From assembly GCF_012767755.2 (NCBI RefSeq), contig NZ_AP023189.1, positions 5,582,001 to 5,646,000 of the forward strand: a DNA stretch of 64,000 nt. Direction: 5' to 3'. The first letter of the stretch is position 1. Each line of letters starts with the position of its first letter. This document shows positions 1 to 64,000 of the stretch, in pieces. The translations under genes and the position numbers were made by a program. Origin of the DNA: Pseudomonas tohonis (GTDB lineage Bacteria > Pseudomonadota > Gammaproteobacteria > Pseudomonadales > Pseudomonadaceae). The notes below the pieces were generated by a model. That model ran no database searches, was not told the origin of the DNA, and worked only from the letters and a program-made list of their open reading frames with translations.

Positions 1-422
1 GCGCCGTGGGCAACTGGGTCGCGAGCTTCTTCTCCGCCGCCACCCTGAGCTGGATCCTCGCCGCCTCCTTCGTCGCCGTGGCCCTGTGGACGCTGGTTCC
101 CGACAAGCTGGACGACGACGAGGAATCCGGCCTGAAGAAATACGGCCCCTTCCTCACCACCCTGATCGCCTTCTTCCTCGCCGAGATGGGCGACAAGACG
201 CAGGTCGCCACGGTGATGCTGGCCGCCCAGTACCCGCACTTCATCCTCGTGGTGGCGGGCACCACCCTGGGCATGCTGCTGGCCAACGTGCCGGTGGTGC
301 TGGCCGGCAACTTCGCCGCCGACAAGCTGCCGCTGACCCTGATCCGGCGCCTGGCGGCCGCCGCCTTCGGTGCCCTGGCCCTCTACGCCGTGTACAAGGC
401 GCTGACCCTCGGCGCGGCCTGA
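1..422 (+). CDS. TMEM165/GDT1 family membrane protein, C-terminal part (5' end outside window)
   Basis: The reading frame is open from the first bases of the window, so only about the last 140 residues are present; the family is normally about 190 residues with two repeated halves. The visible half has a hydrophobic segment, then the diagnostic E-x-G-D-K-T motif (AEMGDKTQ) inside a membrane helix, and two further hydrophobic helices. Members of this family are inner-membrane cation (Ca2+/Mn2+)/H+ exchangers, the acidic ExGD motif binding the ion. The GTG at position 6 is an internal codon rather than a convincing start. Confidence 0.85.
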   Translation, partial: AVGNWVASFFSAATLSWILAASFVAVALWTLVPDKLDDDEESGLKKYGPFLTTLIAFFLAEMGDKTQVATVMLAAQYPHFILVVAGTTLGMLLANVPVVLAGNFAADKLPLTLIRRLAAAAFGALALYAVYKALTLGAA

Positions 423-535
423 GCCGCGTCACCGGCCTGACGCCAGTTCGCTGGCGTTTCGGCCAATGGCAGCGCCGCGCCAACTGGTAGATTCCTCGCC
501 CTACTGCCGGCCCGGCCAGGGAGGAGGAAAAGCAG

Positions 536-982
536 ATGACGTCGACCGACGACCGCAAGCGCGTGGCGCGCCAGCATATCGACCTGTCCTGGAACAAGGG
601 GCGCGTGGCGCTGGCCGAGCAGCTGCAGAGCAAGGACTTCCTCTACAAGAGTTCGTTCATGCCCGGCCCGCTGGACGGCGAGGGCTACCGCGAGATGGTG
701 CTGAAGATCCGCGATGCCATGCCCGACCTGGAAGTGGTGGTGGAGGAGTGCATCGCCGAGGACAGCCACGTCTTCACCTGGTGCACCCTGATCGGCAGCA
801 TCCACAAGCCGGCCCTCGGCTACCCGCCCAGCGACCGCATCCTCAGCATTTCCGCCATGGCCTTCTGGACCTTCAACAGCCGGGGCGAGGTGCAGGAGAT
901 CTGCACCATGTTCGACATGGAAAGCTTCCGCGCCCAGCTCGGCCTGAGCAATCGCGCCTACGCGGAAAAAGCCCTGCCCTGA
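536..982 (+). CDS. SnoaL-like / ester cyclase family protein
   Basis: A 148-residue soluble protein preceded by a good ribosome binding site (gggaggagg a few bases before ATG 536). It has the single-domain alpha+beta barrel pattern of SnoaL-like polyketide-cyclase/ester-cyclase proteins: an N-terminal helix, a conserved region around a proposed D-G-x-x-x-Y stretch and a C-terminal strand with an acidic F-D-M end. Such proteins bind small hydrophobic ligands; no substrate can be inferred here. It stands alone between the GDT1 gene and a convergent protease gene. Confidence 0.65.
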   Translation: MTSTDDRKRVARQHIDLSWNKGRVALAEQLQSKDFLYKSSFMPGPLDGEGYREMVLKIRDAMPDLEVVVEECIAEDSHVFTWCTLIGSIHKPALGYPPSDRILSISAMAFWTFNSRGEVQEICTMFDMESFRAQLGLSNRAYAEKALP

Positions 983-996
983 TCCGCCCTCCGCCG

Positions 997-1022
997 TAGC
1001 CCGGGCTTCAGCCCGGGACGCC
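997..1022. repeat. Short REP-like palindrome (CCCGGGCTTCAGCCCGGG core)
   Basis: The palindromic core CCCGGGCTTCAGCCCGGG recurs at about 4519-4541 and, in the other orientation, near 31370-31387. All copies are intergenic. This looks like one of the REP-type dispersed repeats common in pseudomonads. Confidence 0.6.
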
Positions 1023-1191
1023 CCGCCCGACGCGCTCAGAGATAACCGTTCTCACCGAACCAGCGAATGGTCCGAGGCCGGTGGCGCCAAGGACTGCGAT
1101 CTTCACGGGAAAGCCTCGATCCAAAGCACGCCGCCTGCGTTATGCAGGCGGCGGCGAGCAGTCTAGGTCGGCCTTTCCAGGCCCGCCAGCG

Positions 1192-2007
1192 TCACTTGCC
1201 CTTGGCTTGCTGGTAGAACGGCATGACCTTGGGAATGGCCGCCTGGAGGGAGGCGATACGCGAGCTGGAGGACGGGTGGGTGCTCATGAACTCCGGCGGT
1301 GCGCCTTCGCTGGCCTTGCTCATCTTCTGCCACAGGCTGATGGCGGCGTTGGGGTTGTAGCCGGCGCGGGCGGACAGCTCGAGGCCGATCAGGTCCGCCT
1401 CGTTCTCGTTGGCGCGGCTGTTGGGCAGGGTCATCAGGTATTCCACGCCGGTGTTGGCCAGTTGCAGACTCTCGTTGCCTGCCCCCAACAGTGAACCCAA
1501 CTGGGTCCCCATCTGCACGGCATAGGCCTTGGACATCGCCTCGCGGCCGTGCTCGCGCAGGGCGTGGGCGATCTCGTGGCCCATCACCGCCGCCAGCTCG
1601 TCGTCGGTGAGCTTGAGCTGATCGATCAGGCCGCTGTAGACGATGATCTTGCCGCCCGGGCCGCAGTTGGCGTTGAGCTCCTCGCTGTCGATCACGTTGG
1701 CTTCCCAGGCCCAGCTGCCGGCATCGGGACGGAACACCGTGGTCTGGGCGATCAGCCGCTTGGCGATGGCCGAGACGCGCTTGGCGTCCGCGCTGTTCTT
1801 GTCCAGCACGCCCTGCTGCGAGGCCTCGGAAAGGGTCTGCTGGTAGGACTGCGCGTACATCTGGTTGACCTGCTGCTCGGACAGCATGCTGAACATGTAC
1901 TGCTTGCGCTCGACGCCGACCGCACCGCCGCTGGTGGTGTTGACCGCCTGGCATCCCGCCAGCAGCAGGGGCAGCGCAAGGCTGCCGATGATGTGAGACT
2001 TCGCCAC
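1192..2007 (-). CDS. M48 family zinc metalloprotease, lipoprotein
   Basis: This 271-residue protein begins with a signal peptide ending in a lipobox (LLLAGC, Cys19), so it is probably an outer-membrane or periplasmic lipoprotein. The zinc site HEIAH is at residues 144-148 and the third ligand lies in ENEAD near residue 203, the arrangement of M48 (HtpX/Oma1/LoiP-like) proteases. All metal ligands are intact. Likely role is periplasmic quality control of envelope proteins, an inference from LoiP/YcaL-type relatives. It is divergent from the downstream chemoreceptor gene and matches PA4632 in PAO1 by context. Confidence 0.9.
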   Translation of the reverse strand: MAKSHIIGSLALPLLLAGCQAVNTTSGGAVGVERKQYMFSMLSEQQVNQMYAQSYQQTLSEASQQGVLDKNSADAKRVSAIAKRLIAQTTVFRPDAGSWAWEANVIDSEELNANCGPGGKIIVYSGLIDQLKLTDDELAAVMGHEIAHALREHGREAMSKAYAVQMGTQLGSLLGAGNESLQLANTGVEYLMTLPNSRANENEADLIGLELSARAGYNPNAAISLWQKMSKASEGAPPEFMSTHPSSSSRIASLQAAIPKVMPFYQQAKGK

Positions 2008-2183
2008 TGTGACTCTCCTTTGAAAACTGCGCCGTACTCTATGCCTGCGCCACGACCCGGAGCAACCGCATCCCTTGCCATCCAGCGACTTGCGTTCTTT
2101 TCTTGTGAAGCAGGCTCATGCTTCGGCGACTGTCGGCCGATATGCCATGGACACAGGCTGTACCTGAGACTCCGGGAGTTCCC

Positions 2184-4316
2184 ATGAAATTCAGATCGAT
2201 CCAGTTTTCGGTCGCGACGCTGGCCGGCGCCAGCGTGCTCGCCGTGGTTGTGGCCCTCGTGCTCTATGCGCTGTTCGCCGGTGCACGCACCCAGGAGCTG
2301 GTACAGACACGCACCCAGGCGCTGCTGGAGCAGATCATCAGCGAACGCCTGATCAGCCTGGCCGCCTCCCAGGTCGCGGACATCCAGCGCGAACTGGCCT
2401 ACCCGATGACCGTGGCCAGCAGCCTGGCGCAGACCAACGCCCTGGCCGGCGAGACCGACGAGAGCGGAGCCGTGGCGATGGACAGCAGCCGCCCGGAGAT
2501 GATCAACCTGCTGCACCACATCCTCGCCAACAACCCCAAGCTGCTGGACGCCTATATCGGCTGGGAACCCAACGCCTTCGGCGAGGATGCCAACTTCGTC
2601 AACCAGAAAGGGCATAACGCTGTCGGCCGCTTCATTCCCTGGTGGTACCGCGACGCCAGCGGCAAGCTGGTGATGGACGTGCTGGGCGATACCCTGGAAA
2701 GCGTCAAGCCGCTGCCCACCGGCGTGCGCGAAGGCGAGTACTACCTCTGCCCGCGCGACACCAAGCGCCCCTGTGTGATCGACCCGGCGCCCTACGACAT
2801 GGGCGGCAAGATGGTGATGCTGGCCTCCTTCAACGCACCGATCCTGGTCAAGGGCCAGTTCCGCGGCATCGCCGGCGCCGACCTCTCCCTCGACTTCATC
2901 CAGCAACTGCTCACCAGCGCCAACCAGAAACTCTATGGCGGCGTCGGCGAGATGGCCCTGCTCTCCAGCAACAAGCGCCTAGTGGCCTACACAGCCGACG
3001 CCAGCAAGCTCGGCGAGCCGGCGGACCGGGTGCTGGGCAGCGCCGTGGCGGACAACCTGCGCTCCCTCCAGGGCGACCAGCCCGCCTACGAGATCGATCG
3101 CGACAGCGGCCGCATCCTGCTGCTGGTGCCGTTCAAGGTGGCCGATACCGATGCCACCTGGTACCTCAGCCTGAACATGCCGCTGGAAACCGTCATGGCG
3201 GACCTGCACAAGCTGGAAAGCGACCTCTCCAGCCAGCGTGACGAGGACATCTTCGGCATGACGGTGGTGGGCCTGCTGATCGCCGCCCTCGGCCTGGTGG
3301 TGATCTGGTTCGTCGGCTTCGGCATCGCCAGCCCGCTGCGGCAGATGGTGACCATGCTCGACGACATCGCCCAGGGCGAAGGCGACCTCACCCGCCGCCT
3401 GCACTCCGATCGCGCCGACGAGCTGGGCTCCATCGCCAGCGGCTTCAACACCTTCCTGGCCAAGCTGCAGTCGATGATCAGCCAGGTAGTGAGCTCGGTG
3501 CAGAAGGTCAGCGACTCCTCGGAGCACACCGCCGACATCGCCATCCGCACCAACCAGGGCGTGCAGAAACAGCTGGCGGAGATCGAGCTGGTGGCCACCG
3601 CCGTCCACGAGATGACCGCCACCGCACAGGACGTGGCGCGCAACGCCACCCTCGCCGCCGAGGCCGCCAGCCATGCCGACCAGGCCGCCAACCATGGCAA
3701 GCGCATCGTGCAGAGCACCACCGAGGCCATCACCGCCCTGGCCGGCGAGATCAGCCGCGCCGTGGGCGTGGTGCAGAACCTGGCCAAGGACAGCGAGAAC
3801 ATCAACGCCATCCTGGTCGCCATCCGGGGCATCGCCGAGCAGACCAACCTGCTGGCGCTCAATGCCGCGATCGAAGCCGCCCGCGCCGGCGAGCAGGGCC
3901 GAGGCTTCGCCGTGGTGGCGGACGAGGTGCGCAACCTGGCGCAGAAGACCCAGCAGGCCACCGAAGAGATCCAGACCATGATCCAGCAGCTGCAGCAGGG
4001 CACGCGGGACGTGGTCAAGGTGATGCAGGACAGCCAGGACAAGACCGACACCAGCGTGCAGTCCGCCAGCGAGGCGGCCCATGCGCTGGAATCCATCACC
4101 CAGGCGGTGTCGGTGATCAACGACATGAACACCCAGATCGCCAGCGCCGCCGAGGAACAGAGCGCGGTGGCCGAGGACATCAACCGCAACGTCACCAACA
4201 TCGGCCAGGTGGCCAACGAAGTGGCCGGCGGCGCCGACGAGGCCTCCCAGGCCAGCGCCGAGCTGACCAAGCTGGCCGAGCAGCAGCGCCGGTTGATCAA
4301 TCAGTTCAGGGTGTAG
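2184..4316 (+). CDS. Methyl-accepting chemotaxis protein (dCache-type sensor)
   Basis: A 710-residue transducer. ATG 2184 is chosen over an upstream in-frame ATG at 2118 because it has a gggag Shine-Dalgarno just upstream and directly precedes the first membrane helix (residues about 10-33). A large periplasmic region follows, of the double-Cache size, then a second membrane helix at about 357-380, a HAMP linker ([20 protein letters not shown]) and a cytoplasmic signalling domain. The hairpin tip around residue 560 has the conserved [11 protein letters not shown] run. Ligand is unknown. It matches the chemotaxis transducer position PA4633. Confidence 0.93.
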
Positions 4317-4332
4317 CGCTTCAACCCGTGCA

Positions 4333-4541
4333 TGGGGCGGGTTCATTCGCGAATGAATTCGCTCCCACCGGCTCTTCCCCGCCACCACGCCTGTAGGGGC
4401 GACTTCAGTCGCCAAGGGCAACGCAGTTGCCCCCTTCCCTTCGCCTGTCCCGCATGAGTCCGATGAGCAGCCCTGCGGGCTGCCGGGCGAATGAATTCGC
4501 CCCTACAAGGCACGCCCTGTAGCCCGGGCTTCAGCCCGGGA
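4333..4541. repeat. Cluster of REP-like palindromic elements
   Basis: The space between the chemoreceptor and the convergent SRAP-like gene is filled with short palindromes: the GCGAATGAATTCGC type (twice), a GGGGCGACTTCAGTCGCC type and the CCCGGGCTTCAGCCCGGG type. Copies of the same motifs occur at 10365-10431 and 31368-31492. No open reading frame or other function is visible. Confidence 0.65.
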
Positions 4542-4549
4542 AGATTCGA

Positions 4550-5164
4550 TCACGCGGGCGTCAGGCACTCCGGCCCATCCAGCTTGGGGTCGTTGACCAG
4601 GGTGGCCAGCGCCCGCTCACGCAGGGGGGGCGAGGCCGCGGTGAGCATCGCGCGCAAGTCGTCGGGGGCCGTGTCAGCGGCCAGCCAGGCCTGCTGGCCG
4701 GCCTCGTCCAGTACCAGCGGGCGGCGCAGGTCGGCGGCGGGGCGGGTGATCATCGCCAGGCTCAGGTACTCGGCATCGCCCACCGGAAAGGGCTCCCAGA
4801 GCGCGGCGAAATGCAGCAGCGAGGTCTCGCCGCTGACCCAGTACGGCCGCTTGCGCACGCCACGCCATTCATAGAAGCCGTTGGCAGGGATCAGGCAGCG
4901 GCGCTGCCGGAAGGCATCGCGGAACATCGGCTGCTCGACCAGGGTTTCGGCGCGGGCGTGGGCGGGGGTCTTCGAAAGGTCGGTGAGCCAGGCCGGGGTC
5001 AGGCCCCAGCGGGCCAGGTCCAGGCGGCGCTCGCCGGCCTGCTCGCGCAGCATCAGCACCCGTGCGCCGGGCGCCAGGTTCCAGTGCGGCTGCTGCTCGG
5101 CGGGGAAGCCGGGCAGCGCGGCGAAAGCGGGCGACCAGCGAAACAGGGCGAAGCGTCCGGACAT
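4550..5164 (-). CDS. SRAP-domain (YedK/HMCES-like) protein lacking catalytic residues
   Basis: A 204-residue protein of the SOS-response-associated-peptidase fold, whose active members (E. coli YedK, human HMCES) crosslink abasic sites through an N-terminal Cys2. ATG 5164 gives Met-Ser-Gly-Arg-Phe: the family motif MCGR(F/Y) is recognisable but Cys2 is Ser. The usual N-A-R-x-E motif reads H-A-R-A-E (residues 69-73), and the catalytic His of the H-x-R-M-P motif is missing (D-L-R-R-P, about 145-149); only the Glu of the FYEW motif (E99) is kept. I therefore predict loss of the canonical DNA-protein crosslink chemistry. It may be a diverged paralogue with another role. Confidence 0.8.
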   Translation of the reverse strand: MSGRFALFRWSPAFAALPGFPAEQQPHWNLAPGARVLMLREQAGERRLDLARWGLTPAWLTDLSKTPAHARAETLVEQPMFRDAFRQRRCLIPANGFYEWRGVRKRPYWVSGETSLLHFAALWEPFPVGDAEYLSLAMITRPAADLRRPLVLDEAGQQAWLAADTAPDDLRAMLTAASPPLRERALATLVNDPKLDGPECLTPA

Positions 5165-5186
5165 GGGGCGAGGGGCTCGGGCAGGT

Positions 5187-5447
5187 TCAGCACAGCAGGG
5201 CGCCGGGGTAGCTGTCGGGCTCGTCGCCCGGCACGGGTTGCGCGGCATTGTACGCGGCGATCAGCAGCCGTGCCCGGTCGGCGTCCTCGTCCTCCACCAG
5301 CAGGCCCAGCAGCCCCATCAGCGGCAGTTCGCCGATACCGCCCAGCAGGTGCCCGCCCGCCAGGTGGGCCTCGACGCCCTCGCTGGCGAGCATGCCCAGG
5401 AGCAACTGCGCCTCGATCAGATCACCCGGCTCGTAGATGCGCTGCAT
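5187..5447 (-). CDS. DUF2007-type small protein
   Basis: Eighty-six residues with the pattern of DUF2007 (putative signal-transducing) proteins: a start of the form M-x-x-I-Y-x-P-x-D-L-I-E-A, then L-L-x-x-E-G-I/V-E-A-x-L-x-G-x-H and an acidic stretch. Its start overlaps the stop of the upstream Cys-rich gene by one base (ATGA type), so the two are cotranscribed and probably translationally coupled. Function is unknown. Confidence 0.75.
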   Translation of the reverse strand: MQRIYEPGDLIEAQLLLGMLASEGVEAHLAGGHLLGGIGELPLMGLLGLLVEDEDADRARLLIAAYNAAQPVPGDEPDSYPGALLC

Positions 5448-5629
5448 CAGTCGTCCTCCCGGCCTACGTCCAGGCTCCAGTCCTCGCCATCGGTGGCCAG
5501 CGCGAAGACGATGGGCCGGCAGCACACCGGGCAATCCTCGATGTACTGCTGGTCGCCTGCGGAAAGGTCGAGGACCGCTTCCACCGGTTCGCCGCAATAG
5601 GGGCATTCATAGGCCTGGGTTTCCAGCAT
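5447..5629 (-). CDS. CPXCG motif-containing Cys-rich protein
   Basis: A 60-residue protein with two CxxC pairs (ECPYCGEP near the start and DCPVCCRP in the middle), which probably bind one zinc ion. It fits the CPXCG-motif family. Met at 5629 is chosen because the preceding in-frame 30 residues are not family-like. It is the first gene of a two-gene unit with the DUF2007 gene. Function is unknown. Confidence 0.75.
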   Translation of the reverse strand: MLETQAYECPYCGEPVEAVLDLSAGDQQYIEDCPVCCRPIVFALATDGEDWSLDVGREDD

Positions 5630-5733
5630 GCGAAACTCCCGTGTGACTTGGGCGTATAATCGCCGGTCTATTTCAGGCCCCGTGATTCGGGGCTCCACCC
5701 TTATCTCCAGCCGCAGCACAACAAGAGAACACG

Positions 5734-6897
5734 ATGGGCGAATTCGAAGCCATCCGACCCTACGACGATGCCGAGGTGGCCGAGGTGCTCGCGCGCCTCT
5801 CCGCCGACCCGGCCTTTCTCGGCGCCCTCACCCGTTTTCGTTTCCCCCGCCTGGCAGGCCCGCTCGGCTGGCTGCTCAAGCCTGTTATAGCTCATCGCCT
5901 GCGCCGCGAGTTCCATGGCATCGCCTCGGTCACTGCCCTGCAGGACAAGATCGAACCCTATGTCGACCGCACCATCGAGCGCGCCACCGACGGCGTGACC
6001 TACTCGGGCGTGGACAAGCTCACGCCCGGCAGCCCTTACCTGTTCGTCGCCAACCACCGCGACATCGTCATGGACCCGGCCTTCGTCAACTACGCCGTGT
6101 ACCACGCCGGGGTGCCCACACCGCGCATCGCCATCGGTGACAACCTGCTGCAGAAGCCCTTCGTCAGCGACCTCATGCGCCTGAACAAGAGCTTCATCGT
6201 GCACCGCAACCTGGCGGGCCGGCGCGAGAAACTGGCGGCCTTCCAGCTGCTGTCCGCCTACATCAACCACTCGATCCGGGTGGACGGCCAGTCGATCTGG
6301 ATCGCCCAGGCCGAGGGCCGCGCGAAGGACGGCGACGACCGCACCGATTCGGCGATCCTCAAGATGTTCCACATGAGCCGCAAGGACGAGCCCTTCGCTT
6401 CGGTGATCCACGACCTGCACGTGGTGCCGGTGTCGATCAGCTACGAATACGACCCCTGCGACCTGGCCAAGGCTCGCGAGCTCTACATCCGCGCCACCAC
6501 CGGCAGCTACGAGAAGGCGCCGGGCGAGGACGACACCAGCATCGCCCTGGGCATCACCGGCTACAAGGGCCGGGTACACATCGCCTTCAACGACGAGATC
6601 CGCGAGGACATCGGCGACGCCAAGCTGCTGGCCGCGGAGATGGATCGCCGCATCCTCGGCGGCTACCGCCTGTTCCCCGTGCACTACCTGGCCTACGCCC
6701 TGTGGAGCGAGCGCGACCCGGCGCTGGCGGTGCCGAAACTGGAAAGCCTGTTCGGCAACGACGAGATCGCCCGCGCCCGCGCCGAATGGCAGAAGCGCCT
6801 CGATGCGTGCCCCGAGGAACAGCGCCCCTGGCTGGTGTTGCAGTACGCGACGCCCGTGCGCAACCAGTACCGCATCAAGGCCGGCCTGCCGCTCTGA
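5734..6897 (+). CDS. 1-acyl-sn-glycerol-3-phosphate acyltransferase-like protein
   Basis: The 387-residue product has a PlsC-type acyltransferase centre: N-H-R-D-I-V-M-D at about residues 107-114, supplying the catalytic His108. The Asp spacing is one residue longer than the textbook HxxxxD box, as I recall for this long subfamily. A downstream E-G-R motif (QAEGRAKDG, about 194-202) corresponds to the phosphate-binding block. It is considerably longer than PlsC (about 240) and has no clear membrane helix. It probably transfers acyl chains to a glycerolipid or related acceptor; the substrate is unknown. Confidence 0.75.
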   Translation: MGEFEAIRPYDDAEVAEVLARLSADPAFLGALTRFRFPRLAGPLGWLLKPVIAHRLRREFHGIASVTALQDKIEPYVDRTIERATDGVTYSGVDKLTPGSPYLFVANHRDIVMDPAFVNYAVYHAGVPTPRIAIGDNLLQKPFVSDLMRLNKSFIVHRNLAGRREKLAAFQLLSAYINHSIRVDGQSIWIAQAEGRAKDGDDRTDSAILKMFHMSRKDEPFASVIHDLHVVPVSISYEYDPCDLAKARELYIRATTGSYEKAPGEDDTSIALGITGYKGRVHIAFNDEIREDIGDAKLLAAEMDRRILGGYRLFPVHYLAYALWSERDPALAVPKLESLFGNDEIARARAEWQKRLDACPEEQRPWLVLQYATPVRNQYRIKAGLPL

Positions 6898-6913
6898 TCG
6901 TTGCGCGCAATGC

Positions 6914-6941
6914 AAAACGGCGACCCCAGGGTCGCCGTTTT
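6914..6941 (+). terminator. Rho-independent terminator after the acyltransferase gene
   Basis: The inverted repeat AAAACGGCGACC-CC-AGGGTCGCCGTTTT lies 17 bases after the stop codon and is flanked by A and T runs, so it could act in both directions, also for the convergent small membrane-protein gene. Confidence 0.8.
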
Positions 6942-6972
6942 CATGTGCATCGGGGCGCTGCCCGCGATGGCC

Positions 6973-7260
6973 TCAAAGCTGGGTGCTGGCCCAGGAAACG
7001 CCCAGCGCCACCGCCAGGCTGAAATAGCCGAAGGCATAGAAGAAGCGGTTGAGCCGCAGGGTGGACTCGTCCGGCATCAGCGCTGGCTGCGCCACGCCCT
7101 CCAGTTCGCTGTCGGCGGCCAGGCGGCCGGCGACACGCTGTTCGCGCAGGCGGGTGGCGACCAGCAGCCAGGCGCCGACCAGGGCGAAGAACAGCGCCAG
7201 GGCGTTGACCACCTGATGGGGATGGGCGAGGTAGGCAGACCAGAGGTCCTGCAGGGACAT
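6973..7260 (-). CDS. Small two-helix membrane protein, unknown function
   Basis: Ninety-five residues with a membrane helix near the N-terminus (VVNALALFFALVGAWLLVATR) and another at the C-terminus (FFYAFGYFSLAVALGVSW), joined by a hydrophilic loop. Met 7260 is selected because the longer in-frame extension is Arg/Pro-rich and not protein-like. No family is recognised. It lies convergent to the acyltransferase gene and downstream of the lipoprotein gene on the same strand. Confidence 0.6.
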   Translation of the reverse strand: MSLQDLWSAYLAHPHQVVNALALFFALVGAWLLVATRLREQRVAGRLAADSELEGVAQPALMPDESTLRLNRFFYAFGYFSLAVALGVSWASTQL

Positions 7261-7391
7261 CTTCAACTCCGAGCAGGCGCGGCCTGCGAGGTGGAAATGC
7301 GGCCGCGCGGGGAGCGGGCCATCCGGATTCGGCGGCGAGTCTACCCGAGCACCCCGCCTCCCTGCTGCGTTTCCGACGAATCGCGCGGGCA

Positions 7392-7422
7392 AGAAAAAGC
7401 CCGGCGCGAGGGCCGGGCTCCT
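7392..7422 (-). terminator. Terminator for the YajG-like lipoprotein gene
   Basis: On the minus strand the stem GAGCCCGGCCC / GCCGGGCTT is followed by a T run, about 18 bases after the stop codon of the lipoprotein gene. Confidence 0.75.
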
Positions 7423-7439
7423 TCACAGCGGGTAGTGCC

Positions 7440-8024
7440 TCACTGCGCCAGCATCTGCCCGATGGTCGGGTCCTTGAAGGCGCGGGTCAGGGCATCGCTG
7501 AGCACACCGGAAACCAGCTTGGTGTTGGTTTCCTGGTTCGGCGCGGTGCCGAACTGCTGGGCCAGCGACGCGCTGTAGCGGCCGCTGTAGCGACGGCTGG
7601 CGTTCTGCACGTCGACGCGGAAGGTGGCGCTGATATCGGCCTTGGTCACGTAGACGCCTTCCTTGGGCGACTGGTACTTCAGGTCGGCCAGGGTCAGGGT
7701 CAGCTGCGGCGCATTGAAGGCATTGGGCGAAGGCGTGAAGCCCAGCAGGCGCACGGCGGCCTCGGCCTCGGTCTGCAGGCGCGGCAGGATGTCCTGGCCC
7801 TGGACGGTGATGTTGCTGGTGTCCGCATAGAGGCCACCACGGGTGCCGAGCACCGGGGAAGAACGGCCGTCGGCGACGCGAACCACCACCGGCTGGCCTT
7901 GGCCGACGGGGGTCAGCGGGCCGGTGAGCTTGGGTTGCGGGCTGAGTTGTTGCGGGCTGAGGGCACAGCCGACCAGGGTCAGGCTGAGGCCGGCCAGCAG
8001 GCCGAGCAACGCGCGATTCAGCAT
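7440..8024 (-). CDS. YajG-like lipoprotein
   Basis: A 194-residue lipoprotein: signal peptide with lipobox LVGC (Cys20) and a mature part with the YajG pattern (RVADGRSSPVLGTRGG, then an I-x-x-x-x-I-L-P-R-L-Q segment and a C-terminal helix). An outer-membrane or periplasmic location is expected. YajG of E. coli is an uncharacterised lipoprotein, so no biochemical role can be assigned. Confidence 0.8.
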   Translation of the reverse strand: MLNRALLGLLAGLSLTLVGCALSPQQLSPQPKLTGPLTPVGQGQPVVVRVADGRSSPVLGTRGGLYADTSNITVQGQDILPRLQTEAEAAVRLLGFTPSPNAFNAPQLTLTLADLKYQSPKEGVYVTKADISATFRVDVQNASRRYSGRYSASLAQQFGTAPNQETNTKLVSGVLSDALTRAFKDPTIGQMLAQ

Positions 8025-8194
8025 GCTTGTTTCTCCAGGTTGGACGCGGAAGGCCGGGAGTATAACCAGCCGGCACGCCTACTGACAGAGCGCTGGCAGT
8101 GGCCTGGAATCAGACCGCCGGGAAGCTTGCCGGGTTCCTGTAATGCCCTTGTCACGCGGGGGTGGGATAAAGCGGCGTACCCAAGGAGAAAGCC

Positions 8195-8431
8195 ATGATG
8201 ATGTTGCTCTGGTCCCTGTTCGCCCCCCGCGCCAAGATCCGCTGCTTCGCCCTGCTCGACGACAAGGGCGCCTGCCTTGGCTTCCATCAGAGCGCCGAAG
8301 CCCCCGCCCGTGGCAACTGGGTCGAGGTCCGCGAGCCGCGCCTGTCCTGGATCGGCCAGCCTCTTCCGACCGCCGCCCCGCTCAAGCGGGTCGTCCGGCA
8401 GGCACGCGGAGCGCGAGCGTTGGCGGCCTGA
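8195..8431 (+). CDS. Hypothetical small protein
   Basis: Seventy-eight residues preceded by aaggagaaagcc, a strong ribosome binding site for ATG 8195. The product starts with a hydrophobic stretch (MMMLLWSLF), contains two cysteines and ends in a basic region. No domain is recognised. It is tail-adjacent to the mqo leader region and divergent from the lipoprotein gene. Confidence 0.6.
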   Translation: MMMLLWSLFAPRAKIRCFALLDDKGACLGFHQSAEAPARGNWVEVREPRLSWIGQPLPTAAPLKRVVRQARGARALAA

Positions 8432-8773
8432 CCGATGGATGAATAAAAGTCACGTACAAACGCTCATTTCCCCCGATTTCTTCGCTACAATCGCCCCCCG
8501 ATTATAAGGTCGTCTCCTGATCGGGCCTCGCAACACCGGCCGATGCACTCGCTCGGCACCCGCACAGCCCCACAGAGAGCCGTCCACTTTCGCGCTGCCA
8601 TTGCTGGCCTGCCGCACCTTCCGCCCGAAATGCAGATTCTTTTGCATGGACGCAGCGCAACTCCGCGCTGATGGAAGCGGCCTGCCCCCGGTAGGCGATT
8701 CTTTTGAGGTTCACGTCTCCAAAAGAGCGTGAGATGACGGTTTTTCACTACTTCACGAGAGAGTGGCGAGCAA
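8432..8773. other. Upstream region of mqo
   Basis: These 342 bases hold no convincing gene. A possible sigma70 -10 hexamer (TATAAG, near 8503) follows a less AT-poor stretch, leaving a long leader of over 200 bases before the mqo start. I see no clear riboswitch fold by eye. Confidence 0.4.
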
Positions 8774-10297
8774 ATGGCGCAAGACGATTACCAAGCAGTG
8801 GACGTGTTGCTGGTCGGGGCCGGCATCATGAGCGCCACACTGGCGGTCCTGCTGAAGGAACTCGATCCGGGCATCAAGCTGGAAATCGCGGAACTCCGCG
8901 AATCCGGTGCCATCGAGAGCTCCAACCCCTGGAACAACGCGGGTACCGGCCACGCCGGCCTGTGCGAGCTGAACTACACCCCCCAGGCCGCCGATGGCTC
9001 CATCGACATCAAGAAAGCGGTCCTGATCAACACCCAGTTCGAAGTCTCCAAGCAGTTCTGGTCCTACCTGAGCGGCAAGCAAGGCTTCGGTTCGCCGCGT
9101 GACTTCATCAACTCCGTGCCGCACCTGTCCTTCGTGCGCGGCAAGGACATCCCCTTCCTCAAGACGCGCTTCGAGGCCATCACCAAGCACCACGCCTTCG
9201 CCCATATGGAGTACTCGGAAGACCGAGCCACCCTGGCCGAATGGATGCCGCTGATGATGCCCGGCCGCCCCGCGGACGAAGCGGTCGCCGCCACCCGCGC
9301 GGCCAATGGCACCGACGTCAACTTCGGCGCCCTGACCAACCAGCTGCTGCAGTACCTCGCCACCCAGGCCGATACCCGCGTCAGCTACTTCCAGAAGGTC
9401 ACCGACCTCAAGCGCACCGACGAGGGCTGGAAGGTCAGCATCAAGAACACCCAGAGCGGCGCCAGCCGTGAAGTCTCCGCGCGCTTCGTGTTCCTCGGCG
9501 CCGGCGGCGGCGCGCTGCCGCTGCTGCAGCTGTCGGGCATCCCGGAAGGCAAGGGCTTCGGCGGCTTCCCGGTGAGCGGCCAGTGGCTGCGCTGCGACAA
9601 CCCCGAAGTGGTCAAGCACCACCAGGCCAAGGTCTACAGCCAGGCCGAAGTGGGCGCCCCGCCGATGTCCGTGCCGCACCTGGACACCCGCGTGGTCGAC
9701 GGCAAGAAGTCCCTGCTGTTCGGGCCCTACGCCGGCTTCACCACCAAGTTCCTCAAGCACGGCTCCTTCCTCGACCTGCCGCTGTCGGTCCGCCCGAGCA
9801 ACCTCGGCCCGATGCTGGCCGTGGCGCGCGACAACATGGACCTGACCCGCTACCTGATCAAGGAAGTGATGCAGTCCCAGGAACAGCGCCTCGATGCCCT
9901 GCGCAAGTTCTACCCGGAGCTCGATCCGGCCGACTGGCGCCTGGAAGTGGCCGGCCAGCGCGTGCAGATCATCAAGAAGGACGCCAAGAAAGGCGGCATC
10001 CTGCAGTTCGGCACCGAGCTGGTGGCCGCCGAGGACGGCAGCATCGCCGCCCTGCTCGGCGCATCGCCGGGTGCCTCGGTGACCGTCTCGATCATGCTCA
10101 ACCTGATCGAACGCTGCTTCGCCGAGCAGGCCCGCTCGGCCGAGTGGAGCGCCAAGCTGAAGGAAATCTTCCCCGCCCGGGAGAAGGAACTGGAAGCCGA
10201 CGCCGAGCTCTACCACCGCGTCAGCCAGGAGTCGGACGCCCGCCTGGGCATCGCGACCGCCAAGCCGGCCGAAGCCAGCGCCGCCACCGCGGGCTGA
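8774..10297 (+). CDS. mqo: Malate:quinone oxidoreductase
   Basis: A 507-residue flavoprotein that oxidises L-malate to oxaloacetate and passes electrons to the quinone pool, a membrane-associated route of the TCA cycle. The N-terminus carries the FAD-binding dinucleotide fold ([14 protein letters not shown], residues about 10-24) with the MQO-specific [15 protein letters not shown] block at about 55-70. Length and sequence fit the Mqo family. Position corresponds to mqoB (PA4640). It is transcribed alone, followed by a strong terminator. Confidence 0.97.
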
Positions 10298-10314
10298 GCT
10301 TCAGCGCCATGAAA

Positions 10315-10339
10315 GAACCGCCCCTCGGGGCGGTTTTTT
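10315..10339 (+). terminator. Rho-independent terminator after mqo
   Basis: The stem GAACCGCCCC-TC-GGGGCGGTTTTTTC ends in six Ts, 17 bases past the mqo stop codon. Confidence 0.9.
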
Positions 10340-10364
10340 CGTTCCGGGCCGGACCTCCAGGCCA

Positions 10365-10431
10365 TGTGGGAGCGGTTTCAACCGCAAAGGTCCGGGCACG
10401 GACCCGATCGCGAATGAATTCGCTCCCACAA
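10365..10431. repeat. Paired REP-like element (TGTGGGAGCG ... CGCTCCCACA)
   Basis: Outer arms TGTGGGAGCG and CGCTCCCACA enclose two smaller palindromes (GGTTTCAACC and GCGAATGAATTCGC). The same GAATGAATTC core recurs at 4345-4362, 4488-4502 and 31430-31490. Confidence 0.65.
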
Positions 10432-10448
10432 GGACCGGCTGACAATGA

Positions 10449-11756
10449 TCACCAGGCCAGCGGTGTTTCCTCGCCCTTCCAGAACAGCCAGCGCCGGCGT
10501 TCGTGGTGTTCGCCGGTGCCGATCTGCCACTCCGGACGGCCGACATCCAGGTCGATGATGGCGATGATCCCGGCGTAGCTGGAGGCCACCAGGGTGCGGC
10601 CATCGGCGGAGAGGTCGATGGCGCAGAGGGTCGAGCCGAGGAAGTGCTGCCAGACGGGGTTACCCGCCGCGTCGACGCAGCGCAGGTAGCCGTAGGCATC
10701 GCCGAGGATGAAGCGATCGCCCCGGGAGGCGCCGGCGTAGACCCGTGCGCCCGCCTCCACCAGCGTCACCCCGTCCACCTCCTCGTAGTAGTCCGAATCC
10801 AGCCCTGGCGCGCGGGCCAGGTCCACGGCGATGGTGCCGCCGTTGTAGAAATGACAGGCGTTGAAGGCGACGCTGCGGCCATCGCCGCTGAACAGCGCGA
10901 AGTGCGGGTACTCGCCATGGGGGCCGATGGCCGCGACCGGCTGCAGGTCGGCATCGAACAGGTGGTGACGTCCGTCCTGGGCGCCCACCGCGATCCACCG
11001 GCCATCGGCCGATACCGCGCCGTGCTCCATGCTCAGCCCCGTGGAATAGGGCGGGTCGTAGTCGGTGGCCTCGGCGTATTCCCGGAGCGATGCGTTGTCC
11101 GGGTACAGGCGGCGCGCGCCTTCCTGTTCCAGCACGAAGATGCCGGAGCCGCTCACCAGCAGCACCCGGCGGCCGTCCGGGAAGGGCTGCAGCCGCGTGG
11201 GGCGCGGCGTCTCGGCAAAGGCTTCCAGCTCCACGCCCTCGGGCGCGTCCTCATCGCCTCGCGGCCAGGGGCATCGCAGCACCACCGGGCCGTCCCAGCC
11301 ATCACGCACTTCCACATCCGTTTCCCGCGCCAGCGCGTAGAAACGGCGGTTGGGGCAGGCCCCGAAGAAGGCCAGCCCCGGTACATCCTCGACCCGATCA
11401 CCGACGATGCGCACCACCCGCCCCGGCTCCCAGGTGGCGCCGATGCGCGCGACGATGGAGCCATCATCGAGCAGCGCCAGCAGGGGGATCGCCTGGCCCT
11501 TCTCGTCGAGCACCTCGTTCAGCGGCGCATGGGCCGGCGGCCAGGTCGCCTGCAGCCCGTCCAGGCGGCCGCTGCGGTTGGCCTCGCGCAGCGCCTCCAG
11601 CAGCGCCGGGACCAGCTTCTCGCGCCCGGCGGAGCTGGGTTCGTCGCCCACGTTGTCCCAGCCCTCGCGCAGGCCCTTCTCGATATAGGCATTGATCGCG
11701 CGGGCATAGGCGATGGTCTGCCGCTGCCAGTGTTGCGATGCGTCTTCCTTGCTCAT
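10449..11756 (-). CDS. WD40/beta-propeller-like hypothetical protein
   Basis: A 435-residue product; ATG 11756 is chosen because gaggagg lies six bases upstream. The first 80 residues are helical. The remainder is a series of strand-rich repeats with alternating G-D/D-G turns and R-x-x-x-V-x-G endings (for example GAVSADGRWIAVGAQDG and AIDLSADGRTLVASSYAG), a beta-propeller pattern resembling WD40 or quinoprotein-like repeats. There is no signal peptide. Function is unknown; such propellers usually serve as protein-interaction scaffolds. Confidence 0.65.
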   Translation of the reverse strand: MSKEDASQHWQRQTIAYARAINAYIEKGLREGWDNVGDEPSSAGREKLVPALLEALREANRSGRLDGLQATWPPAHAPLNEVLDEKGQAIPLLALLDDGSIVARIGATWEPGRVVRIVGDRVEDVPGLAFFGACPNRRFYALARETDVEVRDGWDGPVVLRCPWPRGDEDAPEGVELEAFAETPRPTRLQPFPDGRRVLLVSGSGIFVLEQEGARRLYPDNASLREYAEATDYDPPYSTGLSMEHGAVSADGRWIAVGAQDGRHHLFDADLQPVAAIGPHGEYPHFALFSGDGRSVAFNACHFYNGGTIAVDLARAPGLDSDYYEEVDGVTLVEAGARVYAGASRGDRFILGDAYGYLRCVDAAGNPVWQHFLGSTLCAIDLSADGRTLVASSYAGIIAIIDLDVGRPEWQIGTGEHHERRRWLFWKGEETPLAW

Positions 11757-11810
11757 GTGCACCTCCTCGTGCGTGCGCTGGGTCACTGTTTTCGCCAGGC
11801 CCAGAAAAGC

Positions 11811-11834
11811 AGAAACCCGCTCGAAGGCGGGTTC
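11811..11834 (-). terminator. Terminator after the PA4642-family gene
   Basis: On the minus strand GAACCCGCC-TTCGA-GCGGGTTTC is followed by a T-containing tract 23 bases after the stop of the small gene at 11857. Confidence 0.7.
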
Positions 11835-11856
11835 CTGTGGATGGGTTCTTGCCGGA

Positions 11857-12144
11857 TCAGCCCCGGGCGGCCTGGACCGCCTCGATGTAGGGCTCGGCCA
11901 GGCGCTGGTCCTTGATCAGGGCGATGAAGTCGTTGCCCTGGGCGTCCTTGGCCGCGAGGTCGTAGCCGGCCTCGAGGAAGAACTGCAGGAAACGCTCGAA
12001 GTCGTCGATGCGCAGGCCGCGGTAGGCCTTGACCAGCTTGTGCAGGGACGGCGGCGTGTCGTCGGCCGGCTCCACCTCGAGGAACAGCTTGATCGAGTCC
12101 TCGGTGATTTCTTCGCCGATCACCTGCTTCTTGTCTTTGCGCAT
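11857..12144 (-). CDS. PA4642 family protein
   Basis: A 95-residue acidic, helical protein with the characteristic start MRKDKKQVIGEEITEDSIK and the D-D-F-E-R-F-L-x-F-F centre of the Pseudomonas PA4642 family. Ankyrin-like features (AAKDAQGNDFIALI) are seen in the second half. Function is unknown. It sits between the propeller protein gene and the PA4643-like gene on the same strand. Confidence 0.85.
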   Translation of the reverse strand: MRKDKKQVIGEEITEDSIKLFLEVEPADDTPPSLHKLVKAYRGLRIDDFERFLQFFLEAGYDLAAKDAQGNDFIALIKDQRLAEPYIEAVQAARG

Positions 12145-12207
12145 CGCTCACTACTCTCTGGCCGGAACACACGGGGCCCGAAGTTTACCCCCGCAGGCCG
12201 ACGCGGC

Positions 12208-12729
12208 TCAACGCAGGCGTACGGGCCCCTGGTGCAGGTCGGCCCAGACATGGCCATTGGGGTAGGCGGCGAACTGGCAGAACACCGCGCCGTTGCGCAG
12301 CAGGTCGAGCACCGCGCGGTACTGGGACTGTGGATAGTGCAGCGTCAGCTTGCGGGCGACCTCGTCGTAGGTCGCCTTCTTCAGGCTCTTGCCATCGACC
12401 TCGAAATCGATCTGCACGTCGACCGCCTCCGAGCCCTTGCCGACCGTCTTGCCTACGGGCGTGGCACGCAGCTGGATCAGCATCGGCGTGGTGATCGGGA
12501 TCGGCTGCTGGTTGGACTGGCGCTGGTTGCCCAGGGTGACGCGGTAGCTGACCACCTTCAGCAGCAGCACCTGTTCGGGCTGCTCCTGGCGCAGGCCCTG
12601 CTCGTCCGGCGGCAGGAACTCGGCGTGCAATTGCGTGGCTGCGCCCTTGGGCGCCTCGCCCGGGGCGGCGGCCAGGGGCAGGCTGGCAGCGAGCAGGAGG
12701 ACGGCGGCGAAACGGCTACGGCGAGACAT
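12208..12729 (-). CDS. Exported hypothetical protein
   Basis: A 173-residue protein with an N-terminal signal peptide (basic start, then AAVLLLAASLPLAAA with a likely cleavage near residue 22). Met 12729 lies after a Shine-Dalgarno-like ggag. The mature part is strand-rich with no motif I recognise. The neighbour order agrees with PA4643 of PAO1. Periplasmic location is inferred. Confidence 0.7.
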   Translation of the reverse strand: MSRRSRFAAVLLLAASLPLAAAPGEAPKGAATQLHAEFLPPDEQGLRQEQPEQVLLLKVVSYRVTLGNQRQSNQQPIPITTPMLIQLRATPVGKTVGKGSEAVDVQIDFEVDGKSLKKATYDEVARKLTLHYPQSQYRAVLDLLRNGAVFCQFAAYPNGHVWADLHQGPVRLR

Positions 12730-12858
12730 CGGCAACTCCCGGTACGAACGAGCGCAGCACTCTAGCACGGGCTCCCGGCCCAAAGTCATTGGACTCAGGT
12801 CAAGGTGCCTGGCGCCGTGCAGCCCTTATACTCGGTGCCTTCCGCCGAGGAGCCCGCC

Positions 12859-14583
12859 ATGTCATTGCCCCTGCCGCCCTTGTTCGCCGCCCTGCGCCAG
12901 AGCCTGCGCAGCGGTTATTCCTGGAGATCCCTGCGCAACGACCTCGGGGCCGGGCTGACGGTGGGCATAGTCGCCATCCCGCTGGCCATGGCCCTGGCCA
13001 TCGCCGTTGGGGTCGCCCCGCAGCACGGCCTCTACACGGTGCTGGTGGCCGCCCCGCTGATCGCCCTCACCGGCGGCTCGCGCTTCAACGTCTCCGGCCC
13101 CACCGCCGCCTTCGTGGTCATCCTCCTGCCGATCACCCAGCAGTTCGGCCTCGGCGGCCTGCTGCTGTGCACCATGATGGCCGGGACGATCCTCATCGCC
13201 ATGGGCCTGGCGCGCTTCGGCCGGTTGATCCAGTTCATCCCCTACCCGGTGACCCTGGGCTTCACCGCCGGCATCGGCATCGTCATCGCCACCCTGCAGG
13301 TCAAGGACCTGCTGGGCCTGCAGCTGGCGCACCCGCCGCAGAACTACGTCGAGCAGATCGGCCTGCTGGCCCGGGCGCTGCCCGGTGCGCACCTGGGCGA
13401 TGCGCTGGTGGCCCTGGCCTGCCTGGGCGTCCTGCTGGCGTGGCCGCGCCTGGTGCCCAAGGTGCCGGGGCACCTGGTAGCCCTGGCGGTCGGCGCCCTG
13501 CTGGGCCTCGCCCTCGAACGCATGGGCCTGCCGGTGGCCACCCTGGGCGAACGCTTCACCTACGAACTGGACGGCGTGGTGCACCCGGGCATCCCGCCGT
13601 TGCTGCCGAGCTTCGCCTGGCCCTGGCAACTGCCAGGGGCCAGCGGCGCACCGCTGGTGCTGTCCTTCGAACTGGTGCGTCAGCTGCTCGCGCCGGCTTT
13701 CGCCATCGCCATGCTCGGTGCCATCGAATCGCTGCTCTGCGCCGTGGTTTCAGACGGCATGGCCGGCACCCGCCACGACCCCAACGCCGAGCTGCTGGGC
13801 CAGGGCCTGGGCAACCTGGTCGCCCCGCTGTTCGGCGGCATCACCGCCACCGCCGCCATCGCCCGCAGCGCCGCCAACGTGCGCGCCGGCGCAGTCTCGC
13901 CCATCGCGTCGGTGATCCACGCCGGCGTGGTGCTGCTGGCGATGCTCCTGCTCGCGCCGCTGTTCAGCTACCTGCCGATGGCGGCCCTCGCGGCATTGCT
14001 GCTGATGGTGGCGTGGAACATGAGCGAGGCGCGCCACGTCGCCCACACGCTGCGCATCGCCCCCCGCAACGACGTGCTGGTGCTGCTCACCTGCCTGGTG
14101 CTGACGGTGCTCTTCGACATGGTGCTGGCGGTCGGCGTCGGCCTGTTGCTGGCCGCCGGGCTGTTCATCAAGCGCATGAGCGACCTGACCGATGCCCTGC
14201 CGCTGCCGCCGCGCTTCCACCAGGCGCTGGACGGCCTGCCGGAACAGGTGATGCCCTACGTGATCCGGGGCCCGCTGTTCTTCGGCGTGGCGGAGAAGGC
14301 ATTGAGCGTGCTGCGCCGGCTCAACCCGCAGGTGAAGGTGGTGATCGTCGAGATCAGCGCGGTGCCGCTGCTGGACATGACCGCCCTGGCAGCCATCGAG
14401 AATCTGTTGGCCGACTACCGCAGGCAGGGGATCGGCCTGGTCCTGGTGGGCACCACCTCGCGGGTGCGGCTGAAGCTGCGCCGCGCCGGCATCCTCCGCG
14501 AGGAAGGGCGCCTGGCCTATGTGCGCGACCTGGAGCAGGCGCGCGCCAAGGCCCTGCGCTGGCTGGAGCCTCAGTCGAACTGA
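12859..14583 (+). CDS. dauA: SulP-family anion transporter, DauA-like
   Basis: A 574-residue inner-membrane carrier with 10 or more helices and a C-terminal cytoplasmic STAS domain (about residues 450-560, with VVIVEISAVPLLDMTALAAIE). The N-terminal block (AGLTVGIVAIPLAMALAIAVGVAPQ...) and the G-G-S-R-F-N-V-S-G-P-T-A-A-F signature closely resemble E. coli DauA (YchM), which imports C4-dicarboxylates such as succinate at acidic pH. ATG 12859 has aggag upstream and removes 18 unlikely residues. Sulfate or bicarbonate as substrate cannot be excluded. Confidence 0.85.
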   Translation: MSLPLPPLFAALRQSLRSGYSWRSLRNDLGAGLTVGIVAIPLAMALAIAVGVAPQHGLYTVLVAAPLIALTGGSRFNVSGPTAAFVVILLPITQQFGLGGLLLCTMMAGTILIAMGLARFGRLIQFIPYPVTLGFTAGIGIVIATLQVKDLLGLQLAHPPQNYVEQIGLLARALPGAHLGDALVALACLGVLLAWPRLVPKVPGHLVALAVGALLGLALERMGLPVATLGERFTYELDGVVHPGIPPLLPSFAWPWQLPGASGAPLVLSFELVRQLLAPAFAIAMLGAIESLLCAVVSDGMAGTRHDPNAELLGQGLGNLVAPLFGGITATAAIARSAANVRAGAVSPIASVIHAGVVLLAMLLLAPLFSYLPMAALAALLLMVAWNMSEARHVAHTLRIAPRNDVLVLLTCLVLTVLFDMVLAVGVGLLLAAGLFIKRMSDLTDALPLPPRFHQALDGLPEQVMPYVIRGPLFFGVAEKALSVLRRLNPQVKVVIVEISAVPLLDMTALAAIENLLADYRRQGIGLVLVGTTSRVRLKLRRAGILREEGRLAYVRDLEQARAKALRWLEPQSN

Positions 14584-15041
14584 GCGCGCATCCAGGCCAG
14601 GTAGTCGGGGGCGGCGGGCTCGCCTTCGCGTGGCGCCCAGGGTGCGAACTCAGCCTCGACGAGCGCGCGATAGGGGCCGGCCTTGCATTCGAAGAGCAGG
14701 CTGTCGGCCTCCAGCACCACCAGGGCGTGGAACTGCCCGGGCGGGAGATCGACACCGACGCATTCGCCGCCGGCAACCAGTTCACGGGTCGCCTCCAGGG
14801 TGCCGTCGTCGGCGAACAGCAGCAGGCCCAGGCGGCCCTTCAGCACCAGCAAGGTCTCGGCCTTGTCGGCAGAAAGATGGCGATGGGGCGCCAGGTAGGT
14901 GCCGGGCTGCAGTCCCACCGCCATTCGGTGGCAGGGCTCTTCCATCGCGTGGAAGTTGTGGTGCAGCCGCTGGCGCGGGCTGGCCGCGGCCCCTGCGGCC
15001 AGTTCGGCGAACAGCGACTGGTCGAGGAAGCGCGCGGCCAC
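14571..15041 (-). CDS. WbuC-family cupin protein
   Basis: A 156-residue single-domain cupin. The first cupin motif is P-H-R-H at about residues 53-56 (APHRHLSADKAE) and the second is P-P-G-x-F-H (about 103-108), giving three His and an acid for metal binding. WbuC-type proteins occur in polysaccharide loci, but there is none here. The gene overlaps the 3' end of dauA by 13 bases, tail to tail, and is 4 bases downstream of hpt on the same strand. Confidence 0.75.
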   Translation of the reverse strand: MAARFLDQSLFAELAAGAAASPRQRLHHNFHAMEEPCHRMAVGLQPGTYLAPHRHLSADKAETLLVLKGRLGLLLFADDGTLEATRELVAGGECVGVDLPPGQFHALVVLEADSLLFECKAGPYRALVEAEFAPWAPREGEPAAPDYLAWMRAQFD

Positions 15042-15045
15042 GGGT

Positions 15046-15603
15046 TCAGAGCCCCTTGACGGCGAAGATGCCGGCGGCGTTGCGCCAGTAGCCCTTGTAG
15101 TCCATGCCGTAGCCGAAGATGTAGCGATCCACGCAGGGCAGGCCCACGTAGTCGGCCTTCAGGTCCGGGCGGGCCTTGCGGTCGTGGGTCTTGTCGATCA
15201 GCACGGCGGTGTGCACGTGGGCGGCGCCGGCGTGCTTGCAGAAGTCGATGATGGCGGCGAGGGTGTGCCCTTCGTCGAGGATGTCGTCGATGATCAGCAC
15301 GTCGCGGTCGATGAAGGAGATCTCCGGCTTGGCCTTCCAGAACAGCTCGCCGCCGCTGGTTTCGTTGCGGTAGCGGGTGGCGTGCAGGTAGGACAGCTCC
15401 AGCGGGAAGTTCAGCTTCGGCAGCAGCTTGCCGGCGAAGATCAGGCCGCCGTTCATCACGCAGAAGACCACGGGGTTGCGCTCGGCCAGCTCGCCATTGA
15501 TGGCGCCGGCGATCTGGTCGATGGCGGCTTCGACCTGGGCATCAGTGTACAGGCAGTCGGCTTCGGCCATTACCTGGCGGATGTGGGCGAGATCGGCGGG
15601 CAT
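15046..15603 (-). CDS. hpt: Hypoxanthine-guanine phosphoribosyltransferase
   Basis: A 185-residue purine-salvage enzyme converting hypoxanthine or guanine plus PRPP to IMP or GMP. The PRPP-binding loop V-L-I-I-D-D-I-L-D-E-G-H-T lies at about residues 102-114 and the purine-binding lysine/aromatic segment near the C-terminus. The start at 15603 matches the known N-terminus type (MPADLAHIRQVM). It is divergent from upp, placing purine and pyrimidine salvage side by side (PA4645-PA4646 order). Confidence 0.93.
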   Translation of the reverse strand: MPADLAHIRQVMAEADCLYTDAQVEAAIDQIAGAINGELAERNPVVFCVMNGGLIFAGKLLPKLNFPLELSYLHATRYRNETSGGELFWKAKPEISFIDRDVLIIDDILDEGHTLAAIIDFCKHAGAAHVHTAVLIDKTHDRKARPDLKADYVGLPCVDRYIFGYGMDYKGYWRNAAGIFAVKGL

Positions 15604-15871
15604 GGCTTTTCCTCTGTTTTTGAGCGGCGTTGGCCCTGGCTTCCCGTGGGAAGTTGATCGGGGCGTCAAGATAAAAGTCGGCAAAGGTACTCATCCGCCT
15701 GTCCGGGAGCAAGTCCCGCCGGACGAGTGTCGAGGATAGTTTGTCGCAGCCCCGCAGGCCTCGTCACTCAACGCCCTGAAGGTCGCGCGACCGGCCAGTC
15801 AGTCACGACATGGCACGGGCAATGCTTTAATCTAACGCAATTTTTTTGCCAGCCCGCCGGAGTAACACCCC

Positions 15872-16510
15872 ATGCCTATCCGAGAGATCCGCCACCCGCT
15901 GATCCGCCACAAAATCGGCCTGATGCGCCGCGCCGACATCAGCACGAAGAACTTCCGCGAACTGGCCCAGGAAGTGGGCGCCCTGCTCACCTATGAAGCG
16001 ACCAACGACCTGCCCCTGGAAAACTACGAGATCCAGGGCTGGGCGGGCCCGGTGCAGGTCGAGAAGATCGCCGGCAAGAAGATCACCGTGGTGCCGATCC
16101 TGCGCGCCGGCATCGGCATGCTCGACGGCGTGCTCAGCCTGATCCCCGGCGCCAAGGTCAGCGCGGTGGGCGTGGCCCGCAACGAGGAAACGCTCGAGGC
16201 GCACACCTACCTGGAGAAGCTGGCCCCCGAGATCGACGAGCGCCTGGCGCTGATCATCGACCCGATGCTGGCCACCGGCGGTTCCCTGGTCGCCACCATC
16301 GAGCTGCTCAAGCGCGCCGGTTGCAAGGAGATCCGCGCCATGGTGCTGGTGGCGGCACCCGAAGGCATCAAGGTGGTCAACGACGCCCACCCCGACGTGA
16401 TGATCTTCACCGCCTCGATCGACGAGAAGCTCAACGAACACGGCTACATCATCCCGGGCCTGGGCGATGCCGGTGACAAGATCTTCGGCACCAAGCAGAA
16501 GGACACCTGA
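15872..16510 (+). CDS. upp: Uracil phosphoribosyltransferase
   Basis: This 212-residue cytosolic enzyme makes UMP from uracil and PRPP. The N-terminus ([19 protein letters not shown]), the R-R-A-D-I-S-T-K/T-x-F-R block and the PRPP loop [12 protein letters not shown] (about residues 127-138) are intact, as is the C-terminal P-G-L-G-D-A-G-D loop that binds uracil. The uracil permease gene follows after 3 bases, an obvious two-gene salvage operon. Confidence 0.97.
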
Positions 16511-16513
16511 TCC

Positions 16514-17791
16514 ATGAGCGACGACTACAACGATCCGCTCTGGCGCCAGGTGCTGTCCGGCGCGCAGATGCTCTTCGTGGCCTTCGGCGCCCTGGTGCTG
16601 ATGCCGCTGATCACCGGCCTGGACCCGAACGTGGCGCTGTTCACCGCCGGTGTCGGCACCCTGCTGTTCCAGCTGGTGACCGGGCGCCAGGTGCCGGTGT
16701 TCCTGGCATCGAGCTTCGCCTTCATCACCCCCATCATCCTCGCCAAGGGCCAGTTCGGCCTGGCGGCGACCATGGGCGGCGTGGTGGCGGCGGGCTTCGT
16801 CTATACCTTCCTGGGCCTCGCGGTGAAGATCAAAGGCACCGGCTTCATCGACCGCCTGCTGCCCCCGGTGGTGATCGGCCCGGTGATCATCTCCATCGGC
16901 CTGGCCATGGCCCCCATCGCCGCCAACATGGCCATGGGCAAGGCCGGTGACGGCACCGAGCTGATCCCCTACGCCACCGCCATGTGGATCTCCATGCCCG
17001 CGCTGCTGACCACCCTGGTGGTGGCGGTGTTCGGCAAGGGCATCTTCCGCCTGGTGCCGATCATCTCCGGCGTGCTGGTGGGCTTCGCCCTGTCGTTCTG
17101 GTTCGGCGTGGTCGACACCACCCGGATCGTCGCCGCGCCCTGGCTGGAGCTGCCGGCCTTCACCGCCCCCGAGTTCAACTGGCAGGCCATCCTGTTCATC
17201 GTCCCCGTGGCCCTGGCTCCGGCCATCGAGCACATCGGCGGCGTGATCGCCGTGGGCAGCGTCACCGGCAAGAACTACCTGAAGACCCCGGGCCTGCACC
17301 GCACCCTCCTGGGCGACGGCCTGGCCACCTCGGCCGCCGGCCTGTTCGGCGGCCCGCCCAACACCACCTACGCCGAAGTCACGGGCGCGGTGATGCTGAC
17401 CAAGAACTACAACCCGAAGATCATGACCTGGGCGGCGGTGTTCGCCATCGGCCTGGCCTTCATCGGCAAGTTCGGCGCCATCCTGCAGAGCATCCCGGTA
17501 CCGGTGATGGGCGGCATCCTCTGCCTGCTGTTCGGCTCCATCGCCGCCGTGGGCATGAACACCATGATCCGCCACAAGGTCGACCTGGCCGAGGCGCGCA
17601 ACCTGGTGATCGTCTCGGTGACCCTGGTGTTCGGCATCGGCGGCGTGCTGATCGGCACCGGCACCGGCCCGGACGACTTCGGCCTCAAGGGCATCGCCCT
17701 CTGCGCCATCGTCGCCATCGCCCTCAACCTGATCCTTCCCGGCCACGATGCCTGGAAGCACAAGGCGGCGGACGACGCGCCGGACATCTGA
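16514..17791 (+). CDS. uraA: Uracil:H+ symporter (NCS2 family)
   Basis: The 425-residue product is a multi-helix nucleobase permease with the NCS2 features: an early Q-M-L-F-V-A-F-G-A segment, a long run of hydrophobic helices and the signature E-H-I-G-G-V near residue 236-241 followed by the F-G-G-P-P-N-T-T-Y-A-E block. It imports uracil for the adjacent upp-encoded enzyme. It is cotranscribed with upp and ends at a strong terminator. Confidence 0.95.
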   Translation: MSDDYNDPLWRQVLSGAQMLFVAFGALVLMPLITGLDPNVALFTAGVGTLLFQLVTGRQVPVFLASSFAFITPIILAKGQFGLAATMGGVVAAGFVYTFLGLAVKIKGTGFIDRLLPPVVIGPVIISIGLAMAPIAANMAMGKAGDGTELIPYATAMWISMPALLTTLVVAVFGKGIFRLVPIISGVLVGFALSFWFGVVDTTRIVAAPWLELPAFTAPEFNWQAILFIVPVALAPAIEHIGGVIAVGSVTGKNYLKTPGLHRTLLGDGLATSAAGLFGGPPNTTYAEVTGAVMLTKNYNPKIMTWAAVFAIGLAFIGKFGAILQSIPVPVMGGILCLLFGSIAAVGMNTMIRHKVDLAEARNLVIVSVTLVFGIGGVLIGTGTGPDDFGLKGIALCAIVAIALNLILPGHDAWKHKAADDAPDI

Positions 17792-17803
17792 GTTCCACGC
17801 CAA

Positions 17804-17832
17804 TAAAAAGCCCCGCAATCGCGGGGCTTTTT
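17804..17832. terminator. Bidirectional terminator between uraA and the MFS gene
   Basis: AAAAAGCCCCGC-AATC-GCGGGGCTTTTT has an A run on one side and a T run on the other, so it can end both convergent transcripts. Confidence 0.9.
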
Positions 17833-17844
17833 CATGGGAGCCGA

Positions 17845-19203
17845 TCAGGCATCCGCCAGCTTGGCTGCCGGCACCGGGCTCGGCGCCACCCAGTGCTTCA
17901 GGCGCTCGACGCTCTCGCGGTACGGCTTGAGGCCCACCCACAGCAGCACCACCGAACTGAACACCGCCAGCGAGGTGACGATCAGCAGCGAATAGCGCAG
18001 CGCCTTGTCGTCGGCGAACACATAGTCGGTGACCAGCGCCACGGCGGTGGGGCCGAGGCCCAGGCCGATCAGGGTGATGACGAACAGGTAGATGGCCGAG
18101 GCCTGGCCGCGCATGGAGTTGGGCATGATTTCCTGGATCGCCGCCGGCGCCACGCCGAAGGGCATGCTGAGGAAGAACACGGTCGGCGCCATCAGCACGG
18201 TCACCCAGTTGTCGTTGTCCAGCAGCGGGAACACCAGCACCAGCGGCAGCGCGCCGAGAGCGGCGATGAGCCCGACCCGCATATTGGCGTCGCAGCGCCC
18301 GCGCTTGGCCATGCGGTCCGCCAGGCGACCGCCGAAGACGATGCCGAGGCAGCCGAACACCGCGACGATGCTGCCGTAGACCACGCCCACATGGCCGGCA
18401 TCCCAGCCGTAGGTGCGGATGAAGAAGGTGGGGATCCACGCCGCGCTGCCGTAGCCGGCGAAGGCCAGCCCGGCGAAGCCGAAGTTGTGGCAGAGCACGG
18501 TGCGGCGGTTGGCGCGGATGTAGCGCCCCACTTCCGCGAAGGGCACCGCGACACCGGCCCCGACGCCGCGCCGCGCCGGCTCGCGCACCGCCAGCATGAG
18601 CAGGGTGAAGAGCACGCCGGCACCGCCGAGGATGAGGAAGATCAGCTGCCAGGGGCGCACATCCCCCAGCAGCGGCAAGTGCACCTCGCCCTGGGCGGAG
18701 GCGAACTTGATCACCAGCCCGCCCAGCAGGAAGGCCAGGCCCGAGCCGAGGTAGACGCCCATGGAATAGACGCTGATGGCGGTGGCGCGGCGCTCCTGGG
18801 GGAAGCTGTCGGCGATCAGCGAATAGGCCGCCGGCGACAGCGCCGCCTCGCCCACGCCCACGCCGATGCGGCAGACGAGGAACTGCCAGTACAGCTTGGC
18901 CATGCCGCAGGCGGCGGTGGCGGCGCTCCAGAACAGCACGCCGATGGCGATCAGACCGCGGCGACTGCGGGTATCGGCCAGGCGCCCGAGGGGGATGCCG
19001 CAGACGGTGTAGAACAGCGCGAAGGACAGGCCCATCAACAGGCTCATCTGCGTGTCGCTGATGACCAGGTCGCGACGGATGGGCTCGACCAGCAGGTTGA
19101 GGATCTGCCGATCGATGAATGACAGCACGTAGGCCACCATCAGGATGGCGACGGTGGTCCAGGCTCGCAGGCCCGAGGGATAGCCATTGTTGTTGTTCTG
19201 CAT
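17845..19203 (-). CDS. MFS transporter (spinster-like)
   Basis: A 452-residue major-facilitator protein with 12 predicted membrane helices. The helix 1 region reads V-L-S-F-I-D-R-Q-I-L, typical of the spinster/ACS-like branch. The loop 2-3 motif G-x-L-A-D-x-x-x-R-R is present (GRLADTRSRRGLI, about residues 75-87). Substrate is not deducible; relatives transport organic acids or lipidic compounds. It is transcribed alone. Confidence 0.85.
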   Translation of the reverse strand: MQNNNNGYPSGLRAWTTVAILMVAYVLSFIDRQILNLLVEPIRRDLVISDTQMSLLMGLSFALFYTVCGIPLGRLADTRSRRGLIAIGVLFWSAATAACGMAKLYWQFLVCRIGVGVGEAALSPAAYSLIADSFPQERRATAISVYSMGVYLGSGLAFLLGGLVIKFASAQGEVHLPLLGDVRPWQLIFLILGGAGVLFTLLMLAVREPARRGVGAGVAVPFAEVGRYIRANRRTVLCHNFGFAGLAFAGYGSAAWIPTFFIRTYGWDAGHVGVVYGSIVAVFGCLGIVFGGRLADRMAKRGRCDANMRVGLIAALGALPLVLVFPLLDNDNWVTVLMAPTVFFLSMPFGVAPAAIQEIMPNSMRGQASAIYLFVITLIGLGLGPTAVALVTDYVFADDKALRYSLLIVTSLAVFSSVVLLWVGLKPYRESVERLKHWVAPSPVPAAKLADA

Positions 19204-19328
19204 GGGCTCTCCTCGGCGCCGCCGGTGCGGCGCACGACGGTGGAAGGAGCGCCCAGCTTAGGTGCAGACGAGATGGGGCAGCGGCCTTATAGGCCAGGCG
19301 AATGCCCGGGCTGTCCCCGGGCTGATGC

Positions 19329-20354
19329 TCAGAGCAGGCGCTGGGCCTTGCCGGAAAGGCTGGCCAGGGCCTCGGCCCATTGCGGGTGGTCGTTCATGCA
19401 GGGCACCAGCACCAGGTCCTCGCCGCCAGCGGCGATGAACTGCTCGCGACCGCGATCGCCGATCTCCTCCAGGGTCTCGATGCAGTCGGCGACGAAGGCC
19501 GGGCACATCACCAGCAGTTTCTTCACCCCCTGGGCCGCCAGTTCGTCGAGGCGGGTTTCGGTGTAGGGTTCGATCCACTTGGCGCGCCCCAGGCGCGACT
19601 GGAAGGACACCGACCACTGCCCCGGCTGCAACCCCAGGCGCGCGGCGAAGCCTTCGCTGGTGCGGTAGCACTGGGCGCGGTAGCAGCGGGCGAGCACCTG
19701 GCCCTCGGCACGCTGGCAGCAGTCCGCGCCCTTCAGGCAGTGGCTGCCACTGGTGTCGGCCTTGTGCAGGTGGCGCTCGGGCAGCCCGTGGTAGCTCATC
19801 AAGAGGTGATCGAAGCCCTGCTCCAGGTGCGGGCGGGCGCTGGCCGCCAGGGCATCGAGGTACTCGGGCTGGTCGTAGAAGGGGTCGAGCACCTGCACCT
19901 GAAGCTTGAGGCCGTGGGCGGCGATGACCCGGCGCGTCTCCTGCTCGACGGTGGTGGTGGTGCTGTCGGCGAACTGCGGGTACAGCGGTGCCAGCGTCAC
20001 GCGCCTGACACCCTGGCGCACAAGTTCCTGCAGGGTGTTCTCGATGGAGGGCTCGCCGTAGCGCATCGCCAGGGCCACCGGCCCGTGGGGCCAGAACGGC
20101 TGGGTGGCGGCCTGCAGGCGGCGGCTGAGAGCGACCAGCGGCGAGCCTTCGGGCCACCAGATGGAGGCGTAGGCATGGGCCGACTGCGCCGGGCGCTTGA
20201 TCAGGATCAGCGAGACCAGCAGGCGACGCAGCGGCCACGGCAGGTCGATGACGTAGGGGTCCATGAGGAACTGGTTGAGGTAGCGACGCACGTCCTCCAC
20301 CGAGGTGGACGACGGAGAACCCAGGTTGGCGAGCAGCAGCGCGTGATCAGTCAT
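19329..20354 (-). CDS. hemH: Ferrochelatase
   Basis: A 341-residue enzyme inserting Fe2+ into protoporphyrin IX, the last step of heme synthesis. The N-terminus ([10 protein letters not shown]), the metal-site S-Y-H-G-L-P-E-R-H block (about residues 188-196) and the later E-T-L-E-E-I-G-D acidic helix are conserved. Its start overlaps the stop of the upstream TIGR01777-family gene by four bases, so the two are co-translated, as in PA4655-PA4656. Confidence 0.95.
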
Positions 20355-21262
20355 GCAACGTCCTTAGGCCTCAGCACATCGGCGAGCGCCGTATCCAGAT
20401 CGGTGAAACGAAAGGTGAATCCCGCCTCCAGCAAACGCGTCGGCAAGGCGCGCTGGCCACCCAGCAGGAGGATCGACATCTCCCCCAGCAACAGGCGCAG
20501 GGCGAAAGCCGGGGCCGGCAGAAAGGCCGGCCGACCGAGCGCGCGGCCCAGGCTGCGGGTGAAGTCACGATTGCGCGCGGGGTGCGGAGCGCACGCATTA
20601 TAGGGACCGCTGGCCCCCTCCTGATGCAAAAGAAAATCCATCGCGGCGATTTGATCCTGCAGGTGGATCCACGGCATCCACTGGCGGCCACTGCCCAGGC
20701 GCCCGCCCAGGCCGAGGCGGAAGGGCCGGAGCATGTCCCGCAGGAAGCCATCGCGCTCGGCGAGCACCAGGCCGGTGCGCAGCAGCACCACGCGGATGCC
20801 CAATGCCTCGGCACGTTGCGCCGTCTCCTCCCAGGCGATGCACAGGGCGCTGGCGAAATCGCCGTTGCCGGGAGCCGAATCCTCGCGCACCTCGCGCTCG
20901 CCGGCATCGCCATACCAGCCCACCGCCGAGCCGGACAACAGCAGCGCCGGGCGTTGCTCGCGGGTCTCGAGCCAGGCCAGCAGGCGCTCGGTGAAGGCGA
21001 CCCGGCTGTCGAGGATCTTCGCCTTGCGGGCGCGGGTCCAGAGCCCTCCGGCCACCGGCTCGCCGGCCATGTTGACCAGGGCGTCCAACGGGCCGTCACC
21101 ATAGTCATGGACACTGCCGATGGCTCGCACCGCGGGCCCGCACAGCCCGGCCACCCGCTGCGGCGTGCGGCTGAGCACGGTGACCTGGTGGCCCCGCCCG
21201 CTCCACAGCCGGCAGAGCTCGCGACCGATCAGGCCAGTACCGCCGGTCAGCAATATGTGCAT
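20351..21262 (-). CDS. TIGR01777-family NAD(P)-dependent epimerase-like protein
   Basis: The 303-residue product begins with a Rossmann dinucleotide motif ([16 protein letters not shown], residues 4-19) and has the Y-G-D-x-G/A-E active region near 115 ([12 protein letters not shown]) and the C-terminal DUF1731 segment of this family (E. coli YfcH type). It is an extended-SDR protein of unknown substrate. It is upstream of and overlapping hemH. The upstream gap to the divergent FAD oxidoreductase gene carries a TGTACA-type element. Confidence 0.85.
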
Positions 21263-21384
21263 GGCATCCTCCTCGCATAGTGCTAAGTGGAGATATCGCC
21301 CTAGTCTGAATCAAGACAGGGCACGGGTTGAGTCCGCCATGGTCACACCTTTATGAGCGGCACTCGAATTGGAACCGATAGCCC

Positions 21385-21408
21385 TGTACAACGCAACAAA
21401 AGTGTATA
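21385..21408. promoter_or_regulatory. TGTACA-N12-TGTATA element (LitR-type operator candidate)
   Basis: TGTACA at 21385-21390 and TGTATA at 21403-21408 are 18 bases apart start to start, exactly the spacing of the two pairs before the DUF523 gene at 22550-22622. It lies 54 bases before the FAD oxidoreductase start and in the divergent region toward the hemH operon. Shared control of both transcripts is inferred. Confidence 0.55.
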
Positions 21409-21426
21409 GGTTTATCGAACACCTGA

Positions 21427-22452
<1,026 letters not shown>

Positions 22453-22549
22453 CCCCCCGCGCCAGGCCGAACACCCCGGGGCCTGGCGCACATCCCCCCT
22501 TCCCAACCCCTCCCCTGGCCCTGGCCGACTCCGATCCCTCGCAAAAACC

Positions 22550-22622
22550 TGTACACGGCATTTGACTTGTACAACTACATGCCTAAGATGGAATTACCTG
22601 TACAGAAATATCGCTTTGTACA
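22550..22622 (+). promoter_or_regulatory. Promoter with two TGTACA-N12-TGTACA operators
   Basis: Four TGTACA hexamers start at 22550, 22568, 22599 and 22617, forming two pairs each with 18-base spacing. A sigma70-like promoter (TTGACT at 22562-22567, TAAGAT at 22584-22589, 16-base spacer) lies between them, so a bound regulator would block or bend this promoter. The pattern resembles the operators reported for LitR/CarH-type MerR light regulators, and such a regulator is encoded two genes downstream; binding by it is my inference. Confidence 0.7.
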
Positions 22623-22645
22623 AGAAAAAATCCGAGGCCCTCTTC

Positions 22646-23611
22646 ATGTCACAGGACGCCCCTGCACACCCCAAGCCCCGGCTCGGCATCAGCGCCTGCC
22701 TTCTCGGCGAGCCGGTGCGGTTCAATGGCGGTCACAAGGAGTCCCGCCTGTGCAGCCGCACCCTGGCCCGCTATTTCGACTTCGTGCCGGTCTGCCCGGA
22801 AGTCGCCATCGGCCTGGGCACGCCGCGCGAGGCCATTCGCCTGGTCGGTGATCCGGCGATGCCGCGCGCCGTCAACCGCGACGGCTCGCGTGACCTGAGC
22901 GAGCCGCTGACCGCCTACGGCGAGCGCATGGCCGGGGAACTGGACGACCTGTGCGGCTACATCTTCATGCAGAAGTCCCCCTCCTGCGGGCTGCACCGCG
23001 TGAAGGTCTACCAGGCCAATGGCATCCCTGCCGAGGAAGGCGGGCGCGGCCTGTTCACCGAGGCGTTCTGCAAGCGCCACCCGGAGCTGCCGGTGGAAGA
23101 GGAAGGCCGCCTCTGCGACCCGGTGCTGCGGGAGAACTTCCTCACCCGCGTATTCGCCTGCGCGCGCTGGCGGGCGCTCTGCGCCAGCGGCCTGACCCGT
23201 CGCGGCATCCTCGAATTCCATGCCCGCTACAAGTACCAGCTGATGGCCCACGACCCGCAGCAGTACCACGCCCTCGGCCGCCTGCTGGGCGATATCGGCA
23301 AGCACGCGCCGGAGAAATTCGGCCCGCCCTACTTCCGCCAGCTCATGGCCGCCCTGGCCCGCTGCGCCACCCGGGGCACCCACAGCAACGTGCTGCAGCA
23401 CATCAGCGGCTACCTGAAGGGCAGCCTGGGCCGGGACGAGAAGGCCGAAATGCAGCGCCTGATCGAGCAGTACCGCAACGGCATCGTGCCGCTGGTGGTG
23501 CCGCTGACCCTGCTCAAGCATCACTTCGCCCGCCATCCGGATCCCTACATCGCGCAGCAGGCCTACCTGCAGCCGCACCCCGAAGACCTCAGCCTGCGCA
23601 ACGCCATCTAG
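22646..23611 (+). CDS. DUF523 and DUF1722 domain protein
   Basis: A 321-residue two-domain protein. Residues about 10-150 are DUF523: G-I-S-A-C-L-L-G near the start, a V-C-P-E-V block and Q-K-S-P-S-C-G, which together supply conserved cysteines (as in TudS thiouracil desulfidases, where they hold an iron-sulfur cluster). Residues about 190-310 are DUF1722, helical. ATG 22646 removes a low-quality extension. It is the first gene after the TGTACA promoter, and the MerR gene starts 2 bases after it. The cellular role of the fusion is not established. Confidence 0.85.
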   Translation: MSQDAPAHPKPRLGISACLLGEPVRFNGGHKESRLCSRTLARYFDFVPVCPEVAIGLGTPREAIRLVGDPAMPRAVNRDGSRDLSEPLTAYGERMAGELDDLCGYIFMQKSPSCGLHRVKVYQANGIPAEEGGRGLFTEAFCKRHPELPVEEEGRLCDPVLRENFLTRVFACARWRALCASGLTRRGILEFHARYKYQLMAHDPQQYHALGRLLGDIGKHAPEKFGPPYFRQLMAALARCATRGTHSNVLQHISGYLKGSLGRDEKAEMQRLIEQYRNGIVPLVVPLTLLKHHFARHPDPYIAQQAYLQPHPEDLSLRNAI

Positions 23612-23613
23612 CC

Positions 23614-24573
23614 ATGGACGAACACGACGACACCCCACTCGACGGCGATTTCCAGGAAGCCCTGGCCCGCGGCCTGCTGCCCATCCGCGACGTATCGCGA
23701 CTCACCGGCGTCAACCCGGTGACCCTGCGCGCCTGGGAGCGCCGCTACGGCCTGGTGCTGCCCCAGCGCACCGCCAAGGGCCACCGCCTCTATGCGCCCG
23801 AGCACGTGGCGCGCATCCGCGCGGTGCTCACCTGGCTCGACCGCGGCGTCCCCGTGGGCCAGGTGAAAGGCCTGCTGCGTGGTGGCCAGCATGCCGCCCT
23901 GGCCCCCTCGTCGCTGTGGGACGAGCAGCGCCACCAGTTGCTGGAAGCCATCGCCGCCCTGGCCGAACGGCGCCTCGACGAACGCTTCAACGCAGCGCTA
24001 TCGATCTACCCGCCGCTCACCCTCTGCCTGCAGTTGCTGCTGCCCTTGCTCGAGACGCTGGAAGAGCGCTGGCGCGATGCCTACGGCGCGCGCCTGGAGC
24101 GGGTGTTCTTCAACGCCTGGCTGCGCAGCAAGCTGGGGGCCCGCATCTACCACAACAACCGCCAGCATGGCGGTGCCCCGCTGCTGCTGCTGAACCCCTG
24201 CGAGCACCCCATGGCGCCCGGCCTGTGGCTGAGCGCCTGGCTGGCGAGCAACGCCGGTTGCGCCGTGGAGGTACTGGAATGGCCGATACCACCGGCCGAG
24301 CTGCCCCTGGCCGTCGCCCGCCTCGAACCCCGCGCCCTGCTGCTCTATGCCGAGCAGGCCCTGAACGGCACCAGCCTGGCCCGCCTGCTGGCCGACCCCG
24401 GTTGCCCGCTGGTGCTGGCCGGGCCCGCCGTGCACATCCATCAGCGCGAGCTGGAGGAGCTGGCCAGCCAGGGCATCCGCCCCCATCTCGCCGACGACCC
24501 GGTCGCGGCCCTGCAAACCCTGACCAGCCTCGGACTGCTGGGCAGGCATGAGGATCTTCCATGCGCCAATTGA
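23614..24573 (+). CDS. MerR-family regulator, short LitR-like
   Basis: A 319-residue regulator. The N-terminal MerR helix-turn-helix covers about residues 20-90 (IRDVSRLTGVNPVTLRAWERRYGL). The C-terminal half resembles the cap and B12-binding-like module of LitR/CarH proteins but lacks a clear E/D-x-H-x-x-G cobalamin ligand motif (it reads C-E-H-P-M-A-P-G), so direct cobalamin light sensing is doubtful. It sits between DUF523 and phrB in a tight unit, overlapping phrB by 13 bases, and probably represses its own TGTACA promoter. Confidence 0.85.
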   Translation: MDEHDDTPLDGDFQEALARGLLPIRDVSRLTGVNPVTLRAWERRYGLVLPQRTAKGHRLYAPEHVARIRAVLTWLDRGVPVGQVKGLLRGGQHAALAPSSLWDEQRHQLLEAIAALAERRLDERFNAALSIYPPLTLCLQLLLPLLETLEERWRDAYGARLERVFFNAWLRSKLGARIYHNNRQHGGAPLLLLNPCEHPMAPGLWLSAWLASNAGCAVEVLEWPIPPAELPLAVARLEPRALLLYAEQALNGTSLARLLADPGCPLVLAGPAVHIHQRELEELASQGIRPHLADDPVAALQTLTSLGLLGRHEDLPCAN

Positions 24574-25991
24574 TGTGGTTCCGTTGCGACCTTCGCGTTC
24601 AGGACAACACCGCCTTGTCCGCCGCGATGGCAGCCGGGCCGACCCTCGCTCTCTACCTGATCACGCCCGGGCAGTGGCTGGAACACGACGACGCCCCCGC
24701 CAAGGTGGACTTCTGGTTGCGCAACCTCGTCGCGCTCCAGGCCGAGCTGGCACGCCTGAACGTGCCGTTGCTGGTGCGCCACGCCGAGCACTGGGACCAG
24801 GCCGCGGAAGCCGTCGCCCGCCTCTGTCATGAACACCAGGTCGGCGCCGTCCACGTCAACGAGGAGTACGGCATCCACGAGAGCGCCCGCGACGCGGCGG
24901 TGAAGGCGCGGCTGCAGGCGGACGACGTGCGCCTGCGCAGCCACCTCGACCAGCTGCTGTTCAAGCCCGGCAGCGTGCTGACCAAGAGCGACGGCTACTT
25001 CCAGGTCTTCAGCCAGTTCCGCAAGGTCTGCTATGCACGGCTGCACGCCGCCCTGCCCGCCTGTGCGCCGGCGCCCGCCGTGCAGGCCCCGCTGGAGATC
25101 GAGGGCGACGCGATCCCCGCATCGGTCCAGGGCTTCGCCACCCCCGCCACCCCACTGCTGGCACTCTGGCCGGCCGGCGAGGCACATGCCCTCCAGCGCC
25201 TCGAAGCCTTCACCGACCAGCAGATCGAGCACTACCAGGACCAACGCGACTTCCCCGCCCGCCCCGGCACCAGCCAGCTGTCGCCCTACCTCGCCGCAGG
25301 CGTGCTGTCGCCGCGCCAATGCCTGCATGCCGCGCTGCGCAGCAACCAGGGCGAGTTCGAATCGGGCAACGCCGGCGCCGTCACCTGGATCAACGAGCTG
25401 CTCTGGCGCGAGTTCTACAAGCACATCCTGGTGGGCTACCCGCGCGTCAGCCGGCATCGCGCCTTCCGCCCCGAAACCGAGGCGCTGCGCTGGCGCGACG
25501 CACCGGAGGAGCTGCACGCCTGGCAGCAGGGGCGTACCGGCATCCCCATCGTCGACGCGGCGATGCGCCAGTTGCTGGCCACCGGCTGGATGCACAACCG
25601 CCTGCGCATGGTGGTGGCCATGTTCCTCACCAAGAACCTGCTGATCGACTGGCGCGAGGGCGAGCGCTGGTTCATGCGTCACCTGATCGACGGCGACCTG
25701 GCCGCCAACAATGGCGGCTGGCAGTGGAGCGCCTCCACCGGCACCGACGCAGCGCCCTACTTCCGCATCTTCAACCCGGTCAGCCAGTCCCAGCGCTTCG
25801 ACCCGCAAGGCGTGTTCATCCGCCAATGGGTGCCGGAGCTGGCCGGCCTGGACGCCAGGGACATCCACGACCCGGCCGCCCGTGGCGGGCTGTTCCTGCC
25901 GGCAGGTTATCCACAGCCCATGGTCGACCTCTCCTCCAGCCGCGACCGTGCCATCGCCGCCTTCCGCAACCTGCCCAAGGTGGCCGCATGA
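24561..25991 (+). CDS. phrB: Deoxyribodipyrimidine photolyase
   Basis: A 476-residue DNA repair flavoenzyme that splits UV-induced cyclobutane pyrimidine dimers using blue light. The N-terminal antenna-chromophore domain (residues about 1-130) begins M-W-F-R-x-D-L-R-x-x-D-N-x-A-L. The C-terminal FAD domain holds R-x-G-T-S-x-L-S-P-Y-L near 235 and the N-N-G-G-W-Q-W-x-A-S-T-G-T-D-A segment at about 383-397. It overlaps the MerR gene and is followed by an ATGA overlap with the next gene. Confidence 0.96.
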   Translation: MRQLMWFRCDLRVQDNTALSAAMAAGPTLALYLITPGQWLEHDDAPAKVDFWLRNLVALQAELARLNVPLLVRHAEHWDQAAEAVARLCHEHQVGAVHVNEEYGIHESARDAAVKARLQADDVRLRSHLDQLLFKPGSVLTKSDGYFQVFSQFRKVCYARLHAALPACAPAPAVQAPLEIEGDAIPASVQGFATPATPLLALWPAGEAHALQRLEAFTDQQIEHYQDQRDFPARPGTSQLSPYLAAGVLSPRQCLHAALRSNQGEFESGNAGAVTWINELLWREFYKHILVGYPRVSRHRAFRPETEALRWRDAPEELHAWQQGRTGIPIVDAAMRQLLATGWMHNRLRMVVAMFLTKNLLIDWREGERWFMRHLIDGDLAANNGGWQWSASTGTDAAPYFRIFNPVSQSQRFDPQGVFIRQWVPELAGLDARDIHDPAARGGLFLPAGYPQPMVDLSSSRDRAIAAFRNLPKVAA

Positions 25992-26410
25992 GCGCCTTCC
26001 TGCACCGCTTCGCCGAGGACTTCGCCCGCCTGGATCGCGACAACCTCGCGCTGCTCGACACGCTGTACAGCGAGGACGCGCAGTTCACCGACCCGCTGCA
26101 CCATGTCGAAGGCCTGCCCGCCATCCGCCAGTACTTCGCCGGGCTCTACGAGAACGTCAGCGACCTGAGTTTCCGCTTCCATGGCCACGACCCGGTCGGC
26201 GAGGGCGAAGGCTACCTGCGCTGGACCATGACCTACCGCCACCCGCGCCTGGACGGTGGCCGCCCCATCGCGGTCGAGGGCTGCTCGCACCTGCGCTGGG
26301 GCGAGCGGGTGCATTACCACCGCGACTACTTCGATGCCGGCGCGCTGCTCTACGAGCATGTGCCACTGCTGCGCGGCGCCATCGCGCTGCTCAAGAGGCG
26401 ACTGGGATGA
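25988..26410 (+). CDS. Nuclear transport factor 2-like (SnoaL-type) protein
   Basis: A 140-residue protein of the NTF2-like fold: an N-terminal helix with L-D-T-L-Y-S-E-D-A-Q-F-x-D-P and a C-terminal H-x-D-Y-F-D-A-G strand. ATGA overlaps at both ends place it between phrB and the SDR gene, the arrangement seen in photo-oxidative stress operons. A ligand-binding or small catalytic role is likely, but no substrate can be named. Confidence 0.75.
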   Translation: MSAFLHRFAEDFARLDRDNLALLDTLYSEDAQFTDPLHHVEGLPAIRQYFAGLYENVSDLSFRFHGHDPVGEGEGYLRWTMTYRHPRLDGGRPIAVEGCSHLRWGERVHYHRDYFDAGALLYEHVPLLRGAIALLKRRLG

Positions 26411-27171
26411 ACACGACCCGACGTATCTGGCTGACCGGCGCCAGCAGCGGGATCGGCGCCGAACTGGCCGAACTGCTGCTCCGGGACGGGCACCGGCTCG
26501 CCCTCAGCGCCCGCCGCAGTGGCCCCCTGGAAACCCTGCAGCAACGCTTCCCCGAGCAGGTGCTGCTGGTGCCGGGCGACCTGACCGACGCCGCCCAGGT
26601 CACCGCCATGGGCGAACGCATCGCCCGGCACTGGGGCGCGCTGGACTGCGCGATCCTCAACGCCGGTACCTGCGAATACCTGGAGGCCGGGCAGTTCGAC
26701 GCCGACCTGGTCGAGCGCGTGGTAGCGGCCAACCTGCTCGCCCCGGCGCGCTGCATCGAGGCCGCCCTGCCCCTGCTGCGCAAGGGCGAACGGCCGCACC
26801 TGGTCGGCGTGGTCAGCGCCGTCACCCACTTCGCCCTGCCGCGCGCCGAAGCCTATGGTGCCTCCAAGGCCGGCTTGCGCTACCTGCTGGAATCCCTGCG
26901 CGTGGACCTGGCCCACGAAGGCCTCGACGTCACGCTGGTCAGCCCAGGCTTCGTCGACACGCCGCTGACCCAGCGCAATGACTTCCCCATGCCCATGCGC
27001 TGGTCGACGCAACGCGCCGCGCACCACATCGTCCGGCGGCTCGAGCAGCGGCCGCTGGAAATCGCCTTCCCGGGCCCCTTCATCCTCGCCCTGCGCCTGC
27101 TCGCCCGGCTGCCGGCGCGGATGCGCCTGGCCCTGGGCCGACGCCTGGCCCGTAACGGAGCTCCCCAATGA
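26407..27171 (+). CDS. Short-chain dehydrogenase/reductase
   Basis: A 254-residue classical SDR: cofactor motif T-G-A-S-S-G-I-G at residues 10-17, N-A-G near 83-85, catalytic Ser in the V-S-A-V-T stretch and Y-G-A-S-K (Tyr/Lys pair about 152-156). The C-terminus has a hydrophobic segment that may contact the membrane. Part of the photolyase-lipid operon, overlapping both neighbours by four bases. Substrate is unknown. Confidence 0.85.
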   Translation: MNTTRRIWLTGASSGIGAELAELLLRDGHRLALSARRSGPLETLQQRFPEQVLLVPGDLTDAAQVTAMGERIARHWGALDCAILNAGTCEYLEAGQFDADLVERVVAANLLAPARCIEAALPLLRKGERPHLVGVVSAVTHFALPRAEAYGASKAGLRYLLESLRVDLAHEGLDVTLVSPGFVDTPLTQRNDFPMPMRWSTQRAAHHIVRRLEQRPLEIAFPGPFILALRLLARLPARMRLALGRRLARNGAPQ

Positions 27172-28415
27172 AAGTCGCCATCATCGGCAGCGGCATTTCC
27201 GGTCTCACCTGCGCCTGGTTGCTGGCCCGCCAGCACGACATCCAGCTGTTCGAAGCCAGTGACTGGATCGGCGGCCACACCCACACGGTGGACGTGCACC
27301 TGCACGGGCGTGACTACGCCGTGGACACCGGCTTCATCGTCTTCAACGACTGGACCTACCCCAACTTCATCCGCCTGATGGAGCGCCTGGGCGTGGCCAG
27401 CCAACCCACCGAGATGAGCTTCTCGGTGCACGACCCGGCCAGCGGCCTGGAGTACAACGGCAACAACCTCAACAGCCTCTTCGCCCAGCGGCGCAACCTG
27501 CTCTCGCCGGGCTTCTGGGGCATGCTGCGGGAGATCCTGCGCTTCAACCACGACGCCCAGGCGGACCTCGACGCGGGCCGCATCAACCCCGCCATCACCC
27601 TCGGCGACTACCTGCGCCTGGGCGGTTATGGCGAGCGCTTCCGCGATCACTACCTGGTGCCGATGGGGGCGGCGATCTGGTCCATGCCGCTGGAAGACAT
27701 GCTGGCCTTCCCGCTGCAGTTCTTCGTGCGCTTCTTCAAGAACCACGGCCTGCTCTCGGTCAACGACCGCCCGCAATGGCGGGTGATCAGCGGGGGCTCG
27801 CGCAGCTACGTGGCGCCACTGACGGCCAGCTTCGCCGACCGCATCCGCCTGTCCTGCCCGGTGACCCGGGTCGAGCGCGACGCCGAGGGCGTGACCCTGC
27901 ACAGCGCCGCCGGCAGCGAGCGCTTCGACAAGGTGGTATTCGCCTGCCACAGCGACCAGGCACTGGCCCTGCTGGCCCAGCCGAGCGCGACCGAGGCCGA
28001 GGTGCTGGGCGCCCTGCCCTATGCCGACAACGAGGTGGTGCTGCACACCGACACGCGCCTGCTGCCGAGCCGGCCACTGGCCTGGGCCAGCTGGAACTAC
28101 CGCCTGGGCGGCCCCCGCCAGCGCCCGGCGGCCGTGACCTACAACATGAACATCCTCCAGGGCATCCAGGCGCCGGAGACCTTCTGCGTCAGCCTCAACC
28201 AAGGCGAGGCCATCGACCCCGCGCGCGTCCTCGCCCGCTTCAGCTACGCCCATCCACAGTTCAGCCTCGAGGGCGTCCGCGCCCAGGCGCGCTGGGAGGA
28301 GATCAACGCCAAGCAGCACAGCTACTTCTGCGGTGCCTACTGGGGCAACGGCTTCCACGAGGATGGCGTGGTCAGCGCCCTGCGCGTGGCCCGCGAGTTC
28401 GGGGAGTCCCTGTGA
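27168..28415 (+). CDS. FAD-dependent amine-oxidase-like oxidoreductase of a lipid-modification operon
   Basis: A 415-residue flavoprotein with N-terminal G-S-G-I-S-G-L-T-C-A-W-L-L (residues 6-18) and the E-A-x-D-W-I-G-G-H-T block, the pattern of the NAD/FAD-binding proteins found next to DUF1365 and Cfa-like genes. In Rhodobacter sphaeroides a comparable operon is under the singlet-oxygen sigma factor RpoE, and its Cfa-like member is linked to furan fatty acids. The role here, oxidation of a fatty-acyl intermediate, is an inference from that neighbourhood. Confidence 0.85.
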   Translation: MKVAIIGSGISGLTCAWLLARQHDIQLFEASDWIGGHTHTVDVHLHGRDYAVDTGFIVFNDWTYPNFIRLMERLGVASQPTEMSFSVHDPASGLEYNGNNLNSLFAQRRNLLSPGFWGMLREILRFNHDAQADLDAGRINPAITLGDYLRLGGYGERFRDHYLVPMGAAIWSMPLEDMLAFPLQFFVRFFKNHGLLSVNDRPQWRVISGGSRSYVAPLTASFADRIRLSCPVTRVERDAEGVTLHSAAGSERFDKVVFACHSDQALALLAQPSATEAEVLGALPYADNEVVLHTDTRLLPSRPLAWASWNYRLGGPRQRPAAVTYNMNILQGIQAPETFCVSLNQGEAIDPARVLARFSYAHPQFSLEGVRAQARWEEINAKQHSYFCGAYWGNGFHEDGVVSALRVAREFGESL

Positions 28416-29212
28416 ACAGCGCCCTCTACAGCGGCTGGGTCAGGCACCGGCGGCACGAGCCCCGGGCCCACGCCTTCCGCTACCGCATCGGCCTGCTGTA
28501 CCTGGACCTGGACGAACAGGAGCAGGTGCTCGGCCTCTCTCCGCTCGCCGGAACGGGGCGTTTCGCGCCCTTCGCCTTTCGCGAGCGCGACTTCCTGCCG
28601 CAGTTCACCCGCTCCGGCATGCGCCTCGCCGAGGCCGTGCGCCAGCGCGTCGGCGAGGCCCTGGGGCGGCGCCCCGAAGGCGCAATCCGCCTGCTGGCCC
28701 AGGCGCGCAGCTGGGGGCTGGCCTTCAACCCGGCGACCTTTTTCTACTGCCATGACGCCGAGGGACGGCTGATGGCGATCCTCTGCGAGGTCACCAATAC
28801 GCCCTGGCGCGAGCGTTACCACTACGTGGTGCCGGCGCAGGGCGAGGGGCACCAGCGGGTGCGGGTCGACAAGGCCTTCCATGTCTCGCCCTTCCTGCCC
28901 CGCGAGCTGGAGTACCGCATGGCTTTCAGCCCGGTGGGCCAGCGCCTGGCGGTGCACATGGAGGACTGGCAGGGCGAGACGCGACTGTTCGACGCGACCC
29001 TCGACCTGGAGCGCTGCGAGCTCGACCGCGCCAGCCTGCACCGCTACCTCGCCACCTTTCCCTGGATGACGGCCAAGACCGTCCTGGGCATCTATTGGCA
29101 GGCCCTGCGCCTGCTGCTCAAACGCCTGCCACTGTTCTCCCACCAGGCGGCAGACGGCGCCTACCGCGTCGCCACCACGCATTCGAAGGAGCGTATCCAT
29201 GAAGAGCCATAG
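28412..29212 (+). CDS. DUF1365 family protein
   Basis: A 266-residue protein with the DUF1365 signature: the early V-R-H-R-R-H-x-P-R-x-H-A-F-R-Y motif, N-P-A-T-F-F-Y-C-H-D near residue 107 and K-A-F-H-V-S-P-F near 154. The family is always found between a FAD oxidoreductase and a Cfa-like methyltransferase; its biochemical role is not established to my knowledge. It overlaps both neighbours (4 and 14 bases), which indicates coupled translation. Confidence 0.85.
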   Translation: MNSALYSGWVRHRRHEPRAHAFRYRIGLLYLDLDEQEQVLGLSPLAGTGRFAPFAFRERDFLPQFTRSGMRLAEAVRQRVGEALGRRPEGAIRLLAQARSWGLAFNPATFFYCHDAEGRLMAILCEVTNTPWRERYHYVVPAQGEGHQRVRVDKAFHVSPFLPRELEYRMAFSPVGQRLAVHMEDWQGETRLFDATLDLERCELDRASLHRYLATFPWMTAKTVLGIYWQALRLLLKRLPLFSHQAADGAYRVATTHSKERIHEEP

Positions 29213-30470
29213 CCTCGGCGTCAAGCCGGGCCTGTTCAGCAATACCGGCCTGGCCGGCGGTCTGTTGCGCCGACTGGTGCTGGCCCAGCTGGAGCGCCTG
29301 CGCCACGGCCAGCTGACGATCCTGGAAGATGGCGAGGAGCGGGTCTACGGCGACGCACAGGCCGAGCTCCGGGCGCGTATCGAGGTGCAGGACCCGGCTG
29401 TCTGGCCGCTGGTGGCGGCCAACGGCTCCATCGGCTCGGGCGAGGCGTACATCCATGGCTACTGGACGACGCCGGACCTCACCGCAGTGATCCGCGTGTT
29501 CGTCGCCAACCTCGATGTGCTCGACGGCATGGAGCGCGGCCTGGCATCGCTGGGGCGCCCGCTGGTGCAGGGCCTGCACTGGCTCAACCGCAACACCCGG
29601 GCCGGCTCGCGGCGCAACATCGCCGCCCACTACGACCTGGGCAACGACCTGTTCGAGCAGATGCTCGACCCGACCATGATGTATTCCGCCGCGCAGTTCG
29701 CCAGCCCCGACCAGGGCCTGGAGCAGGCCCAGCTGAACAAGCTCGCGCGCATCTGCCGCAAGCTCGAACTCAAGCCCGACGACCACCTGCTGGAGATCGG
29801 CACCGGCTGGGGCAGCATGGCGCTCTACGCCGCCACCCACCATGGCTGCCGGGTGACCACCACCACGCTGTCCCGCGAGCAGTACGAATACACCTGCCGG
29901 CGCATTGAGGAACAGGGCCTGCAGTCGCGGGTCACCGTCCTGCTGCAGGACTACCGCGACCTCGATGGGCGCTTCGACAAGCTGGTCTCGATCGAGATGG
30001 TCGAGGCCGTCGGCCATCGCTTCCTGCCCACCTACTTCAGCCAGTGCGCGCGCCTGCTGAAAGACGACGGGCTGATGCTGCTGCAGGCCATCACCATGCG
30101 CGACCAGCGCTACGAGCAAGCCCGGCGCAGCGTCGACTTCATCCAGCGCTACATCTTCCCCGGCGGCGCCCTGCCCTCGGTGCAGAAGATGCTGGAGGTG
30201 ATCACCCGCGACAGCGACATGAACCTGCTGCACATGGAGGACTTCGGCCTGCACTACGCGCGCACCCTGCGCCACTGGCACGACAACCTGCGCGCGGCGC
30301 GGGGCCGCCTGGAACAGCTGGGCTACGACGAGACCTTCTACCGGCTCTGGGAGTTCTACCTGTGCTACTGCGAGGGCGGTTTCCTGGAGCGCGCCATCGG
30401 CACCGCCCAGTTGCTGCTCGCCAAGCCGGGCGCCCGTCCCTCCCCGCTGCTCGGCCAATTGGATGCCTAG
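29199..30470 (+). CDS. Cyclopropane-fatty-acyl-phospholipid synthase family methyltransferase
   Basis: This 423-residue protein contains the SAM-binding G-x-G-x-G motif in L-E-I-G-T-G-W-G-S-M (about residues 197-206) and the Cfa-family N-I-A-A-H-Y-D-L-G-N-D-L-F block just before it (about 140-152). An S-I-E-M-V-E-A-V-G motif near 267 is also conserved. It should methylate unsaturated acyl chains of membrane phospholipids. The operon setting with FAD oxidoreductase and DUF1365 favours the UfaM-like furan fatty acid or related branch over the housekeeping Cfa; this is inferred. Confidence 0.85.
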   Translation: MKSHSLGVKPGLFSNTGLAGGLLRRLVLAQLERLRHGQLTILEDGEERVYGDAQAELRARIEVQDPAVWPLVAANGSIGSGEAYIHGYWTTPDLTAVIRVFVANLDVLDGMERGLASLGRPLVQGLHWLNRNTRAGSRRNIAAHYDLGNDLFEQMLDPTMMYSAAQFASPDQGLEQAQLNKLARICRKLELKPDDHLLEIGTGWGSMALYAATHHGCRVTTTTLSREQYEYTCRRIEEQGLQSRVTVLLQDYRDLDGRFDKLVSIEMVEAVGHRFLPTYFSQCARLLKDDGLMLLQAITMRDQRYEQARRSVDFIQRYIFPGGALPSVQKMLEVITRDSDMNLLHMEDFGLHYARTLRHWHDNLRAARGRLEQLGYDETFYRLWEFYLCYCEGGFLERAIGTAQLLLAKPGARPSPLLGQLDA

Positions 30471-30972
30471 GCGCCTGGCCAATGCGGTGCTGTTCCAGGC
30501 GGGCTGGTTCGCCTGCCTGTTCGCCGCCGACCAGCCACTCCTGCTGCTGGTGGCGCCGGCGATCCTGGCGCTGCATTTCCTCTGCATCGGCAGCTGGGCC
30601 GAGGACGGGCGCGTGGTGATCGCGGTGGCGTTGCTCGGCAGCCTGCTGGACTGCCTGCTGCTCAACCTGGGGCTCTTCGACTTCGGCCATGGCGGGCGCC
30701 TGATCCCGCCCTGGCTGGCGCTGCTCTGGGCGCTGCTGGGCACCACGCTGAACCACTGCCTGGCCTGGACCGCGCGCCCCGTGTGGCTCGCCGCCCTGCT
30801 GGGCGCCATCGCCGGGCCCTTGTCGTACCTGGCTGGCGCTCGCCTGGCGGGGGTCGGCCTGCCGTTCGGCACCCTGCCCAGCCTGCTGGTGCTGGCCCTG
30901 ATCTGGGCGGCGCTGCTGCCGTCGTTGCACCAGCTGGCCAGGCGACTGAGACGCCCCGCGCCGGGCAACTGA
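30463..30972 (+). CDS. DUF2878 membrane protein
   Basis: A 169-residue protein with five or six hydrophobic helices and a short polar C-terminus, matching DUF2878 proteins that end these lipid-modification operons. It overlaps the methyltransferase gene by 8 bases and is probably the last gene of the unit starting at 22646 or of an internal transcript. Function is unknown. Confidence 0.8.
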   Translation: MPRRLANAVLFQAGWFACLFAADQPLLLLVAPAILALHFLCIGSWAEDGRVVIAVALLGSLLDCLLLNLGLFDFGHGGRLIPPWLALLWALLGTTLNHCLAWTARPVWLAALLGAIAGPLSYLAGARLAGVGLPFGTLPSLLVLALIWAALLPSLHQLARRLRRPAPGN

Positions 30973-31019
30973 TCGGCCGGCCCCCCGTGCCGGGCGCCTT
31001 TGCCGTAGACTGCGCGCCC

Positions 31020-31343
31020 ATGAATTCCTCGCACATCCCCCTCAGGCAATTGCCTGCCACCCCCGCTGTCACCTGCTCCACCTGCGCCGCCTGCTGCTGC
31101 CAGCTGGAGGTGATGCTGATCACCGACACCGGCGTGCCCGAACGCTTCATCGAGACGGATGAGTGGGGCGGCGACGTCATGGCGCGCCTGGACGACGGCT
31201 GGTGCGCCGCGCTGGACCGCGACACCATGCTTTGCAGCATCTACGAGAACCGCCCGCTGATCTGCCGCGAATTCGAGATGGGCGAGGCCGATTGCCTGGA
31301 AGAACGCCGGGGCATCGACAGCGCCTATGGGCGCGCGGTCTGA
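31020..31343 (+). CDS. YkgJ-family cysteine cluster protein
   Basis: A 107-residue protein with a C-x-x-C-x-x-C-C-C cluster at residues 19-27 and further cysteines at about 62, 71, 81 and 91, the pattern of YkgJ-type (UPF0153) zinc or iron-cluster proteins. The R-P-x-x-C-R-x-F-E motif follows. It starts 47 bases after the lipid operon and may be a separate unit. Function is unknown. Confidence 0.85.
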   Translation: MNSSHIPLRQLPATPAVTCSTCAACCCQLEVMLITDTGVPERFIETDEWGGDVMARLDDGWCAALDRDTMLCSIYENRPLICREFEMGEADCLEERRGIDSAYGRAV

Positions 31344-31367
31344 CCGGCACCTGGCACCTGGGATGGC

Positions 31368-31492
31368 TCCGGGCTGAAGCCCGGGCTACGCAAATGACGC
31401 GAAAGCGACAGGTCGTCGAGACCGCATCGCGAATGAATTCGCCCCCACAAACATCGCTCCTGGCACCGCTGGGCGAATGAATTCGCCCCTAC
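31368..31492. repeat. REP-like repeat cluster
   Basis: Three palindromes in tandem: GGGCTGAAGCCC (31371-31385 region), GCGAATGAATTCGC (about 31428-31442) and GGGCGAATGAATTCGCCC (about 31470-31488). They fill the convergent gap between the YkgJ gene and pagL. Confidence 0.65.
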
Positions 31493-31524
31493 GGAAATGC
31501 CACCCGGCGATTTATCCACAAGCA

Positions 31525-31552
31525 TAAAAAAACCGGGCGCCAGGCCCGGTTC
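31525..31552 (-). terminator. Terminator after pagL
   Basis: Read on the minus strand, GAACCGGGCC-TGGC-GCCCGGTTTTTTT follows the pagL stop codon by about 16 bases and ends in a run of seven Ts. Confidence 0.85.
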
Positions 31553-31568
31553 TTCGTGTCGCTCGCGC

Positions 31569-32084
31569 TTAGAAGGAAACGCGGTAGTGCAGGCTGTAGG
31601 CCTCTACCCCATCGTTCGGCTGCTTGATGCCGGCGTTGGAGTAGTGGATGGCACGGATGCCGACTTCCTGGTTGCTGAAGCGCAGGCCGGCGCCGATGCG
31701 GTCTTCGAACTGGAAGGAGGAGCCCAGCTCGTTGTTCTCCAGTTCGGTGTTGGCGAACAGGGCGACGCCGATACCGGCTTCGACATAGGGCTTCACGGTT
31801 TCGCCGGCGAATTCGTAGACGAATACCGGGGCGAAGGAAATGCTGTGGTTGCTGGAGGTCTCGTCGCCATCCCAGTAGGTGTAGCCCGCATCCCAGTAGC
31901 CGGTCAGTCGACCCACGTCGGTCTGGAACCAGCTGCTGGAGAAATCGAACTGGGTAGCGAGGCGGTAGACCATGGTCGATTCGCCAGTCTGACCAACATC
32001 GAGAGAAACATCCGCAGCCTGCGCCGCGACACTCTGCCCTACGCAAACGGCCGCAATCGCGACCATAGAGAACAGTTTCTTCAT
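31569..32084 (-). CDS. pagL: Lipid A 3-O-deacylase
   Basis: A 171-residue outer-membrane beta-barrel with a cleavable signal peptide (about residues 1-23). The catalytic residues of PagL are present: H147 and S149 in H-Y-S-N-A-G and E161 fourteen residues later, the same spacing as His126/Ser128/Glu140 of the P. aeruginosa enzyme. The protein ends in a terminal aromatic (F), a beta-barrel assembly signal. It removes the 3-O acyl chain from lipid A, which lowers TLR4 stimulation. The position matches PA4661. Confidence 0.93.
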   Translation of the reverse strand: MKKLFSMVAIAAVCVGQSVAAQAADVSLDVGQTGESTMVYRLATQFDFSSSWFQTDVGRLTGYWDAGYTYWDGDETSSNHSISFAPVFVYEFAGETVKPYVEAGIGVALFANTELENNELGSSFQFEDRIGAGLRFSNQEVGIRAIHYSNAGIKQPNDGVEAYSLHYRVSF

Positions 32085-32194
32085 GGAAACTTCCTTATTC
32101 AGACTTAATCGACAGTTTAAAACGTACGAATTGGAGCGATTATAGATACGTTTGGACTAAGAGAAAGACGGCTACCAGCAAGTTCAAGGTTTTT

Positions 32195-32992
32195 TTAAAA
32201 GCCGAGATCCGCCACGCAAACAGCCTCGTCACCCCAGAGTTTCGGCAGCACATTCTGCAGTGCCGAAGGCTCTCCACTGCTCCAGAAACGACAGCCTTGC
32301 GCCGGCCCGCGCGCCAGCAGTCCGCGCGCCTCGAGCAGCCGTTGCAGCTGCCGCGCCACGGCCGCGCCGGTGTCCACCAGGCGCACCGACTCGGGCACCA
32401 TGCCGGCCAGCAACGGGCGCAGGAAGGGGTAATGGGTACAGCCGAGGATCAGCGTGTCGCAGCCCTCGGCCAGCAGCGGCTGCACGTAGCTCCAGAGCAG
32501 CGCACGGGTCGCCTCGCCATCCAGCTCACCCGCCTCGATGCGTTCCACCAGGCCCGGGCAGGGCTGGGTGACCACGCGCACGTCATTGGCGAAGCGATCG
32601 AGCAGGGCGGCGAACTTGGCGCTCTTGAGGGTGCCGGTGGTGGCCAGCACGCCTACCACGCCGGAACGGGTGGCGGCGGCGGCGGGCTTCACCGCCGGCT
32701 CCATGCCGACGATGGGCAGCTGTGGATAACGCTCCCGCAGGTCCGCGACCGCGGCCACGGTGGCGGTGTTGCACGCCAGCACCAGGGCCTTGGCGCCCTG
32801 CTCCAGCAGGAAGCGGGTGATCGCCAAGCTGCGCTCGCGAATGAACTCCTGGCTCTTCTCGCCGTAGGGGATATGGCCACTGTCGGCCACGTACATCAGG
32901 GATTCACTCGGCAGCAACGCGCGGATTTCGCGCAGCACCGACAGGCCGCCGACGCCGGAGTCGAAGACGCCGACGGGAGCCTGGTCAGGCAT
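32195..32992 (-). CDS. murI: Glutamate racemase
   Basis: A 265-residue cofactor-independent racemase supplying D-glutamate for peptidoglycan. Both catalytic cysteines are visible: A-C-N-T-A (about residue 72) and G-C-T-H-Y-P (about 182). The N-terminal [10 protein letters not shown] motif is present. Its ATG 32992 overlaps the end of moeB by 8 bases; it is the last gene of the run hemA-prfA-prmC-moeB-murI. Confidence 0.95.
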
Positions 32993-33740
32993 GCGCGTTC
33001 CCGCAGACGCTACAGCCCGGGTCGCGCTTGACCCGCAGTTCGCGGAAGCGGCCGCCGAGGGCGTCCACCAGCAGCAGGCGGCCGACCAGGGGCTCGCCGA
33101 AACCGGCCAGCAGCTTGAGCGCTTCGAGGGCCTGCAGGCTGCCGACCAGCCCCACCAGCGGGCCGACCACACCGGCTTCGCTGCAGGTCAGCTCGGCTTC
33201 GCTGCCATGGCCGTAGAGGCAGTGGTAGCAGGGGCTGTCGTCGCGGCGCGGGTCGAACACCGAGAGCTGGCCTTCGAGGCGGATCGCAGCGCCGGACACC
33301 AGCGGCTTGCGCGCGGCCACGCAGGCGGCGTTGACCGCCTCGCGAGTGCCGAAGTTGTCGGTGCAGTCGAGCACCAGGTCCACGGCTGCGACGGCCTCGG
33401 CCAGGGAGTCGACGTCCAGCGCGGCTCGGTGCGGCACCAGGCGCACCTCGGGGTTGAGCGCGGCGAGGCGGGCCATGGCCGAGTCGACCTTGAGCTGCCC
33501 GACGCCGTGGCTGTCGTGGATGATCTGGCGCTGCAGGTTAGTCAGGTCGACGCTGTCGAAATCCGCCAGGTGCAGTTCGCCGACGCCAGCGGCAGCCAGG
33601 TAGAGAGCGACGGGCGAACCGAGGCCGCCGACGCCGACTATCAGTACGCGAGCCGCCTTCAGGCGCAGTTGGCCGTCGACGTCGATCTGCGGCAGGAGGA
33701 TCTGCCGGCTGTAACGCAGGAGTTCTTCGTCGCTCAGCAT
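32985..33740 (-). CDS. moeB: Molybdopterin-synthase adenylyltransferase
   Basis: A 251-residue ThiF/MoeB-type E1-like enzyme that adenylates the C-terminal glycine of MoaD. The ATP motif G-V-G-G-L-G-S-P-V is at about residues 36-44, D-C-T-D-N-F near 124-129, and two zinc CxxC pairs occur (C-Y-H-C and C-S-V-C at the extreme C-terminus). ThiF function cannot be excluded from sequence alone. It overlaps prmC and murI by 7 and 8 bases. Confidence 0.9.
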
Positions 33741-34564
33741 GGCAGCCGCCCCAGGCTGATGCGATCGTGGCCGCCGAGGTCGCGGCGGCTTTCCACCGCC
33801 TCGAAGCCCTGGCGGGCCAGCAGTTCGCGCACGGCGGCGGCCTGGTCGTAGCCGTGCTCCAGCAGCAGCCAGCCACCGGCATTCAGGTGAGCGGGTGCCG
33901 CGCTGACGATCAGGCGGATGTCGTCCAGCCCGTCGGCGCCGGAGACCAGGGCGCTGGAGGGTTCGAAGCGCACATCGCCCTCGTCCAGGTGCGGGTCGCG
34001 GGCGGCGATGTAGGGCGGGTTGCTGACGATGAGGTCGAAGCGCTCGGCGCCCAGGGTGGAGAACCAGTGGCTCTCGCGGAATTCGACGTTGTCCAGCTGG
34101 AGCCGCACGCGGTTGCGTTCGGCCAGGGCCACGGCGTCGTCGATACGGTCGACGCCGATCAGGCGCCAGAGCGGGCGCTCGCAGGCCAGCGCCAGGACGA
34201 TGGCACCGCTGCCGGTGCCGAGGTCGAGCACGCGGGCGGGGGCCGCCGGCACCAAGGCCAGGGCGGTTTCCACCAGCAGCTCGGTATCGGGACGGGGGAT
34301 CAGGGTGTGCGGAGCGACTTCCAGGTCCAGGCTCCAGAAGCCCTGGCGACCGAGGATATAGGCGACCGGCTCGCCGTTGCGGCGGCGCGCAAGGTAGCTC
34401 GCGTAGAGCTCGGCAGCCTCACCGCTGACCACGCGCTCGGGCCAGGTGTGGAGGAAGCTGCGCGGCTTGCCCAGGGCGGCGGCGAGCAGCAGCTCGGCGT
34501 CCAGGCGGGCGCTTGGCGAGTCCGGCAGGCGGGCCTCGCTGAGCAGGCTGGCGATGATGGTCAC
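33734..34564 (-). CDS. prmC: Peptide chain release factor N5-glutamine methyltransferase
   Basis: A 276-residue SAM-dependent enzyme methylating the GGQ glutamine of RF1/RF2. The start is GTG 34564, which gives the expected V/M-T-I-I-A-S-L-L N-terminus. The SAM motif L-D-L-G-T-G-S-G-A-I (about 116-125) and the N-P-P-Y signature (about 185-188) are intact. One base separates it from prfA, whose product is its substrate. Confidence 0.95.
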   Translation of the reverse strand: MTIIASLLSEARLPDSPSARLDAELLLAAALGKPRSFLHTWPERVVSGEAAELYASYLARRRNGEPVAYILGRQGFWSLDLEVAPHTLIPRPDTELLVETALALVPAAPARVLDLGTGSGAIVLALACERPLWRLIGVDRIDDAVALAERNRVRLQLDNVEFRESHWFSTLGAERFDLIVSNPPYIAARDPHLDEGDVRFEPSSALVSGADGLDDIRLIVSAAPAHLNAGGWLLLEHGYDQAAAVRELLARQGFEAVESRRDLGGHDRISLGRLPC

Positions 34565-34565
34565 G

Positions 34566-35648
34566 TCAGTCCCCCAGGGCGGCCAACTGGTCGGCCTGGT
34601 ATTCGGCGAGCAGCGGTTCGATGACCGACTCGACACTGCCGGCGAGTACGTCGTCCAGCGCGTAGAGGGTCAGGTTGATGCGGTGATCGGTGACCCGGCC
34701 CTGTGGATAGTTGTAGGTGCGGATGCGCTCGGAACGATCCCCGGAGCCCACCAGCAGCTTGCGGGTCTCGGAGATTTCCTTGTGGGCGGCGGCTTCCTGC
34801 TGGTCGTTCAGCTTGGCCGCGAGCCAGGCCATGGCCTTGGCGCGGTTCTTGTGCTGGGAGCGCTCTTCCTGGCACTCGACCACGATCCCGCTGGGGATGT
34901 GGGTGATGCGCACGGCGGAGTCGGTCTTGTTCACGTGCTGGCCGCCGGCGCCGGAGGAGCGGTAGGTGTCGATGCGCAGGTCCGCCGGGTTGATCTCGAT
35001 GGCGGCCTGTTCGTCCGGCTCGGGGAGCACGGCGACGGTGCAGGCGGAGGTGTGGATGCGGCCCTGGGATTCGGTTTCCGGCACCCGCTGCACGCGGTGC
35101 GCGCCGGACTCGAACTTGAGCTTGGCGTAGACGTTGTCACCCTCGACACGGGCGATCACCTCTTTATAGCCGCCGTGTTCGCCCTCGTTCTCGGAGAGGA
35201 TCTCGACTCGCCAGCCCTGGCGCTCGGCGTAGCGCGAGTACATGCGGAACAGGTCGCCGGAGAAGATCGCCGCCTCGTCGCCACCGGTGCCGGCGCGGAT
35301 CTCGAGGAACACGTTGCGGCCGTCGTTGGGGTCCTTGGGCAGCAGCATGCGCTGCAGGCGGGCCTCCAGCTCGACCAGTTGCTCGCGGGCCTGGGCGACC
35401 TCTTCCTCGGCCATCTCGCGCAGGTCCGGGTCGCTGTCCTTGAGCAGCGCCTGGGCGCCCTCGAGATCGGACTGCACCTTGCGGAACTCGCGGAAGGCGA
35501 GGATGACCGGCTCGACCTCGGCGTATTCCTTGGAATAGGCGCGGAACTTGGCCTGGTCGCTGATGACTTCGCCATCGCCGAGCAGGGCCGTGAGTTCCTC
35601 GAAACGGTCCTGGAGGATGTCGAGCTTCTTGAGCAGTGACGCTTTCAT
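34566..35648 (-). CDS. prfA: Peptide chain release factor 1
   Basis: The 360-residue RF1 recognises UAA and UAG stop codons. The G-G-Q motif ([12 protein letters not shown], about residues 231-242) and the P-x-T codon-recognition region are present; length is standard. ATG 35648 overlaps the hemA stop (ATGA), the conserved hemA-prfA-prmC arrangement. Confidence 0.97.
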
Positions 35649-36919
35649 TGGGCTTGCTTGTCCGTGCCCTCGTCGAGGGCGAAGAGTTCCTGGGCCACGG
35701 CGAGCGCGTCGAAGCGGCCGTCGGCGGAGAGTTTTTTCAGCTGCACGCTGGGCGCGTGCAGCAGCTTGTTGGTGAGGCCACGGGCGAGCTGGGCCATGAC
35801 GTCCTCGGCGGAGCTGCCGTTGGCCAGCATGCGCTGCGCCTTGGCCAGCTCCTCGTCGCGGGTGCGCTCGGCCTGCTGGCGGTAGGCGCGCAGCACGTCC
35901 ACCGCAGCCAGCTCGCGCAGGCGCTGCATGAACTCCTGCACGCCGCTGCCGACCAGCTCCTCGGCGGCCTGGGCGGCGCCCTGGCGGCTCTTGAGGTTCT
36001 CGGCGACCACTTCGTGGAGGTCGTCGACGGTATAGAGGTAGACGTCGTCCAGCTCGCCGACCTCGGGCTCGATGTCGCGGGGAACGGCGATGTCGACCAT
36101 GAAGATCGGCTTGTGCTTGCGCTGCTTCAGTGCGCGCTCGACCGCCCCCTTGCCGAGGATCGGCAACTGGCTGGCGGTGGAGCTGATGACGATGTCGCTG
36201 TTGACCAGCTCGTCGGGGATATCGGCCAGCAACACCGCGTGGGCACCGAACTGCTCGGCGAGCATGCTGGCGCGCTCCAGGGTGCGGTTGGCGACGACGA
36301 TGCGCTTCACGCCCTGCTCGTGCAGGTGGCGGGCGACCAGGGTGATGGTCTCGCCGGCGCCGATCAGCAGCGCCTGGCTGCGGTGCATGTCGGTGAAGAT
36401 CTGCTTGGCCAGGCTGACCGCGGCGAACGCCACGGAGACCGGGTTCTCGCCGATCGCGGTATCGGTGCGCACGGTCTTGGCGGTGCTGAAGGTGGCCTGG
36501 AACAGGCGCCCCAGCAGCGGGCCGACGGTGCCGGCCTCACGCGCCACGGCGTAGGCGGACTTCATCTGGCCGAGGATCTGCGGCTCGCCGAGGACCATGG
36601 AATCGAGCCCCGAGGCGACGCGCATCATGTGGCGGACGGCGGAGTCGTCCTGGTGCACATAGGCGCAGGCGCGCAGTTCTTCGAGGCTGAGGTTGTGGTA
36701 GCCGGCGAGCCAGGCGAGGACCTCGTCGGCGGAAACCTGGTCCTGCTCCAGATACAGCTCGCTGCGGTTGCAGGTGGAGAGGATCGCCGCCTCGCGACTG
36801 GGGGTGAGGCGACACAGCTGCTGCAGGGCCTCGACCAGTTGCTCGGGGGTAAAAGCCACGCGCTCACGCACATCCACGGACGCGGTTTTGTGGTTGATAC
36901 CGAGGGCAAGAAAGGCCAT
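35645..36919 (-). CDS. hemA: Glutamyl-tRNA reductase
   Basis: A 424-residue NADPH enzyme that reduces glutamyl-tRNA to glutamate-1-semialdehyde, first committed step of tetrapyrrole synthesis. The N-terminal block L-G-I-N-H-K-T-A and catalytic cysteine in [10 protein letters not shown] (about residues 48-57) are present. The NADPH motif G-A-G-E-T-I lies near 190, and the C-terminal dimerisation helices follow. It is divergent from the TPR lipoprotein gene. Confidence 0.97.
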
Positions 36920-37104
36920 GCAGGGTCGCTAACGAAATCAGGAGGCGCGCAATTGTCCTCCTTCGACAGATTGAGAACAACCACCGCTCGCTATTGTCAC
37001 AATCACCATGAACCCGCCCGACAATGTATCGGCCCTTGCCCCATGGGCTTGCCCAGCCGCTTGTGTCATGATGCTCCGACCGCAGGTTAGTCGCCTTTTC
37101 CCCT

Positions 37105-38832
37105 ATGAATAAATCCTTCGCGTTGCTGACCGCCCTCCTGCTCGTCGGCGGTTGCCAGACCCTGGCCCCTTCCTCCCCGGACGGTACGCCGCCGGTGGAA
37201 GACACCAGCCAGGCGCCCGAATCCAAGCCGGAAGTCTATGGCTCCTTCAGCCGCGACACCCTGTTCGCCCTGCTCTCGGCCGAAGTGGCCGGGCAGCGCA
37301 ATCGCTTCGATATCGCCCTCGGCAACTATGTACAGCAGGCCAATGCGACCCAGGACGCCGGCGTAGCCGAACGCGCCTTCCGCATCGCCGAGTACCTGGG
37401 TGCCGACCAGGCCGCGCTGGACACCGCGCTGATCTGGGCGAAGAACGCCCCGGACAACCTCGACGCCCAGCGCGCCGCCGCCGTACAGCTGGCCCGAGGC
37501 GGCCGCTACGACGAATCCATGACCTACATGGAGAAGGTGCTGCAGGGCCAGGGCGACACCCATTTCGACTTCCTCGCCCTCTCCGCCGCCGAGACCGACC
37601 CGGACACCCGCGCCGGCCTGCTGCAGAGCTTCGACCGCCTGCTCGCCAAGTACCCGGACAACAGCCAGCTGGTGTTCGGCAAGGCCGTGCTGCTGCAACA
37701 GGACGGCCGCACCGAAGAAGCCCTCGCACTGCTGGAGGACATCCCTTCCGACGACCAGCAGATCCCGCCGATCCTGCTGCGCGCGCGCCTGCTGCAGAGC
37801 CTCGACCGCACCGACGAAGCCCTGCCCCTGCTGCAGAAGGGCATCAAGCAGCACCCGGACGACAAGCGCCTGCGCCTGACCTACGCCCGCCTGCTGGTGG
37901 AAGAGAACCGCCTGGACGAGGCCAAGTCCGAGTTCGCCGGCCTGGTGCAGCAGTTCCCCGATGACGACGACCTGCGCTTCTCCCTGGCGCTGGTGTGCAT
38001 GGAGGGCGAGGCCTGGGACGAAGCCCAGGTCTACCTCGAGGAACTGGTCGACCGCGGCAGCCATGTGGATTCCGCCCACTTCAACCTCGGCCAGGTCTAC
38101 GAGAAGCGTGGCGACAAGGAAAGTGCGCTGATCGAGTACGGCCTGGTCGGTGCCGGCAACGACTACCTGCCGGCCCAGTTGCGCCAGACCGAGATCCTGC
38201 TCGACGCCAACCGTCCGGACGAGGCCGCCGCGCACCTGGACAAGGCTCGCGAGGCGCAGCCCGACTACGCCATCCAGCTGTACCTGATCGAGGCCGAAAG
38301 CTTCGCCGAACGCCAGCAGCCTGACCGCTCCTGGAAGGTCATCCACCAGGGCCTGCAACAATTCCCGGACGACCTCAACCTTCTCTATACGCGCGCGATG
38401 CTCGCGGAGAAGCGCGGCGACCTGGCGCAACTGGAGCGCGACCTGCGCTTCATCCTCGAGCGCGAACCGGAAAACGCCATGGCGCTCAATGCCCTCGGCT
38501 ACACCCTCGCCGATCGCACCACGCGCTACGAGGAAGCACGCCAGTTGGTGGAGCAGGCTCACCAACTCAAGCCGGACGACCCCGCCATCCTCGACAGCCT
38601 CGGCTGGATCAACTTCCGCCTGGGCAACATGGACGAGGCCGAGCGCCTGCTGCGCCAGGCCCTCAAGGAATTCCCCGATCACGAAGTGGCGGCCCACCTG
38701 GGCGAAGTGCTCTGGACCCGCGGCAAGCAGAGCGAAGCGCGCGAAGTCTGGTCCGAAGCCCTCAAGACCCAACCCGACAGCCCGATCCTGCGCGGCACCC
38801 TGCAGCGCCTGACCGGCTCCGAGACCCTCTGA
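37105..38832 (+). CDS. Tetratricopeptide-repeat lipoprotein
   Basis: The 575-residue protein starts with a lipoprotein signal peptide (lipobox LVGGC, Cys17) followed by a Pro/Ser-rich linker and then at least ten helix-turn-helix TPR units (recognisable endings such as A-L-I-W-A-K, F-N-L-G-Q-V-Y and A-L-N-A-L-G-Y-T-L). It probably works as a periplasm-facing scaffold; it corresponds to PA4667. lolB starts 3 bases after its stop, so it shares an operon with outer-membrane lipoprotein targeting. Confidence 0.9.
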   Translation: MNKSFALLTALLLVGGCQTLAPSSPDGTPPVEDTSQAPESKPEVYGSFSRDTLFALLSAEVAGQRNRFDIALGNYVQQANATQDAGVAERAFRIAEYLGADQAALDTALIWAKNAPDNLDAQRAAAVQLARGGRYDESMTYMEKVLQGQGDTHFDFLALSAAETDPDTRAGLLQSFDRLLAKYPDNSQLVFGKAVLLQQDGRTEEALALLEDIPSDDQQIPPILLRARLLQSLDRTDEALPLLQKGIKQHPDDKRLRLTYARLLVEENRLDEAKSEFAGLVQQFPDDDDLRFSLALVCMEGEAWDEAQVYLEELVDRGSHVDSAHFNLGQVYEKRGDKESALIEYGLVGAGNDYLPAQLRQTEILLDANRPDEAAAHLDKAREAQPDYAIQLYLIEAESFAERQQPDRSWKVIHQGLQQFPDDLNLLYTRAMLAEKRGDLAQLERDLRFILEREPENAMALNALGYTLADRTTRYEEARQLVEQAHQLKPDDPAILDSLGWINFRLGNMDEAERLLRQALKEFPDHEVAAHLGEVLWTRGKQSEAREVWSEALKTQPDSPILRGTLQRLTGSETL

Positions 38833-38835
38833 TCC

Positions 38836-39453
38836 ATGCGTCTACGTTCACTGTTAGCCGCCGGCGCGCTGCTCCTGCTCACGGGCTGCGCCGGCCTCAC
38901 CTCCCACGAGACCGTTGAAGGCCAGGGCGACCCGGCCCAGTGGAAAGCCCACAAGGAACAGGTCGCCGCCCTCGACGGCTGGCAGATCGCCGGCAAGGTC
39001 GGCATCCGCGCACCGAAGGATTCCGGCAGCGGCACGCTGTTCTGGCTGCAACGCCGCGACTACTACGACATCCGCCTCTCCGGCCCGCTGGGTCGTGGCG
39101 CCGCCCGCCTCACCGGGCACCCGGGCGCCATCACCCTCGAAGTGGCCAACCAGGGCCGCTACGAGGCCGAGTCTCCCGAGGCCCTGCTGGAAGAACAGCT
39201 GGGCTGGCGCCTGCCGGTTTCCCACCTGCAATGGTGGGTGCGCGGCCTGCCCGCCCCGGACAGCAAGAGCCGGCTGACCCTGGACGGCAAGAGCCACCTG
39301 GCGCGCCTGGAGCAGGACGGCTGGCAGGTCCAGTACCTCAGCTACGTAGAGCAGAACGGCTTCACCCTGCCCGAGCGCATCAAGCTCAAGGGCGCCGATC
39401 TCGACGTCACCCTGGTGATCAAGGACTGGCAACCGCGCCAGCTCGGCCAGTAG
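38836..39453 (+). CDS. lolB: Outer-membrane lipoprotein receptor LolB
   Basis: A 205-residue lipoprotein (lipobox LTGC, Cys18) that receives lipoproteins from LolA and inserts them into the outer membrane. The [10 protein letters not shown] motif and strand-rich body are typical. ispE follows after 7 bases, the common gamma-proteobacterial order lolB-ispE-prs. Confidence 0.93.
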
Positions 39454-39460
39454 GCACGCC

Positions 39461-40312
39461 ATGCAGGACGCACAGCTGATCCTCCCGGCTCCGGCCAAGC
39501 TCAACCTCATGCTCCATATCCTCGGCCGCCGCGCCGATGGCTATCACGAGCTGCAGACCCTGTTCCAGTTCCTCGAACACGGCGACGAACTCGGCTTCGC
39601 CCTGCGCCAGGATGGTGAGATCCACCTGCGCACCGACGTGCCCGGCGTGCCCCATGACAGCAACCTGATCGTCCGCGCCGCCAGGCGCCTGCAGCAGGAA
39701 TCCGGCACGTCTCTCGGTGCCGACATCTGGCTCGACAAGCGCCTCCCCATGGGCGGCGGCATCGGTGGCGGCAGCTCGGACGCAGCGACTACCCTCCTCG
39801 GCCTCGACCACCTGTGGCAGACCCACCTGGGCGAGGATCGCCTCGCCGAACTGGGCCTGGCCCTGGGCGCCGATGTACCGGTATTCGTACGCGGGCGCGC
39901 CGCCTTCGCCGAGGGCGTCGGCGAGCGCCTGCAGCCGGTCACCCTGCCCGAACCCTGGTTCCTCGTCGCCGTACCGCAAGTCTTTGTCAGCACAGCAGAA
40001 GTTTTCACCGATCCCGAGTTGACACGGAATACGCCGCCCATTAATCTTCGCAGCCTTCTTGAGGGGGGCGGTCGTAATGACTGTCAGCCGGTGGTCGAGA
40101 AGCGTTACCCGGATGTTCGTAACGCGCTGATCCTGTTGAATAATTTCACAGCAGCTAGACTGACCGGCACTGGAGCTTGTGTGTTTGGGAGCTTCCCAAA
40201 CAAGGACGATGCTGATAAAGTCGCCCGCCAACTTCCAGCCACTCTGCCGAATTTCGTCGCGCGAGGAAGCAACGTCTCGATGTTGCACCGCAAGCTCGGA
40301 ATCCTGGCTTGA
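39461..40312 (+). CDS. ispE: 4-diphosphocytidyl-2-C-methyl-D-erythritol kinase
   Basis: A 283-residue GHMP kinase of the MEP isoprenoid pathway. The N-terminal [11 protein letters not shown] block and the ATP loop [14 protein letters not shown] (about residues 96-109) are intact. The last third has lower GC than the rest of the gene, but the frame is unbroken. It lies just upstream of two tRNA-Gln genes. Confidence 0.95.
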
Positions 40313-40347
40313 AAGAAGTGTTGCAAGTCCTCCGGTTATACCGATAC

Positions 40348-40422
40348 AGGGGCGTCGCCAAGCGGTAAGGCAGCAGGTTTTGATCCTGCCATGCGTTGGT
40401 TCGAATCCAGCCGCCCCTGCCA
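40348..40422 (+). tRNA. tRNA-Gln(TTG), copy 1
   Basis: 75 bases including encoded CCA. Acceptor stem AGGGGCG/CGCCCCT, D-loop with AAGCGGTAAGGC, anticodon loop TTTTGAT (anticodon TTG) closed by CAGG/CCTG, and T-arm GGTTCGAATCC. It is identical to copy 2 and 36 bases after ispE. Confidence 0.97.
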
Positions 40423-40476
40423 TAACCCTCCAAGGGTTCGGTACAACAAGGTCTTGCAAAGAAAGTTGAAACAGAT

Positions 40477-40551
40477 AGGGGCGTCGCCAAGCGGTAAGGC
40501 AGCAGGTTTTGATCCTGCCATGCGTTGGTTCGAATCCAGCCGCCCCTGCCA
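40477..40551 (+). tRNA. tRNA-Gln(TTG), copy 2
   Basis: Same 75-base sequence as copy 1, 54 bases downstream, with encoded CCA and TTG anticodon. The two are probably cotranscribed and released from one precursor. Confidence 0.97.
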
Positions 40552-40557
40552 TACACG

Positions 40558-40603
40558 AGAAAGCTGTTCAAAAAGCACCCGTGCATTTTGAACAGCTTTT
40601 TAT
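40558..40603 (+). terminator. Strong hairpin terminator between tRNA-Gln and prs
   Basis: A perfect 14-base inverted repeat (AAAGCTGTTCAAAA ... TTTTGAACAGCTTT) with a 12-base centre ends in a T run. It should end the tRNA-Gln transcript; because it lies 36 bases before the prs start, it could also attenuate readthrough into prs. Confidence 0.85.
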
Positions 40604-40638
40604 TCATCAGGTCCACCCTCAGCCGGCAGGTACTGCGC

Positions 40639-41580
40639 GTGTCCAAGATGATGGTCTTCACGGGGAACGCCAACCCCGATCTGGCGCGTCGCGTCGTACG
40701 TCAATTGCACATCCCCCTCGGTGATGCCTCCGTAGGCAAGTTCTCCGACGGCGAGATCAGCGCTGAAATCAACGAGAACGTTCGCGGTAAGGACGTCTTC
40801 CTGATTCAGCCCACGTGCGCGCCCACCAACGACAACCTGATGGAACTGGTAGTGATGGCTGACGCCTTCCGCCGTTCCTCGGCGTCCCGTATCACTGCAG
40901 TGATCCCCTACTTCGGCTATGCCCGCCAGGACCGCCGCCCGCGTTCCGCTCGCGTGGCGATCAGCGCGAAGGTAGTGGCCGACATGCTCACCGTGGTCGG
41001 CGTCGACCGCGTGCTGACCGTCGACCTGCACGCCGATCAGATCCAGGGCTTCTTCGATATCCCGGTAGATAACATCTACGGCTCCCCCGTTCTGGTGGAT
41101 GACATCGAAGACCAACGCTTCGACAACCTCATGATCGTCTCCCCGGACATCGGTGGCGTGGTGCGTGCTCGCGCCGTTGCCAAGTCCCTGGGCGTCGACC
41201 TGGCGATCATCGACAAGCGTCGTCCCAAGGCCAACCAGTCCGAAGTCATGCACATCATCGGTGATGTGGATGGCCGTACCTGCGTTCTGGTCGACGACAT
41301 GGTCGATACCGCCGGCACCCTCGGCCATGCCGCCAAGGCCCTGAAGGACCACGGCGCCGCCAAGGTCTACGCCTACTGCACCCACCCGGTGCTGTCCGGC
41401 CGTGCCATCGAGAACATTGAAAACTCCGTGCTGGACGAGCTGGTGGTGACCAACACCATCCCCCTGTCCGCCGCGGCACAGGCCTGCTCGCGTATCCGCC
41501 AACTGGATATCGCGCCGGTCGTGGCTGAAGCGGTCCGCCGCATCAGCAATGAGGAATCGATCAGCGCGATGTTCCGCTAA
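40639..41580 (+). CDS. prs: Ribose-phosphate pyrophosphokinase
   Basis: A 313-residue enzyme making PRPP from ribose-5-phosphate and ATP, the substrate used by the hpt and upp products earlier in the window. The start is GTG 40639, giving the conserved [14 protein letters not shown]-terminus. The PRPP loop D-D-M-V-D-T-A-G-T (about residues 218-226) and K-R-R-x-K-x-N catalytic flexible-loop region (about 193-199) are intact. Confidence 0.97.
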
Positions 41581-41599
41581 GGACATCCCTGACGAAAAC

Positions 41600-41623
41600 G
41601 CCCCGCTCCGGCGGGGCTTTTTT
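41600..41623 (+). terminator. Rho-independent terminator after prs
   Basis: GCCCCGC-TCC-GGCGGGGCTTTTTTG with a six-T tail, 20 bases after the prs stop. Confidence 0.9.
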
Positions 41624-41627
41624 GCCT

Positions 41628-41666
41628 AACCGCCCAAGATGCTGGTCGCAAGCACTCGGGGCGGTT
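41628..41666 (+). promoter_or_regulatory. rplY leader hairpin (candidate L25 autoregulatory element)
   Basis: AACCGCCC (41628-41635) pairs with GGGCGGTT (41659-41666) around an inner helix/internal loop (GCT/AGC), just 9 bases before the rplY Shine-Dalgarno (TTGGAG). L25 binds the loop E region of 5S rRNA, and a 5S-like mRNA leader represses rplY in E. coli; whether this hairpin does the same is an inference. Confidence 0.4.
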
Positions 41667-41687
41667 TGGCTATTTTGGAGAAACGTA

Positions 41688-42296
41688 ATGACTGATTTTG
41701 CCCTGAATGCCGAAGCGCGTTCCGACCTGGGGAAAGGTGCGAGCCGCCGCCTGCGTCGTAATGCCAACCTGGTTCCCGCCGTGATCTACGGTGGCGAGAA
41801 AGCCCCGGAATCCGTAAGCCTGCTGGCCAAAGACCTGGCCAAGCTGCTGGAAAACGAAGCTGCCTTCAGCCACGTGCTGTCCCTGAACGTTTCCGGCAAG
41901 ACCGAAACCGTTCTGATCAAGGCCCTGCAGCGTCACCCGGCCAAAGGCTTCGTACTGCACGCTGACTTCCAGCGCGTCGTCGCCGGCCAGAAACTGACCG
42001 CCCACGTGCCCCTGCACTTCCTGAACGAATCGACCGCCGTTGGCGTGAAGACCGGTGGTGGCGAGATCTCCCACACCATCTCCGAAGTCGAAGTCTCCTG
42101 CCTGCCGAAAGACCTGCCGGAGTTCATCGAAGTCGACCTGGCCAAAGTCGAACTGGGCCAGATCGTTCACCTGTCCGACCTCAAACTGCCGAAAGGCGTT
42201 GAGCTGGTCGCACTGGCGCACGGCAACGACCTGGCAGTGGCCAACATCCACGCCTCCCGCGTTGTGAAAGACGAAGAAGAAGGCAAAGCCGAGTAA
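41688..42296 (+). CDS. rplY: 50S ribosomal protein L25/general stress protein Ctc
   Basis: The 202-residue protein is the long form of L25: an N-terminal 5S rRNA-binding domain (about residues 1-93, with [15 protein letters not shown]) and a C-terminal TL5/CTC beta domain. ATG 41688 has TTGGAG upstream. pth follows after 34 bases, the standard prs-rplY-pth-ychF order. Confidence 0.96.
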
Positions 42297-42330
42297 TCAC
42301 TACTCGCCAGCCTGAGGAAGGGCCCCTGTC

Positions 42331-42915
42331 GTGACTGCCGTACAACTGATCGTCGGCCTGGGTAATCCAGGCCCTGAATACGACCAGACCCGGCATAACG
42401 CAGGGGCCCTTTTCGTTGAGCGCGTGGCGGACAGCCAGCGCGTCAACCTATCCCTCGACAAGAAGTACTTCGGCCTCGTTGGCAAGTTCAGCCACCAGGG
42501 CCGCGACGTTCGCCTGCTCATCCCCACCACCTACATGAACCGCAGCGGCCAGTCCGTGGCGGCGCTCGCCGGCTTCTTCCGCATCCCGGTCGACGCGATC
42601 CTGGTGGCCCACGACGAACTCGACATGCCTCCCGGCGTCGCCAAGCTCAAGCAAGGTGGCGGGCACGGCGGGCACAACGGGCTGCGCGACATCATCGCCC
42701 AGCTTGGCAACCAGAACGGTTTCCACCGCCTCCGGCTCGGCATCGGCCACCCGGGGCACAGCAGCCTGGTCTCCGGCTTCGTCCTCGGCCGCGCACCGCG
42801 CAGCGAACAGGAAAAGCTCGACTCCAGCATCGACTTCGCCCTCGGCGTGCTGCCGGAAATGCTCGCAGGTGACTGGACCCGCGCGATGCAGAAGCTGCAC
42901 AGCCAGAAGGCCTGA
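42331..42915 (+). CDS. pth: Peptidyl-tRNA hydrolase
   Basis: A 194-residue enzyme recycling peptidyl-tRNAs that drop off ribosomes. It begins with GTG 42331 after gaggaaggg. The motifs [15 protein letters not shown] (residues 8-22, with catalytic His) and P-x-T-Y-M-N-R-S-G, H-D-E-L-D and G-G-x-G-G-H-N-G-L are all present. Confidence 0.97.
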
Positions 42916-42955
42916 TCACACCTCTTTCATCGCCAATCGGCCCGAGGGACATAGC

Positions 42956-44056
42956 ATGGGATTCAACTGCGGCATCGTCGGCCTGCCCAACGTCGGCAAG
43001 TCCACCCTGTTCAACGCCCTGACCAAATCCGGCATCGCGGCGGAAAACTTCCCCTTCTGCACCATCGAGCCGAACAGCGGCATCGTGCCGATGCCCGACC
43101 TGCGCCTCAACGCGCTGGCCGAGATCGTCAAGCCCGAGCGCGTGATCCCCACCACCATGGAATTCGTCGACATCGCCGGCCTGGTTGCGGGCGCCTCCAA
43201 GGGTGAAGGCCTAGGCAACAAATTCCTCGCCAACATCCGCGAGACCGACGCCATCGCCCACGTCGTGCGCTGCTTCGAAGACGAGAACGTCATCCACGTC
43301 TCCAACAGCGTCGACCCCAAGCGCGACATCGAGATCATCGACCTCGAACTGATCTTCGCCGACCTCGACAGCTGCGAGAAGCAACTGCAGAAGGTCGCGC
43401 GCAACGCCAAGGGCGGCGACAAGGACGCCCTGGCGCAGAAAGCCCTGCTGGAAAAACTCATCCCCCACTTCAGCGAAGGCAAGCCCGCGCGCTCCCTGCT
43501 GAAAAACCTGGGTGACGACGAGAAGCGCCTCGTCCGCGGCTTCCACCTGCTCACCAGCAAGCCGGTGATGTACATCGCCAACGTCGCCGAGGACGGCTTC
43601 GAGAACAACCCGCACCTCGACGTGGTCCGCGCCATTGCCGAAGAAGAAGGCGCCATCGTGGTACCGGTCTGCAACAAGATCGAAGCCGAGATCGCCGAAC
43701 TCGACGACGGCGAAGAGAAGGACATGTTCCTCGAAGCCCTGGGCCTCGAAGAACCAGGCCTGAACCGCGTGATCCGCGCCGGCTACGACCTGCTCAACCT
43801 GCAGACCTACTTCACCGCCGGCGTGAAGGAAGTACGCGCCTGGACCGTGCGCATCGGCGCCACCGCCCCGCAGGCCGCTGCCGTGATCCACACCGACTTC
43901 GAGAAAGGCTTCATCCGCGCCGAAGTGGTCGCCTATGACGACTTCATCCAGTTCAAGGGCGAAGCCGGTGCCAAGGAAGCCGGCAAATGGCGCCTGGAAG
44001 GCAAGGAATACATCGTCAAGGACGGCGACGTGATGCACTTCCGCTTCAACGTCTAA
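42956..44056 (+). CDS. ychF: Redox-regulated ATPase YchF
   Basis: A 366-residue Obg-family P-loop protein that binds ATP rather than GTP. G1 is G-L-P-N-V-G-K-S-T (residues about 8-16), G3 is D-I-A-G-L-V near 67, and the G4 position reads N-K-I-E instead of NKxD, the hallmark of ATP preference. A coiled coil and a C-terminal TGS domain follow. Corresponds to PA4673, the gene next to tRNA-Met in PAO1; here about 5 kb of other genes separate them. Confidence 0.96.
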
Positions 44057-44075
44057 GCCCTCCCCCGCTTCACCC

Positions 44076-44111
44076 GAAGCCCCCTGCGGACCTGCTCCGC
44101 CGGGGGCTTCG
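44076..44111 (+). terminator. Terminator after ychF
   Basis: GAAGCCCCCTGCGGA-CCTG-CTCCGCCGGGGGCTTC forms a long GC-rich stem 20 bases after ychF; the T tract is weak. It lies between convergent genes. Confidence 0.65.
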
Positions 44112-44115
44112 TGCT

Positions 44116-44502
44116 TCAGGCCGCCTCGCCCCGCTGCTCGAACACCTCCCGCGCCACCGCCAGGCCGTTCAGCGCGGCCGGGAAGCCGGCGTAGACGGCC
44201 ATCTGCATGATGGTCTCGATGATCTCCGTGCGGCTGGCGCCGACGTTCAGCGCGCCGTGCACGTGGACCTTCAGTTGCGGGGCGGCGTTGCCCAGGGCAG
44301 TCAGGGCCGCCACCACGGCGATCTCCCGGCTCTTCAGGTCCAGCCCCGGGCGGGAATAGATGTCGCCGAAGGGGAACTCCACCAGGTAGCGCGCAAAGTC
44401 CGGGGCGATGCCCGCCAGGCTCTCCACCACCCGCTCACCGGCCTCGCCGTCGATCTCCTTCAGTTTCGCCAGCCCACGCTGGTAGCGGCTCTCGTCATTC
44501 AT
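44116..44502 (-). CDS. Carboxymuconolactone decarboxylase family protein
   Basis: A 128-residue all-helical protein of the CMD/AhpD-like family (start pattern R-Y-x-x-G-x-x-K-L, later [18 protein letters not shown]). The C-x-x-C of AhpD-type peroxidase members is absent, which argues for the gamma-CMD-like branch. Its ATG lies inside the end of the MerR gene (8-base overlap), so the regulator and this protein form a pair. Confidence 0.85.
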
Positions 44503-44905
44503 GTGCGTTGCCCTTCTCGGTTGATGGCTCCAGTGCCAGGGCCTGCTCGCACGCGCGGTAATGCTCGATCTTCGCGTGCAGCGCATCGGCGGCCTGGCGC
44601 ATCGCCTCGATCTCGGCCAGGACCTCCGCAAGGTGGCCCTCCAGCATCTGGCGACGCGCCGGCACCGTCGGGTCCCCGGCGCTCCTCAGCGCTGCGAACG
44701 CCTCCATCTTGCCGATGGGCATGCGGGTCGTGCGCAAGCGCAGCAGGAACTCGATCCAGGCCATGTCCGAAGCCGCGTAGCGCCGCTGCCCACCCGGCGC
44801 CCGGCCCACCGGGGCGATGAGCCCGATGCGCTCGTAATAACGCAGGGTGTGAGCCGTGAGCCCGGTACGCCGGGCGACTTCGTCGATGCTGAGATGAGGT
44901 TCCAT
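44495..44905 (-). CDS. MerR-family transcriptional regulator
   Basis: A 136-residue one-component regulator: MerR helix-turn-helix at residues about 4-70 ([25 protein letters not shown]) and a coiled-coil dimerisation helix (about 80-120). No metal-binding cysteine cluster is present except C at about 118, so it fits small-molecule or redox branches. It probably controls itself and the overlapping CMD gene. Confidence 0.88.
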
Positions 44906-44974
44906 GAGGCGATCCTAGAAGTTCGAGCGCGCTCTAAGTCAACCCTTTGCCGGCACTGCGTCAAGCACTGCCCC

Positions 44975-46314
44975 TCAGCGCCTTCGAAAACGCAGGGGCA
45001 GCCCCTGGCAATCCTCCCCGAAGCGCCCCTGGTGCCAACCCAGTTGGCCCGACACCAGCGTGGTGCGCACCGCGTGACGGAAGGTGCGGCCCTGGAACGG
45101 CGTCCAGCCGCATTGCGCGTGGATCGGGTCCGCCTCCACCGGCCGGGGCTCGGCCAGGCGCTCCACCAGCACCAGGTCGGCCCAGTAGCCCTCGCGCAGG
45201 TAGCCGCGCCGCTCGACGGAGAAGCGCTCCGCCACCGCGTGGCTGGTCTTGTGCACCAGCTGCGTCAGCGGCAGCAGCCCGTCGGCCACCAGCTCCAGCA
45301 GCGCCGGCAGGCTGTGCTGCACCAGCGGCAACCCAGCGGGCGCCTGGGCGTAGGGCCGGGTCTTCTCCTCCCGGGTGTGGGGCGCGTGGTCGCTGCCGAT
45401 CACGTCCAGCCGCCCGTCCAGCAAGGCCTGGCGCAGGGCATCGCGGTCGGAGGGCGCCTTGATCGCCGGGTTGCACTTGATCAGGTGGCCCAGGCGCGGG
45501 TAGTCGCGGTCATCGAACAGCAGGTGGTGCACGCACACCTCGGCGGTGATGCGCTTGCCCGGCAGCGGCCCGGGGCTGAACAGCTCCAGCTCCCGCGCCG
45601 TGGTGATGTGCAGCACGTGCAGGTCGGTGCCGAAGCGACGGGCCAGCGCCACCGCCCGGCTGGAGGAGCGGTAGCAGGCCTCCGCATCGCGGATCAGGGA
45701 TGCGCGTCGGGCGGGATGGCGTCGCCGTAGCCGGCTGCCCATTGCGCCTCGCGCTCGCGGATGCGCGGCGTGTCTTCGCAGTGGGCCAGCAGCAGCGTCG
45801 GGCAATCGCGGAACAGCCGCTCCAGGGACGCCTCGTCGTCCACCAGCAGGTTGCCGGTGGAGGCGCCCATGAACACCTTCACCCCCGCCACCCGCTCCGG
45901 GTCGAGCCGGGCCACGGTGTCGAGGTTGTCCCGGCTCACACCGAAGTGAAAACCGTAGTTCACCGACGAACAGGCCGCCGCGCGGCGCTCCTTCGCCGCC
46001 AGCGCCTCCAGGCCCAGGGTCGGCGGCTGGGTGTTGGGCATGTCCATCACGCTGGTCACGCCCCCGGCCAGCGCCGCGCGGGACTCGCTGAGGAAGGTGC
46101 CCTTGTGGGGCGCGCCGGGGTCACGGAAGTGCACCTGGTCATCGATCATCCCCGGCAGCAGGTACTGGCCGTTGGTGTCGATCACCCGCACATCCGGCCG
46201 GGCGCTGATGCTGCAGTCGATGCGCTCGATACGGCCGTTGTGCACCAGCAGGTCGGCCTCCCACTCGCAGCCTTCGTTGACCAGGCGGGCATTGCGGATC
46301 AGCAGGTGGTGCAT
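44975..46314 (-). pseudogene. Dihydroorotase (PyrC2-like), frameshifted
   Basis: The first 206 codons from ATG 46314 encode a type I dihydroorotase N-terminus (M-I-D-D-Q-V-H-F-R-D-P-G metal motif, M-D-M-P-N-T-Q-P-P block) and then stop at 45694, after G-D-A-I-P-P-D-A-H-P. The rest (R-D-A-E-A-C-Y-R-S..., G-S-D-H-A-P-H-T motif) continues without gap in another frame through 44975. One extra C in the CCC run near 45703-45705 would restore H-P-L-I-R-D. It is last in a zinc-starvation-type operon, where PyrC2 backs up the zinc enzyme. Real mutation or assembly error cannot be told apart. Confidence 0.85.
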
Positions 46315-46814
46315 GGCTGGAACTCGTTCTGCAGGGCCTGGTAGCCGGGCCCCAGGTCGATGGGGACAAGGGCCACCTGTTCGGACGGGTGGGCCGGCGC
46401 GCCAGGCTCGGGCGACGCGCACGTCACCCGCAACCCCGCGCCGGAGAGCTGGTTGTAGAAGCACGAGCGGCGCCCGGTGTGACAGGCCGGGCCGGCCTGG
46501 TCCACCTGCAGCAGCAGCGCATCGCCGTCGCAATCCAGGTGGGCGCTGACCAGGTGCTGCACATGCCCGGAGGTGTCCCCCTTGCGCCACAGGCAGCGGC
46601 GCGAGCGCGACCAGTAGCATGCCCGCCCCTCCTCCAGCGTGGCCCGCAGGGACTCGGGGTTCATCCACGCCAGCATCAGCACCTCGCCGCTGTCGTACTG
46701 CTGGGCCACGGCGGGGATCAGCCCATCGGCACGCCAGGGAATGGCCGCCATCACCGCCTCCAGATCCCGCCCGGTGCCGGCCGGGCTCCGCTCCAGTTGC
46801 AGCCAGAAGCTCAT
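46299..46814 (-). CDS. hisI: Phosphoribosyl-AMP cyclohydrolase (HisI-like, zinc-operon paralogue)
   Basis: A 171-residue cyclohydrolase of histidine synthesis. The family core is clear: [20 protein letters not shown], the [12 protein letters not shown] metal motif and [12 protein letters not shown] zinc site. Its place between a zinc importer and a dihydroorotase gene indicates a Zur-controlled duplicate of the housekeeping enzyme. Overlaps are 16 bases with the dihydroorotase start and 4 bases with the binding-protein gene. Confidence 0.85.
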
Positions 46815-47686
46815 GGCGCCAGCGCCTGCAGCAGCCGCTCCACGTTCTGCCGGTACATGCCCAGGTAAGTGCTGGCCGGGCCCTCGGCCGCCAGCGCATC
46901 GGAATACAGCGTGCCGCCCACCCGCGCGCCGGCCTCCTCGGCGATCTGCTTCACCAGCCGCGCATCGCGGATGTTCTCCACGAAGATGGCCCGCACGCCC
47001 TCCGCCCGCAGCTGGCGGATCAACCCCGCCACCTCGGCGGCGGAAGGCTCGGCCGCATCGCTCACGCCCTGGGCCGCGAGGAACTGCAGGCGCCACTCCT
47101 GGGCGAAGTAACCGAAGGCATCGTGGCTGGTCAGCACCCGGCGCCGCTCCGGCGGCAGCGCCATCAGGCGCGGGGCGATGCTCTGGCGCAGCGCCCCCAG
47201 GCGGCCCAGCCAGGAGTCCCGCCGCGCCTCGAAGGCCGCCGCGCGGGCCGGCACCAGTTGCACCAGCGCCTGGGTGATGTTGCGCGCGTAGATCTCCGCA
47301 TTGCCCAGGCTCTGCCAGGCATGAGGGTCCACCAGACGCTGGTCGTCCTCCAGCACCGTCATCGGCACCACGCCCTTGCTCGCGTCGATGCGCGTGCCGC
47401 GCGCCTCGCCGTTGGCCAGCAGGCGCTCCAGCCAGGGCTCGAAGCCCAGCCCGTTGGCGATCACCAGGTCCGCCTCCAGCACCGCCCGCACCTGGGTCGG
47501 AGCGGGCTCGAAGACATGGGCATCGGCATCCGCCCCCACCAGGTTGGTGAGCTGGATGTCGTCCCCGCCGATCTCGCGGGTGATGTCCGCCAGGATGCTG
47601 AAGGTGGTCACCACCCTCGCCTTCTCCGCAGCGGACAGTGAAACGGGCAGGCACAGCAACAGCACAACGCACAGGCGCATGAACAT
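46811..47686 (-). CDS. Metal ABC transporter substrate-binding protein (ZnuA/TroA-like)
   Basis: A 291-residue periplasmic binding protein with a cleavable signal peptide ([17 protein letters not shown]). ATG 47686 has gaggag upstream. Metal ligands are suggested by H-V-F-E-P (about residue 62), D-P-H-A-W-Q (about 121), and S-H-D-A-F-G-Y (about 188), plus a late Asp. The His-rich loop of classical ZnuA is missing. Zinc is the likely cargo given the Zur-like box and cluster content. Confidence 0.88.
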
Positions 47687-47697
47687 GCGGGGGCTCC

Positions 47698-48558
47698 TCA
47701 ACAGGGCACGGGAAGGGGCGCGCGTCGCAGCAAGCCGTGGACCGGCCCGACGAACACCGAAATCAGGTAAGCGAGCCCCGCCAGCAACACAATGCAGGGC
47801 CCGCTGGGCAGGTTGGCGTGGAACGACAGCAACAGCCCCAGCCACACGCAGCTCGCGCCGATGCCCGCCGCCGTCAGCAGCAGCACCGGCAGGCGCCGGC
47901 TCCAGAAGCGCGCGGCAGCGGCCGGCAGCATCATCAGCCCCACCACCATCAACGCACCGATGGCGTGGAAGCCGGTCACCAGATTGAGCACCACCAGCGC
48001 CAGGAACAGCGCATAGGCCGGCGCCCCGAAGCGGCTCACCCCACGCAGGAACACCGGGTCGAAGCTGTCCCACAGCAGCGGGCGGTAGATCAGCGCCAAC
48101 AGCGCCAGGCTCGTGCCGGCCACTGTCAGCATGCTGCGCAGCGTCTCGCCGTCCACCGCCAAGGCCGAGCCGAACAGCAGGTGCAGCAGGTCGATCCGGC
48201 GCCCGGCCAGCCCCAGCAACAGCACACCGCCCGCCAGGGAAATGGGGTAGATGGCCGCCAGGCTCGCATCCTCCCGCAGGCCGGTGCGGCGGGTGATCCA
48301 CGCCGCCAGCCCGGCCATGCCCAGCCCCGCCACCAGCCCGCCGAAGGTCAGCGCCGGCAGGCTCAGGCCGAAGAACCAGAACGCCAGCGCCGCACCGGGC
48401 AACACCCCATGGGAAATGGCATCGCCGATCAGGCTCATGCGCCGCAGCATCAGGAACACCCCGAGCGGCCCCGCGCTGCACGCCAGCGCCACCCCGCCCA
48501 GCAGCGCCCGCTGCAAAAAGGCGAACTCCGCAAAGGGTTGCCAGAGCGCCGCGAGCAT
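47698..48558 (-). CDS. Metal ABC transporter permease (ABC-3 family)
   Basis: A 286-residue membrane protein with about eight helices, of the ZnuB/TroC type ([17 protein letters not shown] motif near residue 40). Its start overlaps the stop of the ATPase gene (ATGA-type junction at 48558), and the binding-protein gene follows after 11 bases. Confidence 0.9.
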
Positions 48559-49226
48559 CAGGCCACCTGCTGGCGGGCCGACGCCGGCAGCAGCACCCGG
48601 CTGGCGCCATGACGGCAGCCGTCGGCGCGGATCAGCAGGCAGCGCGGCAGGCGCTCGCGCACCGCCTCCAGGTCATGGCAGACCACCACTTGCGTGCGTC
48701 CCTCCCGCTGCCAGCGGGCGATGCGCTGCCAGAGAATCGCCTGGCCCTCCACGTCCAGCGCCGCGTCGGGTTCGTCCAGCAACAGCAGCGGCGCGTCCAT
48801 CAGCTCCAGCCGCGCCAGCAAGGCCCGCTGCAACTCCCCGCCGGAAAGCGCCAGCAGCGGCTGGTCGGCCAGCGCCTCCAGCTGCCAATCCGCCAGGGCC
48901 GCCTCGCAGCGCCGGCGCCGCTCCACCCGGCTCAAGCGACTGCGCCACAACCCCGCCATCGCCAGCTCCCCCAGGCTGAGGGGGAACTGCCGGTCCAACG
49001 CCTGTTGCTGCTGCAAAAAGCCCACCGCCCCCAGGCCCGCCGCCCCGACGCTCACCCGCCCCGCCAAGGGGCGCTGTAAACCGGCGATCACCCGCAGCAG
49101 GCTGCTCTTGCCGCACCCATTGCGCCCCACCACTGCCGTGAGGCTGCCGGCCGGCAACGCCAGGGAAAGCGGCGGCGCCAACGGCCGCGCAGGCGGCCCC
49201 CATTGCAAGGCATCGAACTGAAGCAT
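48558..49226 (-). CDS. Metal ABC transporter ATP-binding protein (ZnuC-like)
   Basis: A 222-residue ATPase: Walker A G-R-N-G-C-G-K-S-S (about 35-43), signature L-S-G-G-E-L-Q-R-A (about 126-134) and Walker B L-L-L-L-D-E-P-D-A (about 145-153), followed by the switch His. First gene of a five-gene operon (ATPase, permease, binding protein, HisI, dihydroorotase) preceded by a Zur-like operator. Confidence 0.9.
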   Translation of the reverse strand: MLQFDALQWGPPARPLAPPLSLALPAGSLTAVVGRNGCGKSSLLRVIAGLQRPLAGRVSVGAAGLGAVGFLQQQQALDRQFPLSLGELAMAGLWRSRLSRVERRRRCEAALADWQLEALADQPLLALSGGELQRALLARLELMDAPLLLLDEPDAALDVEGQAILWQRIARWQREGRTQVVVCHDLEAVRERLPRCLLIRADGCRHGASRVLLPASARQQVA

Positions 49227-49267
49227 CGTCAGGTCCAGGGCGTGGGAGAAAGGGCTGTAGGAAACCG

Positions 49268-49290
49268 CAAATGTTATAAAGTAACAAATC
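49268..49290 (-). promoter_or_regulatory. Zur box candidate
   Basis: AAATGTTATAAAGTAACAAATC, 42 bases before the ATPase start codon, closely fits the gamma-proteobacterial Zur palindrome (AAATGTTATA / TATAACATTT type). Zinc-bound Zur would repress the importer operon here. Confidence 0.75.
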
Positions 49291-49445
49291 GCGCTTCACA
49301 ACCCATTTCCCCGCGCACGCCCCCTCCCCTTTTCCAACCCGAACGCCAACCGCCACCCACCGCTAAGCGGTTGATCGCCCTTTGAAAAATTCTGAAAAGT
49401 GGGGTTGACAGAGGCAGGAAGCGAGAGAATAATGCGCGCCACGTT

Positions 49446-49522
49446 GGCTACGTAGCTCAGCTGGTTAGAGCATAGCATTCATAATGCTGGGGTCCGGGGT
49501 TCAAGTCCCTGCGTAGCCACCA
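49446..49522 (+). tRNA. tRNA-Met(CAT), elongator; integration target
   Basis: 77 bases with encoded CCA: acceptor GGCTACG/CGTAGCC, D-arm AGCTCAGCTGGTTAGAGC, anticodon loop TTCATAA (anticodon CAT) and T-arm with GGTTCAAGTCC. The acceptor sequence is that of elongator tRNA-Met rather than initiator. Its 3' part is duplicated at 57719, so the gene served as an attachment site and remains intact. Confidence 0.96.
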
Positions 49523-49538
49523 TACAAAACAAAGGGTT
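49477..49538 (+). repeat. Left attachment repeat (attL)
   Basis: The 62 bases from the anticodon loop through the tRNA 3' end and 16 bases beyond are identical to 57719-57780. Direct repeats of a tRNA 3' end are the usual result of site-specific integration by a tyrosine recombinase. Confidence 0.93.
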
Positions 49539-49558
49539 AGCTTCGGCTAACCCTTTGT
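49531..49558 (+). terminator. Terminator after tRNA-Met
   Basis: AAAGGGTTAG-CTTCGG-CTAACCCTTTG hairpin immediately after the CCA end. Its left arm is part of the duplicated attachment sequence. Confidence 0.85.
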
Positions 49559-49645
49559 GCTTTCTGGGGTGTTCATTTCTTGACGCTCCCCTGCCCGCCT
49601 CCCTGCACCACGCCCTCCCTCTGATTGCTCTCACCGCAGCGGCCC

Positions 49646-50098
49646 TCATGCTGCGCCGCCCTTCCCTGGCTCCCCGCTCTGGCACACGCCCCCGTCAACA
49701 GCACCGATTGTTGGATCCCGTGACCACAAGGCCTGAATCGTGCGGATGGTGGAAAGGAAGACCTCGCTGGGAAAACGCTCACGGCATTGACCATCGATGG
49801 TCATGAAGAACGCTTCCTCATACACCCCCGCCATGGGCAGAACTACGCCGACGATGTGCTTGCAGCACCAGATCGGCGCCTCGCTGTCGTCCCACACCAG
49901 TTCGACGAGCACCGTCTTGCCGATGTAGCCGATAGCCGTGTCCGAATCGATTCCACCTGACCGGTGGATCAGCCCGCCCCTTACCGAAGCAGACCTGAAA
50001 TCGGAAGTACACGAATCGGGTAGCAGGTAAGGGCAGCAATGGTGTGCCGAAGATTTAGGCGAGCGGGATGACCTAAAGCAAGTGAGCATCATTGGCAT
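49646..50098 (-). CDS. Hypothetical protein, probably 5'-degraded phage-related gene
   Basis: About 150 codons. The part that looks like real protein runs from residue about 38 on (G-G-L-I-H-R-S-G-G-I-D-S-D-T-A-I-G-Y-I-G-K-T-V-L-V-E-L-V-W-D-D-S-E-A), ending shortly after F-P-S-E-V-F-L-S-T-I-R-T-I. The first 30-40 residues are irregular and no ribosome site is evident, so the true start may be lost. I recall similar short proteins in Pseudomonas accessory regions but cannot name a function. Confidence 0.4.
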   Translation of the reverse strand: MPMMLTCFRSSRSPKSSAHHCCPYLLPDSCTSDFRSASVRGGLIHRSGGIDSDTAIGYIGKTVLVELVWDDSEAPIWCCKHIVGVVLPMAGVYEEAFFMTIDGQCRERFPSEVFLSTIRTIQALWSRDPTIGAVDGGVCQSGEPGKGGAA

Positions 50099-50291
50099 GG
50101 ATCGCTTGGCCCGTGAGACGCCCATTGGCTCCAATAGATGGCACATCGTGCTTTACAACAAAGACATACGGATCAGCACCGTTGAGGTAGAAGAACTCAG
50201 CAGGCTCTTCCCTGCCTACCGTTGGTGGTTGATCAGTGGAGAGGTAGCGCCAGAGATAGGGCAGACCAGCCCTGGATACGATGAGGCATAA
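50082..50291 (+). CDS. Repressor-like small DNA-binding protein, probably N-terminally truncated
   Basis: A 69-residue product from GTG 50082 that aligns with the proteins at 58828-59070 and 59076-59333: shared core R-I-S-T-x-E-V-x-x-L, then Y-x-x-W-L-I-S-G and E-x-G-Q-T-S-P. The N-terminal helix of those relatives is not preserved and the open frame continues upstream without a good start, so this is likely a truncated copy. The family resembles the small repressor C proteins of Pf-type filamentous phages. Confidence 0.5.
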   Translation: MSIIGMDRLARETPIGSNRWHIVLYNKDIRISTVEVEELSRLFPAYRWWLISGEVAPEIGQTSPGYDEA

Positions 50292-50550
50292 CGAAACTTG
50301 ACCACTCCAGACGCAGGATAGCGATCACTGAAGCAGCAGCAATGCGTTGGCTCGCCCGCAGGAAGTGAGTCAGGTACGAGACAGGCACTGGAGATGCGAC
50401 TTTCTGGTTACTTGGTTTTTGGTCGAAGGGCATTGATGATGGCGCTTTGAGAACACAGAATAGTCCGGGCGGCCGAGGCCTCGTCCCAGTGTTTCAACAA
50501 CGAGCTGACTGCTTCATTAGTCAGTCAGCAGTACCAAGGAAGGTGCCGTG

Positions 50551-52410
50551 ATGGCTCTGTTTTTCCCTACTCGCTCGACTTGTCGCTTCGATAGCCCAGG
50601 CGAACGTCGCCTAGCTGAGCGCTTAGATAAGAAGCTAAACGACGATTTCCTATGCTGGTTTAACGTCCCTGTTGGCCCGAAGGCACTCCAGCCAGATTTC
50701 GTAATTCTGCATCCGCAGTGGGGCCTTTTAGTCCTAGAAGTCAAAGATTGGAGGCTCGATACCATCCAATCGATGGACAAAGGGACCGCACAGATTATCG
50801 ACAATGGTTCTCTCAAAAAAGTAAAGAACCCCCTCACCCAGGCTCGGGTATATGCGCTTGAAGTAGTGATGGCGCTTCAAAAAGACCCAGAATTGAGACA
50901 GCCACTCGACACTCCTTATGCTGGAAACCTCGCAATACCATGGGGTTTTGGAGTGGTGCTGACATCCATTACCCGCAAGCAGTTCGAACAAACCGAACTT
51001 GCAGCAGTAATGGACCCAAAGAAAGTTCTGTTTCAGGACGAAATGACCGAATCGGTTGAGCCCAATGAGCTGCATAAAAAGCTTACTGGAATGCTTCCCC
51101 CGGTGTTCAGGTGTAACTTGTCGAAGTCTCAGATCGACAGAATTCGGTACCACCTATTCCCTGAAGTCAGAGTTAATAGCGAACCCGGTCAGTTTGGGCT
51201 TTTCGCTGAAACTGAAGCTCCTCTACCCGATCTCATTAAAGTAATGGATCTACAGCAAGAGCTATTGGCTCGATCCATGGGAGAAGGACATCGAGTAATT
51301 CATGGAGTAGCTGGTAGCGGAAAGACAATGATTTTAGGCTACCGCTGCGCTTATCTAGCCTCCGCAACTAGCAAACCCATATTAGTACTTTGCTTTAATC
51401 GTTCGTTGGCCGGCCGACTTAATCAAGTCATGAGCAACAAGGGGTTGAAAGAAAAAGTAGTGGTGCGTAGTTTTCACGCTTGGTGCCGAGAGCAACTAAC
51501 TGCTTCTGGCATTCCCCTTCCAGAAAAATGCGCAATTAACGAAAAAATGAACAAATTTGTTCAGCTCACTATTAGCGCTGTTGAGGAAGGCATAATATCG
51601 AAGGAACAGTACTCAGCCGTATTAATTGATGAGGGACATGACTTCGAACCCGACTGGCTAAGGCTAGCCGTAAAAATGGTAGATAGTAGAACAAACTCGT
51701 TACTGCTTCTATTTGATGACGCCCAGTCGATTTACCGAAGCAAAAACAGCAAAGAGCGTCTCGGCTTTACATTTGCAAGCGTTGGAATTCAAGCACCAGG
51801 AAGAACCACTGTCTTAAAGCTCAACTACAGAAATACAGCTGAGACTCTAGCCGTTGCGAAAGCATTATCTACAGATCTACTAGCAGAGAAAAGTGGATCC
51901 GAAGAGTCAATTCCAACAATCGCCCCCGAAAGTGCAGGCCGTCGTGGAAAGGTCCCAGAGCTGCTGAGATTCCAATCTGAAGAAGCTGAATGGAACTGTA
52001 TTACTGAACGAATAAAAGATGCACAAGGACAAGGCAGACAACTTAGCGACATAGCGATTATTTACCGATCTCAGTCGCATGGCGTGAGAGCTGAAGAAGT
52101 GCTCCGACGTGAAGGGATTCCATTCTCCTCCGGCCTCTCGCAAAAAGGCAAGGGAACTTTATACACAGACAGAGACACCGTAAAAATCATAAGTATGCAC
52201 TCGAGCAAAGGCCTTGAATTCGGGGTAGTTTTTATTCCATCAATGCAAAGCATGCCCCAGAACGATACTGATGAAATAGATGAGGCACGCTTAGCTTACG
52301 TAGCCATGACACGAGCCACAGAATATTTAGTGATGACGCACAGTAAAGACTCAATATTTACAACGCGCATTCAAGAGGCTATAGAACGTGCATCAAGGCA
52401 AAAACAATGA
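50551..52410 (+). CDS. NERD-domain UvrD/Rep-like helicase
   Basis: A 619-residue protein. Residues about 15-125 form a NERD (nuclease-related) domain: S-P-G-E-R-R-L near the start, D49 and E63-V-K65 as a PD-(D/E)xK-like active site. Residues about 230-610 form a superfamily 1 helicase: Walker A G-V-A-G-S-G-K-T (252-259), D-E of motif II at 360-361, S-S-K-G-L-E-F (551-557) and Y-V-A-M-T-R-A near 583. ATG 50551 follows aaggaaggt. Standalone NERD helicases are frequent in defence islands; predicted role is unwinding plus cleavage of foreign or damaged DNA. It leads the island operon. Confidence 0.88.
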   Translation: MALFFPTRSTCRFDSPGERRLAERLDKKLNDDFLCWFNVPVGPKALQPDFVILHPQWGLLVLEVKDWRLDTIQSMDKGTAQIIDNGSLKKVKNPLTQARVYALEVVMALQKDPELRQPLDTPYAGNLAIPWGFGVVLTSITRKQFEQTELAAVMDPKKVLFQDEMTESVEPNELHKKLTGMLPPVFRCNLSKSQIDRIRYHLFPEVRVNSEPGQFGLFAETEAPLPDLIKVMDLQQELLARSMGEGHRVIHGVAGSGKTMILGYRCAYLASATSKPILVLCFNRSLAGRLNQVMSNKGLKEKVVVRSFHAWCREQLTASGIPLPEKCAINEKMNKFVQLTISAVEEGIISKEQYSAVLIDEGHDFEPDWLRLAVKMVDSRTNSLLLLFDDAQSIYRSKNSKERLGFTFASVGIQAPGRTTVLKLNYRNTAETLAVAKALSTDLLAEKSGSEESIPTIAPESAGRRGKVPELLRFQSEEAEWNCITERIKDAQGQGRQLSDIAIIYRSQSHGVRAEEVLRREGIPFSSGLSQKGKGTLYTDRDTVKIISMHSSKGLEFGVVFIPSMQSMPQNDTDEIDEARLAYVAMTRATEYLVMTHSKDSIFTTRIQEAIERASRQKQ

Positions 52411-52486
52411 ACTTTATCTTCTTAAATTCATTAGTGCCAAACAATGAAAAATAAAACCAATTCTAGCAGCTCAACCTAAGGATCCC

Positions 52487-52795
52487 ATGCCAGTCTACGT
52501 AGATAATGTGAGAATTAAATGGCGGGGCAAGGAATGGTGCCACTTAGTAGCCGATACTCTTGATGAGCTACATGAGTTTGCGAGCTCGCTAGGACTAAAA
52601 AGGAGCTGGTTTCAGCACTCAGCGTCCTATCCTCACTATGACATTACAATATCAGCAAGAAAAAAGGCCTTACAGCTGGGAGCACACCAAGGAAGTCGCG
52701 AAGTGATTATTCAATGCGCTAAGAGCCTGAAAAGCCAGTATGAATTTTCTTTGCCCAAAGAAAAAATAACAAGCCCTCAACTTAGTTTACTGTAA
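52487..52795 (+). CDS. DUF4031 family protein
   Basis: A 102-residue protein with the DUF4031 pattern: M-P-V-Y-V-D-N at the start, W-C-H-L-V-A-D-T-x-D-E-L-H (about residues 17-29), then W-F-Q and P-H-Y-D-I-T. Members are found in phages and mobile elements; no biochemical role is established to my knowledge. The gene begins 76 bases after the helicase and 45 bases before the thymidylate-synthase-like gene, same strand. Confidence 0.8.
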   Translation: MPVYVDNVRIKWRGKEWCHLVADTLDELHEFASSLGLKRSWFQHSASYPHYDITISARKKALQLGAHQGSREVIIQCAKSLKSQYEFSLPKEKITSPQLSLL

Positions 52796-52840
52796 TACAC
52801 ACTGACAGCACCACACCAAGGCAGGTATAAGGGGCAAGCC

Positions 52841-53878
52841 GTGTATGTAAAAGAAGAAACTCTAGACGACCTACTAAACAACATATACACAAAGCTTCTG
52901 AAAAAGAAAGAAAAAATCACTGCAACAAAAGGCAGCTTCAAAGAAATAACAGGTGCCCTTCTTCATATAAAACGCCCACGCGCACGACTAAGCCGAGCCG
53001 AGGGAAAAGGAAAATTATTCAGCTGCCTTGGTGAGCTTGCTTGGTACCTGTCAGGGTCCAAAGATCTTAAATTTATAACTCATTATATTCCTCTATACAA
53101 AAAAAGCTCTGACGACAGAAAAACAGTATATGGGGGATATGGCCCAAGACTGATGGGAGCTGGCAAGAATAACCAGCTAAAAACAATAATAAAAATTCTA
53201 TCTGAAAAAAATACGTCACGACAAGCTGTAGTACAGCTCTTTGATGCAAAGGATATATTAAAACCTCGAAAAGACATACCTTGCACCTGCACTCTTCAGT
53301 TCTTAGTGAGAAAAGAGAGGCTACATATGTTTACCTCAATGAGGTCAAACGATGTGTATCTCGGGCTTCCGCACGATGTATTTGCATTTACCATGATACA
53401 AGAATTACTTGCCCGCTCATTAGGATGTGAGATCGGAGAATATAAGCATTACGTCAGCAGCCTCCATCTTTACGAAAAAAATTTTGAAGAGGCAAAATCC
53501 TACATTAACAGTGGCTTTCAACAAACAATTGAAATGCCGGAGATGCCCAAAGGAGATCCTTGGTCAAGCATTGAAGCCCTCCTAGATGCTGAGCAAAGAA
53601 TAAGAGCAGGCGAAGATATAGACGCTGAAAGCTTAAGCCTGGATCATTACTGGCTAGACCTCATAAGGATTTTACAATTTTTCCGATATACAAAGCATGA
53701 AGATGAAAGCAGTAAAATCGAGCCTATCCTTCATGCGATGAAAAGTAATGTATATACGGCTTACCTTGAAAAAAGAATGTTGGAAAAGTCTCCAACCACT
53801 ATCATAGCTCCCGCACAACTAGAAATTTTGCTTTCCCCAAAGGCAGAAAATGAAGTCTATAATTCGAGAATTAATTAA
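52841..53878 (+). CDS. Thymidylate-synthase-fold protein, candidate (d)CMP hydroxymethylase
   Basis: A 345-residue protein starting at GTG 52841 (aagggg upstream). Residues about 20-235 show the thymidylate synthase fold: G-E-L-A-W-Y-L-S-G-S, V-Y-G near 100, catalytic Cys148 in I-P-C-T-C-T-L-Q-F, R168-S-N-D-V-Y-L-G-L-P and H-L-Y after S-S. The residue equivalent to Asn177 of E. coli ThyA (31 after the catalytic Cys) is Asp179; Asp there is the mark of T4 dCMP hydroxymethylase, which also numbers Cys148/Asp179. The His after the catalytic Cys is Thr. About 100 C-terminal residues are extra. It likely hydroxymethylates a cytidine nucleotide at C5, not standard dTMP synthesis. Overlaps the next gene by 29 bases. 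Confidence 0.82.
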   Translation: MYVKEETLDDLLNNIYTKLLKKKEKITATKGSFKEITGALLHIKRPRARLSRAEGKGKLFSCLGELAWYLSGSKDLKFITHYIPLYKKSSDDRKTVYGGYGPRLMGAGKNNQLKTIIKILSEKNTSRQAVVQLFDAKDILKPRKDIPCTCTLQFLVRKERLHMFTSMRSNDVYLGLPHDVFAFTMIQELLARSLGCEIGEYKHYVSSLHLYEKNFEEAKSYINSGFQQTIEMPEMPKGDPWSSIEALLDAEQRIRAGEDIDAESLSLDHYWLDLIRILQFFRYTKHEDESSKIEPILHAMKSNVYTAYLEKRMLEKSPTTIIAPAQLEILLSPKAENEVYNSRIN

Positions 53879-54647
53879 CCTCCTTAACAACGACAGAGTT
53901 ATTTCTTCTGATGCGATGACATGGGGGGCTCCAATACCTTCATTTGGCGCCCCATCTATTGCGCATATAGCAACGCTAGGATTGAACCCCAGCGATAAAG
54001 AATTCCTCGACAACTCCGGAAAGGAAATAAACGGTGAGCTACGGAGATTTCACACACTGAAGTCACTTGGAATTGTTAACTGGGAGCAGTTAACAGACCA
54101 TCATATAGAGCTTATCGAGAGCTCATGCACTGATTACTTTCTAAGAAATCCATATAACAATTGGTTCAGATCACTAGATAGCATCATAAGCGGTACATCA
54201 GCTTCGTACTACAACAAGCTATTCCATGCAGTGCACTTAGATTTAGTTCCTTTCGCTACAAACTCCAAGTGGGCCAATTTAAAAAACAGCCAAAAAAACA
54301 CGCTCTTGGAACTATCGGGAAATTCTCTCGGAAAGATAATAACAGGCACTCCTATCAAAATAATAATTCTCAACGGAAGTACCGTAGTTGAAAACTTCGA
54401 AAAGATATCCAAAACAAAATTAGTTCCAGAGTACATTCCAGACTGGGACCTCACACGCGCCGGAGCCCCAAGTGTTAAAGGAATATCATATAGCGGCGTT
54501 GTTACAAATATCTCTAACATAGGGCTAGATCATCCAATTCTAGCACTTGGATTTAATCACAATATTCAAAGCAGCTTCGGCGTCACTCTAAAAGTAAGAA
54601 ACTCCATAAGAGATTGGATTACCGCACAGTCAATGAGGGGACTCTAA
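53850..54647 (+). CDS. Uracil-DNA-glycosylase superfamily-like protein
   Basis: A 265-residue protein. Features consistent with the UDG superfamily fold are A-T-L-G-L-N-P-S-D (about residues 47-55, equivalent to the G-x-N-P motif I), H-L-D-L-V-P-F-A-T (about 129-137), I-I-L-N-G-S-T-V (about 170-177) and a late G-F-N-H-N-I-Q-S-S (about 241-249, His of motif II). I assign the superfamily from these motifs only. Family members excise modified bases, and one branch (Brig1) defends against phages with glucosylated hydroxymethylcytosine. It is co-translated with the flanking genes: 29-base overlap before, zero gap after. Confidence 0.6.
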   Translation: MKSIIRELINLLNNDRVISSDAMTWGAPIPSFGAPSIAHIATLGLNPSDKEFLDNSGKEINGELRRFHTLKSLGIVNWEQLTDHHIELIESSCTDYFLRNPYNNWFRSLDSIISGTSASYYNKLFHAVHLDLVPFATNSKWANLKNSQKNTLLELSGNSLGKIITGTPIKIIILNGSTVVENFEKISKTKLVPEYIPDWDLTRAGAPSVKGISYSGVVTNISNIGLDHPILALGFNHNIQSSFGVTLKVRNSIRDWITAQSMRGL

Positions 54648-55583
54648 ATGCGAGAAAGAGACAAAGAAAAAGCAAGAGAACTAGAAGAAAGATTAGAAAA
54701 TTTTTCTAAGAACATCAGACCGCTACCTGGAATTGAGCCCCAAGAGAATAGACAGGTACTAATAGACCAGCTAATAGATAGCATTAGAAGAATAAAATAT
54801 GTTGAAGCCATACGACAAAGGCGTCTAAGCCCACTTAGGAGTGATGCCAATAGCGAAATATTTGACCCAATAAAAGCAGCTGTATTACATGCGCAAAGTG
54901 GAAATATTGAGGAGGCAAGTTGGCTGATATTCCTAGCAACCCACTTTGGAAAAAGCAGCCAAGACGGCTGGGCGCTGACTCAAGCATTTTACAATGCTCT
55001 AGGTCAAGGCTTCGTCTGGAGCTGGGAGAGGGTCGCATATAATCCTGAAGCAGTACTTGAATGGCTAGCAAGGAACTACCCAGAATTCGCTCTAAGAGGC
55101 TATCGCTTCGGCAACCACAGAAAGTACGAAACGATGAACCCCGCAAAGAATGGCTTCACCGGATTAGCTCTGAGAAGCTACGTAAACTGGATTCTCAGCA
55201 ATAAGTCCCACGCCGAGACATTTAATCAAGCTATCGAGAAAAGCCAAGGAAACTCGAAAAATGCATTTCGCCAACTATATAAATCAATGAGCTCTGTTTC
55301 TCGCTTTGGAAGAATGGGGAAATTTGACTATCTAACGATGATAGCAAAAATTGGGATTGCGAACATTGAGGCCGACTCCACTTATATGGGAAATGCTACC
55401 GGCCCATATGATGGAGGCAACCTGCTATTTTCAGGAAAGGCAAACGCCAGCATACCAAGAAAAACACTTGACAACTGGCTGATTGAATTAGACGAAGAGC
55501 TTGGCGTCGGAATGCAAGTATTAGAAGACGCACTTTGTAACTGGCAAAAATCCCCCGGAAAATACACTAGATTCCGAGGTTAG
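54648..55583 (+). CDS. Alpha-glutamyl/putrescinyl-thymine pyrophosphorylase clade 3-like protein
   Basis: A 311-residue helical protein starting immediately after the preceding stop codon. Motifs I associate with the aGPT-Pplase clade 3 family are F-D-P-I-K-A-A-V-L (about 73-81), L-A-T-H-F-G-K, R-F-G-N-H-R-K-Y-E (about 149-157), R-F-G-R-M-G-K-F-D-Y-L-T-M and G-M-Q-V-L-E-D-A-L-C-N-W-Q-K near the C-terminus. Related phage clades act on 5-hydroxymethyl pyrimidines in DNA during hypermodification. Together with the TS-fold and glycosylase-like genes it suggests DNA base modification. The 3' end overlaps the convergent antitoxin gene by four bases. Confidence 0.72.
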   Translation: MRERDKEKARELEERLENFSKNIRPLPGIEPQENRQVLIDQLIDSIRRIKYVEAIRQRRLSPLRSDANSEIFDPIKAAVLHAQSGNIEEASWLIFLATHFGKSSQDGWALTQAFYNALGQGFVWSWERVAYNPEAVLEWLARNYPEFALRGYRFGNHRKYETMNPAKNGFTGLALRSYVNWILSNKSHAETFNQAIEKSQGNSKNAFRQLYKSMSSVSRFGRMGKFDYLTMIAKIGIANIEADSTYMGNATGPYDGGNLLFSGKANASIPRKTLDNWLIELDEELGVGMQVLEDALCNWQKSPGKYTRFRG

Positions 55584-56671
55584 TCAGTCCCCTGCCAGCG
55601 ATACCTAATTTTCAAATTTTGCATATGATTTGGCTTTATAATCCCTTGGTGCTGTAACTGTCCGACCACAATACCAGGGGATACTCCCAGTTTTCGCGAA
55701 AACCGTATAATCGCTCTTAAGTTATTTTTAAGTGACGGTAGCTCAGCAGCATATTCAGGCGGAATTAGAAAATTCTGAGAGAAGGTATTTGCTTCATTTT
55801 CACGATCATCACTGACAACATCAGCCCCCTCAACGAAGACTGAATCCTCACCATGCAATATCAAGTGACCGGCTTCATGGAAGAATGTAAACCAAAAGTG
55901 ATCGTCTGATAGATATCTGAAGCTCAACATTAGAAGTGCTTTATCAGCAGATAGAAATTTTGTAGCCCCACTTGCCTGACATCCACTTGGGGTTCTAGCT
56001 ATAACAACGGCGACACCGCACTGAGCACAAATTCTCTGTAACTCAGGAAGAAAGACAGAAGGATCATCTTCTAATGTTAGGCGGCGAATCTCCGAAAGCG
56101 ATGACAAAAATCTCTCTCGATCCCACTGCGCACAATCTAAAAACTCTGCCTCAGTTTCGCATTGTTTAATCCAAGCGGCTACTGCTCCGAGTTGAGGACT
56201 AAAAGCTTGCGAGGTTCGAAATTTAGCCAAGTCAGGAGTACTTCGATATATTTCTCGCCATGCAGCCACATTATTAACATCAAAAAAGCTGAGGCAATTA
56301 ATTAGATTCCTAGCGGGCGACCGAGTTTTAGGAATCCAACCATATTTCTGCATACTCGAAACTGGCAGCTCAGCTAACCACTGACTATCATCTTCAGAAA
56401 GCGGCTGATTCATTACCTCTAAAAAATCGACGTACTGCTGCTCTCTTCTTAACCAAAACCCCGGAGAGGCTCCTAGGACTTCAGAAAGCCGCGAAGCTAA
56501 CTGCTCAGTTATTCGCACATCTCCCTTAATTAAAGAGTCTACATATCCTTGACTCCCACCTAACATCTCTGCAAAATCAGAAAAGCCAATCCCCTTCTCT
56601 AATAAAACGTCTGAGATAGTGTCACCAGGTGGATATATGGCTCCATGCCTAAACTTTGAGACTTCAAGCAT
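55580..56671 (-). CDS. HigA-type antitoxin fused to ImmA/IrrE metallopeptidase
   Basis: A 363-residue protein with an N-terminal XRE helix-turn-helix of HigA/VapI type (about residues 15-80: T-I-S-D-V-L-L-E-K-G ... Y-V-D-S-L-I-K-G) and a C-terminal ImmA/IrrE (peptidase M78) domain with zinc motif H-E-A-G-H at about 265-269 and a downstream E-N-E-A-N-x-F helix. ATG 56671 is preferred to the in-frame TTG at 56689; it then overlaps the upstream toxin-like gene by 8 bases (ATGCTTGA). Such fusions neutralise HigB-like toxins and may add proteolytic control. Confidence 0.85.
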   Translation of the reverse strand: MLEVSKFRHGAIYPPGDTISDVLLEKGIGFSDFAEMLGGSQGYVDSLIKGDVRITEQLASRLSEVLGASPGFWLRREQQYVDFLEVMNQPLSEDDSQWLAELPVSSMQKYGWIPKTRSPARNLINCLSFFDVNNVAAWREIYRSTPDLAKFRTSQAFSPQLGAVAAWIKQCETEAEFLDCAQWDRERFLSSLSEIRRLTLEDDPSVFLPELQRICAQCGVAVVIARTPSGCQASGATKFLSADKALLMLSFRYLSDDHFWFTFFHEAGHLILHGEDSVFVEGADVVSDDRENEANTFSQNFLIPPEYAAELPSLKNNLRAIIRFSRKLGVSPGIVVGQLQHQGIIKPNHMQNLKIRYRWQGTD

Positions 56672-56993
56672 CTCTAGATATCTCCACAAGCTTAATCCTA
56701 CGCACCATCTGCCAGTTTACATTACCATGCACGTCTGTGGGCATTTTTTGATCAACGGCACAAAATAATGCTGAATACCCTTCAGAGAGCGCGATAGAGA
56801 AGGACCCTGGAGGAATTCTTGACAGAAAATCTAATGTAACGGGAAGATCGAACAGGTCGTCGGCTGCACAAATATCGTCAATTCTCCGGTGGAGTGTCCG
56901 GACTACTGCGAGAGGAAAGTGTCGCTTTGCAACAGACTCTTTCTCGCAAATATTTCTGAGCTTTTTATCTGAATAAGAAATATCTAGCGACAT
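56664..56993 (-). CDS. HigB/RelE-family toxin-like protein
   Basis: A 109-residue basic-acidic protein with the HigB pattern: S-Y-S-D-K-K-L-R-N-I-C near the start, a helix with L-H-R-R-I-D-D-I-C, D-L-P, and a strand-rich C-terminal half (F-S-I-A-L-S-E-G-Y). Gene order toxin first, antitoxin second, with an 8-base overlap, is the standard hig order. HigB toxins cleave mRNA at the ribosome. PAO1 carries a different higBA pair beside the same tRNA-Met, from memory. Confidence 0.78.
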   Translation of the reverse strand: MSLDISYSDKKLRNICEKESVAKRHFPLAVVRTLHRRIDDICAADDLFDLPVTLDFLSRIPPGSFSIALSEGYSALFCAVDQKMPTDVHGNVNWQMVRRIKLVEISRDA

Positions 56994-57718
56994 GCAAATA
57001 TCGCCCTATCAGATACTTTCTCAACGTGATGAAATGGCACACTCACTCCTTCGAGAAGCCACATAGCAAGAGGCCACTACCGTAACGCATGTAAAGCCCG
57101 AGGTAAAGCTCAGTTGTCACTTAGAGTGCGACGTCACCGACCCAGCTACCTTACGTGCGGCACCTACACATACATCCGCTAGTTTGGGTGATTCCCCTCT
57201 ATCAGCAAGATCATTCAGCCCCTGAAGTGCAACAGACTAGGCCTCCTTTCAACGTTGCCCTCAGCCTTAAGTAAAAGGTAGGTATTTGGCTTCGTTACAC
57301 ACCTGCTTCTGTGATATCCAAACGGTTTCGAAAATCTAAGTGCCCCGTAAACGGTATGGGTATAGACCAAAACTGAGCCTTACTTGTTTCGGCAAGCGCT
57401 CAAGATACCTCCCCATTAGGCAGATTGCGCTTTGCCTCGCAAGCTCTGAAACTTCCCGAATGAAGGCTAGCGACGTAGTTGGACTAACCAATTTGTGCTG
57501 CTAGGCTAGAGCTGGCCATGGCATGCGCTTTTCATCAGGTACCGCCCGCCTTGGCCGTTCATCCGGATCCTTTGAGGGGCGTGACGAGATAGGAAATCCA
57601 AGATCGGGGTGACTACATTGGAGGATTTTCCCGAAAATCTGTGGTCCTGTGAGGTTGGCATTAGGCTAGAAGCCCCGAGTCATGCGTCTTTAGGTAGCAA
57701 TAGGTCGCCCCTCACATA
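56994..57718. other. Non-coding right end of the island
   Basis: These 725 bases between the toxin start and the right repeat hold no reading frame longer than about 60 codons that looks like protein. They presumably contain the promoter of the toxin-antitoxin pair near 57000-57060. An integrase remnant would be expected here but I cannot recognise one. Confidence 0.5.
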
Positions 57719-57780
57719 ATTCATAATGCTGGGGTCCGGGGTTCAAGTCCCTGCGTAGCCACCATACAAAACAAAGGGTT
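57719..57780 (+). repeat. Right attachment repeat (attR)
   Basis: Perfect 62-base copy of 49477-49538: the tRNA-Met 3' part from the anticodon loop through CCA plus 16 downstream bases. The 5' half of the tRNA is absent, so this copy is not a functional tRNA gene. Confidence 0.93.
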
Positions 57781-57804
57781 TAGCGAAAGCTAAGCCCTTT
57801 TTTA
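57774..57804 (+). terminator. Hairpin terminator at the right repeat
   Basis: AAGGGTTTAGC-GAAA-GCTAAGCCCTTTTTT. It differs from the hairpin after tRNA-Met in the loop and second arm but has the same position relative to the repeat, probably the original chromosomal or previous-element tRNA terminator. Confidence 0.75.
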
Positions 57805-57907
57805 TTTGCCTCGAAAATTTAATGGTTCGATGCCCCTCATCACTCGCGATGGCGCGTGAGTGGACGGCCTGGATGCAGGCGCATCAGGGAGATGCCAGAA
57901 GTCTGGA

Positions 57908-58240
57908 TCAGTTTTCTGACTTGGTAGCGCACGTCCTGCAGTGACGAGGCGGTAACTCCAGATCCGCGCCGCATGAGGAGAAGCGTCGGTTCATCTCACT
58001 CCCCAACTGTCGGCCCCCTTCCCTGCCCGGCCACCCTTGCGGCTTCCGAGCGAAGGTCTCGCGCAGGTAGAGGCCGGCAGGTAACGCCAAGCCCCAGCGC
58101 CCCCGAACATCGACCCAGGGTGCGCGTGCCCTCAGCGTCACGACAGGTACCGCATGCAGTGCTCCCGTGGACGACGACACAAGCAGGCAAAGCAGGCGCA
58201 ACTCCCTGCGCCCGCGAAGCTTCCGAACATTGCCTTTCAT
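57908..58240 (-). CDS. Hypothetical phage-type protein with signal-like N-terminus
   Basis: A 110-residue product whose start at 58240 has ggag four to five bases upstream (ATGGAGACTC ATG). It opens with a basic region and a hydrophobic segment (L-R-L-L-C-L-L-V-S-S-S-T-G) and is Arg-rich afterwards. It follows the 67-residue gene by 9 bases in the same direction, as the third gene of a small cluster. No family is recognised with confidence. Confidence 0.5.
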   Translation of the reverse strand: MKGNVRKLRGRRELRLLCLLVSSSTGALHAVPVVTLRARAPWVDVRGRWGLALPAGLYLRETFARKPQGWPGREGGRQLGSEMNRRFSSCGADLELPPRHCRTCATKSEN

Positions 58241-58249
58241 GAGTCTCCA

Positions 58250-58453
58250 TCACCCCCGGCCCTGTCGCTGGGCAAATGCATTCAGGCCCAATTGGTCGAT
58301 TCGTCGCAGCGCCGCGGCTTCGTAGGCACCCGTGTCATGCAGCGCATCCACGTAACCGGTAAAGCGCATGAACTGTGCGAACGCACGATCCGGGTCCGCG
58401 TAGCGGATGATCCGCAACAGAATCAGCAACTGGTGGACGGTGGTCTTATTCAT
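58250..58453 (-). CDS. Small Pf-phage-like hypothetical protein
   Basis: A 67-residue helical protein (M-N-K-T-T-V-H-Q-L-L-I-L-L-R, then Y-A-D-P-D-R-A-F-A-Q-F-M-R-F-T-G-Y). It resembles a short early-region protein of Pseudomonas Pf-type filamentous prophages, from memory. It overlaps the excisionase-like gene by 8 bases, so the two are coupled. Confidence 0.6.
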   Translation of the reverse strand: MNKTTVHQLLILLRIIRYADPDRAFAQFMRFTGYVDALHDTGAYEAAALRRIDQLGLNAFAQRQGRG

Positions 58454-58718
58454 TCGCGTAGTCCCCTGCGCTGAAGACCGTCTTGCCCTGTTCCAGGTCG
58501 CTGCGAATGCGATGGAGATTGATCACCCGACGACGCCCGATCTTCACGGTGGGGATCGTTCGGGTCTCGACCCAGCCGCGCACCACGTCCTCGGTGATCT
58601 CCTCGATGCCGCACATTTCAGCCAGCACCTGCTGCGTGCAAAACGGCGCACAGCGGAAATCGTTCATTCGCTCGGGCCTTGCGCCCTTGCTGAACCTCAC
58701 TACTCCAGACTGTTCCAT
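58446..58718 (-). CDS. Excisionase-like DNA-binding protein (Pf XisF-like)
   Basis: Ninety residues with a winged-helix excisionase pattern: F-C-T-Q-Q-V-L-A-E-M-C-G-I near residue 25, D-V-V-R-G-W-V-E and P-T-V-K-I-G-R-R-R-V-I-N-L (about 55-68), then a helical tail. An internal Met at 58667 is an alternative start. It is divergent from the repressor-like gene at 58828, the classical early switch layout of a small prophage. Confidence 0.65.
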   Translation of the reverse strand: MEQSGVVRFSKGARPERMNDFRCAPFCTQQVLAEMCGIEEITEDVVRGWVETRTIPTVKIGRRRVINLHRIRSDLEQGKTVFSAGDYANE

Positions 58719-58827
58719 ACAGACACCCTATAATCGGCCACTCTAAGCCATCACGAGTAATAGATACTCAAAGCAATCTAGGGCACTGTTACTTTCGAGT
58801 AAAGGTTACTCAAGCCGAGAAAACTCA

Positions 58828-59070
58828 ATGGATGCTGTAAGAAACAGAGCACTTCAACTGATTCGGGCTGTAGGACCGAAGCACTTGAGCGAGCTTGGTG
58901 GGAAGAACTACGAGCGCTGGCGCAATATCAGCGGCGGCAAAATCAGGATCAGCACAGAAGAAGTGGGCATCCTGGCCGAGGCTTATCCACAGTTCGCGCT
59001 CTGGCTGATCTCCGGGCGCACGGAGCCCGAGAACGGGCACATCAGCCCGGATAGCGCGCCCTCTGCGTGA
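58828..59070 (+). CDS. Small phage repressor-like protein (Pf repressor C-like)
   Basis: An 80-residue protein with an N-terminal helical DNA-binding part (R-A-L-Q-L-I-R-A ... H-L-S-E-L-G-G-K-N-Y-E-R-W-R-N-I), the core R-I-S-T-E-E-V-G-I-L and the tail W-L-I-S-G-R-x-E-P-E-N-G-H-I-S-P. Paralogous copies occur at 50082 and 59076. Placed head to head with the excisionase-like gene, it probably represses that promoter. Confidence 0.65.
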   Translation: MDAVRNRALQLIRAVGPKHLSELGGKNYERWRNISGGKIRISTEEVGILAEAYPQFALWLISGRTEPENGHISPDSAPSA

Positions 59071-59075
59071 CCCGC

Positions 59076-59333
59076 ATGAGCGAAGGCATCACCCAAAGGG
59101 CGCTCCAGTTGCTTGAGATGGCTAGCATCAAGGCCCTGACCGAGGCAGGGAGCACGGAATACGTGCGCTGGTAGAACATCAAGCGCGGCCGCGCGCGGAT
59201 GGGTGCCAATGAAATCGAGATTCTCGGACGCGTTTATCCCCAATACCGCTGGTGGCTGATCACCGGCGAGGTGAAGCCGGACCAGGGGCAGACCAGCCCC
59301 GAACACGACGGCCTAATCGCCCCGCCCTCCTAG
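59076..59333 (+). pseudogene. Second repressor-like gene, interrupted by TAG
   Basis: The 86-codon frame encodes a paralogue of the preceding protein (Q-R-A-L-Q-L-L-E ... Y-V-R-W), then an in-frame TAG at 59172-59174, then the rest without shift (N-I-K-R-G-R-A-R-M-G-A-N-E-I-E-I-L ... W-W-L-I-T-G-E-V-K-P-D-Q-G-Q-T-S-P-E). One base change (CAG to TAG) would explain it. Only six bases separate it from the intact copy. Confidence 0.8.
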
Positions 59334-59414
59334 GCCTAGCGCCGCGTTTCACCTTCCCCGCTCGGTGCCAACCTCATGCGGCGCCGGGTCCTTCTCTCTC
59401 CTGATCCCCCGGCT

Positions 59415-59882
59415 TCACTCCTGCCCTCCCCCGCTGCGCGCGGCCAACTGCTCATGCAGGGACCACGCGACGGCGTAGGGCTGCTCGCGCCGGCTGAGGG
59501 CGTCCCCTGCCTGTTGCCAGCGCGCTTCATCCAACCCGCTGCGGGCGATTTCGTGGGCGAGTGCATCGATCTGCCGTCCGAGCGTGCTGCCCAGGCCGGC
59601 GGTGACGGACAGGGGCAGGCCGAACAGCGGCCGCCCGATGAAGGCGGGGTAGCGCTCCTCCGGCACGTCCAGAGCGGTGGCCTGGATGCCCAGCAGGACG
59701 ACACGGCCCTCGGCATCCACCACCTCCGGAGCGTACGAGCCGCCATCGCTCAGGGCCCAGCCGTCGAGGCGCTGGAGGGGGTAGGCCAGGCGGGGAACCT
59801 GGGTGAGGTAGAGGTAGCCGGCGCCTGCGGCACTGGCGGCGAGCGCCAGGGTGAGTGAGGTGATCCATAACGCGCGTTTCAT
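59415..59882 (-). CDS. Exported or membrane-anchored hypothetical protein
   Basis: A 155-residue protein with an N-terminal hydrophobic segment (residues 6-27, A-L-A-A-S-A-A-G-A-G-Y-L-Y-L) serving as signal peptide or anchor. The remainder is soluble with a helical C-terminus rich in Gln, Arg and Ala. No domain is recognised. It has a high-GC chromosomal composition, so it lies outside the accessory segment. Confidence 0.6.
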   Translation of the reverse strand: MKRALWITSLTLALAASAAGAGYLYLTQVPRLAYPLQRLDGWALSDGGSYAPEVVDAEGRVVLLGIQATALDVPEERYPAFIGRPLFGLPLSVTAGLGSTLGRQIDALAHEIARSGLDEARWQQAGDALSRREQPYAVAWSLHEQLAARSGGGQE

Positions 59883-60036
59883 CGAGGCCTCCCTGCACGT
59901 GGACGAAGCCTACAGGGCGCGGGGCATGGCTGGCCAAGGCGGCTCGTCGAGGCGCTGAAAGCGGAACTGGCCGGTCATCCCCCCGGTGGGAAAAAGTTGA
60001 ACAAGCCTGTTGCGTAAACTTATACGCAGCAGTAGA

Positions 60037-60069
60037 AAAGCTGTACAAATATATTCAATGTACAGCTTT
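60037..60069. promoter_or_regulatory. Perfect inverted repeat AAAGCTGTACA-N11-TGTACAGCTTT
   Basis: Two 11-base arms are separated by 11 AT-rich bases and end 13 bases before the acyl-CoA dehydrogenase start, with the Shine-Dalgarno (agagga) directly behind. It may be an operator or an RNA hairpin near the start. The TGTACA half-sites recall the elements at 21385 and 22550, but here the spacing is 17, not 18. Confidence 0.6.
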
Positions 60070-60082
60070 AGAGGACTCCACC

Positions 60083-61861
60083 ATGCCGGCCTACCGCGCG
60101 CCGCTCCGCGACATGCGCTTTGTGTTCGATGAAGTACTCGATGCCTATACGCACCTGCAGGCGTTGCCGTCCCAAGGGGAATTCGGCGCGGACCTGGGCA
60201 GCGCGATCCTCGACGAGGCGGCGCGCCTGGCTGAGGGCGTGCTAGCCCCGCTGAACAGCTCGGGCGACAAGGAAGGCTGTCATTACGACCCGGCGACCCG
60301 CGCGGTGAAGACGCCCGCCGGGTTCCGCGAGGGTTACCGCCAGTTCGCCGAAGGCGGCTGGACGGCGTTGGCCTGCCCCACCGAGTTCGGCGGCCAGGGC
60401 CTGCCCCATGTGCTGAACATGATGGTGGAGGAGATGGTGTGCTCGGCGAACCTGTCGCTGGGCATGTACCCGGGCCTGACCCACGGCGCCATCAATGCCC
60501 TCTCCGCCCACGGCACCCGCGAGCAGCAGGAGGCCTACCTGCCGAAACTGATCAGCGGTGAGTGGACCGGCACCATGTGCCTGACCGAGCCGCAGTGCGG
60601 CACGGACCTGGGGCTGATCCGCACCCGCGCCGAACCCCAGGCGGACGGCAGCTACGCGCTGAGCGGCACGAAGATCTGGATCACCGGCGGTGAGCACGAT
60701 CTGGTGGAGAACATCGTCCACCTGGTGCTGGCCCGCCTGCCCGACGCGCCGGCCGGGGTGAAGGGGATTTCGCTGTTCCTGGTGCCCAAGTTCCTCGCCG
60801 ATGGCAGCCGCAATCCGGCCTTCTGCGGCGGGCTGGAGCACAAGATGGGCATCAAGGGCTCGGCCACCTGCGTGATGAATTTCGAGGGTGCCAAGGGCTG
60901 GCTGATCGGCGAGCCCCACAAGGGCCTGCGCTGCATGTTCACGATGATGAACTCGGCACGCCTGATGGTCGGCATGCAGGGCCTGGGCATTGCCGAGAAC
61001 GCCTACCAGATCAGCCTGGGCTTCGCGCGTGAGCGCCTGCAGAGCCGCTCGCTGAGCGGGCCGAAGGCGCAGGACAAGCCGGCCGACCCGATCCTGGTGC
61101 ACCCGGACGTGCGGCGCATGCTGCTGCGCCAGAAGGTGATGATCGAGGGCAGCCGCGCGCTGGCCTACTTCACCGGCCTGCATCAGGACATCGCCCACGA
61201 CCACCCGGACGCCGAGGTGCGCCAGCAGGCGGACGATCTGGTGCAGCTGCTGACGCCGGTGGTGAAGGCCTTTCTCACCGACGAGGGCTTCGCCTGCGCC
61301 AACGAGGGCCTGCAGGTGATGGGCGGCTCGGGCTTCACCGAGGACTGGGGCATCGAGCAGCTGGTGCGGGACTGCCGCATCACCCGCATCTACGAAGGCA
61401 CCAACGGCATCCAGGCGTTGGACCTGGTGGGCCGCAAGCTGGCCCTGGGCGGTGGCCGTGCGGTGCGTGGCTTCTTCCAGTTGGTGGGTGAGTGGCTCAA
61501 GGCCAACCCCGAGGCGGCCCACGTGGCCAAGGTGGACAAGGCGCTGCGCCAGTTGCAGCAGGCGACGATGTGGCTGGCCACCGAAGGCATGAAGGACCCG
61601 GAACAGGCCGGCGCCGCCGCCACGCCCTACCTGCGTCTGTTCGCGCTGACCGCGCTGGCCTGGCTGTGGGCCCGCATGGCTCAGGTGGCCCAGGCCAAGC
61701 TGGACGCCGGCAGTGAGGAGAAGACCTTCTACAGCGCCAAGCTGAAGTCCGCCGACTTCTACATGACCCGAACCCTGACCGAGACCGACGGCCTGCTGGC
61801 CGAGGTGATGGCAGGCAAAGCATCCCTGATGGCGTTCAACGAGGACGAGTTCGCCGCATAG
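60083..61861 (+). CDS. Acyl-CoA dehydrogenase (long, DmdC/FadE-like)
   Basis: A 592-residue flavoenzyme with the acyl-CoA dehydrogenase core (about residues 75-460: M-C-L-T-E-P-Q-C-G-T-D-L-G, K-I-W-I-T-G-G-E, R-I-Y-E-G-T-N-G-I-Q-A-L-D) and the extra C-terminal domain of the 600-residue class. The catalytic Glu is expected in the Y-E-G-T-N-G motif. This class oxidises short, branched or 3-methylmercaptopropionyl-CoA; the substrate is not determined here. Confidence 0.9.
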   Translation: MPAYRAPLRDMRFVFDEVLDAYTHLQALPSQGEFGADLGSAILDEAARLAEGVLAPLNSSGDKEGCHYDPATRAVKTPAGFREGYRQFAEGGWTALACPTEFGGQGLPHVLNMMVEEMVCSANLSLGMYPGLTHGAINALSAHGTREQQEAYLPKLISGEWTGTMCLTEPQCGTDLGLIRTRAEPQADGSYALSGTKIWITGGEHDLVENIVHLVLARLPDAPAGVKGISLFLVPKFLADGSRNPAFCGGLEHKMGIKGSATCVMNFEGAKGWLIGEPHKGLRCMFTMMNSARLMVGMQGLGIAENAYQISLGFARERLQSRSLSGPKAQDKPADPILVHPDVRRMLLRQKVMIEGSRALAYFTGLHQDIAHDHPDAEVRQQADDLVQLLTPVVKAFLTDEGFACANEGLQVMGGSGFTEDWGIEQLVRDCRITRIYEGTNGIQALDLVGRKLALGGGRAVRGFFQLVGEWLKANPEAAHVAKVDKALRQLQQATMWLATEGMKDPEQAGAAATPYLRLFALTALAWLWARMAQVAQAKLDAGSEEKTFYSAKLKSADFYMTRTLTETDGLLAEVMAGKASLMAFNEDEFAA

Positions 61862-61888
61862 CCAACCCTACCCCTCCGTATGCGCACG

Positions 61889-61926
61889 CCGGCAATCCCT
61901 CCCTTTTTGATTGCCGGTTTTTTTTG
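61889..61926 (+). terminator. Terminator after the acyl-CoA dehydrogenase gene
   Basis: CCGGCAAT-CCCTCCCTTTTTG-ATTGCCGG followed by eight Ts. Confidence 0.9.
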
Positions 61927-61975
61927 CCTGGAATTGGGTCGGCCCGCAAGGTAGCGCCAGGCGGGTTGGGCAGTC

Positions 61976-62032
61976 GTAGGGTGGGCTTCAGCCCACGCCG
62001 TCTGCCGCTGGTGGGCTGAAGCCCACCCTACA
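61976..62032. repeat. Large inverted repeat, REP-like
   Basis: GTAGGGTGGGCTTCAGCCCA and its complement TGGGCTGAAGCCCACCCTAC flank a 17-base centre. The small inner palindromes (GGGCTTCAGCCC) match the repeat at 997-1022, so this is a paired (BIME-like) copy. Confidence 0.7.
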
Positions 62033-62053
62033 AGGCTGGCAATCCTCCAGCCA

Positions 62054-62085
62054 GAAAAAAGCCCCGCGTTCGCGAGGCTCTCTCC
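62054..62085 (-). terminator. Terminator for the small exported-protein gene
   Basis: On the minus strand GAGCCTCGC-GAAC-GCGGGGCTTTTTTC follows the stop codon of the gene at 62098 by about 15 bases. Confidence 0.75.
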
Positions 62086-62097
62086 TTCCATCTGTTT

Positions 62098-62448
62098 TCA
62101 GCGAATCCCGACGCATTCCCTGTAGCTACTAGCTGTCGAGACAACATCCTCTTTACGGGTGTAGGTCTCCGGGGCACGCCCCAAAATACGTCCCTCACAG
62201 ATTTCCTTGTAGTTCGAGTACTTGGAGAGGCAATCACTGGAGCTACGAGTCGAATCTCCATTGCAGAGCTGGCGAGAAAGATCATTGACCCCGAAGATCA
62301 CCTCTGCCTTGGTGACAGGAGCTGACTCGACTTTCTTGAGCAACGCTTGATAGCTATCCACGGCCACCGGAGTCGCAACGGCGTAGTGGTTTGTGTAGTA
62401 GTAATATCCGGCACCAGCGATGGCGATGAGGAGGATCAGGTTTTTCAT
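62098..62448 (-). CDS. Small membrane-anchored or exported hypothetical protein
   Basis: A 116-residue protein beginning with a short hydrophobic segment (M-K-N-L-I-L-L-I-A-I-A-G-A-G-Y-Y-Y-Y). The rest is polar with four cysteines (about residues 62, 73, 88 and 112), which could form two disulfides in the periplasm. Met 62448 is chosen at the start of the signal-like segment. No family is recognised. Confidence 0.6.
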   Translation of the reverse strand: MKNLILLIAIAGAGYYYYTNHYAVATPVAVDSYQALLKKVESAPVTKAEVIFGVNDLSRQLCNGDSTRSSSDCLSKYSNYKEICEGRILGRAPETYTRKEDVVSTASSYRECVGIR

Positions 62449-62605
62449 TTGATATCGTCCCTGAGAGCGATGAAAGCGCGCGAGAGTAATAAAGATCGCC
62501 ACGTATGTACATCTGCTGCCCCCCGCCGTTAGCACCAAATAAAAACCTGGCCTGAGAGTCTTTTCAAGCTACCAGGACAGCGGTTTATCTCGTTACAAGC
62601 TGGCA

Positions 62606-63136
62606 CTACTCATCGGGGTGGCGCAGCCTGATGCCATCGATCAAATAGCCCGCCTTCCATCTCCTGATCTGCACATCGTACAAGCCGCGTTTAGGTATCG
62701 TTCGGAACTGCTCCTCTCCGATACACAGGTACTGCCTCCCCAACAACTCTGCGTCTCCATAGACTCTGAGCTTGCAAGAGCAGATCGTCCTATGGCGCTC
62801 TTTCGTCAACTGAGCGACGATCACACTGTCAGTACCCAACAATCTGGTCGCAAGCCCGAACGAGCCATTGATAATGATGGCGTTGACAACCCCGAAAACT
62901 ATGAACGGGCCGGCCACCACTATTACGCATTTTTTTAAAGAACCCTCATTGAAAGCCGCCGGCCATCCCCACAGAAACAACAGCGAGTAAAAGAGCAAAG
63001 AGACGAGCGTCGCCACGACCACCGATACGATCAATACCACCCGTTTCAAATCGTTATCTGGCACAAATTTTTCGGACAAGCCGTAGTACAGCAGACAAAC
63101 AAAAAGGATAACGAAGAACATCAACCCCTTTCGCAT
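62606..63136 (-). CDS. Membrane protein of unknown function
   Basis: The 176-residue product has three hydrophobic helices in its first 100 residues (about 5-20, 32-58, 68-90) and a soluble C-terminal half of about 75 residues with strand-rich character (C-S-C-K-L-R-V-Y-G). It is lower in GC than the chromosome. First member, in position, of three same-strand membrane-protein genes; no family is recognised. Confidence 0.6.
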   Translation of the reverse strand: MRKGLMFFVILFVCLLYYGLSEKFVPDNDLKRVVLIVSVVVATLVSLLFYSLLFLWGWPAAFNEGSLKKCVIVVAGPFIVFGVVNAIIINGSFGLATRLLGTDSVIVAQLTKERHRTICSCKLRVYGDAELLGRQYLCIGEEQFRTIPKRGLYDVQIRRWKAGYLIDGIRLRHPDE

Positions 63137-63143
63137 ACAGTGG

Positions 63144-63500
63144 TCAGCCCCGCTTATTCATCGAACCCACATGCTTGATAGCGGTGTCCAGGCCAAACCA
63201 CAAAGACAAAGGCCCCGCTACAAACATGGCTGGAAGGACCAAGAACAATCCATGACCAACCAGCGCTGTAATTTCGACTGAACCAGCGTAGCAGCCATGT
63301 ATGTTCTTGGTATTGCCCTGGCAATCGAAATAACCGTAGGCCCAAGTGCCTAGCCACCAACCCGACACCGTATAGAAAATAGGTAAAAATGACAGGAGAT
63401 AGCGATGAAACCAGCCCAGCCGACTGCCGCGCCAAAGCAATATGGCCGGACATCCTAGAACCACAGCAGCAAGCAACAGCATAGAGACCCTACTAAACAT
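63144..63500 (-). CDS. Small membrane protein of unknown function
   Basis: A 118-residue product with three or four hydrophobic helices and a short basic C-terminus (M-N-K-R-G). It lies 7 bases before the 176-residue membrane-protein gene, so the two are cotranscribed. No family is recognised. Confidence 0.6.
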   Translation of the reverse strand: MFSRVSMLLLAAVVLGCPAILLWRGSRLGWFHRYLLSFLPIFYTVSGWWLGTWAYGYFDCQGNTKNIHGCYAGSVEITALVGHGLFLVLPAMFVAGPLSLWFGLDTAIKHVGSMNKRG

Positions 63501-63545
63501 TTAGCCCCCAAGGGCTCAGAAAGAATTAAGTCCAGTGCTCACTTA

Positions 63546-63989
63546 CTAGGCATGGTATAGCCGATCCAGAAGAATACGTAATGCCATCCACAAAGCCATT
63601 GGCACGCTCAGATAGAAAGCCATGGCAAACGCATAGTGAAACAACATATTCACAACAGTCATCCAAAGCCCATCATTGATATGCCTGACCAAGCTGGCAG
63701 GCCCTACTGTGGCAAGGGCAGCGACAAGGTAGTAACCGAGCAATCTGGCCTTTGACCTCGCACACAATGAAATAGGCAACAATGCAAGCAAAGCAATATA
63801 AGAGCCCGCAAACATAGAATAGGGAAGTGAACCAGCCCAACCTGGCAGATGTACAACCTTATTAAAGAGAAATAGATCGGGATAAGCCAACGCAGAAATA
63901 GACAATAAGACACATGAAAGCAGCAGCGCGAAAGTCTCCAACGAATACTCGCTTCCCCAGATACTTATTTTCCTTTCCCGAAAATTCAT
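63546..63989 (-). CDS. Membrane protein of unknown function
   Basis: A 147-residue product with four predicted helices (about 17-36, 52-74, 82-100, 112-140) and a basic N-terminus. It lies 45 bases upstream of the next small membrane-protein gene on the same strand. Low-GC composition and multi-helix proteins of unrelated sequence in a row would fit immunity or accessory genes, but nothing specific supports that. Confidence 0.55.
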   Translation of the reverse strand: MNFRERKISIWGSEYSLETFALLLSCVLLSISALAYPDLFLFNKVVHLPGWAGSLPYSMFAGSYIALLALLPISLCARSKARLLGYYLVAALATVGPASLVRHINDGLWMTVVNMLFHYAFAMAFYLSVPMALWMALRILLDRLYHA

Positions 63990-64000
63990 ATAATGTCCCT

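What the first reader, a model, noticed from the sequence alone, without database searches (positions are those of the whole stretch)
52841..55583. Candidate new DNA-base modification/excision cassette: TS-fold hydroxymethylase, UDG-like protein and aGPT-Pplase3-like protein in one operon
Three AT-rich genes are packed with a 29-base overlap and a zero-base gap. The first is a thymidylate-synthase-fold protein with hydroxymethylase-type active site, the second shows UDG-superfamily motifs, the third carries motifs of the aGPT pyrophosphorylase clade 3 family, whose phage relatives act on 5-hydroxymethyl pyrimidines in DNA. Seen directly: motifs, gene spacing, island location. Known: family roles in hypermodified-phage biology. 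Inferred: the trio makes, senses or removes a modified pyrimidine, most likely as anti-phage defence or as an element-encoded DNA mark.
Basis: partly seen in the sequence, partly recalled or inferred. Interest (0 to 1): 0.92.

Follow-up and report, generated by a model that had tools for sequence, protein, structure and literature searches.

The report
Guarded cytosine-hydroxymethylase defence cassette
A mobile island in a Pseudomonas genome carries a five-gene cassette, four genes of which recur together in bacteria of eight phyla, that pairs enzymes resembling those phages use to make modified cytosine bases with a toxin-antitoxin-like guard, and is probably an immune system nobody has tested yet.

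Summary

Convergent with gene 3 are a HigA-HTH + M78 metalloprotease protein (like PD-lambda-2_B) and a HigB-like protein. In 80 homologous loci from eight phyla the TS-fold gene is found in 79, the M78 protein in 78 and the HigB-like protein in 77; every absence is at a contig end. The UDG is optional (31 of 80). More distant relatives of the M78-HigB pair sit inside Type I restriction-modification operons. The island occupies a tRNA-Met hotspot where three relatives carry other, mostly defence-like cargo.

Best reading: a modification-plus-guard anti-phage cassette. What the enzymes make, in DNA or in nucleotides, is unknown, and no partner kinase was found. DefensePredictor (2026) already predicts an aGPT-Pplase system as defence, untested. 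No wet evidence exists here.

The parts
52841..53878 (+). TS-fold pyrimidine-nucleotide hydroxymethylase, predicted dCMP 5-hydroxymethylase (345 aa)
   Evidence: PF00303; nearest solved structure MilA CMP 5-hydroxymethylase E 2.1e-41 against 7.8e-16 for the best ThyA; C148, S169, D179 in 78 of 78, D/E145 in 71 of 78
53850..54647 (+). UDG-fold protein, optional member (265 aa); motifs GLNPS (44-48), HLD (129-131), HNxQ (237-240)
54648..55583 (+). aGPT-Pplase clade 3 / amino acid:DNA transferase-like protein, all-alpha (311 aa)
55580..56689 (-). HigA-type HTH + M78 (ImmA/IrrE) metalloprotease protein, convergent with gene 3 (369 aa)
   Evidence: PF06114 3.3e-9; PADLOC PD-Lambda-2_B 1.5e-24, 36 of 36 members scanned match; 78 of 80 loci; HExxH in 77 of 78
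56664..56993 (-). HigB-like small protein (109 aa) with an invariant Cys16
   Evidence: phrog_3066 TA toxin 2.7e-4; 1 of 4 relatives scanned (L051) hits PF05015 HigB 1.6e-4, under the cut-off; 77 of 80 loci; C16 in 63 of 63 aligned
52487..52795 (+). DUF4031 protein, occasional member (10 of 80 loci)
   Evidence: PF13223 1.7e-26; tally
50548..52410 (+). NERD-UvrD helicase, cargo of the same island; not a recurrent member of the cassette
   Evidence: PADLOC C3a187 4e-162; no such cluster among recurrent neighbours
49477..49538 (+). left copy of a perfect 62-bp direct repeat, overlapping the 3' half of tRNA-Met (49446-49522): probable attL
57719..57780 (+). right copy of the 62-bp repeat: probable attR

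Best explanation
The unit is a mobile anti-phage cassette of constant layout: TS> (UDG>) aGPT3> <M78-HTH <HigB-like. Shown: gene order, conservation, predicted folds and active-site signatures. Inferred mechanism: the TS-fold enzyme makes 5-hydroxymethyl-dCMP; the aGPT3/AADT-like protein uses that hydroxymethylcytosine (in DNA, or before incorporation) to form a further modified base that marks self DNA; where present, the UDG-fold protein removes wrong or unfinished modified bases. The HTH-M78 protease and its HigB-like partner form a toxin-antitoxin-like guard that stays silent while the mark or its maker is intact and stops growth or triggers death when infection perturbs it. Weakest steps: that the product ends up in DNA, that the mark is what the M78 protein senses, and that aGPT3 works without a partner kinase.
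For: Constancy: TS 79, M78 78 and HigB-like 77 of 80 loci, all absences at contig ends; TS lies beside aGPT3 at 25 of 26 distinct places (duplicates merged, own locus counted once; exception L085). Substrate: D179 = cytosine determinant, S169 = deoxyribose determinant, D/E145 = hydroxylation determinant. Folds. Guard: M78 protein matches PD-Lambda-2_B (36 of 36), part of a validated abortive-infection TA-like system; relatives (M78 34-36% identical to the window's) lie between hsdM and hsdS/hsdR in Type I RM operons (L163, L165); the 40 cassette M78 proteins in the tree (window + 39 of 78) form one side of a branch (SH-aLRT 99, quick tree), which fits one recruitment and long co-inheritance. 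Defence context: rare and patchy (4 of 398 genomes); perfect 62-bp repeats at a tRNA; three relatives carry RT + AAA/HNH, Mrr or Fic genes at the same site.
Confidence: 0.4

Rival explanations
1. Nucleotide-level system: TS (with aGPT3) makes or consumes a modified deoxycytidine nucleotide that is never meant for DNA. The nucleotide starves or poisons phage replication, or acts as a signal that holds or releases the M78-HigB module. UDG or the small MazG-like protein keep it out of DNA.
Against: The aGPT3 fold and Pfam relatives are mostly DNA-acting (PUGT, HhH glycosylases); relatives of the guard sit in DNA-methylation systems. The MazG-like assignment is weak (4qgp E 0.061), and the UDG/MazG exclusivity cannot be told from clade membership (one independent pair).
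Confidence: 0.25
2. Sensor/excision system against phages with modified bases: UDG and aGPT3 recognise or excise hydroxymethyl- or hypermodified pyrimidines in phage DNA and the M78-HigB module kills the cell.
For: UDG fold with a conserved Asn46 motif; Brig1, a UDG-fold anti-T4 glycosylase, has the S. tokodaii UDG as its best structural match (passage), which is also the top row for gene 2 (tied with T. maritima UDG); HhH-glycosylase-like fold of aGPT3.
Against: TS is present in 79 of 80 loci while the UDG is in 31; a maker of the base is not needed to detect a phage's base. The catalytic Asp of HhH-GPD glycosylases (recalled) is not evident among the conserved columns of aGPT3 (my reading).
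Confidence: 0.2
3. Not defence: an accessory pyrimidine-salvage or antimetabolite pathway (as in mildiomycin or bacimethrin biosynthesis, where a MilA-type enzyme precedes an N-glycosidase), with M78-HigB as an ordinary addiction module.
For: Closest solved TS relative is MilA; TA-like modules often only stabilise islands (general knowledge).
Against: None of the 12 clusters present in 4 or more loci looks like a transporter or biosynthetic gene (my reading of the sequences); the deoxyribose signature S169 is 78 of 78 while MilA has Ala; the M78-HigB pair is equally constant in eight phyla; the tRNA hotspot carries defence-like cargo in relatives.
Confidence: 0.06

Closest known systems
T4 dCMP hydroxymethylase (gp42) and MilA/BcmA CMP hydroxymethylases
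   Same: TS fold, catalytic Cys, Asp for cytosine; D/E three residues before Cys; Ser for deoxyribose as in T4 dCH
   Different: Bacterial, in a defence-like cassette without a recognisable dNMP kinase; activity not shown
Phage amino acid:DNA transferases / aGPT-Pplase (PUGT of PaMx11, 8z2n)
   Same: Pfam PF18746/PF18724, all-alpha fold
   Different: No 5-hmdU DNA kinase partner; partner enzyme is cytosine-type; no sequence-level PDB relative
PD-lambda-2 (Vassallo 2022, PMC9519451) and RosmerTA/CapP proteases
   Same: HigA-type HTH fused to a C-terminal ImmA/M78 peptidase, HigB-like partner gene
   Different: No gene for the third component (P4 antitoxin-related PD-lambda-2C) is constant; convergent with a base-modification operon
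Brig1 anti-phage UDG-fold glycosylase (PMC11078745, passages)
   Same: UDG fold, top structural match to the S. tokodaii UDG
   Different: One gene of Brig1's locus gives the immunity; here the UDG is an optional member of a fixed cassette; sequence relation not tested
DefensePredictor predicted aGPT-Pplase system (PMC13092281, Fig. 6F legend)
   Same: aGPT-Pplase proposed as an unvalidated defence domain; HTH and UDG appear among that figure's abbreviations
   Different: Figure and supplement not seen, so whether it is this very operon is unknown; the passages I saw give no dCMP-hydroxymethylase or M78-guard analysis

Membership tests
dCMP 5-hydroxymethylase | catalytic Cys and Asp (not Asn) at the cytosine-recognition position (T4 C148, D179) | tested here: met
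   78 of 78 rows, window + 77 loci; residue roles from passages of PMC6400193 and PMC5175136
dCMP 5-hydroxymethylase | Ser (deoxyribose) instead of MilA Ala176, and Arg instead of Lys133 | tested here: met
   Window has both. Ser169 78 of 78; Arg127 63 of 78, Lys (as in MilA) in 14, gap in 1
dCMP 5-hydroxymethylase | Asp/Glu three residues before the Cys (water activation, T4 D145) | tested here: met
   D in the window; D 30 + E 41 of 78, others S5, P1, N1
dCMP 5-hydroxymethylase | converts dCMP to hm-dCMP in vitro | not testable with these tools
   needs an enzyme assay
Thymidylate synthase (ThyA) | Asn at the dUMP-recognition position | tested here: not met
   Asp in 78 of 78; the host has another TS at G000:C1:515393, E 1.3e-127
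UDG superfamily | UDG fold with conserved GxNP- and His-containing motifs | tested here: met
Family 4 UDG / UdgX | four Cys for an iron-sulphur cluster (recalled) | tested here: not met
   only one Cys column (C93) reaches 90% in A1
Brig1 | sequence homology and alpha-glucosyl-hmC excision | not tested
   no Brig1 sequence at hand; only the shared top structural match is known
aGPT-Pplase / amino acid:DNA transferase | Pfam model over the curated cut-off | tested here: met
   337.4 bits against cut-off 25 (PF18746); 245.5 against 26.2 (PF18724)
aGPT-Pplase / amino acid:DNA transferase | partner 5-hmdU DNA kinase supplying the activated base | tested here: not met
   PF18723 in 1 of 43 cassette genomes, not in the window's own; no kinase-like recurrent cluster
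PD-lambda-2 | HigA-HTH + peptidase protein (component B) | tested here: met
   36 of 36 members match PDLC03982
PD-lambda-2 | HigB-like component A | tested here: inconclusive
   no PD-Lambda-2_A hit in 23 members; PF05015 1.6e-4 in 1 of 4 relatives, below the cut-off
PD-lambda-2 | component C (P4 antitoxin-related) | tested here: inconclusive
   no third - strand gene is constant in 80 loci; not searched with a PD-lambda-2C sequence
Anti-phage defence system | reduces plating of a phage | not testable with these tools
   needs plaque assays

The most novel reading that the evidence does not exclude
A bacterial immune system with no restriction nuclease: the host itself makes a hydroxymethyl-deoxycytidine-derived mark (or signal nucleotide) with a T-even-type dCMP hydroxymethylase and an amino acid:DNA transferase-like enzyme that works without a DNA kinase, and a dedicated HTH-M78 protease/HigB-like guard reads the state of that mark and triggers abortive infection when a phage disturbs it.
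Probability: 0.3. Interest if true: 0.9.

Novelty: new variant of a known kind. Interest (0 to 1): 0.72.

Why it matters
If true, cellular bacteria would use the phage trick of hydroxymethylating cytosine in their own defence, with a protease-type toxin-antitoxin module standing guard in place of a nuclease. It would suggest a common logic for the M78/HigB modules found inside some restriction-modification operons (guarding a DNA-modification machine), reveal a kinase-independent branch of the aGPT/AADT family, and point to a possible new modified base in bacteria of eight phyla. All of this is directly testable with LC-MS and plaque assays.

Tried and rejected
UDG/MazG as alternative sanitisers: they never co-occur (0 of 31 against 22 of 49, Fisher 3.5e-6), but in the aGPT3 tree the MazG-like rows all lie in one starred set of 26 rows (alphaproteobacterial but for one Planctomycetales MAG) and only one independent pair exists on supported branches, so the exclusivity cannot be told from shared ancestry and I do not use it. 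The MazG name is a weak call (no Pfam hit) that I first made from a recalled motif.

NERD-UvrD helicase as part of the system: rejected, it does not recur. Kinase-driven phage hypermodification pathway: rejected for lack of a kinase. Phage origin: no match to the UDG or aGPT3 in 50,697 phage records at 1e-5; 22 aGPT3 loci and 4 UDG loci in IMG/VR contigs (the 4 lie on contigs that also gave aGPT3) have the cassette layout as far as the contigs reach and may be proviruses or mobile islands; I did not examine which. UDG outside the cassette: in 398 genomes of the phylum only the window's own was found, which says little about independence; the Bacteroidota sample I wanted could not be run. Foldseek of aGPT3 against PDB gave nothing better than E 0.95. 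Sequence search of PDB with aGPT3 gave only chance hits. Flanking genes: 99 of the 139 selected flanking proteins of 200 aa or more were scanned (later loci and some long proteins left out to meet the size limit); among the 25 families listed of 85 (Pfam) and of 97 (PADLOC) were Mrr 3, SduA 2, C5 methylases 2, phage integrases 3, GajB 1, an oligonucleotide cyclase 1; no control set, so only suggestive. McrBC prevalence in cassette genomes (10 of 43) was not compared with a baseline.
Full report
WHAT IS THERE. The three ORFs are as described: TS-fold 52841-53878, UDG-like 53850-54647 (29-base overlap), aGPT-like 54648-55583 (no gap). GC is 40-44% in 52-56 kb against 63-73% at 42-49 kb and 66-69% at 59-62 kb. 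The window is G000:C1:5582001-5646000 of a 6.8-Mb single-contig genome; the nearest aGPT3 protein in the database (98%) is named Pseudomonas tohonis, so the host is a Pseudomonas of that group.

ISLAND. A perfect 62-bp direct repeat lies at 49477-49538, overlapping tRNA-Met 49446-49522, and at 57719-57780. Between them are a NERD-UvrD helicase, a DUF4031 protein, the trio, an HTH-M78 protein and a HigB-like protein; no integrase showed among the ORFs I scanned. Three relatives match the window up to 49955 (G001, G002) or 50364 (G017), that is 0.4-0.8 kb past the left repeat, and again from 57603-58332 on, but carry other cargo in between: G017 an RT gene and an AAA + HNH pair, G001 a DUF6119 and an Mrr endonuclease gene, G002 a Fic gene and a weakly DUF4034-like protein. 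The site is a hotspot for exchangeable, mostly defence-like cargo; the Fic case is the least clear.

RECURRENCE. A scan of genome contigs with aGPT3 gave 80 loci (the best 80 of 93). HMM searches of their ORFs found TS in 79, M78 in 78, HigB-like in 77, UDG in 31, the MazG-like protein in 22 and DUF4031 in 10. TS is absent only in L076, M78 only in L003 and L046, HigB-like in these two and L071; in each the contig ends there. M78 is on the strand opposite to aGPT3 in 77 of 78 clustered cases, median gap 8 bases. By NCBI ranks the loci span Pseudomonadota, Bacteroidota, Acidobacteriota, Chloroflexota, Actinomycetota, Planctomycetota, Verrucomicrobiota and Myxococcota (several are MAGs). The sample is biased to relatives sharing short peptides with the query. 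Less biased: 398 genomes of the phylum gave 4 with aGPT3, of which 3 (own, G323, G419) have TS and M78 beside it and 1 (G161, a more distant member whose contig starts 1.65 kb upstream) has neither. The UDG family was found only in the own genome. Eight of 72,556 plasmids carry aGPT3; none of 50,697 phage records does at 1e-5. Of 95 near relatives, own genome included, only the own has it. This is the patchy pattern of a mobile accessory system. Other clusters seen in 4 or more of the 80 fetched regions look, by my reading of the sequences, like an integrase (7 loci), an Mrr-like nuclease (4), DnaN (4) and GyrB (4), and one antisense-like ORF (4); none is constant. Divergent families could have been split by the clustering.

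GENE 1. The nearest solved structure is MilA, CMP 5-hydroxymethylase (E 2.1e-41; best ThyA 7.8e-16). According to passages of PMC5175136 and PMC6400193, Asp at T4 position 179 selects cytosine over uracil, Ser in place of MilA Ala176 (with Arg for Lys133) selects deoxyribose, and Asp/Glu three before the Cys activates the water for hydroxylation. In the window plus 77 loci these are Asp 78 of 78, Ser 78 of 78, Arg 63 (Lys 14, gap 1), Asp/Glu 71 of 78, and Cys 78 of 78. So dCMP 5-hydroxymethylase is the prediction; not ThyA, which the host has elsewhere.

THE MISSED HALF. M78 protein: HigA-type HTH (PDB HigA chains E about 4e-11, CapP E 0.007 by profile) and M78 protease (PF06114; HExxH in 77 of 78). 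All 36 members scanned (window + 35 of 78) match PADLOC PD-Lambda-2_B; 35 match an RmrA model and 35 the CapP model. In PD-lambda-2 the peptidase protein is toxic alone and the HigB-like protein neutralises it, with abortive-infection defence (passages of PMC9519451); RosmerTA is the related family with an ImmA-protease antitoxin (passages of PMC10440598). The HigB-like protein is divergent, with an invariant Cys16 and only sub-threshold similarity to HigB. Full-length M78 relatives without aGPT3 were found in the phylum sample (396 genomes). I fetched the surroundings of 16; 9 of the 16 also have a HigB-like gene. In L163 and L165 HigB-like and M78 lie between two hsdM genes and hsdS/hsdR on one strand; in L168 M78 follows two hsdM genes and precedes a GajA-like gene; in L158 and L160 the pair is followed by a DEAD-like protein and a GIY-YIG protein (families scanned on L165, L168 and L160 proteins, the other loci assigned by clustering). 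For the remaining 11 I scanned one neighbour in each of three (a DUF4143 AAA protein, a hybrid histidine kinase, one without hits) and none in eight. In a quick tree of 57 M78 proteins the 40 cassette ones form one side of a branch (SH-aLRT 99), which fits one recruitment followed by long joint inheritance.

MECHANISM. TS, aGPT3, M78 and HigB-like stay together, so the readout most likely concerns what TS and aGPT3 do; the UDG is an accessory. Some relatives of the guard live in DNA-methylation operons, which favours a guard of DNA modification. Against a finished DNA-mark story: no DNA kinase (PF18723 in 1 of 43 cassette genomes), no recurrent nucleotide kinase, and McrC in 10 of 43 (five with E below 1e-73, no baseline). 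I therefore give 0.4 to the guarded self-mark, 0.25 to a nucleotide-level product, 0.2 to sensing or excision of phage bases.

PRIOR ART. Five papers hold 'aGPT-Pplase' (listing only, except one). PMC13092281 (DefensePredictor; section 5 in full, other passages; figures and supplements not seen) names aGPT-Pplase among the domains of eight predicted, untested systems of Fig. 6F, whose legend also defines HTH and UDG, and reports validated systems that contain, among other new defence domains, a thymidylate synthase and a 5-hmdU kinase (whether together I did not see). A search for uracil DNA glycosylase, thymidylate synthase, anti-phage defense and hydroxymethyl together found only that paper; searches combining HigB/Xre/M78/phage defence/DNA modification (none) and dCMP hydroxymethylase/antitoxin/DNA glycosylase/anti-phage (15 listed) showed no paper on this cassette by title and abstract. 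Iyer et al. 2013 and Burroughs et al. 2015, which from memory first described the aGPT-Pplase clades and related nucleotide-centred systems, are not held. So 'aGPT-Pplase as defence' is not new; the fixed architecture with a dCMP-hydroxymethylase signature and a PD-lambda-2-type guard I did not find in these searches.

Noticed in passing
window 49446-57780; L182-L184: tRNA-Met hotspot: three Pseudomonas relatives share both flanks but carry different cargo (RT + AAA/HNH genes; DUF6119 + Mrr; Fic + DUF4034-like). No integrase seen inside the window's island.
   Followed up: partly
L163, L165, L168: HigB-like/M78 modules embedded between hsdM and hsdS/hsdR of Type I RM operons, or M78 beside two hsdM genes and a GajA-like gene.
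   Followed up: partly
L158, L160: HigB-like/M78 pair followed by a DEAD-like protein (681-728 aa) and a GIY-YIG (T5orf172) protein with no PADLOC match: possible separate M78-guarded system.
   Followed up: no
window 56664-56993 and family A4: Invariant Cys16 (63 of 63) in the otherwise divergent HigB-like family; role unknown.
   Followed up: no
L006, L012, L018: DUF4031 sits next to the UDG gene with a small - strand gene (cluster c13), in L018 moved downstream of aGPT3, suggesting DUF4031-UDG as a submodule.
   Followed up: no
22 of L001-L080, e.g. L049, L054; A5: MazG-like small protein behind HigB-like, nearly confined to Alphaproteobacteria; only weak similarity to known pyrophosphatases.
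   Followed up: partly
L175 (G161): A distant aGPT-Pplase3 homologue without TS or M78 adjacent.
   Followed up: no
window 50548-52410: NERD-UvrD helicase (PADLOC C3a187) as separate cargo of the same island.
   Followed up: no
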